From: Acidobacteriota bacterium
GTDB taxonomy: Bacteria > Acidobacteriota > Terriglobia > Bryobacterales > Bryobacteraceae
Length of the DNA stretch: 39,589 nucleotides
Reading direction: 5' to 3'
Assembly (NCBI GenBank): GCA_025354525.1
Contig: JANXMS010000289.1
Coordinates: forward strand, 1 to 39,589
Within the stretch, counting starts at the first letter, position 1; each line of letters opens with the position of its first letter. Below the pieces are notes generated by a model, which was given only the letters and a program-made list of their open reading frames with translations, did no database searches and was not told the DNA's origin. The translations under genes and the position numbers were made by a program. Positions 1 to 39,589 of the stretch are shown here, piece by piece.

Positions 1-186
1 CCAACGTTGGCTCGCGGGGTCGAGGGAGAAGGTCAGAGGGCGGCCGAGCCAGGTGGCGGTGACGGGTCCGCTGGGGAGGGAGAAGAGGATGGGCGAGCCG
101 GGAAAGGGGGCGGCGGGTTCGATGCGGAGAATGTTGGTTAGTTGCGCGGCCAAGGGGAGGGCGGCGAGGAAGGCGCGGCGGAGCAT
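1..186 (-). CDS. Exported protein, 3' end outside window (possible M23-type peptidase)
   Basis: The reverse strand opens with ATG at 186 and reads 62 codons to the window edge without a stop, beginning MLRRAFLAALPLAAQ, a short signal peptide. An AGGAG Shine-Dalgarno lies a few bases upstream, and the gap to the stop of the upstream NHL gene is only 13 bp, so the two are probably cotranscribed. The visible mature part (PGSPILFSLPSG, VTATWLGRPLTFSL) resembles the small N-terminal beta domain that precedes the catalytic domain of acidobacterial M23 endopeptidases, but no catalytic residue lies in the window, so the family is a guess. That a gene starts here is well supported. Confidence 0.7.
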   Translation of the reverse strand, partial: MLRRAFLAALPLAAQLTNILRIEPAAPFPGSPILFSLPSGPVTATWLGRPLTFSLDPASQRW

Positions 187-199
187 ACTGCTCCTGAGG

Positions 200-2872
200 T
201 TAGCGCAAATAGAGCGGCGTGCTGGCTTCGGTGGTCGCTTGGCCGACGCGGAGTTGGACGGGATAGGCCCCGGAGGGAACGAAGCCGGAGGGCGAGCGGA
301 AGTTGATTTGGACGATGCCCGGGAAGCCGGGGGCGGCACCGATCCAGACGATGGGGGCGGAGGTGCCACCGATCAAAAGTTCAACGGGGAGGGCGGGGGT
401 AGGGAAGGGGGCGTCAAAGGTGATTTGGCCGTCGAGGGGTTCGGGGTTCAGGCGGCCGATGCCGGTGGCATAAAGGACGAGGATTTCACCGCGGGGGGCT
501 GGGTTCGTTTCGCTATTTGTGGTGGCGTCGGGATGGACGGCACCGAGGGAGAAGAGGCCGGGGGCGGCTTCGGTAAGGGCGGAGGTTTGGCTGGCGCGGA
601 GGGTGTTCCGGTAGCGGACTTCGACGGCGGCGCGGCCGCTGGAGCCGGTGCGGTAGGGGACTTGGAAGTTGATCTGGGAGTTCGAAGCGTAGAGAAGGGG
701 GGCGGCTATGCCGTTGACGGTGACTTCGAGTTCACTGAGGCGAGTATCGAGGCGGCTATTGCGGACGACGCCCGTGGCGGGTTGTTCGGGGCCGAGGTTG
801 ACGCCGTAGAGAGTTGCTAACATGCCGGGGGCGAGGAGGGTTTCTTTGTTCGTCGCGACGTGGACTATTTTGAGCTGGGGGGCTTCGATGGAGGGCGGGG
901 CGATGATGGCGGTATCGGCGATTAAGCGGCGAATGCGGTTATTGGCCGAGTCGGCGACGAGGAGGTTGCCGGCGGCGTCGAGGGCGAGGCCGGTGGGGAA
1001 GTTGAGGCGGGCGTCGCTTGCGGGTCCGCCGTCGCCGCCGAAGCCGGGGAGGCCGGAGCCTGCGATGGTCGTGATGGTGCCGTTGGGGTCGATGCGGCGG
1101 ATGCGGTGATTTTGGGTATCGGCGACGAGGATGCCGCCATCGGCCTGGACGGCGAGGCCGCGGGGGCTGGATAGGTTTGCATCGCCGAGGGAGGTGATGG
1201 TGCCGGTGAGGTCGATGCGGCGGATGCGATTGTTGCCGGCGTCGGCGATGTAGAGTTGGCCGGAGCGGTCGAAGGCTAGGGCGGAGGGTTGGTTGAGTTG
1301 GGCGAAGACGGCGATGTTGCCGTCGCCGGCGAAGCCTGGGCCGGTGACGGTTCCGGCGTAGGTGGTTATAAGGCCAGTGGCGGAGACGCGGCGGACGCGA
1401 TGGTTGCGGGAATCGGCGATGAAGTAGTCGTTGGAGTTGGGGTCGGCGGCGACGGCGGAGGGGGTATCGAGCATGGCCGTTGGAGCGGGGCTGCCGTCGC
1501 CGCGGAAGCCGTTGAAATTATTGCCGGCGACGGTGCTGATGACGCCGTTGGGGGCAATACGGCGGATGACGTGGTTGGCGGTATCGGCGATGAGGAGGTT
1601 GCCGGAGCGGTCGACGGTGAGACCGCGGGGGCCGTTGAGCTTGGCTTGGGAGGCGGGTCCACCGTCGCCGGAGAAACCGGGAGTGCCGGTGCCGGCGATG
1701 GTCGAGATTGTGCCGTCGAGGGAGACGCGGCGGATGCGATGGTTCCGCTCGTCGGCGATGAAAAGGGTTCCGTTGGTGTCGTAGGCAATGGCGGCGGGCC
1801 CGTTGAGGCGGGCGGCGTCGGCGGGGCCGGCGTCGCCGGAGAACGAGCCAACGGTGGACCCGGCGATGACGGTGGCTAGGTTGTTGAGGCCGATGCGGTA
1901 GACGACGCTGCCATTGGCGTAGAAGGCGTTGCCGCGGTTGTCGACGGTGACGGCTTTGCCACCGGCGGGGAGGGTGACGATTTCGCCTTGGCTAGAGCGT
2001 TTGAGGGCGGCGTCTTTACGGTCGTCGGCGATGAAGAGATTGCCGAAGGAATCGACGGCCACTCCGGTGGGGGAATAAAGGGGGGTGCGGATGGCGGCGG
2101 CGGGGGCGTAAACGCTGATCATGCCGCGGAGGATGCGGCGTATCCGTTGGGCGCCGGCTTCGGCGACGAGGAGGCCGCCTTGGGGTTCGATCCAGAGGCC
2201 GGCGGGATTGCGGAGGGCGGAGCGGAGGGCGCTGATGTCATTGGCGCCATAGCCTGGTTGGCCGGTGCCGGCGTGGAGGCGGAAGGTTCCGGCGCTCGTG
2301 ATGGCGAAGATGCGGTGGGCGTCGAAGTCGGAGATGTAGACGGTGCCGTCGGTGTCGACCGCGAGATTGCGGGGGGTTTGGAAGCTGACGGAGGTGGCAG
2401 CGGAGCCTTCGCTTTGCTCATTGGCGAGGGCGTTGCCGCCGCCGGCGAAGGTCGAGATGCGGCCTTGGGGGGTGACGCGGCGGATGACTTTGTTGCCTAG
2501 GTCGGCGATGAGGAGGTTGCCTTGGCGGTCGATGGCGAGGCCGTAGGGGGAGGCGAGTTGGGCGTCGGGTGCGGGGCCGTTGTCGCCGGAGTAGCCGCGG
2601 GAGCCGTTGCCGGCGAAGGTGGAGATGATGCCGGCGGGGGAGACACGGCGGACGCGGTGTTCGGCGGCGTCGGCTATATAGAGGTTACCGTCGGCGTCGT
2701 AGGCCAGGCCTTCGGCTTGGGTGATAAGGGCTTGGAGAGCGGGGAGGGTATCGCCTGCGTTGGAGGAGCCGACGAGGCTTTGGATGCGATAGGCCTGTGG
2801 CAGCGGCTGGCTGAGGGCCACGAGGGAGTATGCCATGTGTAGGCACGCGCTATTCCATAATCTGCCCCGCAT
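200..2872 (-). CDS. NHL-repeat beta-propeller protein with Solibacter-type C-terminal domain
   Basis: Secreted protein of 890 residues. About a dozen NHL-type repeats are visible, each with a core like GLxxDxxGNLxIADxxNHRIRRV followed by a TIxGxGxxGFSGDGGPA segment; these build one or two beta-propellers that usually bind proteins, sugars or nucleic acids. The last ~230 residues (LAPGMLATLYGVNLGP, NSQINFQVPY, LVLYATGIG) match the 'uncharacterised C-terminal' domain (TIGR03437 type) that is expanded in Solibacterales. The ORF track extends 74 codons further upstream, into the divergent metalloprotease gene; I chose the ATG at 2872 because a signal-like segment follows (MRGRLWNSACLHMAYSLVALSQ) and a GAGG motif precedes it. 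One internal repeat is irregular (GNAFYANGSVVYRIG). No enzymatic motif is seen; substrate unknown. Confidence 0.9.
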   Translation of the reverse strand: MRGRLWNSACLHMAYSLVALSQPLPQAYRIQSLVGSSNAGDTLPALQALITQAEGLAYDADGNLYIADAAEHRVRRVSPAGIISTFAGNGSRGYSGDNGPAPDAQLASPYGLAIDRQGNLLIADLGNKVIRRVTPQGRISTFAGGGNALANEQSEGSAATSVSFQTPRNLAVDTDGTVYISDFDAHRIFAITSAGTFRLHAGTGQPGYGANDISALRSALRNPAGLWIEPQGGLLVAEAGAQRIRRILRGMISVYAPAAAIRTPLYSPTGVAVDSFGNLFIADDRKDAALKRSSQGEIVTLPAGGKAVTVDNRGNAFYANGSVVYRIGLNNLATVIAGSTVGSFSGDAGPADAARLNGPAAIAYDTNGTLFIADERNHRIRRVSLDGTISTIAGTGTPGFSGDGGPASQAKLNGPRGLTVDRSGNLLIADTANHVIRRIAPNGVISTVAGNNFNGFRGDGSPAPTAMLDTPSAVAADPNSNDYFIADSRNHRVRRVSATGLITTYAGTVTGPGFAGDGNIAVFAQLNQPSALAFDRSGQLYIADAGNNRIRRIDLTGTITSLGDANLSSPRGLAVQADGGILVADTQNHRIRRIDPNGTITTIAGSGLPGFGGDGGPASDARLNFPTGLALDAAGNLLVADSANNRIRRLIADTAIIAPPSIEAPQLKIVHVATNKETLLAPGMLATLYGVNLGPEQPATGVVRNSRLDTRLSELEVTVNGIAAPLLYASNSQINFQVPYRTGSSGRAAVEVRYRNTLRASQTSALTEAAPGLFSLGAVHPDATTNSETNPAPRGEILVLYATGIGRLNPEPLDGQITFDAPFPTPALPVELLIGGTSAPIVWIGAAPGFPGIVQINFRSPSGFVPSGAYPVQLRVGQATTEASTPLYLR

Positions 2873-2944
2873 ACGGTTGTTTTCCTCATTGGGTAAGTGG
2901 GAACAGAGTGGAAAAGCTCTCACGAGATAGCGATATGACAGTAT

Positions 2945-4897
2945 ATGAAATCTCAAGTGGTGGGCCTGGTGGTTACAGGTGCGTGTCTTGCGGCAGGGGC
3001 GTGGGGACAGAGCACGCTTAGCCTGAAGCATGGTGTGGAGCGGCGTGGGATTTCGTGGGAGAAGCCGAAGTCGCGGCAGCCCTTGCGGGCGCACTACTTG
3101 GTGGAGTTGGCGCAGGCTCCGACGCCGGAGCTGTTGCGGGGGTTGGACGGGCGTGGGCAGCGGGTGGTGAGCTATGTGCCGATGAACGGGTTTATTTTGT
3201 CGGTGGAGGGGGAGGCGCGGTTGGGTGGGTTGGATGTGGTTTCGGTGTCGCCGTTACGGACGAGTGAGAAGTTGAGTGGGGAGATTGGGCGGGGTAGGGC
3301 GGGGAAGCGGGGTTTCGTGGTGGAGTTTCATGGGGATGTGTCGTGGGAGGAGCGGCGGGCGCTGGTGCGGGAGAATGGGTTGGAGTTGCGGGACCATCCG
3401 GATTTGGTAGGGGACCAGATGCTTGTGCGAGGGACGGAGTTGGAGGTGGAGGCGTTGGCCGGGTGGGATGAGGTGGCGTATGTATTTCCGGCGAGCAACG
3501 AGTTGATGACGGGGGCTCCGTTGATCGGGTGTGCGGGGGCGACCGTGGAGACGGGACCGATTGGGGCGCTGGTGCAGACGGTGGGTGAGGGATGGGATGG
3601 TGCGGGGAAGGGTCGAGCGACGTTGCAATATGCGTTTAAGACGTTGAGTGGGAAGCTGAGTTCAAGCGTGCAGCGGGCGGAGGTGGCGCGGGCATTGCAG
3701 GAGTGGTCGCGGGTGATTCAGGTGGATTTTGTGGAGGGGAACGACCCGGATGCGGCGCGGACGATTGGGATTTTGTGGGGTCGGGGGGCGCATGGGGATG
3801 GGTATGCGTTTGATGGGCCCGGGAAGGTGTTGGCGCATACCTTTTTTCCGGCACCCCCGAATAGTGAGCCCTTGGCGGGGGATCTGCATTTCGACGAAGA
3901 CGAGAACTGGCAGGTGGGCAACGATATCGATGTTTATAGCGTGGCTCTGCATGAGCTGGGGCATGCGTTGGGATTGGGTCACAGCGACATGCCGGGGGCG
4001 GTGATGTACGCCTACTATCGGCGGGCGACGCAGTTGACGACGGAAGATATTGAGGCGGCGCGGGGATTGTATGCGGCGCGGGTTGCGGGGGGGGCGACGC
4101 CGACTCCGACTCCGACGCCGACGCCGACTCCGACGCCGACGCCGACTCCGACGCCGACGCCGACTCCGACGCCGACTCCGACTCCGACTCCGACGCCGAC
4201 TCCGACGCCGACTCCGACGCCGACGCCGACTCCGACTCCGACTCCGACTCCGGCGCCGACGCCGACTCCGACGCCGACTCCGACTCCGGCGCCGACGCCG
4301 ACTCCGACGCCGACTCCGATCGGATTCACCGTTGAGCTCATTTCGCCCTCGGCGAACATGCAGACCAACTCGATGGCGATCCCGATGTCCGGATCGGCCA
4401 GCGGTGTGACGGGTGTGCCGACGGTGCGTTGGGTAACCGATAAAGGCATGTGGGGTGATGGCACGGTGACCGTCGTTGGGGGAGGCAATTTCAACTGGAC
4501 GGTTCCGCTGGTACGGCTTGTGCCGGGCGCGAATACCGTGACGATTTTGGTTTCTGATGCGAGCCGTCGAACCATCGGCCGTTCGCTGCAGGTTACTGCG
4601 GCGTTGACGACGACCGACCCAGCGGCCCCGCCTCGTTTGACGCTGAGTTCTCCGGCGTCGTATAGCTTTCTGTGGTCGGGCGAGACGGTTTCGCTGCGCG
4701 GTTCTGCCGCTTCCACGGTCGGGATCAGCGCGGTCAGCTGGCGGGTCTCGAATGGTACGGGGGGAACCGCGGCGGGAACGACCTCTTGGCAGATGAACAA
4801 CGTCCGCCTGCTGAATGGGTTTAACATCATCACGCTGGTTGCGAGGGATGGCCAAGGTCGGGAGACCGAGCAGTCGGTGACCGTGTTTCGCTACTGA
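2945..4897 (+). CDS. Matrixin-like secreted zinc metalloprotease with Thr-Pro linker and Ig-like tail
   Basis: Exported protein of 650 residues, divergent from the NHL gene. A signal peptide ([21 protein letters not shown]) is followed by about 180 residues that could be a propeptide. The catalytic domain carries the metzincin zinc motif [11 protein letters not shown] (first His at residue 336) and the downstream Met-turn-like AVMY. The stretch [19 protein letters not shown] plus [10 protein letters not shown] matches the calcium/structural-zinc region of matrixins (peptidase M10). Residues 385-458 are an uninterrupted run of Thr-Pro/Ala-Pro pairs, then two beta-sandwich, Ig-like domains of about 90 residues close the protein. 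It probably degrades extracellular protein, with the tail binding a surface or substrate. The start has no clear Shine-Dalgarno. No cysteine-switch motif was seen. Confidence 0.88.
4097..4318 (+). repeat. Hexanucleotide repeat encoding (Thr/Ala-Pro)37
   Basis: Seventy-four codons alternate Thr (ACG or ACT, twice GCG for Ala) with Pro, which is always CCG. The DNA is therefore a run of near-identical CCGACG/CCGACT hexamers over 222 bp within the metalloprotease gene. It encodes a stiff, extended linker between the catalytic and Ig-like domains and is prone to replication slippage; in-frame length change would keep the protein intact. Confidence 0.97.
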
Positions 4898-4934
4898 GGC
4901 CAAGGGGCTCGCGAATCGGCTAAAATAAAAAGAC

Positions 4935-5465
4935 TTGCCCGAAAGCCCCTCCACCGACAATGTTGTCGCGATCTATCCCGGTTCGTTTGACCCCTTGACC
5001 AATGGGCACCTGGATTTGATTGCCCGGTCCAGCCGTTTGGTTGGCCGATTGATCGTTTCTGTCCTCAATAACGAGGCCAAGCAGCCCTTGTTCAGCGTTC
5101 CTGAACGAATGACGATGTTGCGCGAAGCGACGGGTGATCTGCCCAACATTGAGATCGACAGTTTCGACGGGTTGCTGGTCGACTACGCCTCGGCTCGTGG
5201 TGCGACCCTCATCGTCCGCGGTATTCGAGCGGTTTCCGACTACGAGTACGAGTTACAAATGGCGCTGATGAATCGGCGGTTGCGGCCAGAGATCGAAACG
5301 ATGTTTCTAATGTCGGGCGAGGCCTATTCGTTTATCAGTTCGCGCCTAGTTAAAGAAGTTGTCCGGTTGGGTGGAGACGTTCGGGGCTTAGTTCCCGCTC
5401 TCGTCGAGAGCCGATTGGCCGAGCGCTTCCGTCCGGCGCAAGTTTTGAATCCAGTTTGCAGGTGA
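4935..5465 (+). CDS. coaD: Phosphopantetheine adenylyltransferase
   Basis: Catalyses transfer of AMP from ATP to 4'-phosphopantetheine, giving dephospho-CoA, the fourth step of coenzyme A synthesis, in the cytoplasm. The 176-residue product has the nucleotidyltransferase signature YPGSFDPLTNGHLD near its N-terminus, the RGIRAVSDYEYELQMALMN segment, and the ISSRLVKEVVRLGGDV motif, all diagnostic of bacterial CoaD. The start is a TTG, which adds about eight residues to the usual CoaD N-terminus; no ATG or GTG fits better. The gene sits 37 bp after the metalloprotease stop and 13 bp before the aminotransferase gene, so it likely heads a housekeeping operon. Confidence 0.96.
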   Translation: MPESPSTDNVVAIYPGSFDPLTNGHLDLIARSSRLVGRLIVSVLNNEAKQPLFSVPERMTMLREATGDLPNIEIDSFDGLLVDYASARGATLIVRGIRAVSDYEYELQMALMNRRLRPEIETMFLMSGEAYSFISSRLVKEVVRLGGDVRGLVPALVESRLAERFRPAQVLNPVCR

Positions 5466-5478
5466 GTTAAATAATCCC

Positions 5479-6681
5479 ATGAGTTCTCTAGTGCACCAAG
5501 ACAATCTCGCCGTGTCCGAGCGGATGGCCACGATATCAGTTTCGTCCACGATGAAGGTGGCCGCCGATGCGGACAAGATGCGCCGTGAAGGGGTCGATGT
5601 GGTCGATTTCGGAGCCGGCGAGCCGGACTTTCCGACTCCCGACAACATCAAGAATGCGGCGATTAAAGCTTTAGCCGATAACTTCACCAAGTACACCCCG
5701 GCTGGCGGCACTCAGGAGTTGAAGCAAGCCGTTTGCGACCGCCATAAGGCGGATTATGGTACGGCCTATACTCCGGCTGAATGTGTGATCACGGTGGGCG
5801 GGAAGCACGCGATTTTTGGAATTATGCAGGCGGTGATCAATGCTGGCGATGAAGTGATCATCCCAGTGCCGTACTGGGTTACGTACAAGGACGTCGTCAA
5901 CTATGCCGGCGGCAAGTGCGTCTTCGTTGAGACGGACGAAGCCCATGGCTTCGACCTGACCGCGGAGATGATTGAGCGGGCGATAACGCCGAAGACCAAA
6001 CTGGTAATCATCAATTCTCCGAGCAACCCGAGCGGGGCCGTATTGCCGCGAGCGGAGTTTGAGCGGATCTTCGCGGTGACCTCGGCACGCGGCATTTGGC
6101 TGATGACCGACGAGTGCTACTGCCGGTTCCTCTACGACAGCAAACCGTTTTCGATTGCGTCGGTGCCGGGTGCGAAGGATACGGTGATCGTCGCCGGGTC
6201 ACTTTCGAAAACCTATGCGATGACGGGTTGGCGGATTGGATTCGCACTGGGTCCGAAGCCGGTGATCGACGCGATCATGAAGCTGCAGAGTCATTCGACA
6301 TCGAACCCGACTTCGATCTGTCAGAAGGCGGCGGTCGAGGCGTTGCGGGGTCCGCAGGAGTCGATCGACGTGATGCTGGCGGCTTACAAGGAGCGGCGGC
6401 GGTTCGTCATTGATCGGTTGCGGCAGATTCCTGGGGTCTCGCTGGATGAGCCGCAGGGGGCTTTTTACGCTTACCCGGACATTAGCGTGGCCTTCGGCAA
6501 GAAGGGGATTAACTCGTCGATGGATTTTTGCGAGCGGCTTTTGAGCGAGGCGTTCGTGGCTGTGGTGCCGGGCGAAGCGTTTGGGACGACCAAGCATATT
6601 CGGATCTCCTATGCGACGTCGATGCACGAGATTGAGCGCGGATTGGACCGGATTCACAACTTCATCGTTGCGCTGGGATGA
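5479..6681 (+). CDS. PLP-dependent aspartate-type aminotransferase (class I)
   Basis: A fold-type I aminotransferase of 400 residues, most likely an aspartate (or aspartate/prephenate) transaminase exchanging amino groups between aspartate and 2-oxoglutarate. Visible motifs: GAGEPDFPTP near residue 50, PYWVTYKD, INSPSNPSGAV, DECYCRFLY, and the PLP-lysine segment SLSKTYAMTGWRIG with Lys 244. The C-terminal HIRISYATS supplies the carboxylate-binding Arg. The length matches the 1-beta subgroup found in many bacteria and the same motifs occur in prephenate aminotransferases, so exact substrate choice cannot be fixed from sequence. Its stop overlaps the manA start (ATGA), indicating translational coupling. 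Confidence 0.92.
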   Translation: MSSLVHQDNLAVSERMATISVSSTMKVAADADKMRREGVDVVDFGAGEPDFPTPDNIKNAAIKALADNFTKYTPAGGTQELKQAVCDRHKADYGTAYTPAECVITVGGKHAIFGIMQAVINAGDEVIIPVPYWVTYKDVVNYAGGKCVFVETDEAHGFDLTAEMIERAITPKTKLVIINSPSNPSGAVLPRAEFERIFAVTSARGIWLMTDECYCRFLYDSKPFSIASVPGAKDTVIVAGSLSKTYAMTGWRIGFALGPKPVIDAIMKLQSHSTSNPTSICQKAAVEALRGPQESIDVMLAAYKERRRFVIDRLRQIPGVSLDEPQGAFYAYPDISVAFGKKGINSSMDFCERLLSEAFVAVVPGEAFGTTKHIRISYATSMHEIERGLDRIHNFIVALG

Positions 6682-7580
6682 AGCCGATCGCGTTGCAGCC
6701 GAAGTTTGTGGAGCGAGTGTGGGGAGCCACCTCGCTTGCCCCGTTGTTTCCAGATCAAGAGCGGCGGATCGGTGAAGTTTGGCTTTCGTCGAACGACATT
6801 GTCACCTCGTGCGAGGGGCTGACGTTGGGGGAGTTGACGCTGCGGAAGGAGGTGCTGGGGTCGGCGGTGCCGCCGGCGCCGGGCGGACGCTTTCCGATTC
6901 TCGTTAAGTTTCTGTTCACGACGGAAAAGCTATCGGTGCAGGTTCATCCCGACGATGCGCATGGGTTGGCGAACGAAGGCCAGTCGGGCAAAACGGAGAT
7001 GTGGTACGTGCTGGGCGCTGAGCCGGGCGCGACGATTGCGCAGGGATTTGCGCGGGATGTTACCGAGGGAGAACTGCGGGCAGCGCTGGCCGATGGGTCG
7101 GTCGAGTTGTTGCTGGAGTGGTGGCCGGGGGCGGTGGGACAGGCTTATTTCACCCCGGCCAAGACGGTTCACGCGATCGGCGGTGGCTTGGCCATCTGCG
7201 AGATCCAGCAGAACTCCGACGTCACGTATCGGTTGTGGGACTATGGGCGGTCGCGAGAACTGCATGTCGAGCCTTCAATCGCGGTGCTGGATTGGGGCCG
7301 TTCCGAAGGGCCGACTACGTTTTCCGAGCCGAACGCGGTGCTGGCCAGTTGCGAGTATTTTGCGACCGAGCGGCACGTGTTGACGGGTCCGATGGTTTGG
7401 AACTCCGACCCGGAACGGTTCCATTTGCTGGTGATTTGCCGGGGCGAGGGGTTGCTGACCTTTACCGACGAGGTGTGGGAGTTAGGGCCTGGGCAAGTTT
7501 GGCTGATTCCGGCCGAGCTGGGTGGGTACTTTGTCGATAGTAATTCGACGCTAGAACTGCTGCGTGTTTATGTGCCTTAG
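6678..7580 (+). CDS. manA: Mannose-6-phosphate isomerase, class I
   Basis: Interconverts mannose-6-phosphate and fructose-6-phosphate, feeding GDP-mannose synthesis or mannose use. This 300-residue protein belongs to the short, zinc-dependent type I PMI group: it opens with PKFVERVWGATSL, carries the metal-binding stretch KLSVQVHPDDAHGLANEGQSGKTEMWYVL (Gln, His and Glu ligands), and has the later KTVHAIGGGLAICEIQQNSDVTYRLWDYGR with the fourth ligand His. Start and upstream stop share ATGA. The C-terminal cupin half is short, as in Bacillus-type ManA. Nothing unusual seen. Confidence 0.93.
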   Translation: MKPIALQPKFVERVWGATSLAPLFPDQERRIGEVWLSSNDIVTSCEGLTLGELTLRKEVLGSAVPPAPGGRFPILVKFLFTTEKLSVQVHPDDAHGLANEGQSGKTEMWYVLGAEPGATIAQGFARDVTEGELRAALADGSVELLLEWWPGAVGQAYFTPAKTVHAIGGGLAICEIQQNSDVTYRLWDYGRSRELHVEPSIAVLDWGRSEGPTTFSEPNAVLASCEYFATERHVLTGPMVWNSDPERFHLLVICRGEGLLTFTDEVWELGPGQVWLIPAELGGYFVDSNSTLELLRVYVP

Positions 7581-7618
7581 CGGTAGAATGATGGTTGCTC
7601 CGGCTTTGGCGCAGTAGT

Positions 7619-8923
7619 ATGCGCGAGTTGCTTTTTTTGATCGTAGGATCGCTCGCCGTTTTCGGTGTGGCGTGTAATCGAGGGCCCGCGAAAGCGCCGG
7701 TGATCGGCGAGGCTTTTGCAGGTCCGATCACGTTGAACATTCGGCAGGAGATCTCGCAGAAATCGCCGACGGTGGCGACGGTGAAGCACGCTGATCGGCT
7801 GGCGATTTTGCAGGTACGGCGGCGGTTTACACGGGTTCGCGTCGCGAACGGGGTGGAAGGCTGGTGCGATGGCGAAAAGCTGTTGACGCCCGAGCAGATG
7901 GACAAGCTGCGGACGACCAACGAGATCGCCGCGAAACTGCCGACGCAGGGCGAGGCGATGGTCTATGACGTTTTAAATCTGCACACCGAGCCGAATCGGC
8001 AGGCCCCGAGTTTCCACCAGTTGAAAGAGAACGAGAAGGTGGTGATCATTGGCCATCGGCTCGCCCCGCGGGTTCGTTTTCAAGCGGAGGTGACCAAAGG
8101 GGTGATGCCCGCCGCGGCCACCCCCAAAAAACGCAGTCGCAAGGATAGGCAGAAAGACAAGGCCAAGGACGATGGGATCGAGCGCCCGCCGATGCCGCCG
8201 CCGCCGAAGCCGCCGTCGGATTGGCTCGACATATCCCGCCGCATGGCGCCGGAAGTGGACGAGTCGGCCCCGCCGCGCCGGGTGGCGGTACTGAGGGAAT
8301 CCTCGAAGGTGGCCGCCGAGGTGGACACGGTGAAGATGGAGGATTGGAGCTTGGTTCGGAGTGTTGAAGGCCGAGCGGGGTGGGCCCTGACGCGGGCGTT
8401 GACGATGACCATTCCCGATGACGTGGCCCAATACGCAGAGGGGCATCGGATTACGTCGTGGTTTCCGCTCGGCGAAGTGAAGAACGAAGAAGGAGTGACC
8501 AAGAAACACTACTTGTGGACGACCATTCCTCGCGGTGGGCATGACTACGAGTTCGATGGCCTGCGTGTGTTCATTTTTAACGCACGGCGGAAGCGCTACG
8601 AAACCGCGTTTCGGCTCCGCGAAGTGAAGGGTTATTACCCCAGCGCAGTGCATCCGGTGGAGGTGACGTCGGCCAGGAAGACGTCGACCGTCACGGGCTT
8701 CTCGATCGTGCTTGAGAAAGACGATGGCACTTTGGAGCGACGAACTTATGCCTTTGAAGGCTACCGGGTTCGGTTACTCTCAACCGCCCCATGGGAGCGG
8801 CTGGCCGATCCGTTCGATGTGAAGGCGATTCTGATTACGAAGCCGTTCGACCCCAACGCGGATCGGGAAAAAACGTTTTGGGAGCGAACGAAAGAAAAAA
8901 TCCCGTTTCTCGGTTCCCGCTAG
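7619..8923 (+). CDS. SH3-domain repeat lipoprotein of unknown role
   Basis: A 434-residue protein starting MRELLFLIVGSLAVFGVACNR, a signal peptide with a plausible though non-canonical lipobox (GVAC), so probably a lipoprotein. The ORF track begins 8 codons earlier at a TTG; the ATG is preferred because the hydrophobic segment follows directly. Bacterial SH3-like (SH3_3) modules can be seen near residues 30-90 (LNIRQEISQKSPTVATVKHAD, VEGWCDGEKL), 110-160 (VLNLHTEPNRQAPSFHQL) and 210-265 (VAVLRESSKVAAEVDTV, GRAGWALTRAL), separated by a charged Lys/Pro-rich linker. Such modules often bind cell wall. The last 170 residues match nothing I recognise. It follows manA by 38 bp. Confidence 0.8.
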   Translation: MRELLFLIVGSLAVFGVACNRGPAKAPVIGEAFAGPITLNIRQEISQKSPTVATVKHADRLAILQVRRRFTRVRVANGVEGWCDGEKLLTPEQMDKLRTTNEIAAKLPTQGEAMVYDVLNLHTEPNRQAPSFHQLKENEKVVIIGHRLAPRVRFQAEVTKGVMPAAATPKKRSRKDRQKDKAKDDGIERPPMPPPPKPPSDWLDISRRMAPEVDESAPPRRVAVLRESSKVAAEVDTVKMEDWSLVRSVEGRAGWALTRALTMTIPDDVAQYAEGHRITSWFPLGEVKNEEGVTKKHYLWTTIPRGGHDYEFDGLRVFIFNARRKRYETAFRLREVKGYYPSAVHPVEVTSARKTSTVTGFSIVLEKDDGTLERRTYAFEGYRVRLLSTAPWERLADPFDVKAILITKPFDPNADREKTFWERTKEKIPFLGSR

Positions 8924-9636
8924 CGAGCGAGGGCTTCGGCAATCGCTTTTTCGGCGAGAGGTGCCATGCGGGCGTACCCGGCAGCGTTCGGAATGAGACC
9001 GTCGACGGTGTATTCTTTCTTCATGACACGACCGTCTCCCAACGCCGAGTAATAGTCGAGATAAACCGCTCCGACTTTCTTAGCATAATCTTTAATCCAG
9101 CCGTTCAGGCTGATGATTTTGCCGGCAGGCCGACGGTCGGTCTTCTTCGTGAAGCAGTCGCAGACCGGGGTGACCGAGGCCAGCACGACGCGAATGCCGT
9201 TGTGCTGAGCTAGCTCCACCATGGACATGAAATGCTCCGCCATGGTTCCTTCGGTGGAAGGGCCCATGACGCTGGCGAGATCATTGGTTCCGGCCTGGAT
9301 GATGACCACGACGGGCTTGAGCGAAATTACATCCTGACGAAAGCGAACGAGCATCTGAGCCGTGGTTTGCCGAATAATGCCACGGTTCAAATATGGCTTG
9401 CCGGAGAAGAACTCCGGGCCCCAGTTTTCGGTGATGTCGTCGCCGAGAAAAACGACTCGCCCGGGCTGCGGTCGGAGCTCTGAGTTTTCACTGCCATAGC
9501 GGGTTAGGCTGCCCCAGTCGATCAGAATGCGCCGATAGGCTTCGAGGGCCTGATCGATCTGTTCGGGAGTAAGCGGCTGGGCGTTTACAGAAGCGCCGCC
9601 CAGCGCCAGGAGCAGCAGACCCGCAACCAGTCTCAT
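8920..9636 (-). CDS. SGNH/GDSL-fold protein lacking catalytic Ser and His
   Basis: An exported protein of 238 residues (signal [20 protein letters not shown]). It has the layout of acidobacterial GDSL hydrolases: block [14 protein letters not shown], block [13 protein letters not shown], block [10 protein letters not shown], block [14 protein letters not shown]. The nucleophile Ser of GDS is Asp here (residue 67), and the catalytic His of DGLH is Ile (residue 215); both codons were read directly (GAC, ATT). The block II Gly and block III Asn that form the oxyanion hole remain. It is probably catalytically dead as an esterase, or works by other chemistry. The ATG overlaps the stop of the upstream PQQ-propeller gene (ATGA), so the two are cotranslated. 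Its stop shares CTAG with the convergent SH3 gene. Confidence 0.9.
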
Positions 9637-11180
9637 TTCTTCAAGCCGTAGCAGTAGATATGGCCGTCGTAGGTGTTGATGTAGACTTGGCCATTTGACA
9701 GAGCGATACCGCTCCAATGGTTCCAATTGGTGATCTCTTTGCCGCTGTTCCACAGCTCTTTGCCGGTCTCGGCATCAAGGGCAAAAAGCACCGCGTGGGT
9801 CGACAGCGGAATGCGACGCTCCATGCGGAAATCGAGGCCGACGTCGGGAAACGCTTGCGCCGTGTTTTCGCCGCTGCCATAAGCGAAGATCATGCCGTTG
9901 GCGATCAGCGGCGGTTCGGCTTGGTTCATATCGCGGGACACCCAGGCGGGCTGCAGGACGGGTTTGCCATTGACGAGCTCCATCTTAAAGGCGGCGATCG
10001 CGCCCTTCTTCACGGGGCCGTATTCCAGAGGGGCCTTGTATTTCGGGTGCTTCGGACCCCAAAACGGGGTGAGGACCCAGCGAGTTCCTTTTGCGTCTTC
10101 CCAGGAGGCGAGCGAACCCCAGATGCCGGCTTCAGCGAAGTCGACAATCTCGTTGCAGATGAGCGGGGTGCGGTAGGCGGCGGTGCGATGGTCGTCGCCG
10201 CCGATGGATTGGGTGTCCATGAGATAGAGGCGGCATTCCTTGCTCGCGTCGATCATGTACTCCTTGCCCTTGTAGTCAAAAATAGTCGGTGTGACCTGCA
10301 TGTCGAGGTCGCGCTTCCACAGCCACTCGGCGTTCGAGGGGCCGTAGTAGTCCACCAGCTCGAGAGCCTTGGTTTCCGGGTTCTGCTTCACGCCGATGAT
10401 GCCATTGCCGTAAACGCCATTCTCGGGGTCCCACTTGCCGTCACCGGTGCCGGTGTACATCACGAGATCCTTGCTGACAGCGGGGCCGGAACGTCCCCAC
10501 ATGCCTCCGCCGGCCGGGCCCCAACTGCCCACTTTGTGGGTGGCCAAATCGTAGGTGTAGGCCGTGTTCGGATTGCCTCCGCAGCCTTGCGCGCTGTGAG
10601 TGTAGATGACGTTATTGACTAAGTTCAATGCATACGGCTTGCCGTTGGGCGGCATGAACTTCAGTGGCTTCGACAGCGGTTCGCCGTCGGCGGCATTCAG
10701 GATATGCAGGCGGCCGTCCCATCCCGCACCGTAAATTTTGTAGCTGCCAGGCTGTTCGCCCGGGCCGATGGTGACGTTCGCCGTCATGCCGCCGGGACAC
10801 AGGACACTGGGGCCGCGGCCTCCCGGCGTGTCTTGAAACGTGCTTTCGAGCTTCCGATGCCAAACCATTTCGCCGCTCTTGGCGTCCAAGGCGTACACAT
10901 TGTTCGAAACGCCGACTTGGATGACCAACTCCTTCGGTCCGCTTTTGGTATCGACTTTTCCGATCACGAGCGGCTCGAGCAGCGAATGCATCTGGCGAGG
11001 AGCGTTGTCGAGCTTCTTCTTCCAAAGCAACTGCATGCCCTTGACGTTGGCTTTGGTCAGGAGTTTTTCGTCCTTCTGCCAGTTGTTGCGTTTGGAGTCG
11101 CCTCCATCGGTCAACCAGTCGGCGGCGCAGGCCAGCGAGGCGGCAGCGAGCAATAAAAGAGCGGGCAGGGATCTTCTCAT
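9633..11180 (-). CDS. Secreted PQQ-like beta-propeller protein
   Basis: A 515-residue exported protein (signal [19 protein letters not shown]) composed of PQQ-enzyme-type beta-propeller repeats: [74 protein letters not shown]. The tryptophan-docking style repeats resemble quinoprotein dehydrogenases and BamB, but I see no convincing set of PQQ-binding active-site residues, so a redox role is not proven. It faces a paralogue (next entry) across a 95-bp divergent promoter region, and is coupled to the GDSL-fold gene downstream. Start chosen at the ATG giving the signal peptide. Confidence 0.88.
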
Positions 11181-11275
11181 AAGAACGGCGTGTCTCCGAA
11201 AACCACACTATATCCCAAACAAGCCCACTCGCGTTATATGATCTAGAATCGACGTTCGAATTGGAGAAGATCACC
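11181..11275. promoter_or_regulatory. Divergent promoter region between two PQQ-like propeller genes
   Basis: This is the only untranslated DNA between two divergent operons, so both promoters should lie here. Hexamers close to a -10 box are present on each strand: TATGAT at 11237-11242 for the rightward operon and TATAGT (complement of 11207-11212) for the leftward one. I found no good -35 at standard spacing for either, so the assignments are weak. A GGAG motif at 11263-11266 suits translation from the TTG at 11276. Confidence 0.35.
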
Positions 11276-12841
11276 TTGATCCTGCGTAGAATTATTTCGC
11301 CTTCCGTGCCCCTGCTTTTGAGCCTTACCGCGTTCACCGCTTTTGCCCAGCGGGGCGGTGGAGATTGGATGACGAGCGGCTTCGACGCCCAGCGATCCTT
11401 CTGGGTCCGCAACGATGGCAAGATCTCGACTCAATCGATGAGCAAGCCCGGCTTCGAGCTCGTTTGGAAGGTGAAGCCGACCAACACCGCCCGCCAACTG
11501 AACACCCTTACGCCGCCGGTGCTGGTCGACTTTTTTATCGGCCATCGGGGTTTTCGCGCGCTCGGCTTTTTCGGTGGAAGCAACGACAGTGTGGTGGCCT
11601 ACGATCTCGATCTGGCTCGAATTGAATGGGCCAATAGCCATGGCACACCCGGTGCCGCGAAGCCCGGGACGCTGGCTTGTCCTGGCGGTTTGACGTCATC
11701 CGTTACCCGACCCACTGGTCTGGGTTACCCGCCCGTCCCGACCGGCTCCAGCCCTGGCCGCGGTACCCCGGCCAAGGGTGGCGTCGGCGAGCCCTACGAA
11801 GGCGCGGTGACGTTAAAGCAGACACCAACACCCCGGCCGGTGCCTCCGCAGCAGGCCGCTCGTCGGGCGGCTGGACCGGTTAAGCCTACCCCCGACGCTC
11901 CGAATCCGTTTTCCGCGCGCGTCCAGTGGGTGAACTCATTAAGCGGCGACGGCAAGCTGCATTCGGTTTACTTGGGCAATGGCGAAGAGCCCGTCCCGGG
12001 CGTTTCGTTTCTCCCGGCGGGGGCCAACTCCCAGGGCCTGGTCGTGGTTGATCGCCACGCGTATGTGTCGACCTCAAACAGTTGCTCCGGCGTTGCAAAT
12101 GGCGTTTGGGCGTTAGGGCTCGATACCAAGATTGTCTCCAAGTGGACGACCTCGGCCAACGTTGCTGGAACTGTGGGCCCGGCGATTGCGCCGGATGGTA
12201 CGGTGTACGTTGCTGCTGGCAACGAGTTAGCCGCACTCGAATCGAAGACATTGGCCGCGAAGGGATCCTTTAAATCGACTGTTGGCGAGTTCACATCTTC
12301 GCCGGTCGTGTTCGACTTCAAGGGCAAGGACATGGCTGCGGCGACCTCTGCGCAGGGTCACTTGCAGGTGGTCGATACGACGAACCTCTCGGCGGTCTAC
12401 GCACAGTCGGCGGTGTTTTCCGCACCGGGCTATCAGGCTGGCGGCGTCGCCAGTTGGCAGGATCCGGCCGGGAACCGTTGGCTTCTCGCTCCTTCGGATA
12501 AAAATATTTCGGCGTTCAAGCTGGGTGACGGGGGTAAATTGGAAGTCGCCTGGACTTCGCGGGAACTCGTCTCGCCGCTGGCTCCGCTGGTGATTAACGG
12601 TGTCGTTTTCGCGCTCTCTTCGGGCGAGTTCCGCGGCAAGGATTTGAAGACTATCGTCGCCAAGTCTGTGCCGGCGGTGCTTTATGCGTTGGACGGCGCT
12701 ACTGGTAAGGAGTTGTGGAATTCGGGCAAGACGATTACTTCGTTTGTCCACAGCGGCGGCTTGTCGGCGGGCGGGAGCCGGGTTTACGTCGGTGCCTACG
12801 ACGGCAACCAGTACGCTTTCAGCTTCCCGATTGAGCATTAA
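11276..12841 (+). CDS. Secreted PQQ-like beta-propeller protein, paralogue of the divergent gene
   Basis: About 521 residues with signal peptide (RRIISPSVPLLLSLTAFTAFAQ). It parallels the divergent neighbour in order: DWMTSGFDAQRSFW, ELVWKVKPTNTARQLN, then [19 protein letters not shown] and a closing VYVGAYDGNQYAF, so the two arose by duplication. It differs by a Pro-rich insertion of roughly 60-70 residues in the N-terminal third (TPTPRPVPPQQAARR). No PQQ-binding site is assured. The ORF track starts at TTG 11261; I prefer TTG 11276 because GGAG lies at the right distance before it. It leads an operon with the cytochrome, YncE-like, peroxidase and cupredoxin genes; the next gene starts 9 bp after its stop. 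Confidence 0.85.
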   Translation: MILRRIISPSVPLLLSLTAFTAFAQRGGGDWMTSGFDAQRSFWVRNDGKISTQSMSKPGFELVWKVKPTNTARQLNTLTPPVLVDFFIGHRGFRALGFFGGSNDSVVAYDLDLARIEWANSHGTPGAAKPGTLACPGGLTSSVTRPTGLGYPPVPTGSSPGRGTPAKGGVGEPYEGAVTLKQTPTPRPVPPQQAARRAAGPVKPTPDAPNPFSARVQWVNSLSGDGKLHSVYLGNGEEPVPGVSFLPAGANSQGLVVVDRHAYVSTSNSCSGVANGVWALGLDTKIVSKWTTSANVAGTVGPAIAPDGTVYVAAGNELAALESKTLAAKGSFKSTVGEFTSSPVVFDFKGKDMAAATSAQGHLQVVDTTNLSAVYAQSAVFSAPGYQAGGVASWQDPAGNRWLLAPSDKNISAFKLGDGGKLEVAWTSRELVSPLAPLVINGVVFALSSGEFRGKDLKTIVAKSVPAVLYALDGATGKELWNSGKTITSFVHSGGLSAGGSRVYVGAYDGNQYAFSFPIEH

Positions 12842-12850
12842 AATAGAAGT

Positions 12851-13297
12851 ATGAGATACGGACTCGTCGTCGTTCTAACTCTGGCGGCCTATGGTCAGCA
12901 ACTTCCCGAGGGGCCGGGCCAAGCAGAGACGGAAAAGCTGTGCAAGCAGTGTCATGAAGTGGCGCGGTCGATCTCCCCACGGCAGGACCGGGGCGGCTGG
13001 GATAAGACCATGACGCGGATGTCGGCGTTCGGTATGAAAGCCACAGATGCGGAATATACGGCGGTGGTTGACTATTTGGTGAAGCATTTTCCGCCCGAAG
13101 CGGTGGAGCGGATCAATGTCAACACTGCGTCGGCGATTCAGCTGGAAAGCGGCTTGAATTTGAAGCGGTCGCAAGCTTCGGCGCTGATTGCCTGGCGCAA
13201 GGAGCACGGGAGTTTCAACTCGGTTGACGACCTGTTGAAGGTGCCCGCTTTGGCTGCGGCCAAGCTTGAAGAAAAGAAAGATCGGATCGTTTTCTAA
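12851..13297 (+). CDS. Cytochrome c / ComEA-type helix-hairpin-helix fusion
   Basis: A 148-residue exported protein. After a short signal peptide comes a single heme-binding CKQCH (residues 31-35) in a small cytochrome-like domain that includes RGGWDKTMTRMSAFG, a segment seen in heme domains of quinohemoprotein-type cytochromes. The C-terminal part (residues 87-145: INVNTASAIQLES, ALIAWRKEHGSFNSVDDLLKVPAL) is a clear ComEA-like helix-hairpin-helix domain, normally a DNA-binding unit of competence proteins. The two halves are in one uninterrupted frame. Sitting between a propeller gene and a YncE-like gene with 5-9 bp gaps, it most likely carries electrons in the exported redox set; whether the hairpin domain binds DNA or a partner is unknown. 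Confidence 0.88.
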   Translation: MRYGLVVVLTLAAYGQQLPEGPGQAETEKLCKQCHEVARSISPRQDRGGWDKTMTRMSAFGMKATDAEYTAVVDYLVKHFPPEAVERINVNTASAIQLESGLNLKRSQASALIAWRKEHGSFNSVDDLLKVPALAAAKLEEKKDRIVF

Positions 13298-13302
13298 CCT
13301 CC

Positions 13303-14322
13303 ATGAAAAAATTTCTGCCCGTCGCGATGGCCGTGTTTGCCGTGGCCTGTTCGAAAGCTCCGGAGCCCGCTGCTAAACCCAGCTACTTGGTGTATGTGAC
13401 CAACGAAGGCTCCGGAGATCTGACGGTGATCGATCCTTCGAAGCCGGAGTTGATCGCCACGATCCCGCTCGGGAAGCGCCCGCGCGGGGTGCATGACTTC
13501 GGCGGGCAGATCTTCGTCGCGCTGAGCGGTTCGCCGTCGGCACCTCCCGGGGTGGACGAAAGCACGCTGCCACCGCCGGATAAATCGGCCGACGGGATCG
13601 GGGTGGTCGATTTGGCGCAGGGGAAAGTGGTGCGCAAGTTTTTCGGCGGCTCCGATCCGGAACAGTTCGCCATTAGTCGCGATGGGTCGCTGCTCTATGT
13701 GGCAAATGAAGACGCCTCGGGCCTCAGCATCATTCGCATCGCCGACGGCAGCGTCGTGAAGAGCGTCCCTACCGGCGAAGAGCCGGAAGGCGTCACGCTG
13801 AGCCCGGACGGCAAAGTCGTCTACGTCACCTCGGAAAACGACGGCACGGTGTCTGCCGTCGATACCGCCGCCGGGACCGTGATCAAAGTCATGAAAGTGG
13901 GGCGTCGACCCCGCTCGGTGGCGGTCATGCCCGATGGTAAGCGGGCGTATGTCACCAACGAAAACGACGGCAATCTGACGATCCTCGATCTGGTGAAGCT
14001 CGAAGCGGTCGGCACCGTGGCCGTTGAATCGGGCATGAAGCCGATGGGCACGGCGTTGACGCGAGACGGTAGCCGACTTTACGTCAGCACTGGACGCGGC
14101 AAAAAGGTCCTGGCGATCGATACGAAAACGGACAAGGTAACGGCGTCCGTTGAGGCTGGCCAGCGGCCTTGGGGAATCACACTTTCGCCGGATGAAAAGC
14201 TGCTGTTCACGGCTAATGGGCCGTCGAACGATGTCTCCGTGATCGATGTCGCGACCATGACCGTGGTGCGAAAAGTGAAGGCCGGGGACAAGCCCTGGGG
14301 CGTAATCGCGATCGGACAGTAG
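13303..14322 (+). CDS. YncE-like beta-propeller lipoprotein
   Basis: A 339-residue protein with signal peptide and likely lipobox (MAVFAVACSK). It is built from about seven repeats of roughly 40 residues of the YVTN type, for example YVTNEGSGDLTVIDP, YVANEDASGLSIIRI, YVTSENDGTVSAVDTAAGTV, YVTNENDGNLTILDL, FTANGPSNDVSVIDVATMTVV, giving a seven-bladed propeller. YncE-like proteins bind ligands or DNA, and relatives act next to heme enzymes such as nitrite or methylamine dehydrogenases. Gaps to its neighbours are 5 bp upstream and 1 bp downstream, so it is coexpressed with the cytochrome and peroxidase genes. No heme motif is present. Confidence 0.9.
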   Translation: MKKFLPVAMAVFAVACSKAPEPAAKPSYLVYVTNEGSGDLTVIDPSKPELIATIPLGKRPRGVHDFGGQIFVALSGSPSAPPGVDESTLPPPDKSADGIGVVDLAQGKVVRKFFGGSDPEQFAISRDGSLLYVANEDASGLSIIRIADGSVVKSVPTGEEPEGVTLSPDGKVVYVTSENDGTVSAVDTAAGTVIKVMKVGRRPRSVAVMPDGKRAYVTNENDGNLTILDLVKLEAVGTVAVESGMKPMGTALTRDGSRLYVSTGRGKKVLAIDTKTDKVTASVEAGQRPWGITLSPDEKLLFTANGPSNDVSVIDVATMTVVRKVKAGDKPWGVIAIGQ

Positions 14323-14323
14323 C

Positions 14324-15325
14324 ATGCGTTGGCTGCTTTTAACCACGCTCGTGACCATGGTCGGCTGCACGAAGCCGAAGGCGGATTTCATGGGTGCGGT
14401 CGTTCCAGTGGAAACGCCGCTAGGTTTGCCGCCGGTACCGGACCCGGCTCCGGCGGCGGCCGTCGCCTTGGGTAAGTCGCTCTTCTTCAGTCCGGCGCTT
14501 TCGGTGGATGGCTCGGTGGCTTGCGCCACGTGCCATCAGCCGGAGAAGGGCTTTGCGGATCCGCGTGCGGGGTCGGAGGGAGTTAAGGGGGCACGAGGGA
14601 ATCGCAATGCGCCGTCGGTTTGGAACGCCGTCTATCAGCACAGCCAGTTCTGGGACGGTCGAGCCAAGACGTTGGAGGAGCAGGCCTCCGGCCCGATGCT
14701 GAACGCGAACGAGATGGGTCACACCTCGAACAGTGTCGTCGCCAGCGTAAGGGCCGATCCGAAGTTCCGCGAAATGATGGCGGCGGCCTACGGCGACGAC
14801 ACGGTGACCATGGAGCGGATCGCGAAAGCTTTGGCCGCTTACGAGCGAATTCTCGTGCGCGGAAACTCGCCGTTCGACCGGTTCGTTTTCGGCGACGACC
14901 CCACCGCCATGACCGACGAAGCGCAGCGCGGCCTGAAGCTTTTTCGCGGCAAGGCAAACTGCGCGACGTGCCACGTCATCGGCAAGGATTACGCTCTCTT
15001 CACGGATCACCAGTTCCACAATTTGGGTGTTGGCATGGACGCGACCGGAGAGTTGACCGACCTCGGTCGCTTCAAGATTACCGGGCAGGAGCGGGACAAG
15101 GGGGCCTTTCGTACTGCAAGCCTGCGGAACATCGCCGAGACCGCGCCGTACATGCACGATGGCAGCTTGAAGACTCTCAAGGAGGTCGTCGATTTTTACG
15201 TCGGCGGCGGCAACGCCAACCCCCAACTGGATCCGCTGCTGCGCCCGCTGACGATGTTCACGCGCCAGGAGCGAGCCGATCTGGTCGCCTTTCTCGAGTC
15301 GCTGACCGGCGAGGTGAAACCATGA
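14324..15325 (+). CDS. Di-heme cytochrome c peroxidase (CcpA/MauG family), lipoprotein
   Basis: A 333-residue protein with a signal peptide ending in a probable lipobox (MVGC), so likely anchored to a membrane facing the periplasm. It has two heme c sites, CATCH at residues 67-71 and CATCH at 213-217, and typical family segments: RNAPSVWNAVY, FWDGRAKTLEEQA, GPMLNANEMG, LRNIAETAPYMHDGSLKTL. The family reduces hydrogen peroxide or, in MauG, oxidises protein residues; the sequence alone does not choose between these. The stop overlaps the cupredoxin-like gene start (ATGA). Its copper and propeller neighbours suggest an electron partner encoded in the same operon. Confidence 0.93.
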   Translation: MRWLLLTTLVTMVGCTKPKADFMGAVVPVETPLGLPPVPDPAPAAAVALGKSLFFSPALSVDGSVACATCHQPEKGFADPRAGSEGVKGARGNRNAPSVWNAVYQHSQFWDGRAKTLEEQASGPMLNANEMGHTSNSVVASVRADPKFREMMAAAYGDDTVTMERIAKALAAYERILVRGNSPFDRFVFGDDPTAMTDEAQRGLKLFRGKANCATCHVIGKDYALFTDHQFHNLGVGMDATGELTDLGRFKITGQERDKGAFRTASLRNIAETAPYMHDGSLKTLKEVVDFYVGGGNANPQLDPLLRPLTMFTRQERADLVAFLESLTGEVKP

Positions 15326-16023
15326 AACGCTATGCGCTGGGATGTCTGCTGCTGTTGGCCGCCTGCGGGCCGAAAACGCCCGAGCCCGGGGTGAAGGTCA
15401 CCGGCCGCGTCGAATATTCGGGAGCTCGGCGCGAGACTAAGATAGTCTCGATGAACGCCGAAGCCGACTGCGAAAAATTGCATGCCAAGCCGGTGGAAGA
15501 GCAGTTGATCGCTATCGGTGCCGACGGTGCCCTAGCGAACGCCTTCGTCTATATCCAGTCCGGACTCGAAGGTAAAACCTTTGCCCCGGCGACGGGGTCG
15601 GTGATGCTCGAGCAGAAGGGCTGTCAGTTCGTTCCGCGGGTGCTCGCGTTGCGGACGGGCCAGACTTTAGCGGTGAAAAACGCTGATCCCGTCTCGCATA
15701 ACATCCACCCCACGCCGAAGGAAAATCGCGATTGGAACCAGCAGCAGCCACCGGGCGCGCCGGACCTGCAGCGGCGCTTTGTTCGGCCAGAGATTATGGT
15801 TCCGGTGAAGTGCAACGTCCACAATTGGATGCGCTCGTACATCGGCGTGCTCGACCATCCGTTTCTTGCCGTTACCGATGCCAAGGGCGAGTTCGCGTGG
15901 TCGGATTTACCGCCGGGTAAATATACCTTGGCCGTTTGGCACGAGTCGCTCGGCGGACTGACGCAGACGTTGACGGTCGCACCCGGGGTGTCCTCGGCGG
16001 TCACGCTGCGGTATCGCGATTAG
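15322..16023 (+). CDS. Cupredoxin-like lipoprotein with carboxypeptidase-regulatory tail
   Basis: The ORF track shows this frame as a 467-residue ORF from 14620, but its first half is a shadow of the peroxidase gene. The ATG at 15322 overlaps the peroxidase stop (ATGA) and begins a lipoprotein signal with canonical lipobox LAAC (Cys 15). The 233-residue product has a possible type 1 copper site: SHNIH (126-129), Cys 164, His 167 and Met 170 in VKCNVHNWMRSY. The tail (LPPGKYTLAVWHESLGG) resembles carboxypeptidase-regulatory beta domains. It could be the electron donor of the di-heme peroxidase. Its TAG stop is formed at the junction with the IS630 remnant, so the original C-terminus may have differed slightly. 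Confidence 0.87.
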   Translation: MKRYALGCLLLLAACGPKTPEPGVKVTGRVEYSGARRETKIVSMNAEADCEKLHAKPVEEQLIAIGADGALANAFVYIQSGLEGKTFAPATGSVMLEQKGCQFVPRVLALRTGQTLAVKNADPVSHNIHPTPKENRDWNQQQPPGAPDLQRRFVRPEIMVPVKCNVHNWMRSYIGVLDHPFLAVTDAKGEFAWSDLPPGKYTLAVWHESLGGLTQTLTVAPGVSSAVTLRYRD

Positions 16024-16690
16024 AGCAAATCCTGACATAATGGAGGCGCTCTGGACATTATGACGACGCACGGATATGGCACGAGCCTACTCAGACGATT
16101 TGCGCTCAAAGTTTGTTGCCGCCGATGAGAGCGCGAATACTGGCCTTAAGGAATAGGCGGCGACTTTTCAAGTAAGCCGGGCCTGGGCCGAGAGAATATG
16201 AAAAACCAAGCGGGAGACCGGCAGTTCCTCGCGACCGGCCGGAAGACCCCGCGGCTTTCCCAGCCGTCTGACACCCGAGATCCGCCAACGACTTGGCGGG
16301 AGCCACAGTTAACGAGTTGCGAGGATGGTTGCAAAACTCAGGAAAGCGTAGCCATCAGTCAACAACGGCTCTCTGCGGTGATTTTGGAGATGGGACTTCG
16401 GTTAAAACAAAGCCGGCACGCCAGCCAGCAGGATAGCGCGGAAGGAGTTTGGCGGCGAGAGCAATGGCGGACAGAGACGGTCGGCATTGACCCGGAGCAG
16501 GTTGTATGGACGAGCGCCGCGCGGACAACGCATTCATGAGGGGACCCCGGACGGACGATGGCATACCGTTACGATTCTGGGTGCGGTTAACGGCAAGGGA
16601 TGGCAAGCGGTTATGACCGTCGAATCGGCTACGGACGGGAATGTCCTCTTCGGACCAGTCGTTAGCCAATTGCCTCAATCCGTTTGAAAA
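16023..16690 (+). mobile_element. Decayed IS630-family element, left end retained
   Basis: From the G at 16023, right after a TA dinucleotide, the sequence matches the left end of the intact copy at 39250 (GAGCAAA.CCTGACATAAT) and stays alignable for over 300 bp; roughly nine of ten bases agree by eye over the first 160. IS630/Tc1-type elements insert at TA. Copy-specific deletions and stop codons are present, and I could not find a matching right inverted repeat before 16841, so the right boundary is only where transposase similarity ends. Confidence 0.8.
16076..16690 (+). pseudogene. IS630-family transposase, disrupted
   Basis: The frame begins ATGGCACGAGCC at 16076 (MARAYSDDLRSKF) like the intact copy but meets TAG after 26 codons, where the other copy has TTG, and a further TGG-to-TGA change follows. 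A deletion of about 20 bp removes the region before VNELRGW. Later parts reappear in shifted frames: AISQQRLSAVILEMGLRLK, SRHASQQDSAEGVWRREQWR, then RSRLYGRAPRGQRIHEGTPDGRWHTVTILGAV and MTVESATDG, all typical IS630 transposase. The segment with the first catalytic Asp (usually DESG) is missing, and so is the C-terminal third with the remaining acidic residues. It cannot make a working enzyme. Confidence 0.82.
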
Positions 16691-16835
16691 CGGCCGCATA
16701 TTCGTGAGTTGCTCCCGCAACATCGCTAGCACCGTCTCGTCCAACGTGTCATGGCCCAACTCGCTGTCGTTAGCCAGAGCTTCCGCCAACTCTTTAGGGG
16801 ATATTCTGCAGCGTAAGTTCGATCATCTCCGCCAT
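16691..16835 (-). pseudogene. Small frameshifted minus-strand ORF, perhaps an antitoxin-like remnant
   Basis: Reading the minus strand from ATG at 16835 gives MAEMIELTLQNIP and then a stop; shifting one base at CCCCTAAAG restores PKELAEALANDSELGHDTLDETVLAMLREQL. Joined, this looks like the start of a short protein with a beta strand and two helices, as in small prevent-host-death or ribbon-helix-helix antitoxins, but I cannot name a family. It ends in the IS630 debris. A chance reading is possible. Confidence 0.25.
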
Positions 16836-16840
16836 GCACG

Positions 16841-18574
16841 TTAGTTTATCAGCAGCGCCTCCGTCCAACTCAAGAACTGGAACCCCGCAAAGCTAACGTC
16901 CGCCGTCAGCACGCCCATCTCCTTCGGAGCCAGCTTGTTCAATTGCAGAACCGCCTTCCCCTCCGACCGAGCCGGAACCAATACCTTCGTTGCCGCTTCC
17001 CGAACCGTCCACCCGGCCGGTACATTCCATTTCACCTCGAACGTCTGAGCGGCCGCCGAATGGTTCATCAACCGTAGCTCCACGGTCGTCTCCGCCGTCG
17101 CATAGGGATAGATTCGGGCCCAACTCTCATCCACAGCGTAGTTGGCATGGGGCAGGGGAGTCAGCTCTGCCAACAACTCCGCCCGCTTGCGCAGCTCTGC
17201 CCGCATCCGCTCCACTCGCGCAGAATCGTATCGAAACATTGGCAGCACATGCTGATTGATCAGCCAGTGTTTCCCGCCCAACTTCTCCAGAAGCTTCAGA
17301 CAATACAAATACCCCTCTTCCTCCCCCACGAAATTCCGGTTCTGCAAGCAATAATCGTCCGTACCCGAAGGCGTAAACGAATCGCCCACAAAAAAGATCT
17401 TTTCCCCCGATTCCCGTTCAATCGACAGCCCGCCATGATACAGCGTCTGACCGGGAAAAAAGTAACTGGCCATCTTAAATTCCCGCCACTCCCAACTCTC
17501 CGCCTCGCCCTTCGTTTCGCCCGTAATCGGGTTCGTTGTCAGGCACGGCATCCGATACCGGTCCGGGTGTTCCACGATGTCCTGAATCTTAGTGCTATAG
17601 ATCACTTTAGCCCCAAACCGCTTGGCCACTTTAGTCGCAAAATCCGTATGATCGTCGTGATAATGGGTAATCCACAGCCCCTCAAGATTCTTAAACCGGC
17701 CCGCCGCCTGCAACTCTGCCAGCTTCTCGACAATCTGCGGATATCCAGCGTCGAGCAAAAACGCGGCACCCGTCGGCGACACGAGCAAACGCGAGTTGCC
17801 AATCGCGATAATCCAGCCCGGCAGGTCCCGCTCCTCCGACATCGGCATCGGCGCCGAAGGCGGTCGTCCGATAGCGAGTTTCGCCCGCGTCTGCCAGCTT
17901 TCTTCGCCCCAGTACCACCGCAAAGCGTCGGTCGAGAAATGACTATCCAACAGCCGCTGCAGCCGATCAATCAGCAGCGCGATCTCTTTTTGCGGGTCTT
18001 CAATCGCCGGGCCCCTCGCCGGAATCAATCGGTCCGGCTTCTGCGCGGCCACCAACCGCAGGCTTGCGATCAGTTGCCCCGCCCGCGCAGCAAACCCATG
18101 ATAACCACGCGTCTTCGTCTCCGTCACCTCGCTCTGTAAGCTGTAAAGATCCAGCAGCCTACCGCCCGAATAGATCAGATCGCCCGTCGCGATCACCCGC
18201 TTTCCCTTCTGCTCAAACACGTAGGAAACCGCCCCGGCCGAATATCCGGGCGTTGCCAACACGCTGATCTTCGTCGGTCCAAATGTCAACGAATCACCGC
18301 CCTGCACCGTCCTTTCGATCGCTCGCGGGGCAATCGGCACCTTCGTCGATTTCTGCGCGTAGTCGTGGAAGCGCAGTTGCGAAAACAGGCGCCAAAACTT
18401 TGCGGGGTCCTCAAGCGCCCCAGCCTCGCCCGCCGGGACAATCAGCGCCCCTCCGGACGGAAGCACATCGCGACGAGTCGAAGTAACTAAAACGTGCGTC
18501 GCCTGGCCCGAATAAATGGCGACGTCGCCCGGAAGTAGAATGCTATTCAAAGCCATCGCGACAAGCAGGATCAT
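16841..18574 (-). CDS. Tandem metallo-beta-lactamase-fold protein, first domain metal-less
   Basis: A 577-residue exported protein. The start at 18574 overlaps the stop of the upstream oxidoreductase gene (ATGA) and follows TTGGAG by 6 bases; the ORF-track start is four codons earlier. Two metallo-beta-lactamase folds are readable. The second has intact metal motifs: THYHDDH at 303-309, and FFVGDSF and INQHVLPM further on. The first keeps the fold signature (GDSLTFGPTKISVLATPG, KRVIATGDLIYSGG) but its HxHxDH position reads TSTRRD and TPGH reads TPGY, so it cannot bind two metals. A C-terminal beta domain (VELRLMNHSAAAQTFEV, VPAGWTV) resembles NEW3-type Ig folds. A hydrolase is likely; the substrate is unknown. 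Confidence 0.88.
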   Translation of the reverse strand: MILLVAMALNSILLPGDVAIYSGQATHVLVTSTRRDVLPSGGALIVPAGEAGALEDPAKFWRLFSQLRFHDYAQKSTKVPIAPRAIERTVQGGDSLTFGPTKISVLATPGYSAGAVSYVFEQKGKRVIATGDLIYSGGRLLDLYSLQSEVTETKTRGYHGFAARAGQLIASLRLVAAQKPDRLIPARGPAIEDPQKEIALLIDRLQRLLDSHFSTDALRWYWGEESWQTRAKLAIGRPPSAPMPMSEERDLPGWIIAIGNSRLLVSPTGAAFLLDAGYPQIVEKLAELQAAGRFKNLEGLWITHYHDDHTDFATKVAKRFGAKVIYSTKIQDIVEHPDRYRMPCLTTNPITGETKGEAESWEWREFKMASYFFPGQTLYHGGLSIERESGEKIFFVGDSFTPSGTDDYCLQNRNFVGEEEGYLYCLKLLEKLGGKHWLINQHVLPMFRYDSARVERMRAELRKRAELLAELTPLPHANYAVDESWARIYPYATAETTVELRLMNHSAAAQTFEVKWNVPAGWTVREAATKVLVPARSEGKAVLQLNKLAPKEMGVLTADVSFAGFQFLSWTEALLIN

Positions 18575-19812
18575 GCCAGTCTCCAAGGCTTACGGTATTT
18601 GCGAGTGACCATTTGATTGGCTTTCGGGTCGCCGATAATTTGTTCCTTCGCGTCGTCCCAAGTAATCCGCCGACCCGTCCGATACGCGATGTTTCCTAGC
18701 AGCCCAGCCTTAGTCAGCTTATGGCCATACTCGATATCGCAGGTGGTCAACTTCCGGGATTTCACCGAATCTAAGAACTCGCGGATGTGGCCCGGCGAGT
18801 CTGGAATGGACGGCTCGGGCCGCTTGAAGTCCATCACCGGCTTACCCTTGACGAAAACCTGATGCGTGGCATAGTCGACAAAAAGACTACCCGCGGAGCC
18901 CTGAAACACGCATCCAATACCCTTGTCCTCGAACCCAGCCGGGGCCATCGGATTCAGGCCCCAAGTAAGATTCATCCCTGGGTATTCGTAAACGAGATCG
19001 AGAAAATTGGGCGTTTCCGCGTTATCGTCGGAAATCTCCCGCCGCCCGGTCGCCACCACGGATTTCGGAGCCGTCAGGTCCAGCGCCCAATACGCGACGT
19101 CGGTGATGTGGCACCAGAAGTCGATGAACATGCCGCCTGAATAGTCCCAAAAGTAACGGTAGTTGAAGTGAGCTCGGTTCGGGTTGTACGCGCGTTTCGG
19201 CGCCGGGCCAAGCCAAGTGGCGTAGTCGAAATTAGCGGGCGGAGGACCATCAGAGGGTGTGCCAAGCCCTTTCGTCTCCGACGTTTTCCAAATGTTGACG
19301 TGCTGGACCTTCCCAATAACCCCCGACCGGATCAGTTCAACAGCCCGCCGATAGTTCGGTAAGTCGTTATGAATATGATTCCCCATCTGCGTAACACGCT
19401 GGTGCTTCCGCGCCGCCTTTACCATCGCCCGACCCTCCCCGATCGAGTAACTCAGCGGCTTCTCCACGAACACGTCTTTCCCCGCGGCGCAGGCCTGCAC
19501 GGTAGGCATCGCGTGCCAATGGTCCGGCGTTGCAATACACACGGCGTCGATCGACTTATCCGCCAGCAGCTTGCGGAAATCCTTATAAGTCGTCGGCTCA
19601 TTCCCCCGGCTCTCTTTCACGATCCCCATCGCCCGGGACAAGTAACTTTCATCCAGGTCACACAGCGCGACAACGTTCATATCGGGATGTTTCAGGAAGC
19701 CACGAAGCCGATTCGTGCCCATATTCCCCACACCGATAAATCCAACGTTGATGCGATCGTTAGGGGCGGCCAAGGCGGCACCGGACAGAGCAAAGAAGGT
19801 TCGACGAGTCAC
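18571..19812 (-). CDS. Gfo/Idh/MocA-family oxidoreductase with leading signal sequence
   Basis: NAD(P)-dependent sugar dehydrogenase-type protein, about 413 residues. The N-terminus MTRRTFFALSGAALAAP looks like a twin-arginine signal, a common arrangement for this family in Acidobacteria and Planctomycetes. A Rossmann motif follows (VGFIGVGNMGTNRLRGF), then EKPLSYSIGEGRAMVKAARK with the family's conserved EKP, and a C-terminal domain with YRYFWDYSGGMFIDFWCHITDVAYWAL. The ORF extends upstream to 19959 through non-conserved sequence; I placed the start at GTG 19812 (TTG 19818 is the alternative), because the Tat-like motif follows. A GGAG abuts the GTG, so the spacing is poor and the start uncertain. 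It is cotranslated with the metallo-beta-lactamase-fold gene, suggesting a joint role in catabolism of a sugar-like compound. Confidence 0.88.
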   Translation of the reverse strand: MTRRTFFALSGAALAAPNDRINVGFIGVGNMGTNRLRGFLKHPDMNVVALCDLDESYLSRAMGIVKESRGNEPTTYKDFRKLLADKSIDAVCIATPDHWHAMPTVQACAAGKDVFVEKPLSYSIGEGRAMVKAARKHQRVTQMGNHIHNDLPNYRRAVELIRSGVIGKVQHVNIWKTSETKGLGTPSDGPPPANFDYATWLGPAPKRAYNPNRAHFNYRYFWDYSGGMFIDFWCHITDVAYWALDLTAPKSVVATGRREISDDNAETPNFLDLVYEYPGMNLTWGLNPMAPAGFEDKGIGCVFQGSAGSLFVDYATHQVFVKGKPVMDFKRPEPSIPDSPGHIREFLDSVKSRKLTTCDIEYGHKLTKAGLLGNIAYRTGRRITWDDAKEQIIGDPKANQMVTRKYRKPWRLA

Positions 19813-19871
19813 CTCCAAAGTATATTCGTTTGGAACGGAGCGTTCTGCCCACCCATGCCCTGATCCAGAAT

Positions 19872-19986
19872 TTACAACTGGTACAGCGACCGACGCGGCA
19901 TCACGTTCCGCTCCAATTTCTGGTCGCACCGCAAAACCAACTCCGGGAAGAACGCCCACTCTACAATCGTGTCGGTGGGGCTAGAC
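19872..19986 (-). pseudogene. C-terminal fragment of an unrecognised protein
   Basis: On the minus strand, in a frame not used by the oxidoreductase ORF extension, the sequence reads SSPTDTIVEWAFFPELVLRC, then DQKLERNVMPRRSLYQL and TAA. The composition is protein-like, with a natural-looking end, but no start or domain can be assigned. It lies directly downstream of the decayed lactonase and may be part of the same degraded block. Confidence 0.3.
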
Positions 19987-20757
19987 CCGAAACCGCTCTC
20001 GTAACCAGCGCAAGGAAATCGTCGAAATCACGGCTATCGCAAAATTATCCGCTGCCCCCGCGCTAGGTCGAATTCGTAGATTGACGTCTTCGCCGTCACA
20101 AACACCTCGGACCCTCCGCGCGAGTCGGTCCCTCCGGAGCACCACTAGCCCCTCGTCCTCGCGGACCCAGACATTACCCGCCGAATCAGTCTTAACTCCG
20201 TCCGGCCCACCGGCACGACCCTTTCGGTAGTGTCGGTCACAATAAAGCAAATCCTAGCGCGGCGAGAGCGCGGTGCCGTTCGGCGCTTGGCCGTCGTCGG
20301 CGAACACCGTCACCCCCTCCCGTCGAGACCACCGATACGCGGCGTTCTATCCGGTCTTCGCCGGATTCGCCCACTCGTACTTCTGCTTCAGATCGGTGAA
20401 GTAGATCGAGCCATCCGTTCTTACAACGACATCACTAGACCAATGCAAGCCCTTGCGCTGAAAACTTTCCGCGAGAATCGTAATCCGCCCCTCCGGCTCT
20501 GTCCTTGTAACTCAACCTCGCTCGCACAACCATCCGACCCCGCCGATCAAAAGCCAGCCCTTTGGCCAGATTGCTGCTATTGCGAACCACCCGTAGGTTC
20601 CCTTTCGACAGACAGCGGATTCTCTCTTCCCCAACGTCGCTGAAAAACAGGTCGCCCCGTCGGTCACACACCGGTCCTTACGGTGAACACAAAATCTGAG
20701 GACTTCCGCCACTCTCGGAGCGGCAAACGACGATAGGATCGCGCGGCGTATCGCGAA
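19987..20757 (-). pseudogene. SMP-30/gluconolactonase-family protein, decayed
   Basis: Segments of an SMP-30 (gluconolactonase-like) propeller appear in order on the minus strand but in changing frames. First GPVCDRRGDLFFSDVGEERIRCLS, where the conserved Glu codon before GPV reads TAA. Then LRVVRNSSNLAKGLAFDRRGRMVV, a shifted CERG with a stop and TRTEPEGRITILAESFQRKG, then SSDVVVRTDGSIYFTDLKQKYEWANPAKTG followed by TAG. Then VTVFADDGQAPNGTALSP, another stop, and GGPDGVKTDSAGNVWV. At least four lesions separate them, so no functional protein is made. Family members hydrolyse sugar lactones, which would fit the sugar oxidoreductase downstream. Confidence 0.8.
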
Positions 20758-20758
20758 T

Positions 20759-21520
20759 TCAGTAAAGTCGCAGGGTGGCCAGCAACGGCCGGTGGTCGCT
20801 CGCCAGAATCTCCGGCAAAACGCGCGCATCCCGCAGCGTCCACGCCGAACCCGGCCGCGCCAAAATGTAGTCGATCTGAACCTTCGGCTCGGCCACCGGG
20901 TACGTATGCAGCGGAACCCCCGCGCCGCTAATCATCCACGTGCCACTCAGCAGTTTCACCGCGGCGTTCGAGGGGTTCGCGTTGAAGTCTCCCGCTAAAA
21001 TCGCCGGCAGATCCGGCGAATCGTTCGCCAATCGGTTCGCCAGTTCCGCCCCCGCCAACCGATCAACCTGCGACTCATGATCCCAATGCGTTGCCATTAC
21101 GAGGATCGGATGGTGGCAGTCTTTCAGCCGAATCTCAGCCCGCAAAATCGACCTCGCCTCCCTTCCGAAGGAAGTCGGAATCGCGTGTACACCATGCCGC
21201 AAAATCGACCCCCTAACCAGCAACGCGTTCCCATACTCACCCCCATCGAACGCCATCGATTTGCCAAACAGCGCCCGCCGCTTCGTCAGTACAGCAAGCG
21301 TGGAAAGCGTATCCACGCCCCCGTTCCGCTTCGTCCGCTGGTCCACCTCTTGCAAAGCCACAATATCCGCCCGGCTCTTGCGGATAACCTTCGCGATCCG
21401 AGCCAAATCGAACTTGCCGTCGATGCCCTCGCCGTGGTGAATGTTGTAGGTCAGCACGCGCACCTCCTTGCAAGCTCCGGCGGCCAACACCGGCATGAGC
21501 AAGGCGAGAAGAAAGCGCAT
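20759..21520 (-). CDS. Exported endonuclease/exonuclease/phosphatase (EEP) family protein
   Basis: A 253-residue protein with a signal peptide (MRFLLALLMPVLAAGACK). It has all core EEP motifs: VLTYNIHHGEG near residue 25, ALQEVDQRT with the metal-binding Glu, ATHWDHES, AGDFNANPSN, and the terminal SDHRPLLATL with the catalytic His. The family includes DNases, sphingomyelinase-like and inositol-phosphate phosphatases; the short TYNIHHGEG form is common in secreted bacterial phosphodiesterases of unknown substrate. It starts 14 bp after the fpg stop, so it is likely in the same transcript. Confidence 0.9.
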   Translation of the reverse strand: MRFLLALLMPVLAAGACKEVRVLTYNIHHGEGIDGKFDLARIAKVIRKSRADIVALQEVDQRTKRNGGVDTLSTLAVLTKRRALFGKSMAFDGGEYGNALLVRGSILRHGVHAIPTSFGREARSILRAEIRLKDCHHPILVMATHWDHESQVDRLAGAELANRLANDSPDLPAILAGDFNANPSNAAVKLLSGTWMISGAGVPLHTYPVAEPKVQIDYILARPGSAWTLRDARVLPEILASDHRPLLATLRLY

Positions 21521-21534
21521 GACCGATTATGCAA

Positions 21535-22344
21535 CTACCGCTGGCACGCAGGGCAATGAAATGTACTGCGCCCCGCTTGCACAAACCGTTCAATCGGTCC
21601 CTTGCACCGCCGACACGCCTCTCCCAAACGCCCATACACCGCACACGCCAGCAAGTCCGCTTCCGGAAACTCCTCACCTGACCGCGTCACCCGAAACGTG
21701 TTCTCAATCGCAGCCGACAGCGTCTTCCGAATCGCCCGGTGCAGCGCCTTCCACGCCGCATCGTCCATCTCCGGAATCGCCCGCCCCGGCGCGATCCGTG
21801 CCGCATACAAGCTCTCCGCCGCCCAAATATTCCCCAATCCAACCACCTTCGATTGATCCAGCAAAAACGGCTTAATCGGCCCCTTCGCCCGTGCGCCACT
21901 GCCCTTCAGTTGTTGCCAAGTGAAGCCCTCGTCAAGCGGTTCCGGACCGTAATCAGCGAACACAGCCGCCAACTCCTCAGTCCGATGTAAATGCACATTT
22001 CCAAACGTCCGAGCGTCTTCAAAAACCAGCGCGGCACGATTCGACAACCCAAACCAGACCCGAGTAAACCGCGGCAGCACGCGCGCATCCGGAACCCAGT
22101 AAAAATGCCCCGTCATCCCCAATTGCACCCGCAACGTCCAGCCCCTATCCAAATGCAGCAACACGTTCTTTGCCCGCCGGGCGTAACCCACCACCTTGCG
22201 CCCCCGCACCGTCTCCGCCAGATCATCCGGCGATTGCGGCGCAATCAAGCTCGCCCGCAGCACCGTCGCCTCCCGAATCCGGACGCCCGTCGCACACTCC
22301 ACCAACCGCCGAACCATGTACTCCGCTTCCGGCAGCTCCGGCAC
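21535..22344 (-). CDS. mutM: Formamidopyrimidine-DNA glycosylase (Fpg/MutM)
   Basis: Base-excision repair enzyme removing oxidised purines such as 8-oxoguanine and cutting the abasic site. The 269-residue sequence starts (GTG) with PELPEAEYMVRRL, giving the catalytic Pro at position 2 after Met removal and the Glu next to it. AKNVLLHL carries the conserved Lys, LGMTGHF and GLGNIWAAESLYAARI are family segments, and the zinc finger is C244-x2-C247...C264-x2-C267 with GRSTFHCPACQ. The second position of the motif (EAEYMV rather than EVETV) is a variant; Nei-like enzymes start differently, so Fpg is preferred. The GTG overlaps the last base of the FHA gene's TAG. Confidence 0.94.
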   Translation of the reverse strand: MPELPEAEYMVRRLVECATGVRIREATVLRASLIAPQSPDDLAETVRGRKVVGYARRAKNVLLHLDRGWTLRVQLGMTGHFYWVPDARVLPRFTRVWFGLSNRAALVFEDARTFGNVHLHRTEELAAVFADYGPEPLDEGFTWQQLKGSGARAKGPIKPFLLDQSKVVGLGNIWAAESLYAARIAPGRAIPEMDDAAWKALHRAIRKTLSAAIENTFRVTRSGEEFPEADLLACAVYGRLGEACRRCKGPIERFVQAGRSTFHCPACQR

Positions 22345-23765
22345 TATTGCTTGTCCAAATGCGCCAGCGGATTATCGAAATCAAAACCGAACAGCCGCGG
22401 GTTCTCGCCGATCACCGAAGCCGAAACAATGTAGAACACGTAGTCGTAAGTCTCCTGCGGAATATCGGACCGAAACTCTGTCAGCAAACGCCAAAAATTT
22501 CTCTCGCGCGCATTGCTCGGCAGGCTCTTGATCCTTTTGATGACTCTACCCTCGCCCCAGTTGTAAGAAGCCATCACCAACAGTCCCGAAGCCAGCGAGT
22601 CCGTCGAATAGAGATCTTTCAGATACCGTGATGCCGCCCCCGTCGCCCTCTCCCAATTGTGCCGGTCGTCTCCCGTGTCGGGCCGCGGAAGGTCCGCCAA
22701 CGGGCCAATCTTCAAGCCATACTTCGCCCCCGTTTCCGGGATAAACTGCCACATCCCTTTTGCGATTCCCATGTACGTCGGCGGGCCGCTAATGAAAGGG
22801 TCGAAGTTGCTCTCCTGCATCGCCAAATAGAAAAACTGCGGCGGCAGCCCCTGGTTCAAAAGCTCAGAAGTTATCCGCGACGTGTAGTTGTTCTCCTTGG
22901 CCCGCATCACCGCCATCTTGTACCTTCCCGACCCCTGCCACTTCTTGATATAGTTCTCCACTTCCTCTTTGAACCCGGGCGGAATGTCCAGTTCGCACTC
23001 CCCCAAAACCCGCGAAATCCGCATGATCAATCGATCCTGTTCGCTCATCTTCGGGTCGTAGACCTTCAACGTCGTCAAAAACTTCTCGTAGTTCTTCTCC
23101 ATCTCCTGCCGACGCGTCCGGTACTTGCCGACGTTCTCAGCCTTTACGTTCGCGATGTCGACGTCGATCGCCTTCATCTGATAGAACAGCTCCTGCGCCA
23201 ACGCCTTCCGCTCGCTCAACTCCCGATGTTGATAGTACGCATACCCGGCAATCGCCAACGCCACCACCCCCACCCCACCCAGTGCCATCGCAAACTTCGA
23301 CCGCTGCTTCTTCTGCACCCGTTGAAACGCACTCCGGATCATCATCGTCTGATGGCCGGCTTCGCCCTGCGTCCCCGGCGTCAAATACTTTTCCGTGTAC
23401 GACTTCAGCACCATCGTGTGGCTGGCAACCGGGGCGGGAGCGGCCACCGCCGCAGCCGGCGGCTGCACTTCGAACCAAACCCACGGACCCTCCAGCCCCA
23501 GTCGCACGATCAGCGTCGGCGACACCGGCGCGCTCGTTACCCGTTCGCCATTCAGCAGGATGCCATTCGAGCTATTCAAATCCTGAATCCACCACTGGCC
23601 TTGCTCGTAGGAGACCTTCGCGTGTCGACGGCTAATGTGGCTGTCGTCGATCCGTAGTTCGCACTCTTCGGTCCTTCCAATATGAAACGTGGTCTGGAAG
23701 TGGTAGGTTTGAACGTTGTTCGAGTCTTGGCCGGTGTGGACGCGAAGTACTGGGACTGAACTCAT
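22344..23765 (-). CDS. FHA domain - transmembrane - lytic transglycosylase fusion
   Basis: A 473-residue protein with three parts. Residues 5-100 form an FHA phosphothreonine-binding domain (HIGRTEECELRIDDSHISRRHAKV, NSSNGILLNGERV). A linker with Ala/Pro and Thr residues follows, then one membrane segment at 158-178 (FAMALGGVGVVALAIAGYAYY) preceded by positive charges, which puts the FHA domain inside the cell. After an extracytoplasmic helical spacer, an SLT-type lytic transglycosylase domain starts near 310 (YLAMQESNFDP with catalytic Glu 318; GIAKGMWQFIPETGAKYGL; MASYNWGEGRV). It should cut peptidoglycan under control of a cytoplasmic Ser/Thr kinase signal. No kinase lies in the window. 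It is divergent from the LssY_C gene with only about 30 bp between starts. Confidence 0.9.
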   Translation of the reverse strand: MSSVPVLRVHTGQDSNNVQTYHFQTTFHIGRTEECELRIDDSHISRRHAKVSYEQGQWWIQDLNSSNGILLNGERVTSAPVSPTLIVRLGLEGPWVWFEVQPPAAAVAAPAPVASHTMVLKSYTEKYLTPGTQGEAGHQTMMIRSAFQRVQKKQRSKFAMALGGVGVVALAIAGYAYYQHRELSERKALAQELFYQMKAIDVDIANVKAENVGKYRTRRQEMEKNYEKFLTTLKVYDPKMSEQDRLIMRISRVLGECELDIPPGFKEEVENYIKKWQGSGRYKMAVMRAKENNYTSRITSELLNQGLPPQFFYLAMQESNFDPFISGPPTYMGIAKGMWQFIPETGAKYGLKIGPLADLPRPDTGDDRHNWERATGAASRYLKDLYSTDSLASGLLVMASYNWGEGRVIKRIKSLPSNARERNFWRLLTEFRSDIPQETYDYVFYIVSASVIGENPRLFGFDFDNPLAHLDKQ

Positions 23766-23794
23766 CGCTTCTATAGTGCGATACTCTTGGAGGT

Positions 23795-25975
23795 TTGCAC
23801 AAATCAGCGCCCCTAGTATCGACCTTTCTGGCCTCGCTTGGGCTATGCCTCGGCGCTGACCTCACTGGCGATTCGCGCCTCGAACTGCGCTTGCAACAGG
23901 AAATCAATTCCTACTCCTCAGCCGTTGGTGACCAAGTCCAGGCCGTGCTGATCGCCCCCTACATTGTCAGCGGTCTTCTCCGCATCGCGCCCGGTGCCCG
24001 CGTTCTCGGCGAAATCGTCGAAGTCCGCCGCGTAGGCGTCGGCTTTGCTCGCGAAACCGCCACACTCTCGTTCCGCTTCTCGAAGGTCGAACTCCCCGAC
24101 GGAAACTGGGTCGAGACTCGGGCTCAAGTCGTCGCCATCGATAATGCCCGCGAAAAAGTCGATAAGGATGGACGCGTTCGCGGCATCCGCTCAACGAACA
24201 CCCCCGGCTTTCGCGCCTCCGGACTCTTAACCAGCCTAGCCGCCGTCGACCCCATCGCACTCGCCTTTTCCACCGCCGCTTTCGCCTCCGTGCTTCGCTT
24301 CTCTGAACCCGAGATTCGGCTTAAGGCAGGCACGGAATTGGTGGTCCGCTTGCTCGATGGAACCGGCTGGGAGCCGCTGCCTCCTCAGTTATTGGGGCTC
24401 GCCGAACCAATGCCGCCTGAGTTTCTTGCGCGCTTGCCCTATCGAACCCAAACACCCGGTCGGCGTCAGGAATCAGACCTGACCAACCTCGTTCTGGCCG
24501 GCGATCCGACCGCCATCGAACGAGCGTTCATCGCCGCGGGCTGGCAGATTCCTGAAGCTCTGAGCTCGGCCACCGCTTACCGGACCTTTCGAGCGCTCGC
24601 CGGAAATCACGAGTATCAGGATGCCCCGATGTCCACCCTGCTCCTCGAAGGCCAGGCTCCCGTCCAGTCCTGGTCCAAGGCCTTGAATACCTTTTCCAAG
24701 CGCCACCATCTTCGCCTGTACGCCACCAAAGAGGTGTGGGAGGGCAAACAAATCTTCACCGCAGCCGCCACCCAGGACGTCGGAATCAATTTCTCGCGCG
24801 GACGTGGCCTTTTCACCCACGTCATCGACGAAAACATCGATCGAGAGCGCAGCAAGGTCGTCAACGATCTCCTCTTCACCGGCTGCGTCGAAGCCGCCGA
24901 ACAGATACCCCGCCCGTGGGTTCCCATCGAAGCCTCTAACGCCACCGGCCAACTTTTGCTCACCGACCGAGCCGTCGCAGTCCTCGTCTTTGGCGACTGC
25001 CTCCATGCCCGCCGCTTCGATGAAATCGCCGCCCCCTCCCCCGGCCCCTATCGCGGCAACCAAGCCGCCCGGATTCTCCGCCAAACAGTGCTTACCGTAC
25101 GCAACGACCTCTTCCGCGGCAGCCTCATCTATCAAGGAGCGTCCATCCTAACCCAGGCCACCAAAAACTATAGCCGTAGTCGAAACTCGTTCCAGCCTCA
25201 ATCCGGCCCCACCATGGCCGGCCCCGTCGTCCGCTCTCCCAAGCTCCATCGCAGCCCCGCCGAATGGGCCCCTGCCTCGGTCGAACTCTCCGTCAACGGC
25301 GGCCTCATGGTCTTCAGTAGATCATCCGTCGGTGCCGAAGGCATCATCCTCCGGCTCGGCCACAACCCCTCCCAAATGCACGAACTCGTCGCCGCCAACC
25401 GCATTACCCCGGGCTTCGCCCTCGGCACCACGGTCACTCTGAACACATTCCGCTGGGTCTCCCACGAACTTGGCTTCGGCTATCAACGCGGGAATCTGAA
25501 GCTCGAACTCGACGGAGCATCCGGCGTCGTCGAACAAAAAACCGGCTACTTAACCCGCCAGTTCACCTCGAACACCCTCATCCACTTCCGACCCCGCGAA
25601 AGCCGCCTCCGGCCCTTCTTCGCCATGGGACCCGTCCTCCAACTCGTCCATCTCACCGACGCCCCGTTCACGAAAGCTCGTGGCCTCCTCCGCTACGGCT
25701 TAACCAACGTCGGCATCATCCGCTCCGCTTACAACTTCGAAAACGCCCCCCCTCTCCAAGGCGGAGGCATCTTCCAGCTAGGCGTCCAATTGGGCGGCGG
25801 CGTCCGCTATCGCCTCAGCGAACACTGGACCATGCGGGCCGACTATCGCAACACCTGCACCCCTCCCCCGGACCTCCTCCGGAAATCCCTCGAACCCCAA
25901 GTATTGCCCAATCAAATGCATCGCGGACGCATCTCCCAGCAACGCGTCAGCCTCGGCATCGCCTTCACTTTCTAA
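23795..25975 (+). CDS. LssY_C-domain outer-membrane-type protein, function unknown
   Basis: A 726-residue protein starting at a TTG just after GGAGG (unusually close), with a signal peptide (STFLASLGLCLGA). Residues 25-190 are a beta-rich domain (GDQVQAVLIAPYIVSGLLRIAPGARVLGEI). Residues 228-370 match the LssY C-terminal domain: DLTNLVLAGDPTAIERAFIAAGW, YATKEVWEGKQIFTAAATQDVGINF, THVIDENIDRERSKVVNDLL. The last 220 residues look like an outer-membrane beta-barrel, ending in alternating strands and Phe (VSLGIAFTF). LssY is linked to export of extracellular factors in other bacteria, but the domain's role is unknown. The stop overlaps the convergent peptidase gene by 11 bp. Confidence 0.8.
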   Translation: MHKSAPLVSTFLASLGLCLGADLTGDSRLELRLQQEINSYSSAVGDQVQAVLIAPYIVSGLLRIAPGARVLGEIVEVRRVGVGFARETATLSFRFSKVELPDGNWVETRAQVVAIDNAREKVDKDGRVRGIRSTNTPGFRASGLLTSLAAVDPIALAFSTAAFASVLRFSEPEIRLKAGTELVVRLLDGTGWEPLPPQLLGLAEPMPPEFLARLPYRTQTPGRRQESDLTNLVLAGDPTAIERAFIAAGWQIPEALSSATAYRTFRALAGNHEYQDAPMSTLLLEGQAPVQSWSKALNTFSKRHHLRLYATKEVWEGKQIFTAAATQDVGINFSRGRGLFTHVIDENIDRERSKVVNDLLFTGCVEAAEQIPRPWVPIEASNATGQLLLTDRAVAVLVFGDCLHARRFDEIAAPSPGPYRGNQAARILRQTVLTVRNDLFRGSLIYQGASILTQATKNYSRSRNSFQPQSGPTMAGPVVRSPKLHRSPAEWAPASVELSVNGGLMVFSRSSVGAEGIILRLGHNPSQMHELVAANRITPGFALGTTVTLNTFRWVSHELGFGYQRGNLKLELDGASGVVEQKTGYLTRQFTSNTLIHFRPRESRLRPFFAMGPVLQLVHLTDAPFTKARGLLRYGLTNVGIIRSAYNFENAPPLQGGGIFQLGVQLGGGVRYRLSEHWTMRADYRNTCTPPPDLLRKSLEPQVLPNQMHRGRISQQRVSLGIAFTF

Positions 25976-26783
25976 ACACGACCGCTTCTCCCACCCCGAA
26001 GTGACGCGCCGCTTGTCCCGGCCGATGCACATGCGCCTTTGCCTTTCCCACCACCGTCGCCGTCCCGTCCTCGCTCAGCAGCACCGCCGTCGCCTCATCA
26101 ATGCCGAGGCCCACAATCCCGGAAACGCCAAGTTTTTTCAGAAAAACATCTAACCGCCCCTCCCGATGCCGTGCCGTAAAATGGCTATCCGTGATCAGGT
26201 TCTCAAGGTGCCGAATCCTCAGAAAATCTTTCCCCAACGTGATCTTCTTGCTATTCGGATCCGCCTTCGCCTCCGCGGAAGTAACCGTATCGAACTCCGC
26301 CGAAAAATAGTACTGCCCCAACACCGCCAACCCTGCGCTGCTCCCACCCACCGGATACCCCGCGTCGATCCGCTCCTGCACCGCCGCCGCCAGCGGCGTT
26401 CCCTTCCACATCCGGATGTAGTTCCACTGGTCGCCCCCGGCAAAAAAGATCGCCTCCGCGTGCCGAATCTTGTCGACGACAAACAAATCAGCCGCCGCTT
26501 CCCGGCTCCGTACAATCAGCGTCGAAGCCGAATGCGCCGACCCCTGCTTCAAAATGTAAGGGTTGTAAGCATCGGTCCCTCGCGCCCGCAGCACCAGGAC
26601 GTCCCCGTTCCCACTCCGCTCAATCATCCAGCGGAACGCCGCGTCCACGTCGCCCCCGCCCCCCATCAGCACCGTCCCGCCAGTGCCCTTCGTCGTGATG
26701 TCCGCCGCCTTGCCAGCGCGAATATAAGAGTAAGGATCCTCCGCCGCAAAAAGCGGCAGAGCAAGTAGAACGAGTAGTTTCAT
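25965..26783 (-). CDS. Cyanophycinase-like serine peptidase (S51 family), exported
   Basis: A 272-residue protein with a short signal peptide (MKLLVLLALPLFAAED). It has the S51/class I glutamine amidotransferase-like fold: GGTVLMGGGGDVDAAFRWM, FFAGGDQWNYIRMW, and the nucleophile elbow GGSSAGLAVLG with Ser 149. Later DSHFTARHREGRL carries the conserved His region. Cyanophycinases cut cyanophycin to beta-Asp-Arg dipeptides, and relatives cut other isoaspartyl peptides. The start at 26783 overlaps the stop of the MFS gene (ATGA); the ORF-track start is twelve codons earlier. Coupling to a transporter suggests uptake of products, although the ACS-type transporter would favour sugar acids. Confidence 0.88.
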   Translation of the reverse strand: MKLLVLLALPLFAAEDPYSYIRAGKAADITTKGTGGTVLMGGGGDVDAAFRWMIERSGNGDVLVLRARGTDAYNPYILKQGSAHSASTLIVRSREAAADLFVVDKIRHAEAIFFAGGDQWNYIRMWKGTPLAAAVQERIDAGYPVGGSSAGLAVLGQYYFSAEFDTVTSAEAKADPNSKKITLGKDFLRIRHLENLITDSHFTARHREGRLDVFLKKLGVSGIVGLGIDEATAVLLSEDGTATVVGKAKAHVHRPGQAARHFGVGEAVVFRK

Positions 26784-27961
26784 CTTCGATTCCGTTGCAG
26801 CGCCAAGCCAGCAAACCACGATAACGTGATCGCCCCCGCAATCGCATAAAGTGGCAAATCAAACGAATGGGTTCGTTCCGTAATTACCCCAATCACCCAC
26901 ATCACCACCGCCCCCGCCAAACTTCCCGTCCCCCCCAGCAACCCCATCGCCGTTGACACTGAATCCCTCGAAACCTCCTGCGTAAACGTCAAATACATCG
27001 CCATCCACATCCCCAAACCAAAGTTTGATACCGCCAGCAACCCAATCAGTTGCGGTCGATCCACCGCCCAAGGCACGGCCGAAGCAAAGGCCACCAACAC
27101 CGTAGCCACCGAAAAGACCACCGTCCGCGAAAATCGCAAACAAGCCAACCCAAACGCAATGTACCCAAGATCCAAAGCCAAAAAAATCGCCGTCAAAATC
27201 CACTTCATCTCATCCGACCCCGGCACCATGCCCCGCTGCTGATTAAAGTAGGTCGGCAGCCAATTCACGTTGAAATATAGGATCGGGTTCACCGTGCTCG
27301 TGATCACCGCCACGCACCAAAATGACTTCGAACGCAGAATCGCCCCATAGCTGGCCGACGCCGGTCCCAGCGGCACTGGCGGCCAAATCGCCGCAAACTC
27401 CGGCCGCCGCGTGTACCAAATCCAAACCAAAAACCAAACCACTCCCAACAGCCCCACCACCACAAATCCCATTCGCCATCCCGCCGCCTGCGCCACCGTC
27501 AAAATCAACAACGGAGCAATCAACGCACCCACGCTCTGCCCGCTCGTGAAGATCCCGTTCCCCATCGGTCGCTCTTTTTCCGGCAACGCCCGCGAGACAA
27601 TCTTCAACGCCCCCGGCCAATTCGGAGCCTCCGTGATCCCCAGCAAAATCCGAAATACCGCCAAGCTCGCAAACCCCGACGTCAGCGCCGTCGTCAGCCC
27701 CACTAGCGACCACAACAGCACCGCCCCCCCATACGACGTCCGCAAATTCCGCCGATCAATCAGCCCGCCCACAACGAACTGCGACAGCATATAGGCGTAG
27801 TAAAAAAACGAAAAAAGCAGCCCCAGCTTCTCGTTGTTCAACCCCAACTCTTCCCGCATCAAAGGAGCCATCAAACTCAGCGTCTGCCGGTCTAAATAGT
27901 TAATCGTCGTGCCCGCTAAAAGAAGTCCGCAAAGGACCCAACGGGATGGAGAGGTGAGCAT
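26780..27961 (-). CDS. MFS transporter, ACS (anion:cation symporter) type
   Basis: Inner-membrane permease of 393 residues with about twelve hydrophobic segments. The family signature follows helix 1 (NYLDRQTLSLMAPLM), then FFYYAYMLSQFVVGGLIDR, and RILLGITEAPNWPGALKIVSRALPEKERPMGNGIFTSGQSVGA, typical of ExuT/GudP-like carriers for hexuronates, galactarate or related organic anions. I chose ATG 27961 (MLTSPSRW) over the ORF-track start 13 codons upstream, which runs into the divergent HAD gene. The two start codons are only 20 bp apart. Stop/start overlap with the cyanophycinase-like gene indicates an operon. Confidence 0.92.
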   Translation of the reverse strand: MLTSPSRWVLCGLLLAGTTINYLDRQTLSLMAPLMREELGLNNEKLGLLFSFFYYAYMLSQFVVGGLIDRRNLRTSYGGAVLLWSLVGLTTALTSGFASLAVFRILLGITEAPNWPGALKIVSRALPEKERPMGNGIFTSGQSVGALIAPLLILTVAQAAGWRMGFVVVGLLGVVWFLVWIWYTRRPEFAAIWPPVPLGPASASYGAILRSKSFWCVAVITSTVNPILYFNVNWLPTYFNQQRGMVPGSDEMKWILTAIFLALDLGYIAFGLACLRFSRTVVFSVATVLVAFASAVPWAVDRPQLIGLLAVSNFGLGMWMAMYLTFTQEVSRDSVSTAMGLLGGTGSLAGAVVMWVIGVITERTHSFDLPLYAIAGAITLSWFAGLALQRNRR

Positions 27962-27981
27962 CAGCGCTATTCTACTCTGTG

Positions 27982-28626
27982 ATGGTTGATTACGACGCAA
28001 TTCTCTTTGACTTCGATGGCGTCCTCGCCGATTCCGAAGCCCTCCACTACGCCTGCTGGGTCGAGATTCTAACGCCCCACGGCATCGAGCTAACCTGGGA
28101 CAACTACCAAGCCCACTGCATCGGCATCACCGATCGCGCCATGCTCGAAGTCCTCCGCCACCAAGTCGATCCTCCTTACGATATAAACCTCCTCTGGCCC
28201 GAGTACCCTCGAAAAAAGGCTCTTTTTCGCGAAAAGGCGGCCGCCAACCCGCCGATCGCCGACTCGACCCGCGAACTCATCCTCAGCTTGGCCGGGCTCC
28301 CTATCGCCGTCGTCAGCTCCTCCGGCCGCGCCGAGCTTGAACCAGTTCTTGAAAGTGCCGGCCTCCTTGGCTGCTTCAAAACACTCGTTTGCTTTGAAGA
28401 CGTCACCCGCCTGAAGCCCCATCCCGATCCCTACCTCGAAGGAGCCCGCCGCCTGGGTGCACAGAACCCGCTCGTCGTCGAAGATTCCGACGCCGGCGTC
28501 GCCTCCGGCCAAGCCGCCGGCTTCGACGTCCTTCGCCTCGATCATCCCGACACCTTGGCCGACCGGCTCCGCAACCATATCGGCGATGCCTGGACCCCCA
28601 TTCCGCTCAAGTCTAGAATCAGGTAG
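27982..28626 (+). CDS. HAD-superfamily phosphatase (beta-phosphoglucomutase-like)
   Basis: A cytoplasmic 214-residue HAD hydrolase. Motif I is ILFDFDGVLADSE near the N-terminus, motif II is AVVSSSGR, motif III RLKPHPDPYL with its Lys, and motif IV VVEDSDAGVASGQAAG. The helical cap after motif I (YACWVEILTPHGIELTWDNYQAHCIG) marks subfamily IA, which includes phosphoglycolate phosphatase, beta-phosphoglucomutase and many sugar-phosphate phosphatases. The residues that decide substrate are not diagnostic. The ORF track begins one codon earlier at GTG; ATG 27982 is preferred. It stands alone, divergent to the MFS gene. Confidence 0.9.
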   Translation: MVDYDAILFDFDGVLADSEALHYACWVEILTPHGIELTWDNYQAHCIGITDRAMLEVLRHQVDPPYDINLLWPEYPRKKALFREKAAANPPIADSTRELILSLAGLPIAVVSSSGRAELEPVLESAGLLGCFKTLVCFEDVTRLKPHPDPYLEGARRLGAQNPLVVEDSDAGVASGQAAGFDVLRLDHPDTLADRLRNHIGDAWTPIPLKSRIR

Positions 28627-28644
28627 ACTCGTAGCAATTGACTT

Positions 28645-30483
28645 ATGGGGAAGCTACTCGTAACTAGTGCTCTCGTCGCTGCGACGACCTTGATTGCTGG
28701 GGATCCGCATTGCCCCCGCTACCCTGACGCCGTCCGCGCCGAGCAGATGGAACTGCTCGATCTTGACCGCTCATTCCAGGCCCACAGCCGACGAGCCGCG
28801 TTTAACGCGCCCTCCAGCACAGGTGCCCAGCGCCAAGCTGTCTCCCGCCCGAACCTCGTCGACCAGCACCTGTTCGCCAAAATGGCCAACGATAACGTGC
28901 GCTCGGCATCGGCCTCCACCGACGCCGAATTCGTCCGCCGCATCCATATCGACCTCACCGGGCGCATTCCCACCGCCGAAGTCGTCGAAACCTTCCTCGC
29001 CGATTCAGCCGCCGACAAACGCTCAAAGCTAGTCGATCAACTCCTCAACTCGCCCGCTTACGTCGACCAGTTGACCACCTTCTGGGCCAACAAGTTCAAA
29101 GTCACCCGCTCCCACGAATCCATCGGCACCTTCGGCCGAAATACCTTTCACGAATGGCTCCGCCAATCCATCGCCGCCGACCGCCCCTACGATTCCCTCG
29201 TTCGCGAACTCCTCTCCGCCGCCGGCGAAGTCGACTCCGTCCCCGGCACCCAGTTCTTTGCCCGCTGGATGGACATCAACGGTCCCGTCCAGGACTCCTG
29301 GGACGATATCACCGACAAAATCACCACCACCTTCCTCGGCTTTAAAACTGAGTGCATCTCCTGCCACAACGGCCGCGCCCATCTCGAAAAAATCAATCTC
29401 TATCTCACCAAACGCTCTCGCACTCAGTTCTGGAAAATGTCCGCCTGGCTCTCCCGCATGGCCTTCGTCCGCTGGAGCGACGACAACATCGGATTCCGCC
29501 CCCGCGTCATCATTAACGACCGCACCTACGGCTCCTACTCCGGCTCCGTCTCCTCCGGCAACCCAGGCAACCGTCCCCCCCGCCTCGGCGCCGTCGTCGA
29601 ACCCGAATTCATTCTCACCGGCGCCCGGCCTCAGTCCAGCGAATGGCGCCGCGATTACGCCGCCATCCTCACCGCTGACAAACAGTTCGCCCGCGCCACC
29701 GTCAACCATGTTTGGGCCTATCTCTTCTCCCACGGCATCGTCGATCCCCCCGAAGCTTGGGACTTCGAGCGGACCGATCCAAAGCGCCCCCCTCCCGGCG
29801 ACTGGCCCATCCAAAATACCCATCCCGAGTTACTCGAAGCCCTGGCTGATTTCTTCATCCAGAATAACTACCAGTTCAAACCCTTATTCCGCCTGCTCGT
29901 TAACAGCGACGCTTACCAGCTCTCCAGCCGCTACGAAGGAAAGTGGGAGCCCGCGTTCGTCAAGTATTTCGCCAAACACGAGCCCCGCCGCCTCTCCGCC
30001 GAAGAGTTATACGACTCCTTAACCACCGCCACCCGCACCGAGCAGCCCATGATCGCCCTCGGCATCTCCCGCACCCTCACTTACGCTAACCAACTCCCCG
30101 ACCCCACCGAACCCTCTACCGACTTCCGCGTGACTGACTTCATGAACCAAGCCGGCCGCGGGAACTGGCTCACCATTGATCGTTCCTCCGAACCAAACAT
30201 CCTCGGTCTGCTCTACTCCATGAACGACTCGCAAAACGTGAACCGTTCTCTCGGTAACGCCTCTGCCGCCGTCAGCTCCCGTAACCGTGTCCTCCAAATC
30301 GACGGCGCCCCGGTCAGCGACGAAGAAGCCATCCGCCGCATGTTCCTCGGCACTCTCTCCCGCCCCCCCACCGATGCCGAAACCGCCAAGGTGCTCGCCT
30401 ACCGCGGCGGACTCCGTGCTCAGTGGCTCAGCGACCTTCAATGGGCCCTGCTCAACAAACTGGATTTCATCTTTAATTACTAA
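28645..30483 (+). CDS. DUF1549/DUF1553 exported protein with CxxCH
   Basis: A 612-residue exported protein (signal MGKLLVTSALVAATTLIAGD) with the two-part arrangement known from Planctomycetes and Acidobacteria. The N-terminal DUF1549 part has FVRRIHIDLTGRIPTAEVVETFL and YVDQLTTFWANKFK. A single CISCHNGRAHLEKIN (CxxCH at residues 237-241) could bind heme c. The C-terminal DUF1553 part has ARATVNHVWAYLFSHGIVDPPEAWD and RLSAEELYDSLTTATR. These proteins are always followed by a DUF1501 gene, as here (12 bp gap). Their function is not established; extracellular polymer degradation or heme enzymology has been suggested. Confidence 0.92.
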   Translation: MGKLLVTSALVAATTLIAGDPHCPRYPDAVRAEQMELLDLDRSFQAHSRRAAFNAPSSTGAQRQAVSRPNLVDQHLFAKMANDNVRSASASTDAEFVRRIHIDLTGRIPTAEVVETFLADSAADKRSKLVDQLLNSPAYVDQLTTFWANKFKVTRSHESIGTFGRNTFHEWLRQSIAADRPYDSLVRELLSAAGEVDSVPGTQFFARWMDINGPVQDSWDDITDKITTTFLGFKTECISCHNGRAHLEKINLYLTKRSRTQFWKMSAWLSRMAFVRWSDDNIGFRPRVIINDRTYGSYSGSVSSGNPGNRPPRLGAVVEPEFILTGARPQSSEWRRDYAAILTADKQFARATVNHVWAYLFSHGIVDPPEAWDFERTDPKRPPPGDWPIQNTHPELLEALADFFIQNNYQFKPLFRLLVNSDAYQLSSRYEGKWEPAFVKYFAKHEPRRLSAEELYDSLTTATRTEQPMIALGISRTLTYANQLPDPTEPSTDFRVTDFMNQAGRGNWLTIDRSSEPNILGLLYSMNDSQNVNRSLGNASAAVSSRNRVLQIDGAPVSDEEAIRRMFLGTLSRPPTDAETAKVLAYRGGLRAQWLSDLQWALLNKLDFIFNY

Positions 30484-30495
30484 CGGAGGCCTGCC

Positions 30496-31848
30496 ATGAA
30501 AATTCATCACAAACTCTGCGCCGGGCACGCCCCACTTACCCGCCGACACTTCTTATTCGGTGCCGCCAGCGCTTCGCTCCTCACCGCTCACGCCGATGCC
30601 GAGGTCACCTCCCTCCGCTCCGCCTCCCCCCGCGGCTCCGCCCGCGCTTGTATCTTCATTAATCTCAACGGTGCCGCCAGCCAGATGGACACCTTTGACC
30701 CGAAGGACGGCGTCTGGAACCCCCGCGACGCGGACATTCGCGACTACTCCGGCGGCCTCCGCCTCTCCCGCCGCTTCTTCCCCAAACTCTCGACCCAAAC
30801 CAACGACTTGCTCGTCCTCCGCTCCTGCGCCAGTTGGGAAGCCGCCCACGAACGCGGCCAGTTCTACATGCAAACGGCCCACTCGCAGAACCCCGCCCTC
30901 GCCGCCGAAATGCCCCACATCGGCGCCGTCATCGCCCGCGAGAAAGGTGCCACTGGCCTCATTCCCCCCTTCCTCGCCTTCAACCAAACCAGTCTTCAAG
31001 GTGCCACCTTTCTCGGTGGCCTCTTCCAGCCCATGATGCCCCCCGCCACCCGAAACGGCATCGGTACCCTCACCCATAACTTCTTCGGCTCCGCCCAGCA
31101 AAGCGAAGCCCGTTTCGAGAAACGCTTCAACCTCCTTAAGGATCTCGACGAACCCCTCCGCAGCGCGCCCTTCAATAGTGAGATGGCCGCCTATGGCAGT
31201 TACTACGAACGTGCCAAGTCGATGATGTACAACCAAGCCGTCGACGCCGTCTTCAAGTTTGATGCCAACGACGAAGGCCGTTACGGCAATACCGCCGTCG
31301 GCCGATCGCTCATCGTCGCCCGCAACGCCGTCCGCGCCAAAAACGGCGCGACCTTCATCAACGTTACCCAAGGCGGCTGGGATACCCACGTCGGCCAGTT
31401 CGATCCCGCCCAAGGCACAACCATCTACACCCTAACCAACGACTTGGATCGCGCCGTCGGCTCCCTCGTCGAAGACCTCAAAGCCAGCGGTGATTTCAAC
31501 TCCACCCTCATCGTCATGATGGGCGAATTCGGTCGCACCCCCGGCGTGCTCAACAGCCGCGCCGGCCGCGACCACTACCGCACGGTCATGTCCGTCGCCA
31601 TGATGGGCGGCGGAGTCAAAGGCGGCCGGGTCATCGGTGCCAGCGACGCTACCTCGGCTAACATCGCCGACCCCGGCTGGTCCGGCAACCGCGCCATTTA
31701 CGTCGAAGATATCACCGCGACCATCTACTCCGCCCTCGGCGTCGACTGGACTAAGTCCATCAACGACACCCCCTCCGGCCGCCGCTTCGATTACCTCGTC
31801 CAGTCCCAGGATCTCAACTTCCGACCCGTCGAAGAGGTCTTCGGATAA
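30496..31848 (+). CDS. DUF1501 exported protein (Tat substrate)
   Basis: A 450-residue protein with a twin-arginine signal (LTRRHFLFGAASASLLTAHA) and a clean GGAGG Shine-Dalgarno seven bases before ATG. The body matches DUF1501, a sulfatase/alkaline-phosphatase-like fold: CIFINLNGAASQMDTFDPKD near the start, and later TQGGWDTHVG, LIVMMGEFGRTPG and DHYRTVMSVAMMGGGVKGGRVIGASD. It is the invariable partner of DUF1549/DUF1553 proteins. The next gene begins on the base after its stop (TAA then ATG), so all three are one operon. Reaction and substrate are unknown. Confidence 0.93.
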   Translation: MKIHHKLCAGHAPLTRRHFLFGAASASLLTAHADAEVTSLRSASPRGSARACIFINLNGAASQMDTFDPKDGVWNPRDADIRDYSGGLRLSRRFFPKLSTQTNDLLVLRSCASWEAAHERGQFYMQTAHSQNPALAAEMPHIGAVIAREKGATGLIPPFLAFNQTSLQGATFLGGLFQPMMPPATRNGIGTLTHNFFGSAQQSEARFEKRFNLLKDLDEPLRSAPFNSEMAAYGSYYERAKSMMYNQAVDAVFKFDANDEGRYGNTAVGRSLIVARNAVRAKNGATFINVTQGGWDTHVGQFDPAQGTTIYTLTNDLDRAVGSLVEDLKASGDFNSTLIVMMGEFGRTPGVLNSRAGRDHYRTVMSVAMMGGGVKGGRVIGASDATSANIADPGWSGNRAIYVEDITATIYSALGVDWTKSINDTPSGRRFDYLVQSQDLNFRPVEEVFG

Positions 31849-34635
31849 ATGCGCGCCGTCCTATTTCTCGTCGCCGCTTTCTCCGCCTGCGCCCAAACCC
31901 CAGCGAGTCTCCAAATTCTAAGCGAAGCATCCCAGGTCCTCGTCGGACGCTCCTTGCAGTTGCAAGCCGTCGCCCGCGACGGGGCAGGGAACCAACTCCA
32001 GAACGCCCCCGTCACCTGGACCGTCAACAACACGACCACCGCCACCATCAACGCCTCCGGCCTCCTCCAAGCCCGCAACCTAGGCATCGTCCGCGTCACC
32101 GCCCGAACCGGGTTAGTCGTCGCCGAAACCGCCATCCAAACTATCCCCAGCGAAGTCAACATCTCCCCGGCCGCAGCCGAAGTCAACGTCGGTGCCACCC
32201 AGCAGTTCGCCGCCACCGCCCTCGACGCTGATGGCAACCCCATTCCCAACGTCACCTGGACCTGGTCGGTCACCAATCTCCGCAACGGTGGCACCTCCAC
32301 CGCCCGAATCATGGCCCCAGGCATAATGTCCGCCATCGCCGAGGGTTCGAACTTAGTCGTCGCCACTTACAACTACGGCGACTTACAAACCGGCCTCCAG
32401 CGCCAGTGGCTGGCCATCGCCCGGGTCAACACCAACGTCCGTCAAACCTACGAACTCAAGCGCCTCTATCACAACGTCAACCAGCAGCGCCGCCAATTCG
32501 ATCTGCGCGCCCGCCAGTCCATGCTCTGGGCGACCGACGCCGGCGATCTCTTCTTCAACGCCTCCCTCGACGGCCTCGCCGGCGGCCTGCTCAACTGGCG
32601 CGATGGCCAGTGGAGCGTCGTCAGCGCCGCCGGAATGCCCCGCTTCGCCTCAGGCGGCTTCGCGAACGAGTTCTTCGCCCATTCCATCACCCGCAACGGG
32701 CGCATCCTCACCTACGAAGACACCAACAACAACGGCCGCCAGCTTTCCATCGGCGACCGCTCCGGCGTTCTGCCCATCTTCGTCAACAACACCCCCCTCG
32801 GCGCCACCGAAGCGACCGCCAACGTCTTCATCACCCGGAACTCGCTAACCGGCTCCGGCTCCAAACTCGTCCGCGCCACCTTCCGCTTCGAAAACAATCC
32901 CCTTACTTACACTGGTCTGTTCCGCGCCTACGGTAGCCAAGACTACGACTTACTCGTTTCGACTTTTGACGGACTCCCTGAGTTCGGCGGAACCGCCTTC
33001 ACCGTCGAAAACGACTTTGGCATCGCCGACGACGGCACCGCCTACTACGCCCTCCTCCAAGGCTCTAACCGAATCGTCTATCGCCACCCCCCGAACGGCG
33101 AGCGCGAGAAAGTGATCGCCGTGAACGACGCCTTCGCCGGCTCCACCGTTCGCAGCTTCCCCGGCGGTCGAGGCAACCATCCCACCTTCTGGGTCGAAGA
33201 GAACGGTACGCTCCTCCTCGCCGTAACTCTAAACAACAACGCCACCTACTACGCCACCATCGACCGCGCCAACAAAGTCGATTCTCTCCAAATGACCGGC
33301 CAAACCGGCATCCTCTGGCATCATCCCCAGCACGGCGCCCTCATCCACGCCAACCCCTTCAACAACAAGGGCAACGGCGTCTATCTATGGAAGCCAGGTG
33401 AAGAGCCCAAGGCCGTCTTCACCTACGCCAAACCGCAGGTCGGCAACGCCGTCGTTCAGGACGTCGAAAGCGGCGTCGTCACCACCCGTGGCGAAGTATT
33501 TCTCATGGTCCGCACCGACGCGGTCGCGATGGGCATCGTCCGTATGAGCGCCGACCCCGAGTATCTTGCATGGTCCGGCATGTCCGTCCCCGTAACAGCC
33601 CCGCTGAACATGGTCACTTTCATCGGAGGAGCCCGCGAAGGCAAGCCCCACTTACTCATGGGCGGCTCGACCGGCTCGGTCGGCGAATGGAACGGCACCG
33701 ATTTCGATGCCCGGCTCGCCATCGGCGAACGCCTCTTCGGCACCACCATGTGGTACGGCGGCTTCCACGGTTCCACCTTCAACATCCGCAAGGCCGCCAA
33801 CGGCGATATCTATTTCATCAACGGCCTCGGCATCGCTCGCATCATCCCCGGCGGTTCCCCCGACATGGTCATTCGCTTCCCCCTCCGCGTCGATACCCTA
33901 ACGGTAAACAACCCCGGCCAATTCGACGTCAACGCCAATGGCGAGATCTTCTTCAACTCCTCCACCAGCGCGGGCGACAACCGCTTCTTTATCTGGTCCA
34001 ACGGCGAGGTCCGCCAGTTGCTCATCCACAGTGCCACCGCCGCCACGGCCACCACGCTAAACGGTCGCATCGCCTCGGGCTACGATAGCTTCGCCCTATC
34101 CGACACCGGTAAAGTCCTGGCCTCCCTCCGCTTCCGCAACGTTAACGTCCCGGTGCTCTATCTCTGGGAAGGCGAAAGCTGGCGCCTCCTCGCCGAACCC
34201 AACGTAACCCAGGTCGGGGAGCATCGCGTCACCGGAATCGCCAATCTCCACCGCGTCGGTGGCACCCGCCTCTTCGCCGGACTCACCATCGCCGCCGGCG
34301 GCAATGTCCTCGCCGAATGGAAAGGCAGCGCCTGGGAAATTGTCGTCAATAACTCCACTGTCATGCCCAACGGGCAAGTCGCCAACAGCGTCGCTAATAT
34401 GGACGCCAATCGCAGCGGCGACTTACTCTTTCAGCAGGCCAACGGAAATAATTTTCTCTTAGTTCGTAAAGACAACCAGTACCAACAGGTCATCAACTTA
34501 TACCGCCCCACGCCCCAAGGCGACTACCTCGTCCGCATTAACGCCATTGATTTCCGCGACGATGGCACCGTCTACTTCCTGGCCATGACTTACGACGACG
34601 AAACTGTGCTTTACGAAGCGAAACCTATTCGATGA
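31849..34635 (+). CDS. Large exported Ig-like/beta-propeller protein
   Basis: A 928-residue protein with signal peptide (MRAVLFLVAAFSACAQ). Two Big_2-type bacterial Ig-like domains start it (residues ~20-185: SLQLQAVARDGAGNQLQNAPVTWTV, ASGLLQARNLGIVRVTART, GATQQFAATALDADGNPIPNVTWTW). The remaining 720 residues hold repeated beta motifs such as GDLFFNASLDGLAGGLLNW, GDIYFINGLGIARIIPGG and GEIFFNSSTSAGDNRFFIW, consistent with a propeller of unfamiliar type. It is cotranscribed with DUF1501 and overlaps the DinB-like gene (ATGA). No catalytic motif seen; it may bind the substrate of its DUF1549/DUF1501 partners. Confidence 0.85.
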   Translation: MRAVLFLVAAFSACAQTPASLQILSEASQVLVGRSLQLQAVARDGAGNQLQNAPVTWTVNNTTTATINASGLLQARNLGIVRVTARTGLVVAETAIQTIPSEVNISPAAAEVNVGATQQFAATALDADGNPIPNVTWTWSVTNLRNGGTSTARIMAPGIMSAIAEGSNLVVATYNYGDLQTGLQRQWLAIARVNTNVRQTYELKRLYHNVNQQRRQFDLRARQSMLWATDAGDLFFNASLDGLAGGLLNWRDGQWSVVSAAGMPRFASGGFANEFFAHSITRNGRILTYEDTNNNGRQLSIGDRSGVLPIFVNNTPLGATEATANVFITRNSLTGSGSKLVRATFRFENNPLTYTGLFRAYGSQDYDLLVSTFDGLPEFGGTAFTVENDFGIADDGTAYYALLQGSNRIVYRHPPNGEREKVIAVNDAFAGSTVRSFPGGRGNHPTFWVEENGTLLLAVTLNNNATYYATIDRANKVDSLQMTGQTGILWHHPQHGALIHANPFNNKGNGVYLWKPGEEPKAVFTYAKPQVGNAVVQDVESGVVTTRGEVFLMVRTDAVAMGIVRMSADPEYLAWSGMSVPVTAPLNMVTFIGGAREGKPHLLMGGSTGSVGEWNGTDFDARLAIGERLFGTTMWYGGFHGSTFNIRKAANGDIYFINGLGIARIIPGGSPDMVIRFPLRVDTLTVNNPGQFDVNANGEIFFNSSTSAGDNRFFIWSNGEVRQLLIHSATAATATTLNGRIASGYDSFALSDTGKVLASLRFRNVNVPVLYLWEGESWRLLAEPNVTQVGEHRVTGIANLHRVGGTRLFAGLTIAAGGNVLAEWKGSAWEIVVNNSTVMPNGQVANSVANMDANRSGDLLFQQANGNNFLLVRKDNQYQQVINLYRPTPQGDYLVRINAIDFRDDGTVYFLAMTYDDETVLYEAKPIR

Positions 34636-35078
34636 CCTTCCCCTACGCAACCCAACTCGGCGGCCGCGATCCCCTCGCCGTCCTCGCCTCCACCGCCGCC
34701 CAAATCGCAGCCATCGACCCGGCCCGTTACAGCACCGCCTGGGCCCCTGGCAAATGGACCATCGGCCAGATCATCGCCCACCTGGCCGACTGCGAAGTCG
34801 CCTTCACCTTCCGCCTCCGCCAAGCCGTCGCCGAACCCAACTACACCGTCCAGCCCTTCGACCAAGACCTCTGGGCCGACTCCTATCCCACCGTCGACCC
34901 CGCCGCCGCCCTCGCCGTCTTCCTCAGCGTCCGCGCCTGGTCCGTCGCGTTTTTGCAAGCCCTCCCGCCCGAAGTTTTCGACAAAACCGTCCTCCATCCC
35001 GAATTCGGCGAAATGAAGTTCCGCAACATCGTCGAAATCATCGCCGGCCACGACGTGAACCATTTGGCCCAACTATAA
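34632..35078 (+). CDS. DinB-like four-helix metal-binding protein
   Basis: A 148-residue cytoplasmic protein of the DinB/YfiT fold. The putative metal-binding histidines lie in IIAHLADCEVAFTFRLRQ and near the C-terminus in IIAGHDVNHLAQL. Family members include bacillithiol/mycothiol-dependent transferases and DNA-damage-induced proteins; nothing in this sequence selects one. It overlaps the preceding large propeller gene (ATGA) and lies 7 bp before the aldose epimerase gene, so it is cotranscribed though unlikely to share their extracytoplasmic role. Confidence 0.9.
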   Translation: MTFPYATQLGGRDPLAVLASTAAQIAAIDPARYSTAWAPGKWTIGQIIAHLADCEVAFTFRLRQAVAEPNYTVQPFDQDLWADSYPTVDPAAALAVFLSVRAWSVAFLQALPPEVFDKTVLHPEFGEMKFRNIVEIIAGHDVNHLAQL

Positions 35079-35085
35079 TCGTTAG

Positions 35086-36174
35086 ATGTTTCGCTCCGCC
35101 CTGTTGCTGTTCGTGCTCGCGCTGGTGCTTCCGGCTGCGGTGAAAAAAGATCCGTTTGGCCGCACCCCCGCCGGCGAGGCCGTAGACATCTACACCCTCA
35201 CAAACGCCGCCGGACTCGAAGCCCGTATCATGACTTACGGGGCCACGGTCGTTTCCCTCAAAGCCCCCGACAAAGGCGGCCAGAAAGCAGACGTCCTCCT
35301 CGGCTTCGACTCGCTCGACGGCTACCTCAAGGAACACCCCTACATGGGTGCCATCGTCGGCCGCTACGGCAACCGCATCGCCAAAGGCCAGTTCTCCCTC
35401 AACGGAAAGTCCTACCGCCTCGCCGTCAACAACGGTCCCAACGCCCTCCACGGAGGCCTCCGCGGCTTCGACAAACGCGTCTGGACTGCCGAAGCTAAAG
35501 CCGACTCGGTCGTCTTGAAGTATTCCAGCGCCGCCGGCGAAGAAGGCTACCCCGGCAAACTCGACGTCACCGTAACCTACACCATCACCCCTGCCAACGA
35601 ACTCCGCATCGACTATCGCGCCGTCGCCGATCAGGACACCGTCGCCAACCTCACGAACCACGCCTACTTCAACCTCTCCGGCGAGCCGACGATTCTCAAC
35701 CACCTCGTCAAACTCGAAGCCGATCGCTTCACCCCCGTCGACACCGACCTCATCCCCACCGGCGAAATTCGTTCCGTCGCCGGCACCCCTTTCGATTTCC
35801 GCAAGGAAACCCCCGTCGGCACCCGCATCAACGCGAGCGACGAACAAATCACCTTCGGCAAAGGCTACGATCACAACTGGGTCCTCAACGGCCCCCCCGG
35901 CACCCTCCGCAAAGCTGCCGAAGTCTACAGCCCCCGCAGCGGCCGACTCCTCACGGTCTCGACCACCGAGCCCGGCGTCCAGTTCTACACTGGCAACTTC
36001 CTCGATGGCTCTCTCAAGGGCAAAGGTGGCAAAAAATACTCGCAACGTGCCGCCCTGTGTCTCGAAACCCAGCACTACCCCAATTCGCCCAACCAGCCGA
36101 CCTTCCCCACCACCGTCGTCAAAAAGGGCGTCCCCATGACCTCCACCACCGTGTGGCAGTTCTCGACCCGCTAA
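35086..36174 (+). CDS. galM: Aldose 1-epimerase (mutarotase), exported
   Basis: Interconverts alpha and beta anomers of aldoses such as galactose and glucose. The 362-residue protein carries a signal peptide (MFRSALLLFVLALVLPAAV), so this form works outside the cytoplasm. Family motifs are TNAAGLEARIMTYGATVVSLKAPD, GAIVGRYGNRIAKGQFSLNGKSY, NALHGGLRGFDKRVW, TNHAYFNLSGEP and GYDHNWVL with the catalytic His, then VQFYTGNFLDGS. The length matches the exported GalM group. Its TAA shares bases with the stop of the convergent glycosyltransferase gene (CTAA). Confidence 0.93.
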   Translation: MFRSALLLFVLALVLPAAVKKDPFGRTPAGEAVDIYTLTNAAGLEARIMTYGATVVSLKAPDKGGQKADVLLGFDSLDGYLKEHPYMGAIVGRYGNRIAKGQFSLNGKSYRLAVNNGPNALHGGLRGFDKRVWTAEAKADSVVLKYSSAAGEEGYPGKLDVTVTYTITPANELRIDYRAVADQDTVANLTNHAYFNLSGEPTILNHLVKLEADRFTPVDTDLIPTGEIRSVAGTPFDFRKETPVGTRINASDEQITFGKGYDHNWVLNGPPGTLRKAAEVYSPRSGRLLTVSTTEPGVQFYTGNFLDGSLKGKGGKKYSQRAALCLETQHYPNSPNQPTFPTTVVKKGVPMTSTTVWQFSTR

Positions 36175-37958
36175 AAGTGCAACTGCAAAATCTGATCGAA
36201 CGTCGACCGCTGCACCAACTCGAACTTCAAGTTGAGTCGCGTGTACGGTCGCAGCGATAGCGGCAGCGTCTCCGGCGGCGCTTCCGGCCCGGCGAGCACC
36301 AGTTGGCCCCCCTCCACTCGAATCGGCACCACCTGATGCTGCCGCACGATATGCGCCGGCAGCGACCGAACCACATCCCGAGAAAGACTCTCCAGCGCCA
36401 CCGGACAAATCGGCAACGATAACTGTAAGCTCAGCGCCTCGTACAAGTCGCCCTCGCTGAGCCGCCCGCTCTCCACCAGCCAGTCCTGCAATCGCCGGCC
36501 CGCCGGCTTCCCCTTCAGCGCCGACTCCTCCAAATACCCCGACTTCACCAGCACCTCCGACAGCATCGGTCGATGCGCCTCCAGCGCAAACCGATTCGGA
36601 TACTGGTGCTGCGTCTTCAGCCAAACCATCGGCTCCCGACGCACCTTGGATCGCAGGAATCGCCACGCCGCTCGCACTCCAGCCGACGTGTTAATCCAGT
36701 TCGCCAGCGGTATCCGCAGTGGAACCGTCGCCGCCATCCTCCACCCATACAACCGCCCCACCATTCCAATCCGCAACGTACATTGCAAGATCGCCATCCC
36801 CATCGTAAACGGCAGCAGCACCGCCGTCGGCTCTTCCCGCAACAGCGCCCCCGCCTGGTCCGGCCACACCACCGCATACAGTAAAAGGAAATTACAAGCC
36901 ACCCCGATCGGATTGCCAATCATGCCTTTCCGGTCTCGCCAATGCCACCACCATTGCCGCCATCCTCCCCCCCAACCATGCCGCTCCCAACCTTGCCAAC
37001 AAATCCCCGTCGCCCATCGCGTCCGCTGCTTCACCGCCGACTTCGACGTTCGCGGAAAATACTCCCGCGTCGCCATCGGAATCCCATCAATCACCCGAAT
37101 CGGCAGAAACGTCTGCTGACACCCCAACGCATGCACCCGAAACCCGTTCTCGTAGTCCTCCGTCAAGCACGAGGGCTCAAAAATCCGATTCTCCGCACTT
37201 GCCGCCAGCGCCTCTAACCCCGCCCGCGAAAGCCCCGTCCCCACTCCGCTCCCCGGCAAAAATCCCCCCAGCGCCTCCCGAACCTGAAAATCCCGACTCT
37301 GCGATTCGCTGAATTCGTCAATATAGATCCCATGGACCAACTCCCAAACCGGCGTCGGCAGCGCCAGCACCGGAACCTGCACCATGTCGTAACGCGTCAG
37401 ATAGTAACTCAACCACCGCAGCGAATCCGGGTGAATCATGTCCTCGGCATCGTGCGTCACCAGCCCCTCAAAGCGGCAGCCCGTCTGCTCCTCATACAGC
37501 AGCATCGTCTGGTAAGCCCAATTCAGACAGTCCGCCTTCGACGTCGGACCATCATGCGGCACCAGCGACAAATGCACCTGCGGAAACTGCTCCTCCATCT
37601 CCCGAATCGCGTCCAACGTCGGCGTGTCATTCGGGTACCCCCCCATGAAAAGGTGGTACCGCGAATACCGCAGCGACGTCACATTGTGCGTCACCATCTG
37701 CCGAACCACCTCGTGCTCCTGCCACAGCGGCACAAAAATCGCTAACAGCTTCTCCGGCTCCCCATAAATATTTGGAACCGGCTCCTTAGGCCGAAACCAC
37801 AATCGAAGCCAAAACAGATTCAGCAACAGGTTGTCTACCCCGCCCACCGCCAACCAAATCAGGATTGGTGAAAACAGCAGAGAAACAATTCCGTCGATAC
37901 CTAGTGGGAAATCGAAAAACACTCGTAAACTAGTGGTTGCCCGCCCAGGTAATCTCAC
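36171..37958 (-). CDS. NfrB-like membrane glycosyltransferase with MshEN-type C-terminal domain
   Basis: A 595-residue inner-membrane protein. Two N-terminal hydrophobic segments precede a GT2 catalytic domain: AIFVPLWQEHEVVRQMV, a DxD-like THDAED, CLTEDYENGFRVH, and QRTRWATGICWQGWERHGW. Further hydrophobic segments follow. The last ~130 residues (MLSEVLVKSGYLEE, RRLQDWLVESGRLSEGDLYEALSLQL) match the MshEN/GspE N-terminal domain, known for binding c-di-GMP. The same layout occurs in phage N4 adsorption protein NfrB, part of a surface polysaccharide exporter. The GTG at 37958 has a GGGAGAGGG upstream; it lies two bases from the divergent ATG. Confidence 0.88.
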   Translation of the reverse strand: MRLPGRATTSLRVFFDFPLGIDGIVSLLFSPILIWLAVGGVDNLLLNLFWLRLWFRPKEPVPNIYGEPEKLLAIFVPLWQEHEVVRQMVTHNVTSLRYSRYHLFMGGYPNDTPTLDAIREMEEQFPQVHLSLVPHDGPTSKADCLNWAYQTMLLYEEQTGCRFEGLVTHDAEDMIHPDSLRWLSYYLTRYDMVQVPVLALPTPVWELVHGIYIDEFSESQSRDFQVREALGGFLPGSGVGTGLSRAGLEALAASAENRIFEPSCLTEDYENGFRVHALGCQQTFLPIRVIDGIPMATREYFPRTSKSAVKQRTRWATGICWQGWERHGWGGGWRQWWWHWRDRKGMIGNPIGVACNFLLLYAVVWPDQAGALLREEPTAVLLPFTMGMAILQCTLRIGMVGRLYGWRMAATVPLRIPLANWINTSAGVRAAWRFLRSKVRREPMVWLKTQHQYPNRFALEAHRPMLSEVLVKSGYLEESALKGKPAGRRLQDWLVESGRLSEGDLYEALSLQLSLPICPVALESLSRDVVRSLPAHIVRQHQVVPIRVEGGQLVLAGPEAPPETLPLSLRPYTRLNLKFELVQRSTFDQILQLHF

Positions 37959-37960
37959 TT

Positions 37961-38845
37961 ATGTTTTCCCTCTCCCGTCGCCGCTTCTTCCCCCTCTTGC
38001 CGTCCCTCGCCCTGCCCCTCACAGCCGCCACCCCCAACGATTTCAGCTTCGCCCTCATCGGCGACCGTACCGGCTCCGCCCAGCCCCAGATTTACTCCCG
38101 CGTCTTTCGCGAGGTCATCCTCTCCGACCCCGCCTTCGCCGTCAGCATCGGTGACGCCATCGAAGGGGTCGACGACTCGAAAGCCCCCGCGCAATGGACC
38201 GAAATGCAAGCCCTCTGGGCGACCGCCAAGTTCCCCCTTCGCCACACCCCCGGCAATCACGACATCTGGAACGACTCCTCCGCCACCCTCTTCGCCCAAC
38301 GCGCCGGCCACCCCCCGCAACACTCCTGGGTCCATCAAAACACCCTCTTTGTCATCCTCGACAACAGCCGCGTGGAAGGCCTACCCGCGTCCCAACTCGC
38401 CTTCCTCGAAAAAACTCTCGCCGCTAACCCCCAATGCCAGCCTAAAATGGTCTTCCTCCACAAGCCCTTTTGGATCCCTCAAGTCGCCGTCCGCAGCGGT
38501 GATTTCGACTTACACCGCATCGTCAAGCGCCACGGTGTCACCCACGTCTTCAGCGGCCACGGCCACCAACTCGTCCATCTCGAAAACGATGGCATCCACT
38601 ACACCGAAATCGGCTCCAGCGGCGGCTCGGTCGACCGCGGCAAACTCCGCGGCGAAGGCTTCCGCCACGGCTGGTTCTATCATTACTTCTTACTTAAAGT
38701 TGAAGGCGACCAAGTAACCATCACCGTCCGAGAACTCCCCCCTCCCAATGGCCTCGCCCGAACCTTCCGCCTCGAACAGTGGACCTCCACCGGGCCCCAG
38801 TTCGACCTCGGTGATCCCGGTCTCACCGGCCAACCGCGCCTATAA
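37961..38845 (+). CDS. Metallophosphoesterase, Tat-type exported
   Basis: A 294-residue calcineurin-like phosphoesterase with a Tat-like signal (LSRRRFFPLLPSLALPLTAA). Metal motifs appear in order: FALIGDRTG (Asp; the usual next His is absent), VSIGDAIEG, PGNHDIW, MVFLHKPFW and VFSGHGHQLVHL. It probably uses two metal ions to hydrolyse phosphomono- or diesters outside the cytoplasm. The ORF track starts eight codons earlier at a TTG; ATG 37961 directly precedes the Tat motif and is preferred. It is monocistronic as far as the window shows. Confidence 0.9.
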   Translation: MFSLSRRRFFPLLPSLALPLTAATPNDFSFALIGDRTGSAQPQIYSRVFREVILSDPAFAVSIGDAIEGVDDSKAPAQWTEMQALWATAKFPLRHTPGNHDIWNDSSATLFAQRAGHPPQHSWVHQNTLFVILDNSRVEGLPASQLAFLEKTLAANPQCQPKMVFLHKPFWIPQVAVRSGDFDLHRIVKRHGVTHVFSGHGHQLVHLENDGIHYTEIGSSGGSVDRGKLRGEGFRHGWFYHYFLLKVEGDQVTITVRELPPPNGLARTFRLEQWTSTGPQFDLGDPGLTGQPRL

Positions 38846-38910
38846 GGTTCACCTGTGGGACCTAGTTCGTGTCCATGACGTTTTGCCAGTTGGCGCCTCT
38901 GGTGTGCAAA

Positions 38911-39249
38911 TTAGCCCATTACCGTGATGAGCGGCGTTGAAAGCAAGGCAGTTGCTCCGGCGCCGTTTTCTGTTTGCAGCTGAGGTTGGTTATCTGGGCT
39001 GGGTATCGGGTTGTTATGCCGTCCAACATCGCATTCGCTGCATAGATTTGGCTGCGGCGGAATATAGTCATCGCGCAGCGGAAGCGGGCCCTCGAAGGGC
39101 TCATCAAGAAACCGCCAAAGGTCTCGATAGACGAACAATTGATGGCGTAAGAGCGCGACAAAGCGACTGAGGTGCCACGGGATGCGGCTCCGCAACTGTA
39201 GATAACGTACCAGGAGCAAGGCGACCAATGCTGTCTAAATCTGAATCTA
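38911..39249 (-). pseudogene. IS4-type transposase, C-terminal remnant
   Basis: The minus strand reads IQI-stop-TALVALLLVRYLQLRSRIPWHLSRFVALLRHQL, then FVYRDLWRFLDEPFEGPLP. This matches the C-terminal end of IS4-family transposases (IQIWTALIALLLLxYLQxxSxxxWSLSxLVALLRxNLFxYRDLWxWL). The conserved Trp codon has become TAG. The reading is cut at TA 39248-39249 by the IS630-family element, so only about a hundred codons remain and the enzyme is dead. Sequence past LP to 38911 drifts out of the family pattern. The DNA between 38846 and 38910 shows nothing I can name. Confidence 0.65.
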
Positions 39250-39589
39250 GAGCAAAACCTGACATAATTGAGGGGCTCTGGAAAGTATGACGTCGCATGG
39301 ATATGGCACGAGCCTACTCAGACGATTTGCGCTCAAAGTTTGTTGCCGCTTATGAGAGCGGGAATACTGGCCTCAAGAAATTGGCGGCAACTTTTCAAGT
39401 AAGCCGGGCTTGGGCCGAGAGAATATGGAAGACCAAGCGGGAGACCGGCAGTTCTTCACGACCTGCGGGAAGGCCACGCGGCTTTCCCAGCCGTCTGACC
39501 CCAGAGATCCGACAACGCCTTTGCGTGCAGATCGGCAAACAGCCTGACGCCACAGTTAACGAGTTGCGGGGATGGCTGCAAACCCAGGA
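39250..39589 (+). mobile_element. IS630-family element, left end (continues past window)
   Basis: Begins GAGCAAAACCTGACATAATTGAGG directly after TA, the target dinucleotide of IS630/Tc1-type elements, and is alignable with the decayed copy at 16023 in the same orientation. Its transposase frame is open to the window end. The right inverted repeat should lie outside, so completeness cannot be judged. Confidence 0.8.
39297..39589 (+). CDS. IS630-family transposase, N-terminal part
   Basis: The frame from ATG 39297 (or the in-frame ATG 39303) is open for 97 codons to the edge: MDMARAYSDDLRSKFVAAYE, SGNTGLKKLAATFQVSRAWAERIWKTKRETG, RPRGFPSRLTPEIRQRL, VNELRGWLQTQ. This is the helix-turn-helix DNA-binding region of IS630 transposases, with the basic GRPRG linker. 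The catalytic DDE domain lies outside the window. It is absent from the ORF track because no stop is reached. Compared with the 16 kb copy, stop codons are absent and the 20-bp deletion is not present, so this is the younger, possibly active copy. Confidence 0.82.
   Translation, partial: MDMARAYSDDLRSKFVAAYESGNTGLKKLAATFQVSRAWAERIWKTKRETGSSSRPAGRPRGFPSRLTPEIRQRLCVQIGKQPDATVNELRGWLQTQ

Follow-up and report, generated by a model that had tools for sequence, protein, structure and literature searches.

The window analysed here, a stretch of 39,589 nucleotides from an Acidobacteriota bacterium of the Bryobacteraceae, contains on its reverse strand a single uninterrupted reading frame with an ATG start, whose 473-residue product (P0001, hereafter FHA-SLT) consists, in order, of an FHA domain, one transmembrane (TM) helix, a helical stalk and an SLT transglycosylase domain (Table 1). 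The TAG stop codon of this gene shares one base with the GTG start of a downstream gene for an Fpg-like DNA glycosylase (TAGTG), and the two genes are probably co-transcribed. A functional tie between them was considered and dropped, as the adjacency is kept in only one part of the window's genus, where the Fpg-like neighbour is confined to one subclade. In divergent orientation to FHA-SLT lies a gene (23795-25975, forward strand) whose 726-residue product has an LssY_C domain and weakly matches an outer-membrane beta-barrel, an adjacency that is likewise kept in part of the genus.

Table 1. Coordinates of FHA-SLT, its parts and associated genes. Positions are those of the window unless a locus of a relative (L) is given.
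Feature	Position	Strand	Remarks
FHA-TM-SLT protein gene (P0001)	22344..23765	-	473 aa
FHA domain, residues 28-90	23496..23684	-	Pfam PF00498
Juxtamembrane motif GHQTMMIRSAFQRVQKKQRSK, residues 137-157	23295..23357	-	predicted cytoplasmic; holds conserved Thr140
Single TM helix, residues about 158-178	23232..23294	-	hydropathy, positive-inside flank
Helical stalk (predicted periplasmic) and helices ahead of the SLT domain, residues 179-306	22848..23231	-	AlphaFold2 model
SLT lytic transglycosylase domain, residues 307-417	22515..22847	-	Pfam PF01464
Codon GAG of predicted catalytic Glu318	22812..22814	-	E318 in QES
Fpg-like DNA glycosylase gene	21535..22344	-	downstream of FHA-SLT gene
Fused TssB-TssC-like gene	L118:5856-7856, L145:11793-13322, L140:10911-12560		also at other loci

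The N-terminal domain belongs to the FHA family both by its Pfam match (E = 1.3e-16; 61.2 bits, cut-off 20.7) and by its fold, as Foldseek comparison returned mycobacterial FHA domains as top matches (6ccd, GarA and Rv0020c), with a probability of 1.00 for 6ccd, 7rj3 and 3po8. The residues of the phosphothreonine (pThr) pocket are present as G30, R31, S45, H48, N67 and G68, in the pattern G-R, S-x-x-H and N-G. Among 78 aligned homologous proteins, from which all residue counts were taken, G30 and H48 occur in all 78, S45 in 74, R31 in 73 and N67 in 72, and R31, S45, R46, N67 and G68 are each retained in 72-74, suggesting that the domain binds phosphothreonine. The C-terminal domain matched PF01464 (E = 7.4e-14; 51.8 bits, cut-off 21.3) and agrees with lytic transglycosylase family 1 in its score, its glutamate and its motifs, which are E318-S, G337-M-W-Q-F and A399-S-Y-N-W-G. 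Glu318 had been named as the catalytic residue in the initial annotation, and this numbering proved exact (E318 in QES, GAG at 22814-22812). E318 stands in all 78 homologues, and GMWQF and ASYNWG show little or no variation, so that the SLT domain is predicted to cut peptidoglycan. Among solved structures, the LysM-containing protein 8rhe comes closest to it in sequence (E = 6.7e-10). An AlphaFold2 model of the whole protein, generated with 54 homologues as input, had a pLDDT of 90.7.

That an FHA domain is linked through the membrane to an SLT domain in one protein, as the initial annotation had proposed, was borne out by the Pfam matches to both domains and by the single hydrophobic segment (residues 158-176). 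KKQRSK stands just ahead of this segment and an N-terminal signal peptide is absent, which under the positive-inside rule predicts a topology with the FHA domain in the cytoplasm and the SLT domain in the periplasm. One TM helix, flanked by basic residues on the cytoplasmic side, is present in nearly all aligned homologues. In the AlphaFold2 model an unbroken helix covers residues 138-206 and passes through the membrane, and two conserved columns, E256 and P262, lie within the stalk and pre-SLT region. The linker from the FHA domain to the TM helix is freely divergent except for a membrane-proximal island, G[ED]xT[ML][ML][IV]R.A[FY], in which Thr140 (T140-M-M-I in P0001) is a threonine in 71 of the 78 homologues; in the alignment, the KSB1/Calditrichota members lack this motif. 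Phosphothreonine followed by isoleucine or valine at position +3 fits FHA recognition, and the T-[ML]-[ML]-[IV] motif, a good FHA-ligand pattern, is thus a candidate phospho-switch.

FHA-SLT resembles several known protein families in part. Like Fha/TagH (TIGR03354) and the PpkA/PppA pathway, it pairs an FHA domain with linkage to a kinase of the type VI secretion system (T6SS, an injection machine that works on cell contact) and a PP2C phosphatase, but it is not Fha/TagH, as its TIGR03354 match reaches 43.7 bits (cut-off 120) and covers residues 6-79 only; the TM helix and SLT domain replace the TagH C-terminus, and the clusters often hold a separate FHA protein too. The closest family to its SLT sequence is MltD (PRK10783; solved relative 8rhe), from which it differs in scoring 61.1 bits against an equivalog cut-off of 508, in showing no LysM in the Pfam scan and in having an FHA domain and TM helix in place of the MltD N-terminus. 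With T3SS proteins of the YscD type (PF16697) it shares an FHA-like domain on the cytoplasmic side and a single TM helix after it, but it carries an SLT domain instead of the ring domains found in YscD-type proteins. Identity as YscD was dropped, as the PF16697 match (46.7 bits) overlaps the FHA match.

A scan for homologues, using one genome per species, yielded 80 loci, mostly of full-length relatives. Carriers were found among the Acidobacteriota, Desulfobacterota, Chromatiaceae and other Proteobacteria, Ignavibacteriota, Nitrospirota, KSB1, Calditrichota, Aminicenantes and Rhodothermota. They are rare within the phyla sampled (5 of 297 Acidobacteriota and 3 of 296 Desulfobacterota genomes, with full-length copies in 4 and 3, respectively), whereas 17 of the 18 other genomes of the window's genus have a clear copy, 16 at full length and one partial, the latter from a genome that is 62% complete. 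This retention in the genus, together with the key residues kept in the 78 homologues, argues against a chance fusion. Genes at the relatives' loci were called with a simple longest-ORF caller, and GC-rich stretches may be mis-called (e.g. L198). The Acidobacteriota also hold a second, divergent family of the same FHA-TM-SLT architecture (L030:1357-2769, forward; L031:1465-2949 and L217:9117-10559, both reverse), with 25-29% identity to P0001 and 42-47% internally, and no T6SS neighbours at those three loci. A 1093-residue Bacteroidota version (L116:6012-9293) has a very long insert separating the FHA and SLT domains; its locus also has a TssB-like gene, a PP2C gene and a kinase gene.

Examination of the relatives' loci revealed that FHA-SLT in many of them adjoins VgrG/PAAR, directly follows TssM, or adjoins genes for Ser/Thr kinases, PP2C phosphatases or FHA proteins. 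In Desulfopila (L143 and L088) the T6SS cluster runs TssJ-K-L-M-A-B-C-Hcp-E-F-G-ClpV-VgrG-DUF2169-pentapeptide-DUF3540-PAAR and then FHA-SLT, beyond which lie two unknown genes, an FHA protein, a PP2C, a trypsin-like protein and a Ser/Thr kinase. An uncultured acidobacterium (L071/L166) has the order TssK-TssL-TssM-FHA-SLT, and one contig of another member of the Bryobacteraceae (G030) carries a kinase with an FGE-sulfatase domain beside FHA-SLT, together with VgrG, ClpV, TssG, TssF, TssC, TssB, TssK, TssL and TssM. T6SS-linked fusions of a Ser/Thr kinase with an FGE-sulfatase domain occur at L182:17644-19332, L141:7730-9424 and L081:13941-16139, and presumably resemble PpkA joined to TagR. 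Within 8 kb of FHA-SLT, T6SS core genes were found at 22 of 80 loci, a kinase or phosphatase at 24 and either at 36; many of the contigs are short, and the loci of the window's genus add nothing to these counts. Of the 38 distant carrier genomes, 30 have TssC, as against 44 of 297 and 34 of 296 genomes in the phylum samples of Acidobacteriota and Desulfobacterota, respectively, and full-length FHA-SLT in the phylum samples occurred mostly in TssC genomes (pooled Fisher test leaving out two centre genomes, p = 0.001). Among the 29 TssC-bearing carriers in which both positions were known, FHA-SLT lay within 40 kb of TssC on the same contig in 18, with about one expected. The linkage to T6SS recurs across the FHA-SLT tree outside the KSB1/Calditrichota branch. 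As many T6SS-bearing genomes lack the gene, FHA-SLT is optional for T6SS. In several distant relatives FHA-SLT also adjoins a divergent one-chain protein matching both TssB (VipA) and TssC (VipB) below the NCBIfam cut-offs, which is an orphan in the window's genome; this fused protein (c10) was dropped as a strict partner of FHA-SLT, being found in non-carriers of the family as well.

Adjacency to VgrG and PAAR in several clusters, combined with a peptidoglycan-cutting domain, could indicate that FHA-SLT is a T6SS effector directed against the wall of target cells, with an immunity gene alongside. We rejected this reading, which we regard as very improbable, because both a delivery domain and a conserved partner are absent: the Pfam scan of P0001 revealed neither PAAR nor any other delivery domain, and the gene following FHA-SLT differs between clades, encoding c26 or c21 proteins with no evident signal peptide in the Desulfobacterota, a lipoprotein-like protein (c11) in the Chromatiaceae, and Fpg or others in the Acidobacteriota. 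A TM anchor and an intact, predicted cytoplasmic pThr-reading domain also argue against an effector, as do the strong conservation of the sequence and the absence of toxin-like polymorphism.

Encoding within T6SS clusters is seen in many relatives and not at the window locus, and FHA-SLT is unlinked to T6SS genes in the rest of the window's genus too. In the window's genome TssB, TssC, Hcp, TssE, TssF and TssG lie on one short contig, while searches of this draft assembly of 633 contigs found neither TssK nor TssM; in G006, the relative nearest to it (96% identity in FHA-SLT), two kinases follow TssM. In close relatives within the genus, between one and three Ser/Thr kinases come after TssK-TssL-TssM, among them a kinase-FGE protein like that of G030. 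Across the family, a Ser/Thr kinase stands just past TssM in 14 of 16 carriers versus 3 of 14 non-carriers; when genera are the unit of counting, with G030 scored as positive because its kinase adjoins FHA-SLT within the same cluster, the association is weak (4 of 5 versus 3 of 14, p = 0.04). The tree puts the window's FHA-SLT in a clade whose other members include T6SS-linked acidobacterial copies.

The unlinked copies bring in a different explanation, namely that FHA-SLT is a general regulator through which Ser/Thr kinase output tunes peptidoglycan turnover in growth or stress independently of T6SS, and that some T6SS clusters borrowed it. Besides the arrangement in the window's genus, the second FHA-TM-SLT family without T6SS linkage speaks for this, as does the absence of TssC from 8 of the 38 distant carriers, including all four KSB1/Calditrichota-branch genomes searched. 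The recurrence of T6SS linkage over the tree outside that branch and the proximity to TssC far above chance weigh against it, and carriers are a tiny minority of the phyla sampled, unlike what would be expected of a core wall regulator. Overall we judge this explanation rather unlikely for the family, yet it is a serious rival, chiefly for the window's own copy. The carriers without TssC and the unlinked second family indicate that the FHA-TM-SLT architecture may be older or broader than T6SS.

With moderate confidence, we favour the interpretation that FHA-SLT is a T6SS-dedicated, membrane-anchored lytic transglycosylase under the control of T6SS threonine phosphorylation. Its observed basis comprises the architecture, the conserved pThr-pocket and catalytic residues and the confident predicted fold, together with the linkage to T6SS and kinase genes in relatives, the T6SS genes in the window's genome and the T6SS-linked kinases in its genus. 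In the proposed mechanism, a PpkA-like T6SS-associated Ser/Thr kinase, countered by a PP2C phosphatase, would phosphorylate a threonine on a partner, which may be TssL, the separate Fha protein or Thr140 of FHA-SLT itself. The cytoplasmic FHA domain would dock on this phosphothreonine, gathering or reorienting FHA-SLT at the assembling TssJLM complex, and the SLT domain across the membrane would make local cuts in the glycan strands, letting the complex through the wall. We infer both the kinase-substrate pair and a requirement for FHA-SLT when the T6SS is assembled, also in the window's organism, in which the gene is unlinked. The initial annotation had read the protein as a one-component route from Ser/Thr kinases to wall remodelling. 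The recurrent kinase and PP2C neighbours fit the kinase-to-wall part of that claim, while the notion of a free-standing route to general remodelling probably does not hold: as comparative genomics places the family mainly with T6SS, FHA-SLT more likely cuts the wall locally, to let the machine be assembled. The label "one-component" is also misleading, since a separate kinase is needed and the T6SS clusters carry one.

Precedents exist for separate parts of this mechanism. Passage of the T6SS membrane complex through peptidoglycan is an open question in most species. In enteroaggregative E. coli, the lytic transglycosylase MltE has a T6SS role together with TssM, which stimulates it; dedicated transglycosylases within T6SS clusters have been called "an exception" and housekeeping enzymes are probably recruited (PMC10433429). 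FHA-SLT would resemble MltE in opening the wall for the membrane complex, but unlike that housekeeping enzyme it has its own, predicted cytoplasmic FHA domain, and the T6SS cluster itself encodes it in many relatives. It resembles Acinetobacter TagX in being a peptidoglycan enzyme encoded among T6SS genes, although TagX is an endopeptidase for which no FHA domain is described (PMC10433429). In Agrobacterium, Fha binds pThr14 of TssL (PMC3953482); inspection of TssL sequences from the window's genus, most of which are truncated calls, revealed nothing clear in the way of such an N-terminal phosphothreonine motif. As FHA proteins are known to dock T6SS parts (PMC3953482), FHA-SLT might also be a structural anchor, a tether whose SLT domain mainly binds wall glycan while its FHA domain docks on the baseplate or TssL. 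The long helix and stalk of the AlphaFold2 model would suit a tether, but Glu318, GMWQF and ASYNWG, conserved as they are, would be superfluous in a pure binder, making this explanation improbable. FHA domains, SLT domains and the notion of a T6SS wall enzyme are already known; we found no description of an FHA-SLT fusion in the open-access papers searched, and what is new is that a pThr reader and the enzyme are joined through the membrane. If the favoured interpretation is correct, a direct link between the T6SS-licensing kinase pathway and wall cutting would reside in one widespread membrane protein family.

A more tentative extension, which we consider possible without expecting it to hold, is that the phospho-switch is built into FHA-SLT: a T6SS kinase would phosphorylate Thr140, pThr140 would be bound by an FHA domain, either its own or that of an adjacent chain, and the unbroken helix 138-206 would pass the change across the membrane to switch or cluster the SLT domain. 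The FHA domains of Bdellovibrio DgcB, GarA and OdhI are able to read a phosphothreonine of their own chain, as the title of entry 6hc1 also states for an FHA domain, and Thr140 is proposed here as the analogue; those three proteins are soluble and have other outputs. Such a switch, if true, would restrict wall opening to the place and time of an ordered injection machine. As a separate observation, T6SS clusters of the window's family contain two TssK genes (L181:5545-11047 and L142:10494-14965).
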